Assembly: GCA_003162495.1 (NCBI GenBank)
Contig: PMOF01000061.1
Span: 1-11,956, forward strand
From: Acidobacteriaceae bacterium
GTDB taxonomy: Bacteria > Acidobacteriota > Terriglobia > Terriglobales > Acidobacteriaceae
Reading direction: 5' to 3'
DNA: 11,956 nt
Below, piece by piece: positions 1 through 11,956 of the stretch (positions are counted from its first letter, which is position 1; each line of letters starts with the position of its first letter). The notes under the pieces are model-generated. The model saw only the letters and a program-made list of their open reading frames with translations. It did no database searches and was not told the DNA's origin. The translations under genes and the position numbers were made by a program.

Positions 1-1053
1 GCTATGGACCTGCTGCTTCACCCCAAATTCAACGCGGAGAAGCTGGCGCTGGCCCAGCAACAGGAAGCCACCGGCATTGTTCGCCGCAACGACGATGAAG
101 GGGAGATCGCCAACCGCGAGGCAGCCAAGCTTGTCTATGGCCCCAACAGCGCCTATACCCGGCAGCCGGAGTTGGCGACCGTCGGCGCGGTCACCCTGCA
201 GGATCTGAACGCCTGGCATGACAACACCATCGGCGGCAAGCTGATCGTGGGCATCAGCGGCGATTTTGACCCGGTGGCGATGGAGGCCAAAATACGCGCG
301 GCTTTTGAGGGCCTGCCGCCGGTCAAAGCTGAGCCGGCCCATCACGATGTCTTCGCTGGACCCACGCCGGGCATTTCCTTTATCGATAAAGAGGATGTCA
401 ACCAATCCAACGTGCAAATTGTAGGCCTGGGCACAGATCGCCGCAATCCTGATGTGCCCACGCTCGCGGTGATGAACGAGATTCTGGGCGGCGGGTTTGC
501 CAGCCGCTTGTTCCAGAAGGTGCGCACCGAGCTGGGACTGGCCTACGCGGTGGGAGGCGGCATCGGCTTTGCCTACGACCATCCGGCGATCTTCCGCGTG
601 GAGGTGCTGACCAAGAGCCCCTCAACCGTCGACGCCACGCGTGCTGCTTTGGCCGAGATCGACGGGCTCAAAACCCGCCCCTTCACCCAGGTAGAGCTTG
701 ACCGCGCCAAGGACAACATTCTCAACTCGTTCCTTTTCAAATATGACACCAGGGAAAAGGTGCTCGCCGAGCGGGAGCGGCTGGAGTTCTATGGCTATCC
801 GGCAGACTATCTTGAGACCTACAAAGCAGCCCTCGAAAAGGTGACGGTGGCCGACCTGAACGCGGCGGCCAAGAAGTACATTCACCCTGACAAGCTGGCG
901 GTATTGGTGGTGGGCAACGGAACGGAGATCAAGCCGGGACTGGCCGAATTGAAATTGGGGCCGGTGGGGACGATCGACATCACGATTCCGCAACCAGGCG
1001 CGCCGTCGGGCAAGCAGCCCAGCGAGCCGGGGGCCGCGGAGAGCAAGCCGTGA
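1..1053 (+). CDS. M16 (insulinase-like) peptidase family protein, C-terminal part
   Basis: This gene is cut by the window edge. The frame is open from base 1, and the ATG at 4 is probably internal. What remains covers the end of one M16 domain (the RRNDD and LVYGP stretch, then a T-x-x-x-V-T-x-x-D-L segment and GISGDFD around residue 85) and a full second M16 domain (IVGLGTDRRNPD, then NEILGGGFASRLFQKVRTEL around residues 158-178, then LGLAYAVGGGI). M16 proteins are zinc peptidases or their non-catalytic partners. The zinc motif HxxEH would lie upstream, so activity cannot be judged. The visible KLALAQQQ...RRNDD pattern reminds me of the non-catalytic partner type, but that is a recollection. 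The C-terminus is a proline-, glycine- and serine-rich tail of about 20 residues. The stop codon overlaps the glmU start, which suggests co-translation. The family call is firm and the role is not. Confidence 0.9.
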   Translation, partial: AMDLLLHPKFNAEKLALAQQQEATGIVRRNDDEGEIANREAAKLVYGPNSAYTRQPELATVGAVTLQDLNAWHDNTIGGKLIVGISGDFDPVAMEAKIRAAFEGLPPVKAEPAHHDVFAGPTPGISFIDKEDVNQSNVQIVGLGTDRRNPDVPTLAVMNEILGGGFASRLFQKVRTELGLAYAVGGGIGFAYDHPAIFRVEVLTKSPSTVDATRAALAEIDGLKTRPFTQVELDRAKDNILNSFLFKYDTREKVLAERERLEFYGYPADYLETYKAALEKVTVADLNAAAKKYIHPDKLAVLVVGNGTEIKPGLAELKLGPVGTIDITIPQPGAPSGKQPSEPGAAESKP

Positions 1054-2498
1054 ACGAAGCAATAGAACTCGCGGCGGCGCGGGGTCCGGATTTGTCACCG
1101 GGCTCAAAGCTGGCCGTGGTCATCATGGCGGCGGGCAAAGGGACACGGCTGAAATCCGGCCGCCCTAAGGTGCTGCACCAGATCGGCGGCAAACCGCTGC
1201 TGGGCCACGTCATCGCCGCCGCCAGCCGGGTCGTGGCTCCGGGCGATATCTATGTCGTCGTCGGCCACCAGGCGGAGCGGGTGAAGGCTGCGGTGGCCGA
1301 TACCGGCGTGCATTTCATTGAGCAGCCTGACCAGCGCGGCACCGGCCACGCAATCCAGTGCGCGCAGGCCGCCATCGGCGGCTACGAGCACATTCTGGTG
1401 CTTTCCGGGGACGTGCCGCTCATCCAGCCGCAAACGATTGAGCATCTCTGGCGGTTCCACCAGGCGGAGCGGGCGGCAATGACGTTGCTGACTGCCGTTC
1501 CACCCGACCCCACGGGCTATGGGCGGGTTGTGCGCGGGTCAAAGAAGTCGCCGGAAGTGGGAGCAATCGTCGAGCAGTGGGCGCTGACCGCGCAGCAGCA
1601 GACGCAGCGGGAGATCAACTCCGGCATCTACGCATTCAGGACCAAGATATTGCTGGCCCATCTTGACAAACTCACCACCAACAACGCTCATGGCGAGCTT
1701 TACCTGACCGACATGGCGGCCATCCTGAGCGCCGCCGGGGAACGGGTGGTTGCGATTGAGGCCGGTGAGGCGGCAGAGGTGCTGGGCGCCAACACCATCG
1801 CCGAGCTGGTTGCCCTCGACGCCACCCTGCGCGCCGCCACCGCCAGCCGCCTGATGGCCGTGGGCGTGACCATCTTCCGGCCGGAAACCTGCGTGATTGA
1901 CGCGGAGGTCGAGATCGCGCCCGATACAGTTATTGAGCCCTTTGTTCAGTTGCTGGGCTCCACTCGCATCGGCGGCGAATGCCTGATCAGGTCCTTCTCG
2001 GTGATTGAAAACTGCAAGCTGGGCAATTCGGTTCTGATCCACCAGAGTTGCGTGCTGGCAGATAGCACGATTGGGGACGGAGCCAAGATTGGCCCCTTCG
2101 CTCACCTGCGTCCGGGCAGCGAAATCGGCGAGAATGCCCATGTGGGCAATTTTGTGGAGACCAAGAAGGCCCGGCTGGGCAAGGGTGCAAAGGCTAATCA
2201 CCTCACCTACCTGGGCGACGCCGAGATCGGCGAACGAACCAACATCGGGGCGGGAGTGATTACGTGCAACTACGACGGAGTCCAAAAGCACACCACAACC
2301 ATCGGCAAGGATGTCTTTGTAGGCAGCGATTCCACCCTGGTTGCGCCGCTGACGGTGGAGGATGGAGCCTATATTGGCGCCGGATCGTGCATTACGAAAG
2401 ATGTACCCGCGGGATCGTTGGCCCTTGCCCGGGCTCAACAGATTGTGAAACCGGGGTGGGTCGCCGCACGGCGCAGCAGTCGAAAGCCGTCGCAATAG
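1050..2498 (+). CDS. glmU: Bifunctional UDP-N-acetylglucosamine pyrophosphorylase / glucosamine-1-phosphate N-acetyltransferase
   Basis: GlmU is a cytoplasmic enzyme that acetylates glucosamine-1-phosphate and then couples it to UTP, giving UDP-GlcNAc for peptidoglycan and lipopolysaccharide. The N-terminal uridylyltransferase domain (about residues 20-250) has the nucleotide loop AAGKGTRLKSGRPKVLH (27-43, with R33 and K40), RGTGHA at 96-101 and the metal-binding aspartate D121 in SGDVPL. The C-terminal half is a left-handed beta-helix of hexapeptide repeats. By position against E. coli GlmU, its acetyltransferase residues R354, K372, H384, Y387, N398 and K413 are all present, so both activities should be intact. 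At 482 residues it is slightly longer than E. coli GlmU (456), mostly through about 15 extra N-terminal residues. The start is GTG, four bases before the end of the upstream gene, with GGAG at 1038-1041 eight bases before it. Confidence 0.97.
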   Translation: MNEAIELAAARGPDLSPGSKLAVVIMAAGKGTRLKSGRPKVLHQIGGKPLLGHVIAAASRVVAPGDIYVVVGHQAERVKAAVADTGVHFIEQPDQRGTGHAIQCAQAAIGGYEHILVLSGDVPLIQPQTIEHLWRFHQAERAAMTLLTAVPPDPTGYGRVVRGSKKSPEVGAIVEQWALTAQQQTQREINSGIYAFRTKILLAHLDKLTTNNAHGELYLTDMAAILSAAGERVVAIEAGEAAEVLGANTIAELVALDATLRAATASRLMAVGVTIFRPETCVIDAEVEIAPDTVIEPFVQLLGSTRIGGECLIRSFSVIENCKLGNSVLIHQSCVLADSTIGDGAKIGPFAHLRPGSEIGENAHVGNFVETKKARLGKGAKANHLTYLGDAEIGERTNIGAGVITCNYDGVQKHTTTIGKDVFVGSDSTLVAPLTVEDGAYIGAGSCITKDVPAGSLALARAQQIVKPGWVAARRSSRKPSQ

Positions 2499-2997
2499 TC
2501 GCTCGGTTCTCTGCGATTTCGTATCGCCATCATCAATAAAATAAACGAGTTATCGAAAATATGGCCGATCATCTCCGTAGTACGCTGCCGGGCTTCGGCT
2601 GTGCCTGCCGGGATTTCCATCGAGTTCAAAGAGCCAACTTCCCGCATCAAACCCATAAATGCCCCGTTGAGAATCGCATTGCACGGGACATAGCAAAGGG
2701 CGTAACTTTTGTGCAGACTGTTTCAAAACCCGCTTTGGGAATGATGAGCTGGCAAAAACACTCTTCGGTTGTTGCAGTGGGCCGCTTGCTTTATCCACAG
2801 GGATGAGGACCGACGCTTGGACCGTTTTCGGCGCGGATTGGCGACGAATTCGGGCAGAGTGAGTCGATACGGGACGATTTACTGCATTTTTATCCGATCT
2901 TGTACCGGCAGACACACCGCAGGGGTAGGTATGACTGCATGGGAGAACACCTGGGCGGCCCATCGCATGGCTGTCGAGGTCCCTTGGAGGAACCGGT
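2499..2997 (+). other. Intergenic region with no supported gene
   Basis: This stretch of about 500 bases lies between glmU and the response regulator. Open frames on both strands are short, start poorly and give low-complexity translations rich in Arg, His and Cys that resemble no family I know. A 5-bp hairpin (GCGAT/ATCGC, 2513-2527) follows glmU but has no T-run, so it is not a convincing intrinsic terminator. An AT-rich patch lies at about 2533-2562. I see no promoter good enough to call, although the response regulator's promoter and leader are presumably here. The length and mixed composition could also reflect a decayed gene. Confidence 0.5.
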
Positions 2998-4191
2998 TTG
3001 GCACTTAACCTGGCGGCGATAGGATCGCCGAACCCGGAGTTGAATCCACACTCGGGGGGAGACGTGCGCGCGGTGACCAGACGGCGCAGGCCAGCGCGAA
3101 TTCTGGTGGTAGATGACGAGGCCCACGTCCGATCAATGATTGGCGCCACCCTGGATCACCAGGGCTATGAAGTGCAGTTAGCCGGCAACGGCCGGGACGC
3201 GCTGGAGTCCCTGGAACAAAGCACGTTTGACCTGGTGTTGACCGACATCGTGATGCAGGATGGGAACGGGATTACCCTGCTGGCACGAATCCGCGCGCAG
3301 CAACCAAACCTTCCCGTCGTGATGGTCACGGCGATTCACGACATCAGCGTTGCGATCGACGCCATGCGCCGGGGGGCCTATGACTACCTGCTCAAGCCCT
3401 TTGAGCGTGAACACCTGGTCAGCACGGTGCAGCGCGCGCTGGACCACCGCGAAGCCTTGCAAGAGAGCCACAATTACCAGCAGAGTCTGGAGCAGGTGGT
3501 GCGCGCACGGACGGAGATGCTTCGCCAGGCCATGGAAGATCTGGAACACTCCTACGATATAACCCTTGAAGCCCTTGGCGACGCGCTGGACCTGAAGGAC
3601 TCAGAGACAGAAGGCCACTCCAAACGTGTAACCGCTTACACCATTGCTTTGGCCCGGGCCATCGGCATTGCGCCGGCGGAGATCAAAGTGATTGCGCGCG
3701 GCGCTTTTCTGCACGACATCGGCAAGATGGCCATTCCCGACGAGATATTACGCAAACCCGGCAAGTTGACCCCCGAAGAGCAGGAGGTCATGCGCGACCA
3801 TTGCACGCGCGGCTACCACATGCTGCGCAAGATTCCCTTTCTCAGCGAAGCGGCGGAGATCGTTTTCTCTCATCAGGAGTACTTCGACGGCAGCGGCTAC
3901 CCCAGCGGGCTGCGCGGCAAAGAGATCCCAGTCGGGGCTCGCATCTTTGCGGTCGCAGACACACTTGACGCCATTACCAGCGACCGGCCATACCGCAAGG
4001 CGCGCCACTTCGATGTGGCCCGGGAAGAGATCCTGCGCTGCTCCGGAACGCAATTCGATCCCGGCGTGGTCGAGGTCTTTCTCAAGATTCCCACAGATCT
4101 TTGGCACGAGTTGCGCTCTGAGATCACTGGCCAAAACCGGCGCTTCTCTACCTTAGACTTTGCGCACACTGCCCTACCACCCAAGCTCTGA
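2998..4191 (+). CDS. Response regulator with HD-GYP domain (predicted c-di-GMP phosphodiesterase)
   Basis: This is a two-domain cytoplasmic signalling protein. The N-terminal receiver domain (about residues 33-150) has the acidic pair D39/D40, phosphoacceptor D83 in LTDIVM, T111 and K133 in LLKPFE, so all key residues are present. A linker (about 150-190) rich in Gln, Glu and Leu is likely a coiled coil. The HD-GYP domain (about 190-360) has H207, H239-D240 in FLHDIGK, H268, H292 and G300-Y301-P302 in GSGYPSGL, then D321. HD-GYP domains hydrolyse cyclic di-GMP to pGpG or GMP, so phosphorylation by a histidine kinase would adjust c-di-GMP levels. There is no DNA-binding domain, and no histidine kinase is encoded in the window. 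I chose the TTG start because GGAGG (2986-2990) lies seven bases upstream. A GTG at 3064, preceded by a G-rich stretch, is a possible alternative that still leaves the receiver intact. Confidence 0.93.
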   Translation: MALNLAAIGSPNPELNPHSGGDVRAVTRRRRPARILVVDDEAHVRSMIGATLDHQGYEVQLAGNGRDALESLEQSTFDLVLTDIVMQDGNGITLLARIRAQQPNLPVVMVTAIHDISVAIDAMRRGAYDYLLKPFEREHLVSTVQRALDHREALQESHNYQQSLEQVVRARTEMLRQAMEDLEHSYDITLEALGDALDLKDSETEGHSKRVTAYTIALARAIGIAPAEIKVIARGAFLHDIGKMAIPDEILRKPGKLTPEEQEVMRDHCTRGYHMLRKIPFLSEAAEIVFSHQEYFDGSGYPSGLRGKEIPVGARIFAVADTLDAITSDRPYRKARHFDVAREEILRCSGTQFDPGVVEVFLKIPTDLWHELRSEITGQNRRFSTLDFAHTALPPKL

Positions 4192-4270
4192 GGCCTTTTC
4201 AAATCGCTCCATAGGCGAAGACTGCGCATCTAACCGATGTGTCCTGCCATCCCCCTTAGGAGCAAAAACC

Positions 4271-4540
4271 ATGCCCGCTCTTTCCTCCGCTGAAATTGCA
4301 GCTCGTTTGAGTTCCCTGCCGGCCTGGCAGGTGAAGAACGGCGAGCTGACCCGAACCTTTGAATTTAAGGACTTCCGCGCCTCTCTGCGCTTTGTTAACC
4401 ACGTTGGCGAGCTGGCAGAAGAAGCCGGCCACCATCCGGATATCGATATCCGCTACAACAAGGTCCGCCTGGCCCTGGTGACTCACGATGAGGGCGGCAT
4501 GACCGCGAAGGACTTTGACCTGGCAGCCCGCGTCAAGTAG
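4271..4540 (+). CDS. phhB: 4a-hydroxytetrahydrobiopterin dehydratase (pterin-4a-carbinolamine dehydratase)
   Basis: This small cytoplasmic enzyme of 89 residues dehydrates 4a-hydroxytetrahydropterin, the product formed when aromatic amino acid hydroxylases use a pterin cofactor, and so recycles the cofactor. The family pattern is visible: Glu, three residues, then H54-H55-P56, a Tyr at 62, H72 and D83 near the end. W19 in LPAWQ and the FVNHVGELAEEAGHHPD helix are also typical. The ATG at 4271 is preceded by TAGGAG (4257-4262) with eight bases between, which is clearly better than the in-frame TTG at 4160 inside the previous gene. No phenylalanine hydroxylase is encoded nearby, so the pterin partner is not shown by context. 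It lies 79 bases after the HD-GYP gene, on the same strand, and co-transcription is possible but not shown. Confidence 0.93.
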   Translation: MPALSSAEIAARLSSLPAWQVKNGELTRTFEFKDFRASLRFVNHVGELAEEAGHHPDIDIRYNKVRLALVTHDEGGMTAKDFDLAARVK

Positions 4541-4613
4541 GGGCCGTGGACGTCAGGCAAGCCGTTGTTTATTCAGGTGGGAGAAACGATTGAAGCTTTT
4601 CTCAGTTTGGCGT

Positions 4614-4829
4614 TCACTGTTCATCCGGCGGGTAGTCGCCGGGAATCCCAAAATCTGGATTTGAGCGCTGATCTTCGGCCTCGTGGAGCTTTTTCAGGGT
4701 ATTTCGGTACCACCAGGCAGCCGCCAAGCCCCCGGCAAATGCCGACGCGGTGGCAATCAGCCCTAGCTTGATCCAGCTGGCTGACTGAGTGGCTTTGGTT
4801 TGTGAAGGGGGCAAAGGATCAGATTCCAA
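4614..4829 (-). CDS. Small single-helix membrane protein, hypothetical
   Basis: This 71-residue product belongs to no family I recognise, but it has the layout of a real small membrane protein. It has a short polar N-terminus (about 1-17), one hydrophobic helix at about residues 18-41 (ASWIKLGLIATASAFAGGL followed by AAAWWY), a positively charged edge (R42, K46, K47) and an acidic, proline-rich tail ending in PPDEQ. The charge distribution suggests the C-terminal side faces the cytoplasm. The start is TTG at 4829-4827, with AGGA (4841-4838) eight bases before it. It converges with the pterin dehydratase gene. A perfect 11-base palindrome (TATCT-T-AGATA, 4841-4851) overlaps the ribosome-binding site and might be an operator. 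No ATG is available at the start, so expression is inferred. Confidence 0.6.
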   Translation of the reverse strand: MESDPLPPSQTKATQSASWIKLGLIATASAFAGGLAAAWWYRNTLKKLHEAEDQRSNPDFGIPGDYPPDEQ

Positions 4830-4840
4830 AGCGTTTGTCC

Positions 4841-4851
4841 TATCTTAGATA
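4841..4851. promoter_or_regulatory. Short perfect palindrome at the small-membrane-protein gene start
   Basis: TATCT and AGATA flank a central base in a perfect inverted repeat. It lies directly upstream of, and partly over, the ribosome-binding site of the minus-strand small membrane protein gene. It could be an operator or a chance palindrome, and its shortness keeps confidence low. Confidence 0.25.
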
Positions 4852-4948
4852 TCCTTTCGTGCAGGCGGTTCCTGTTTTTTTGCCCGCACCAAGGTTGCTC
4901 GGTTAGATGCGGGGACCTCGAAAAGGATTGCAGTCCAAACCTCGCAGA

Positions 4949-4995
4949 ATAATTTCGATTTTTGTATTTGACTTCAACCCAATCTATGCTATCGT
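4949..4995 (+). promoter_or_regulatory. Sigma-70-type promoter for the putative small RNA
   Basis: A -35 box TTGACT (4968-4973) and a -10 box TATCGT (4990-4995) are separated by 16 bases. They match the consensus at 5 of 6 and 4 of 6 positions. An AT-rich tract (about 4949-4967) directly upstream resembles an UP element. The predicted transcript start is about 5002, immediately ahead of a foldable segment and a strong terminator. This arrangement supports the promoter more than its boxes alone do. Confidence 0.6.
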
Positions 4996-5001
4996 GTATA
5001 T

Positions 5002-5107
5002 ATTCCAGTGATGGAGGCGGCATCGCTTGTCTCTCCATATCTGGAAGTAAGTTGCGTCACTGGCCTCCCGGCACGAACAGCAAGACCGTTCGTGCCGCCT
5101 TTTTTTT
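5002..5107 (+). ncRNA. Candidate small structured RNA of about 105 nt
   Basis: The segment is bounded by a promoter (boxes at 4968-4995) and an intrinsic terminator (5069-5107), with no credible protein between them. It can fold: an outer 7-bp stem CCAGTGA (5005-5011) with TCACTGG (5057-5063) encloses a 5-bp stem TGGAG (5012-5016) with CTCCA (5033-5037), followed by the terminator hairpin. A GGAGG at 5013-5017 is complementary to CCTCC at 5064-5068, which allows an alternative pairing. It does not match tRNA, 5S, 6S or the SRP RNA core, although the GGAAGTAAG at about 5043 is faintly like the SRP loop. Small RNA motifs limited to Acidobacteria, such as Acido-1, have been published, but I cannot tell from memory whether this is one. 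It could instead be a premature-termination leader for the gene at 5225, but that gene has its own promoter-like boxes downstream of the terminator. Confidence 0.55.
5069..5107 (+). terminator. Strong intrinsic terminator of the putative small RNA
   Basis: A perfect 10-bp GC-rich stem, CGGCACGAAC (5069-5078) paired with GTTCGTGCCG (5088-5097), encloses a 9-base loop. Two C residues follow, then eight consecutive T residues (5100-5107). This is a textbook Rho-independent terminator on the plus strand. No protein-coding gene on that strand ends just before it, so it must end a non-coding transcript or an attenuated leader. Confidence 0.9.
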
Positions 5108-5136
5108 GCGGCCAAATCAGCGCTGCAAGATTCGCA

Positions 5137-5157
5137 TTCCCTGTTCCCTGTTCCCTG
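5137..5157. repeat. Three tandem copies of TTCCCTG
   Basis: Three perfect head-to-tail copies of a 7-base unit (5137-5143, 5144-5150, 5151-5157) lie between the small RNA terminator and the next promoter. A partial fourth copy (TTTAGTG) may follow. I recall similar heptamer repeats between genes in other acidobacterial genomes, but that is not verified here. The copy number may vary between strains. Confidence 0.85.
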
Positions 5158-5158
5158 T

Positions 5159-5188
5159 TTAGTGTTCCTTCCGGTTTGGGTCTAAAAT
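5159..5188 (+). promoter_or_regulatory. Probable promoter of the PCYCGC-like gene
   Basis: A good -10 box TAAAAT (5183-5188, 5 of 6 consensus) lies about 37 bases before the ATG at 5225. The -35 region (TTAGTG at 5159-5164, 18-base spacing) is weak, so an activator or another sigma factor is possible. Transcription would start near 5195. Confidence 0.4.
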
Positions 5189-5224
5189 AGCTTCGAGGTC
5201 AAAACAGCGTTGAGAGCGCTCACC

Positions 5225-5677
5225 ATGAAGAATTGGATCCAGCACCGTTGGATTCTCGGATTAGCCGTCTTCGCCATCACCGCGGCCAGCTATGCGCAGT
5301 GGTCGAACCCGGCCGCCAACGTTCCCGCTTACCACCCCTCCACTCCGCTCAAGGTCAGCGCATTGCCGCCCATCTTGTCCGGCGCGCAGCTTACGGGTGA
5401 CAACTTCCGCTATCCCTGGCAGGTGCACGCTTACCAGCAAGCGGCCAAGATCGGCAATGTGCTTTACCAGTTGCCTTGCAACTGCCGCTGCGACCGCGCC
5501 CTGGGTCACACCAGCCTGCGCAGTTGTTATGAGGGACTGCATGGAACTGAGTGCTCCACCTGCGCCAAAGAAGAGCTCTTCGCCTACCAGCAAACCAGGC
5601 TGGGCAAGACCCCCGCGCAGATTCGTGCCAGCATCGCCAATCACGAGTACGAGGCCATCGATTTGCAGCAGGAGTAA
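5225..5677 (+). CDS. Secreted PCYCGC-like cysteine-rich protein
   Basis: This 150-residue exported protein has a signal peptide at about residues 1-24: the charged start MKNWIQHR, a hydrophobic stretch LGLAVFAITAAS, and a likely cut after A24 in SYA-Q. No lipobox cysteine is seen, so it is probably periplasmic or secreted rather than a lipoprotein. The C-terminal half resembles the PCYCGC family, with P84-C85-N-C-R-C89, then GHTSLRSCYEGLHGTECSTC (94-113), six cysteines in all (85, 87, 89, 101, 110, 113), and an ending with the pattern GKTPAQIRASIANHEY. The usual PCYCGC signature is here PCNCRC. The function of the family is not known to me; the cysteines and H95 suggest metal binding or redox chemistry. 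The ATG at 5225 is preferred over the in-frame TTG at 5210 because it begins a normal signal peptide. Its ribosome-binding site is weak. It is flanked by its own promoter and terminator. Confidence 0.8.
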   Translation: MKNWIQHRWILGLAVFAITAASYAQWSNPAANVPAYHPSTPLKVSALPPILSGAQLTGDNFRYPWQVHAYQQAAKIGNVLYQLPCNCRCDRALGHTSLRSCYEGLHGTECSTCAKEELFAYQQTRLGKTPAQIRASIANHEYEAIDLQQE

Positions 5678-5720
5678 ATTGCCAATCGGAATCTAAACCC
5701 TGGTATTGACAGCAAACCTA

Positions 5721-5746
5721 AAGCCCGGCAGACCGCCGGGCTTTTT
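5721..5746 (+). terminator. Intrinsic terminator after the PCYCGC-like gene
   Basis: AAGCCCGGC (5721-5729) pairs perfectly with GCCGGGCTT (5735-5743) around a 5-base loop, and a T-run occupies 5742-5746. It lies 43 bases after the stop codon and separates that gene from the PadR promoter, which starts five bases later. Confidence 0.92.
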
Positions 5747-5751
5747 CTTGC

Positions 5752-5779
5752 TTGACAGATTATCCAATACCTGTTTACT
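5752..5779 (+). promoter_or_regulatory. Promoter of the PadR-ADOP operon
   Basis: A perfect -35 box TTGACA (5752-5757) and a -10 box TTTACT (5774-5779, 4 of 6) are spaced by 16 bases. The predicted start is near 5786. That would exclude the ATG at 5782 as start codon of the PadR gene and leave the ATG at 5803. PadR proteins commonly repress their own promoter, so an operator is expected here, but I see no clean inverted repeat. Confidence 0.65.
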
Positions 5780-5802
5780 CTATGCCTGATGAGAACAAGC
5801 CT

Positions 5803-6153
5803 ATGACTGAAACTGCTTCCCGCGATCTATTTCCCGGCGCACTCGAGATGATGATCCTGGAGTCGCTTCGCCGCCAGCCAGCCCACGGATATGCGCTGGT
5901 GCAGCACATCCAGCAGCGATCGAAAAACCTGCTGCAAGTGGAAGAGGGTTCGCTTTACCCGGCGCTGCAGAGGCTGCTCAAGGCCAGGTTGGTCAAGGCC
6001 GAGTGGGGCGTCTCCTCTACCAACCGCCGTGTGCGAACCTACCAGATCACGGCTTCAGGACTTCGCCATCTGGAGCAGCAAATCTCGAGCTTTGAGCGCA
6101 TGTTCGAAGGCATTGCACTGGTCCTCGATCCGACCAAATCCCCAGCCAGTTAA
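5803..6153 (+). CDS. PadR family transcriptional regulator
   Basis: This is a one-domain winged-helix regulator of 116 residues, the usual size for the short PadR group. Typical features are DLFPGALEMMILESL (8-22), the HGYALVQHI segment (28-36) and the wing-region motif EEGSLYPALQRLL (47-59) that PadR proteins share, then RRVRTYQITASGLRHL (75-90) and a C-terminal dimerisation helix (about 89-105). Such proteins are dimeric repressors that respond to small molecules or stress. The gene ends 12 bases before the first ADOP permease and has its own promoter upstream, so it most likely regulates the permease genes as well as itself. ATG 5803 is chosen because the predicted transcript begins near 5786. 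ATG 5782 would add seven residues and the TTG at 5752 seventeen. The ligand cannot be inferred. Confidence 0.93.
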   Translation: MTETASRDLFPGALEMMILESLRRQPAHGYALVQHIQQRSKNLLQVEEGSLYPALQRLLKARLVKAEWGVSSTNRRVRTYQITASGLRHLEQQISSFERMFEGIALVLDPTKSPAS

Positions 6154-6165
6154 GAGGAGTTTCGT

Positions 6166-8802
6166 ATGAACTGGATTCCGGACATCTTCCGCCGCCGCAA
6201 AGTCTACAACGATCTCGCCGAAGAAATGCGCCTGCATATTGAAGAACACGCAATGCATTTGATGGGCCAAGGCATGAGCCGAAAAGAGGCAGAGCAAACG
6301 GCCCGCCGCGCATTCGGCAACCGAACTCTGCTGGAGGAGCGCAGTCGCGAAGTATGGCAATGGCCCACGCTGGAGTCGATCTGGGCCGATGTTCGTTACG
6401 CCGTGCGGCAATTTCGCAAATCTCCGGGGTTCACGTTCACGGTGCTTGTTTCGCTTGCGCTTGGCCTGGGCGCGAACACCACCATCTTTACGTTTGTCAA
6501 CGCACTGCTGTTTCTTCCCCCGCCGGTTAAACAGCCGAGCCGGCTGGTCGAAGTCATGCCGCGGGATGCGAAGGCCTCTGGGATCGAAAGTTTTCTTCCC
6601 CTCAGCTATCCCGGCTATTCCAACTTGCGCGACCAGAACCACACGCTTTCCGGCTTTGCCGCGTTCGATGGCGACCCAGGCCCCGTGAGCTGGCGCAACT
6701 CCGGCCAGGGCACGCTTCTGCATGGTCAGCTTGTCTCCGGCAACTTCTTTTCCGTCGCCGGTATCGAGCCGTTCCTGGGCCGCGCTTTTGCACCCGACGA
6801 AGACCGCGCCGGCGCGGCTCGCCCGGTCATTGTGGTCAGTTATTCGTTTTGGAAGCAGCAACTCGGCGCGGATCGCTCCATCATTGGCCATGCGCTGACA
6901 CTGAACGGAACCAGCTACACCATCGTGGGCGTTGCGCCTTCCAGTTTCACCGGCGTCCTTATCGGAACAAATCCCGACTTCTGGGCTCCACTGGCCATGG
7001 CGCCTGTTTTCACTCAGGATGCCCAGCGGCTCACCAATGAAAGCGGCTTCTGGCTCTTCGGGCTCGGCCGTCTCAAGCCGGAGGCTTCCAAGGCCCAGGC
7101 TCAGGCCGATCTGACGGTTTTAACCCGCGGTCTGCATCGGCCGGACGGCGACGACGTGAGAGACGCGGCCGTTTATCCGGTTGATCTGGTGCCGGGCCCA
7201 TACCGTGGATACGTGGCGGCATTTACCGGTTTGCTAATGGCGGTGGTGGCGCTGGTGCTGGTGATCGCCTGCGCCAACGCAGCCAATTTGCTTTTGGCCC
7301 GCGCTATTACTCGACGCCGTGAGCTTGCCGTCCGCAGCTCGCTCGGGGCCACGCGCTTTCGTATCGTGCGCCAGATGCTGACAGAAAGCGTGTTGCTCGC
7401 CGTTGCCGGCGGCGCCGCAGGAATCCTGCTCACCCGCTGGTCGATCCCCTTGCTGCTTAGCCTCAAGCCTGCGAACATCCCGCTCACCATCGAGGCCCCG
7501 CTCGACTGGCGCGTGTTTTCGTTCGCATTGGTGCTCTCGCTCTGCGTTGGAATTCTCTTCGGCATCGTGCCTGCCTGGCGCACGCCACGCTTTGAGCTTA
7601 TGTCCGCCTTGAAAGACGAAGCCCAGCTTGCCGGCCCGCGGCGCTCCTGGCTCCGCGACAGCATTGTGAGCCTGCAAATCGCCGTCTGCCTGGTTCTGCT
7701 CATCGGCGCCGGCCTCTGCGTCAGGAGCCTGTTCAATGCGCGCTCCATCGACCCAGGTTTCAGCACCCATAACGTGGTGCTCGCCCAACTCGATCCTGAA
7801 AGCCTGGGCTACTCCAAGCAGCAGCAGCACATCTTCTATCAACAGCTGCTCGATCGCGTTCGCGCCCTGCCCGGCATCGATTCCGTCAGCCTCACCAGCT
7901 CTCTGCCACTGGGGACCCAGCGCCTCTCGCAACCTGCAACCATCGATGGATTCACTCCCCCGCCTGGCCAGCCCGGTGTCTTTGTCCAAACCGCCTATGT
8001 TGCTCCAGGCTTCTTCTCCACCATGGGCGTCCCGATTCTCGATGGTCACGATCTTTCCTCAATCGCTCCGCATCCGGGCCTCAGCCAGGTCGTCGTCAAC
8101 GAGGCCATGGCAAAGCGATTCTGGCCGGGCAAAAATCCTGTGGGGCAGCATTTCAAGATAATGGATACTGCAATGGAAACCGTCGGTGTGGTGAAGACGG
8201 GAAAGTATCGCAGCCTCAACGAAGATCCGCAGCCCTTCATGTACCGGCCTTTTGACTACACGTCGCAGGCCTATCTGGTTGCGCACAGCCCTTCAGACGC
8301 ACAGGCTGCTCTCGACGAGATCAGCCGCGCCGTTCGCGAACTCGATCCGAATGTCGTCCCCACGGATATGGAGTCAATCAAGCAATACATGGCCCTGCCG
8401 CTCTTTGCGGCGCATACCACCGGCGTCTTGCTGGCGGCCTTTGGAGCGGTCGCCCTTCTGCTGGCAACCATCGGCCTCAGCGGCGTGGTCTCCTACTCCG
8501 TCAGCCAGCGCACCAATGAGATTGGTGTCCGCATGGCGCTCGGTGCAGACCGGCTCGACGTTGTGAGGCTGATTCTGAAACAAGGGATGCGGCTCACACT
8601 GATCGGCATCCTTTGCGGCCTTGTTCTGTCGTTCGCGGCCACTCGTGTTCTGTCCGGATTGCTTTATGGCATCAAGCCCGGCGATCCTGTCACCTTCGCC
8701 GCCGTTTCCATGTTCCTCGCTGCCGTGGCGCTTGTGTCGTGTTACCTGCCTGCTCGCCGCGCCGCCTCAGTCGATCCGATGAAGTCTCTCCGCGCTGAGT
8801 GA
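6166..8802 (+). CDS. ADOP-type permease (MacB/FtsX-like, no ATPase), copy 1
   Basis: This 878-residue inner-membrane protein has three parts. (a) A cytoplasmic prefix domain (1-80) begins MNWIPDIFRRRKVYND and contains the AFGNRTLLEERSREVWQWP segment. (b) A MacB-like unit has a first helix at about 90-116, a large periplasmic domain to about 345 (VSGNFFSVAGIEPFLGRAF around 190) and helices at about 350-372, 403-425 and 449-470. (c) A second such unit starts at about 503-525, with a periplasmic domain to about 745 and three helices to the C-terminus. FtsX signatures appear twice, as RRRELAVRSSLGATRFRIVR and RTNEIGVRMALGAD, and the end DPMKSLRAE is typical. MacB itself is half this size and works with an ATPase, but none is encoded here; ADOP proteins are called orphan for that reason and their substrate is unknown to me. 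AGGAG (6155-6159) lies six bases before the ATG. Confidence 0.93.
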   Translation: MNWIPDIFRRRKVYNDLAEEMRLHIEEHAMHLMGQGMSRKEAEQTARRAFGNRTLLEERSREVWQWPTLESIWADVRYAVRQFRKSPGFTFTVLVSLALGLGANTTIFTFVNALLFLPPPVKQPSRLVEVMPRDAKASGIESFLPLSYPGYSNLRDQNHTLSGFAAFDGDPGPVSWRNSGQGTLLHGQLVSGNFFSVAGIEPFLGRAFAPDEDRAGAARPVIVVSYSFWKQQLGADRSIIGHALTLNGTSYTIVGVAPSSFTGVLIGTNPDFWAPLAMAPVFTQDAQRLTNESGFWLFGLGRLKPEASKAQAQADLTVLTRGLHRPDGDDVRDAAVYPVDLVPGPYRGYVAAFTGLLMAVVALVLVIACANAANLLLARAITRRRELAVRSSLGATRFRIVRQMLTESVLLAVAGGAAGILLTRWSIPLLLSLKPANIPLTIEAPLDWRVFSFALVLSLCVGILFGIVPAWRTPRFELMSALKDEAQLAGPRRSWLRDSIVSLQIAVCLVLLIGAGLCVRSLFNARSIDPGFSTHNVVLAQLDPESLGYSKQQQHIFYQQLLDRVRALPGIDSVSLTSSLPLGTQRLSQPATIDGFTPPPGQPGVFVQTAYVAPGFFSTMGVPILDGHDLSSIAPHPGLSQVVVNEAMAKRFWPGKNPVGQHFKIMDTAMETVGVVKTGKYRSLNEDPQPFMYRPFDYTSQAYLVAHSPSDAQAALDEISRAVRELDPNVVPTDMESIKQYMALPLFAAHTTGVLLAAFGAVALLLATIGLSGVVSYSVSQRTNEIGVRMALGADRLDVVRLILKQGMRLTLIGILCGLVLSFAATRVLSGLLYGIKPGDPVTFAAVSMFLAAVALVSCYLPARRAASVDPMKSLRAE

Positions 8803-8861
8803 GGATTTTTTAGACTTAAGAAGTTCGTTTAGATTAACCAGGAAACTGCGAGGTGTCTGGC
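8803..8861 (+). other. Short spacer between the two ADOP genes
   Basis: Fifty-nine bases follow the first permease stop. A run of T residues (8807-8813) occurs, but there is no GC-rich hairpin before it, so it is not a terminator by itself. GAGG (8850-8853) serves as ribosome-binding site for the second permease. I see no strong promoter, so read-through from the first permease is likely. Confidence 0.5.
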
Positions 8862-11495
8862 ATGAATTGGTTACCAGGAATCTTTCGCCGCCGCAAGGTT
8901 TACAACGATCTCGCCGAAGAAATGCGCCTGCATATTGAAGAACGCGCGGAGCAATTGATCGGCGAAGGCATGAGCTGGAATGAGGCCGAGCAAGCAGCCC
9001 GCCGCGCCTTCGGCAACCGAACGCTGCTGGAGGAGCGCAGCCGCGAAGTGTGGCAGTGGCCTACGCTCGAATCAATCTGGGACGATGTGCGATTCGCCCT
9101 GCGCCAGTTGCGCCGTTCACCCGGATTTGCAACCGCCGCCGTCGTGACCATGGCCTTGGCCATCGGCGCAAATAGCGTCGTGTTCAGCGTAATGAACGGG
9201 CTGATTCTGCGGCCTCTCCAAGTCCCCCACGAGGAGAGTCTTTATGCCATTGAGCGCGGTAGCGACAAGGACGCGAGCCAATCGTATCCCGACTATCTGG
9301 ATCTGCGCCTCCGCAATCGCAGCTTCGAGGATCTGGTCGCATACAGCATTCCGCAGGTAGGGCTCGATACCGGCAAAGGTCCAATCGCTACCTGGGGTGT
9401 CGAGGCAACCGGGAATTACTTCGATGCGTTGGGCATTTACCCCCTTTTGGGCCGTTTCTTCCACAGTTCCGATGAACACGGGCCGAATAGCGCTCCCTGG
9501 ATTGTGCTCAGCTACGCTTACTGGCACACCCAGTTTCTCGACGATAAAAGCGTTGTGGGCCGCACCGTCCAGGTGAACAAGCATCAGTTCACCATTGTCG
9601 GCGTGGCGCCGCCTGACTTCCGCGGCACCCTGGTGTTTTACTCGCCCAACTTTTTCGTTCCGCTGGTCGACAAAGAGGAAGTGGAAGGCGCCACAGACCT
9701 GTCCGATCGCGGAAGCCGCGGGCTCTTGCAAGTCATCGGACACCTCAAGCCGGGAGTCTCACCTGCACAGGCCATCGCCGATTTGAACTCGATCGGCTCC
9801 TGGCTCGAAAAAGCTTATCCGAAAGAGGAACGCGAACCCGGCTTTGCCGTGGGCCAGCCAAGGCTCCTCGGCGATCAGTTTTCCGGTCCCTTCCAGGCAT
9901 TCATTGCCGGCCTAATGCTGCTGTCGGGGTTGATTCTGCTGGCGGCATGCGCCAACCTAGGCAGCCTGTTTGCCGCGCGCGCCTCGGATCGATCCCGCGA
10001 GTTGGCCCTGCGCCTGGCGCTCGGATCGAGCCGGAATCGTATCTTGCGCGGCTTGTTGACGGAGGCCGTGCTTATTTCTTTCGTCGGCGGCGCTGCGGGA
10101 CTTGCGGCGAGTGTAACGTTGTTGCGCTGGCTGAGCACGTGGCAGCCCTTCGGTAATTTCCCCGTCCAAACGCCGGTCAACCCCGATGCCACCGTGATTG
10201 GAGTTGCGTTGTTGCTCACTCTTCTCAGCGGATGCCTGTTTGGATCAGTCCCGGTCGGGCAGGTTCTCCGCACCAGTCCTTACGAGATCGTGAAGGCTGG
10301 TTCCATAGCCAGAGCGGGAAGGCGGCTCTCCGCCCGGGACGTGCTGCTCGTTCTGCAAATTTCTATTTGCGCCGTGCTGGTTACCTCATCCCTAGTCGCT
10401 GTGCGCGGACTCATCCGCGCGCTGCACGCCAATTTCGGTTTCGAACCGCGCAACTCAATCCTGGTGAGCGCCGATCTGCACATGGCGGGCTACACCAGCG
10501 GCGACCGGGTGCCCGTCATGCAGAGAAAGTTCCTCGACGCCGTGGAAGCAATCCCCGGCGTGGAGTCGGCCGGATGGACCGATCCGCTGCTTCTCAACGA
10601 CACCAACTCCGCAAATCTTTTTACCGACGACACGGAAGACCTCAGAGCCTCTCATGCCGTGGCCTCACCGTATGTATTCCACATCTCGGCCGCGTATCTT
10701 CAGGCAGAGGGAACAGTCCTGCTTGCGGGGAGGACTTTCACTCGCCATGACGATCAAAACTCGCCCCGCGTGGCCGTCGTCAATCAGGAGTTTGCGCGTA
10801 AAATTTTCGGCTCGGTGACCGTTGCTTTGGGCCGGAAATTCAAAATGCCCGACGGAACCCGCGTTGAAATCGTGGGCATTTCAGAAGACGGAAAATACAA
10901 CACGCTCACAGAAAGTCCGCACGCGGCTCTCTTTCTTCCCCTCCTGCAATGGCCCACCAACACCACATGGATGGTGGTGCGCTCGAGCCGCGATCCGCAG
11001 CAACTCGGGGCAGACATCAGGCGCGCCCTGCTCCAGGTCGACCCCGGGCTGCCGGTCGAGGTCGAAAATCGCCACGACGAAATGGTCACCTCCCTGTTCG
11101 GCCCGAAGATAGCCACGATTGCGCTCGGTGTTCTCGGCGTCATGGGCGCAATGCTGTCGATCACAGGCATTTTTGGCATGGCAGCGTACTCGGTCAGCAA
11201 GCGGCTGCGAGAGCTGGGCATTCGCATGGCCCTCGGCGCGCAGCGCAGAGAGGTGTTGCAGGCAGCATTGGGACGTCCCTTGAAGTTACTGGCTTTTGGT
11301 TCGGCGGCGGGACTTCTGCTCGGAATTTTGGCAACGCGGGTGCTTGCTTACATTGTGTACCAGGCCACTCCCCGCGATCCGCTGGTATTGGCCGGTGTTG
11401 TTCTGGCGATGTTGCTTCTGGGGCTGGTTGCCACTTGGATTCCAGCCCAGCGTGCACTTTCGGTCAACCCTCTGATCTTGCTTCGCGAGGACTGA
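8862..11495 (+). CDS. ADOP-type permease (MacB/FtsX-like, no ATPase), copy 2
   Basis: This 877-residue paralogue of the preceding gene has the same order: prefix domain 1-80, helix at about 88-116, periplasmic MacB-like domain to about 343, three helices (about 347-368, 395-420, 443-465), then a second unit starting at about 493-515, a second periplasmic domain to about 745, and helices at about 750-775, 808-832 and 839-862. FtsX signatures are RSRELALRLALGSSRNRILR and KRLRELGIRMALGAQ, with the ending VNPLILLRED. The prefix is almost the same as in copy 1, whereas the periplasmic domains are clearly different, so the two probably bind different partners or substrates. The ATG at 8862 is preferred to the GTG at 8853 because it lines up with the start of copy 1 and has GAGG eight bases upstream. 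It is probably co-transcribed with the PadR gene and copy 1. Confidence 0.93.
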   Translation: MNWLPGIFRRRKVYNDLAEEMRLHIEERAEQLIGEGMSWNEAEQAARRAFGNRTLLEERSREVWQWPTLESIWDDVRFALRQLRRSPGFATAAVVTMALAIGANSVVFSVMNGLILRPLQVPHEESLYAIERGSDKDASQSYPDYLDLRLRNRSFEDLVAYSIPQVGLDTGKGPIATWGVEATGNYFDALGIYPLLGRFFHSSDEHGPNSAPWIVLSYAYWHTQFLDDKSVVGRTVQVNKHQFTIVGVAPPDFRGTLVFYSPNFFVPLVDKEEVEGATDLSDRGSRGLLQVIGHLKPGVSPAQAIADLNSIGSWLEKAYPKEEREPGFAVGQPRLLGDQFSGPFQAFIAGLMLLSGLILLAACANLGSLFAARASDRSRELALRLALGSSRNRILRGLLTEAVLISFVGGAAGLAASVTLLRWLSTWQPFGNFPVQTPVNPDATVIGVALLLTLLSGCLFGSVPVGQVLRTSPYEIVKAGSIARAGRRLSARDVLLVLQISICAVLVTSSLVAVRGLIRALHANFGFEPRNSILVSADLHMAGYTSGDRVPVMQRKFLDAVEAIPGVESAGWTDPLLLNDTNSANLFTDDTEDLRASHAVASPYVFHISAAYLQAEGTVLLAGRTFTRHDDQNSPRVAVVNQEFARKIFGSVTVALGRKFKMPDGTRVEIVGISEDGKYNTLTESPHAALFLPLLQWPTNTTWMVVRSSRDPQQLGADIRRALLQVDPGLPVEVENRHDEMVTSLFGPKIATIALGVLGVMGAMLSITGIFGMAAYSVSKRLRELGIRMALGAQRREVLQAALGRPLKLLAFGSAAGLLLGILATRVLAYIVYQATPRDPLVLAGVVLAMLLLGLVATWIPAQRALSVNPLILLRED

Positions 11496-11525
11496 GGAAG
11501 ATTTCCGCCAAAATCCGAATTGGCG

Positions 11526-11566
11526 TAGAATAGACCTATGCAGCACGAGCCAGTTGGCCCGGCTCG
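11526..11566 (+). promoter_or_regulatory. Possible tmRNA promoter element and leader hairpin
   Basis: TAGAAT (11526-11531, 5 of 6 of the -10 consensus) lies 80 bases before the mature tmRNA. It is followed by a 6-bp hairpin, CGAGCC (11546-11551) with GGCTCG (11561-11566). The -35 region is poor. The element could start an ssrA precursor whose 5' end is later cut by RNase P. The hairpin has no T-run directly after it, so it is not a good terminator for the permease gene. Confidence 0.3.
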
Positions 11567-11610
11567 CACCTGGGCATCTTTTCGGTACGATGGGAAGATG
11601 CTGATCGAAT

Positions 11611-11956
11611 GGGGGCGTCACGGTTTCGACGGGATCGATTGCGGCTTAGGAGGCATGTCAGGGTGTGGGCACCTGTGATCGCCTGCAAAACAAAAGTTGC
11701 CAACGATAATCTGGCACTTGCAGCTTAATTAAATAAGCTGCCGTCTTCCACGGCTTCGCCTATGGGCTGTGAGCGGACGTCATTCAGTAGGCTGGCGGTT
11801 GCGGCTCGGTCCGTGTTGCACCCGTAAGATCATCGGACTAGTTCACGGCGCATCTTGTCCGTTCTGAGTGCCGGGGATGAAACCAAAGGAATCGGACAAA
11901 GCATGAACTCTCCTGGCTGACAGCGATTTCGGACGCGGGTTCGACTCCCGCCGCCT
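11611..11956 (+). ncRNA. ssrA: Transfer-messenger RNA (tmRNA), 3' end just outside the window
   Basis: tmRNA rescues ribosomes stalled on broken messages: it enters as an alanyl-tRNA and then supplies a short frame that adds a degradation tag. The 5' end GGGGGCG (11611-11617) pairs with CGCCT(CC) at the 3' end, of which CGCCT (11952-11956) is visible. The T arm is GCGGG (11935-11939), loop TTCGACT, and CCCGC (11947-11951). GTTTCGACGGG follows the 5' end, as is standard. The tag frame runs from the resume codon GCC at 11699 to TAA at 11726-11728 and reads ANDNLALAA, ending LAA as expected for ClpXP recognition. A hairpin around the stop codon (CAGCTT 11721-11726 with AAGCTG 11735-11740) matches helix 5. 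This is the one-piece form. Only the last two acceptor bases, the discriminator and the CCA are missing. Confidence 0.97.
11699..11728 (+). other. ssrA: tmRNA proteolysis-tag reading frame
   Basis: The frame inside tmRNA has nine codons, GCC to GCT, then TAA. It encodes ANDNLALAA. Together with the alanine carried by tmRNA the full tag would be A-ANDNLALAA. It compares well with the E. coli tag ANDENYALAA and is one residue shorter. Confidence 0.95.

Follow-up and report, generated by a model that had tools for sequence, protein, structure and literature searches.

In enterobacteria, the sigma54-controlled sRNA GlmY relieves another sRNA, GlmZ, by mimicry toward the protein RapZ, without base pairing between the two RNAs. 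Mutual binding of two sRNAs was described in Campylobacter jejuni, where CjNC140 and CjNC110 interact through CU-rich and GA-rich segments and where CjNC110 was suggested by the authors to be possibly under sigma54 (PMC10470494). In Salmonella, the antagonistic sRNAs InvS and PinT meet through their seed regions in a decoy mechanism, InvS being a 3' end-derived, PhoP-induced RNA (PMC12721325). CJnc230 (FlmE) and CJnc170 (FlmR), also from C. jejuni, are opposing sRNAs of which one is RpoN-dependent; CJnc230 is processed from the flgE mRNA, and direct CJnc230-CJnc170 pairing is not described in the portions of the source consulted (PMC11187230). As described in the parts of these three articles drawn on here, sRNA-sRNA antagonism is already known, and the kind of system addressed below is therefore a known one.

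Among Acidobacteria, the noncoding RNA motifs Acido-1 (RF01686) and Acido-Lenti-1 (RF01687) were reported (PMC2864571), and the table of a 2022 review gives four distinct annotated sRNAs for Acidobacteriota (PMC9029176), according to the sections of both sources used. Among the matches listed in a literature search on Acidobacteria sRNAs, none concerned by title the sRNAs of Acidobacteriaceae.

This article describes a predicted pair of RNAs from this family, termed RNA-A and RNA-B (A and B). RNA-A was recognized in the window, a stretch of 11,956 nucleotides that corresponds to contig C298 of an Acidobacteriaceae genome of 2.8 Mb (71% complete). A is probably a trans-acting antisense sRNA with an anti-Shine-Dalgarno stretch, and B a sigma54-controlled decoy that titrates it. 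The fuller reading, to which about even credence is given, is that of an Acidobacteriaceae two-RNA circuit in which an anti-Shine-Dalgarno sRNA is opposed by a dedicated, unlinked and sigma54-gated decoy that imitates a ribosome-binding site and offers one or two binding sites, so that the activator would relieve an entire group of mRNAs of repression simultaneously. Conservation, covariation, co-occurrence and complementarity are seen directly in the sequences, and transcription, pairing in the cell and the direction of control are inferred. Sequence alone predicts in this case a conserved sRNA, its partner, and the sigma factor and activator sites of that partner.

With GlmY/GlmZ the pair would share relief under sigma54 control, achieved by RNA pairing instead of mimicry toward a protein. 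Compared by description with the parts of the report on CjNC140/CjNC110, it is similar as a predicted pair of mutually binding sRNAs with possible sigma54 control; it belongs to a different phylum, its complement reaches 13-14 nt in the best cases and is kept over about two dozen genera, and it shows two sites in most B loci as well as a -24/-12 element with tandem upstream dyads (PMC10470494). InvS/PinT resembles the proposed pair as an antagonistic pair meeting through seed regions in a decoy mechanism, RNA-B having instead a sigma54-type promoter of its own by prediction (PMC12721325), and CJnc230/CJnc170 as opposing sRNAs under partial RpoN control, unlike A and B in the processing of CJnc230 from an mRNA (PMC11187230). 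Within the literature searched, the A/B pair appears to be undescribed, and its phylogenetic depth and sigma54 gating appear to be new.

RNA-A and its conserved core

The initial annotation had proposed a stand-alone small RNA, a view that is now strongly supported by a promoter block conserved in the genus, a core and a terminator conserved in the family, covarying hairpins and independence from the gene at 5225 (Table 1). The RNA-A gene extends in the window over 4962-5107, including promoter, 5' hairpin, core and terminator, and, as judged from its conservation, is a real small-RNA gene of Acidobacteriaceae: it has a predicted promoter of its own and an intrinsic terminator, without a conserved ORF.

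Table 1. Features of the RNA-A locus and its neighbors in the window
Feature	Position	Strand	Basis or remark
RNA-A promoter (AT-rich tract, -35, -10)	4950..4995	+	Consensus scan and aligned upstream DNA of 29 genus relatives
RNA-A transcript (predicted), about 106-111 nt	4997..5107	+	Covariance-model match 5002-5106; predicted 5' end 4997-5002
RNA-A 5' hairpin TTCCAG...CTGGAA, variable inner stem and loop	5003..5046	+	Covariation, arm-permutation test
RNA-A core AAGTTGCGTCACTGGCCTCCC	5049..5069	+	Near-invariance; complementarity to RNA-B
RNA-A intrinsic terminator, 10-bp stem and T8	5069..5107	+	Covariation
Small membrane-like ORF	4614..4829	-	ORF list; context only, divergent neighbor of RNA-A
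PCYCGC-motif protein	5225..5677	+	PF13798, E 3.2e-6; context only, downstream neighbor

The promoter elements that had been annotated (TTGACT at 4968-4973, a 16-nt spacer and TATCGT at 4990-4995, below an AT-rich tract) are present, are accompanied by an upstream TG and match the consensus at 9 of 12 positions, one such promoter being found where 0.3 would be expected. The alignment contains an alternative pair, TTGTAT (4962-4967) and TATGCT (4985-4990) with a spacer of 17, and by conservation this may be the -35/-10 of RNA-A rather than TTGACT/TATCGT. The perfect 10-bp terminator hairpin (5069-5078/5088-5097) followed by T8 at 5100-5107 was also found as annotated; its loop has 9 nt, and it is absent from the list of the consensus scan, whose loop limit was 8.

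Of 200 shuffles, 199 fold less well than positions 4990-5110 (z -3.3). Alignment A1 comprises 29 genus relatives, L029 having been excluded because it is cut by a contig end; L280, L282, L284 and L302 were left out of A3, and additionally L270, L271, L274, L275, L277 and L285 out of A4; A5 comprises 52 of 82 A sequences. The conserved arms of the 5' hairpin (TTCCAG, 5003-5008; CTGGAA, 5041-5046) are complemented by an inner stem; over the 29 sequences the ends TTCC/GGAA are conserved (GGGA in two), inner stem and loop are variable and the linker is almost invariant. Taking 5' hairpin and terminator together, 6 of 18 pairs show changes on both sides in the 29 relatives, a number reached by none of 500 shuffles, and 97.3% of the cells are paired. 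On average, an arm of the hairpin pairs more stably with its own counterpart than with a permuted one (-12.0 against -9.6 kcal/mol; 0 of 2000 permutations as good), with the caveat that the own arm is not the best in every species and that the arm of the window is outdone by 19 of 28 foreign arms. For the terminator, double changes were found in 8 of 10 pairs over 52 sequences, with 99.2% of the cells paired and none of 500 shuffles as high.

Of the stems examined in relatives, the 5' hairpin and the terminator covary and the outer stem of the initial annotation does not. The fold with a 7-bp outer and a 5-bp inner stem was not confirmed: CCAGTGA (5005-5011) and TCACTGG (5057-5063) can pair, with no double changes over the 29 relatives and one pair broken in 15 of them. 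Nor does covariation in these relatives lend support to a switch between two folds within the molecule. An alternative conformer of RNA-A may form through CCRGT/ACTGG, because these 5 bp are still pairable in 27-29 of the 29 relatives per pair (one gap). GGAGG (5013-5017) and CCTCC (5064-5068), which had been read as a Shine-Dalgarno sequence and its antisense, are both present. What holds of this antisense idea is that the anti-Shine-Dalgarno stretch has a conserved complement; the complement is located in a second RNA, RNA-B, and not in the GGAGG of the same molecule, which is part of the 5' arm of the 5' hairpin.

The nearly invariant part of the core, TTGCGTCACTGGCCTCCC (5052-5069), is almost unchanged over the 52 aligned A sequences, and TTGCGTCACTGGC(C/A)TCC occurs in all 82 copies compared, the A variant being one CATCC, in genome G154. 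TTGCG is preceded by three variable bases, which are AAG in 55 and AGT in 22 of the 82 copies, AGT being usual in the genus of the window. The core is predicted to be moderately unpaired (mean 0.54 over 82 sequences), with 0.75-0.86 at its CTCC end. Positions 5056-5069 are perfectly complementary to site 2 of RNA-B and about 5052-5064 to its site 1. The TTGCG end (AAGTTGCG outside the genus) is also conserved in genomes whose B is devoid of site 1 (e.g., G061, G070, G087 and G124); B alone is therefore insufficient to explain it, and its conservation suggests that A has additional partners, for which mRNAs would be the simplest candidates. In 42 genomes no further near-perfect partner was detected for the 5' half of the core, with 30 non-self matches against 79 for the reversed control; the 20 of these sites that were fetched lie mostly inside ORFs.

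With 4940-5115 as query, BLAST detected a clear RNA-A homolog at E<=4.4e-15 in 30 of the 36 genus genomes, including that of the window, where it is single-copy; the six genomes without a match are 73-91% complete. In the order, the covariance model R1 matched 93 of 150 genomes, which represent 12 of 42 genera; in the family it matched 51 of 150 genomes, one match each. Of these 51, 50 (from 24 genera) pass the cut-off used for A (E<=1e-4), and the remaining one, at E 0.009, was left out of the count. RNA-A copies from other genera differ in the 5' part and the promoter; the core, the downstream terminator and, in most cases, the upstream hairpin stay. Among 250 genomes of the class, an exact copy of the core 17-mer was found in 46, all among the 58 drawn from the family, and the remaining 192, outside the family, contain only ten 17-mer matches with one mismatch. 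In a scan of named genomes the core 20-mer was present in at least 119 loci, and in all 119 listed a hairpin and a T run lie behind the core; none of them has the B 13-mer nearby, within the 2.4-8 kb fetched around each. The matches listed come from Edaphobacter, Granulicella, Terriglobus, Silvibacterium, Acidipila and Bryocella, in addition to MAGs, and include two odd labels (Rhodanobacteraceae and Verrucomicrobia) that may represent misbinned loci. The named genera are cultivable, and sRNA-sRNA control becomes testable in Acidobacteriota, a phylum widespread in soil. The viral contigs provided one core match, without a terminator behind it, and no match to the B pattern.

The proposed comparison with Rfam covariance models gave no family at E<=1 for the RNA-A region, Acido-1 and Acido-Lenti-1 included, and RNA-A was not assigned to Acido-1; a genome search with Acido-1 had no match anywhere, controls included, and adds nothing. 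An identity with 6S RNA (RF00013) was rejected: the window has no match, and 27 of 60 relatives have a 6S match at E<=0.001, which in G004 and G011, for example, is located elsewhere in the genome, separate from RNA-A. ORFs across RNA-A are unlikely to be genes because the length of the hairpin part varies by non-multiples of three among the 29 relatives.

RNA-B, a complementary element at an unlinked locus

In the genus of the window, the total number of near-complements of the core is no higher than that of the reversed pattern, and 7 of 16 non-self matches keep CACTGGCCTCC, against an expectation of about 11%. Across 150 family genomes the exact 13-mer GGAGGCCAGTGAC, a complement of the core, has 94 matches, distributed over 59 genomes and in roughly half of the cases belonging to RNA-A itself, compared with 18 for the reversed pattern. 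Once fetched, the second 13-mer sites were found in most cases to lie in an intergenic element, RNA-B. In 35 of 48 B loci a same-strand mutM, called by similarity to the formamidopyrimidine-DNA glycosylase (MutM/Fpg; Pfam) of L293, lies upstream, its end being 228-502 nt away; it is absent from 13 of the 48 within the 1.0-2.0 kb of upstream DNA examined. The RNA-B of the window's genome (L266) is located behind mutM, on the minus strand of contig C203 (56-68). The 13-mer sites at the 3' ends of XRE-regulator genes in L248 and L254 have no sigma54 site and were left out of B, and the B of G376, with a promoter score of 8/11, is not among the 48 loci. In L254 and L248, GGAGGCCAGTGAC stands near position 2000 just behind the XRE-like regulator gene, in or near a short inverted repeat. 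At the B site of the 13 loci scanned, no Rfam family reached its cut-off, Acido-1 and Acido-Lenti-1 included. Weak, sub-threshold isrD and Thr-leader matches overlap the B site of L290 on the other strand, and L305 has a copy of Acido-Lenti-1 elsewhere, away from the B site.

The -24/-12 consensus of sigma54 promoters is GG-N10-GC. An element of this form, resembling TGGCAC-N5-TTGCW, was found in 26 of 26 and then in 48 of 48 RNA-B loci, 96-228 nt upstream of the B site, counted from the predicted start. Its best match covers 7-11 of 11 positions (at least 9 in 42 of the 48), with a mean of 9.2 against 4.8 in shuffles for 26 loci; 13-mer sites other than RNA-B score at most 7, and the site in the window's genome is the weakest among the B loci (7/11). 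Transcription of RNA-B is predicted to start from this sigma54-type promoter. Two dyads of one motif are located 66-69 and 97-100 nt above the element, in a stricter form in 24 of 48 loci (0.17 in shuffles) and in a looser form in 32 (2.6 in shuffles); since the motif had been formulated with these very sequences in view, the clustering of the positions is better evidence than these counts. The dyads look like sigma54 activator sites, an assignment that is putative. In many loci, L312 and L329 among them, such dyads stand in tandem upstream of RNA-B at a distance of about 31 bp, with TATGGATTTATGGA and TTCCAGATTCTGAA as examples. The terminator of RNA-B covaries, with double changes in 5 of 9 pairs.

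Site 2 of RNA-B, GGGAGGCCAGUGAC, is complementary to the core over up to 14 bp. Its 13-mer is exact in 25 of the 48 loci and differs at one or two positions in 23, some of the changes being compatible with wobble pairing (GAC to GAT) and some not (GTG to GCG). The duplex with the consensus core has a mean of -30.1 kcal/mol (range -33.8 to -23.8). Site 1, GCCAGNGAYG, stands directly after the predicted start and represents a second complement of the core, its motif being found in 36 of 48 loci against 1.9% expected by shuffling. In 26 loci, its pairing with the core averages -20.7 kcal/mol, compared with -14.7 for shuffles and -14.8 for the reversed core, 6 of the 26 segments being no better than shuffles. 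Site 1 played no part in finding B and is therefore an independent sign of A-B pairing. In the window's species the predicted values are -32.2 kcal/mol for site 2 and -26.7 for site 1, and the joint fold of A and B is about 32 kcal/mol more favorable than the two separate ones. The CATCC of the A core in G154 faces GGAGG in B, a mismatch without compensation. As a transcript that is by prediction separately promoted and complementary to the conserved core of A, RNA-B is a candidate sponge or decoy.

When the two models were applied to the same 150 family genomes, A was detected in 50 and B in 45, both in 42, A only in 8, B only in 3 and neither in 97 (Fisher's test, p 2e-25 or less, relatedness being ignored). 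The B model, R2, was built from loci in genomes with A and applied to all 150; its cut-off (E<=3e-6) was placed at the observed gap between 2.9e-6 and 2.3e-4, and at E<=0.05 it matches 112 genomes, with many weak or partial matches. In G117, G404, G119 and G148 a B with a sigma54 element is present yet was scored weakly or missed by R2, which brings the genomes with both to 46; B was recognized by pattern in G375, for a total of 47 of the 50 genomes with A. A without detectable B is found in G105 (98% complete), G393 (70%) and G433 (71%). Conversely, B occurs in 3 of the 100 genomes without A, all three incomplete (77-84%). In the nine genomes measured that have A and B on one contig, the distance between them ranges from 88 kb to 2.1 Mb. 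The contigs of G416 seem to come from two organisms, because its A (100 bits) and one of its two B loci resemble the genus of the window.

Proposed mechanism, candidate targets and alternative readings

RNA-A would be made from a sigma70-type promoter and act in trans, with the core, located between 5' hairpin and terminator and bearing CCUCC, the complement of the Shine-Dalgarno sequence, as its pairing surface. RNA-B, an unlinked transcript of ~200 nt with a sigma54 promoter and two upstream activator sites, would present one or two complements of the core (sites 2 and 1) as a decoy. Upon firing of the sigma54 activator, B would pair with A over up to 14 bp and thereby remove it from its mRNA targets. 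Pairing in the cell might depend on Hfq, for which matches were found in 58 of 60 relatives. Most genomes of the genus (G000 and relatives) have three matches to the Hfq model: a canonical one at E about 1e-28 and two diverged ones, putative Hfq paralogs, with E between about 1e-10 and 1e-5.

Seven 13-mer sites fetched from genomes with A belong neither to A nor to B: four overlap ORFs (L268, L272, L276, L300) and three are in leaders of CarboxypepD_reg/outer-membrane transporter-like genes, two of them in the same genus (L304, L351) and one in another (L281). In L304 and L351 the 13-mer lies inside the stretch from Shine-Dalgarno sequence to ATG (GGGAGGCCAGTGACA-ATG), and in L281 about 100 nt upstream of the start of the longest ORF. 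The Shine-Dalgarno sequence and spacer of these Oar-like transporter genes (L304:2001-2017, L351:1001-1017) are a perfect complement to 13-14 nt of the A core. A general targeting of transporters is unsupported because, in a sample of 42 loci with 580 genes, the 14 that are transporter-like show no excess complementarity (-18.1 against -19.4 kcal/mol); starts in this comparison were those of the longest ORF, and 4 of the 14 genes come from Granulicella tundricola plasmids, where the A status was unchecked. The three leaders are a lead for putative RNA-A targets.

The co-conservation and complementarity of A and B are symmetrical, a second site is present in B in 36 of 48 loci, and other parts of the B sequence are partly conserved; all this would also suit reversed roles, with B as a sigma54-induced regulator with mRNA targets of its own and A as a constitutive sponge that sets the threshold for B. 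The core of A is, however, far more constrained than the body of B, the retention of TTGCG in the absence of site 1 speaks for other partners of A, and it is A that holds the anti-Shine-Dalgarno stretch, so that such a reversal is considered unlikely. Less probable still is a toggle in which A and B regulate only each other, the long duplex being cut by RNase III and A having no mRNA seed function. Apart from B, no systematic near-perfect complement of A was found, which, like the cofolding gain given above, would agree with such a toggle, but it leaves the TTGCG of genomes without site 1 unexplained, and a pair of RNAs without downstream targets has no evident use. The near-invariance of the core over the 52 aligned sequences could also be that of a protein-binding or processing site, the complementarity of B being a by-product of a shared recognition sequence; this is very improbable, as B contains the reverse complement and not the same sequence, at an unlinked and separately promoted locus in 47 of the 50 A genomes. 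That RNA-A is only the 5' leader or attenuator of the PCYCGC gene, an option raised by the initial annotation, is hardly credible: in the window, the gene follows the terminator on the same strand after 118 nt, but a conserved terminator precedes it, and synteny, with the gene downstream of RNA-A in only 9 of 19 loci examined, already contradicts this reading.

Surroundings of the RNA-A locus

RNA-A is located between the divergent small ORF and the gene of the PCYCGC-motif protein. The divergent ORF had no match in a Pfam search; similar ORFs form a family at this place in 7 of 19 RNA-A loci, the one of the window standing outside that family. A short CCCTGTT-type tandem repeat (5140-5161) separates the RNA-A terminator from the 5225 gene. 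Further downstream, at 5752-11495, the ORF list contains a small ORF resembling a PadR-type regulator and, behind it, two large permease-like ORFs similar to each other (6166-8802 and 8853-11495), which we take to be of the acidobacterial ADOP type. A tmRNA gene at 11611-11956 (RF00023, 158 bits) reaches the end of the contig and is overlapped by two weaker permuted-tmRNA matches.
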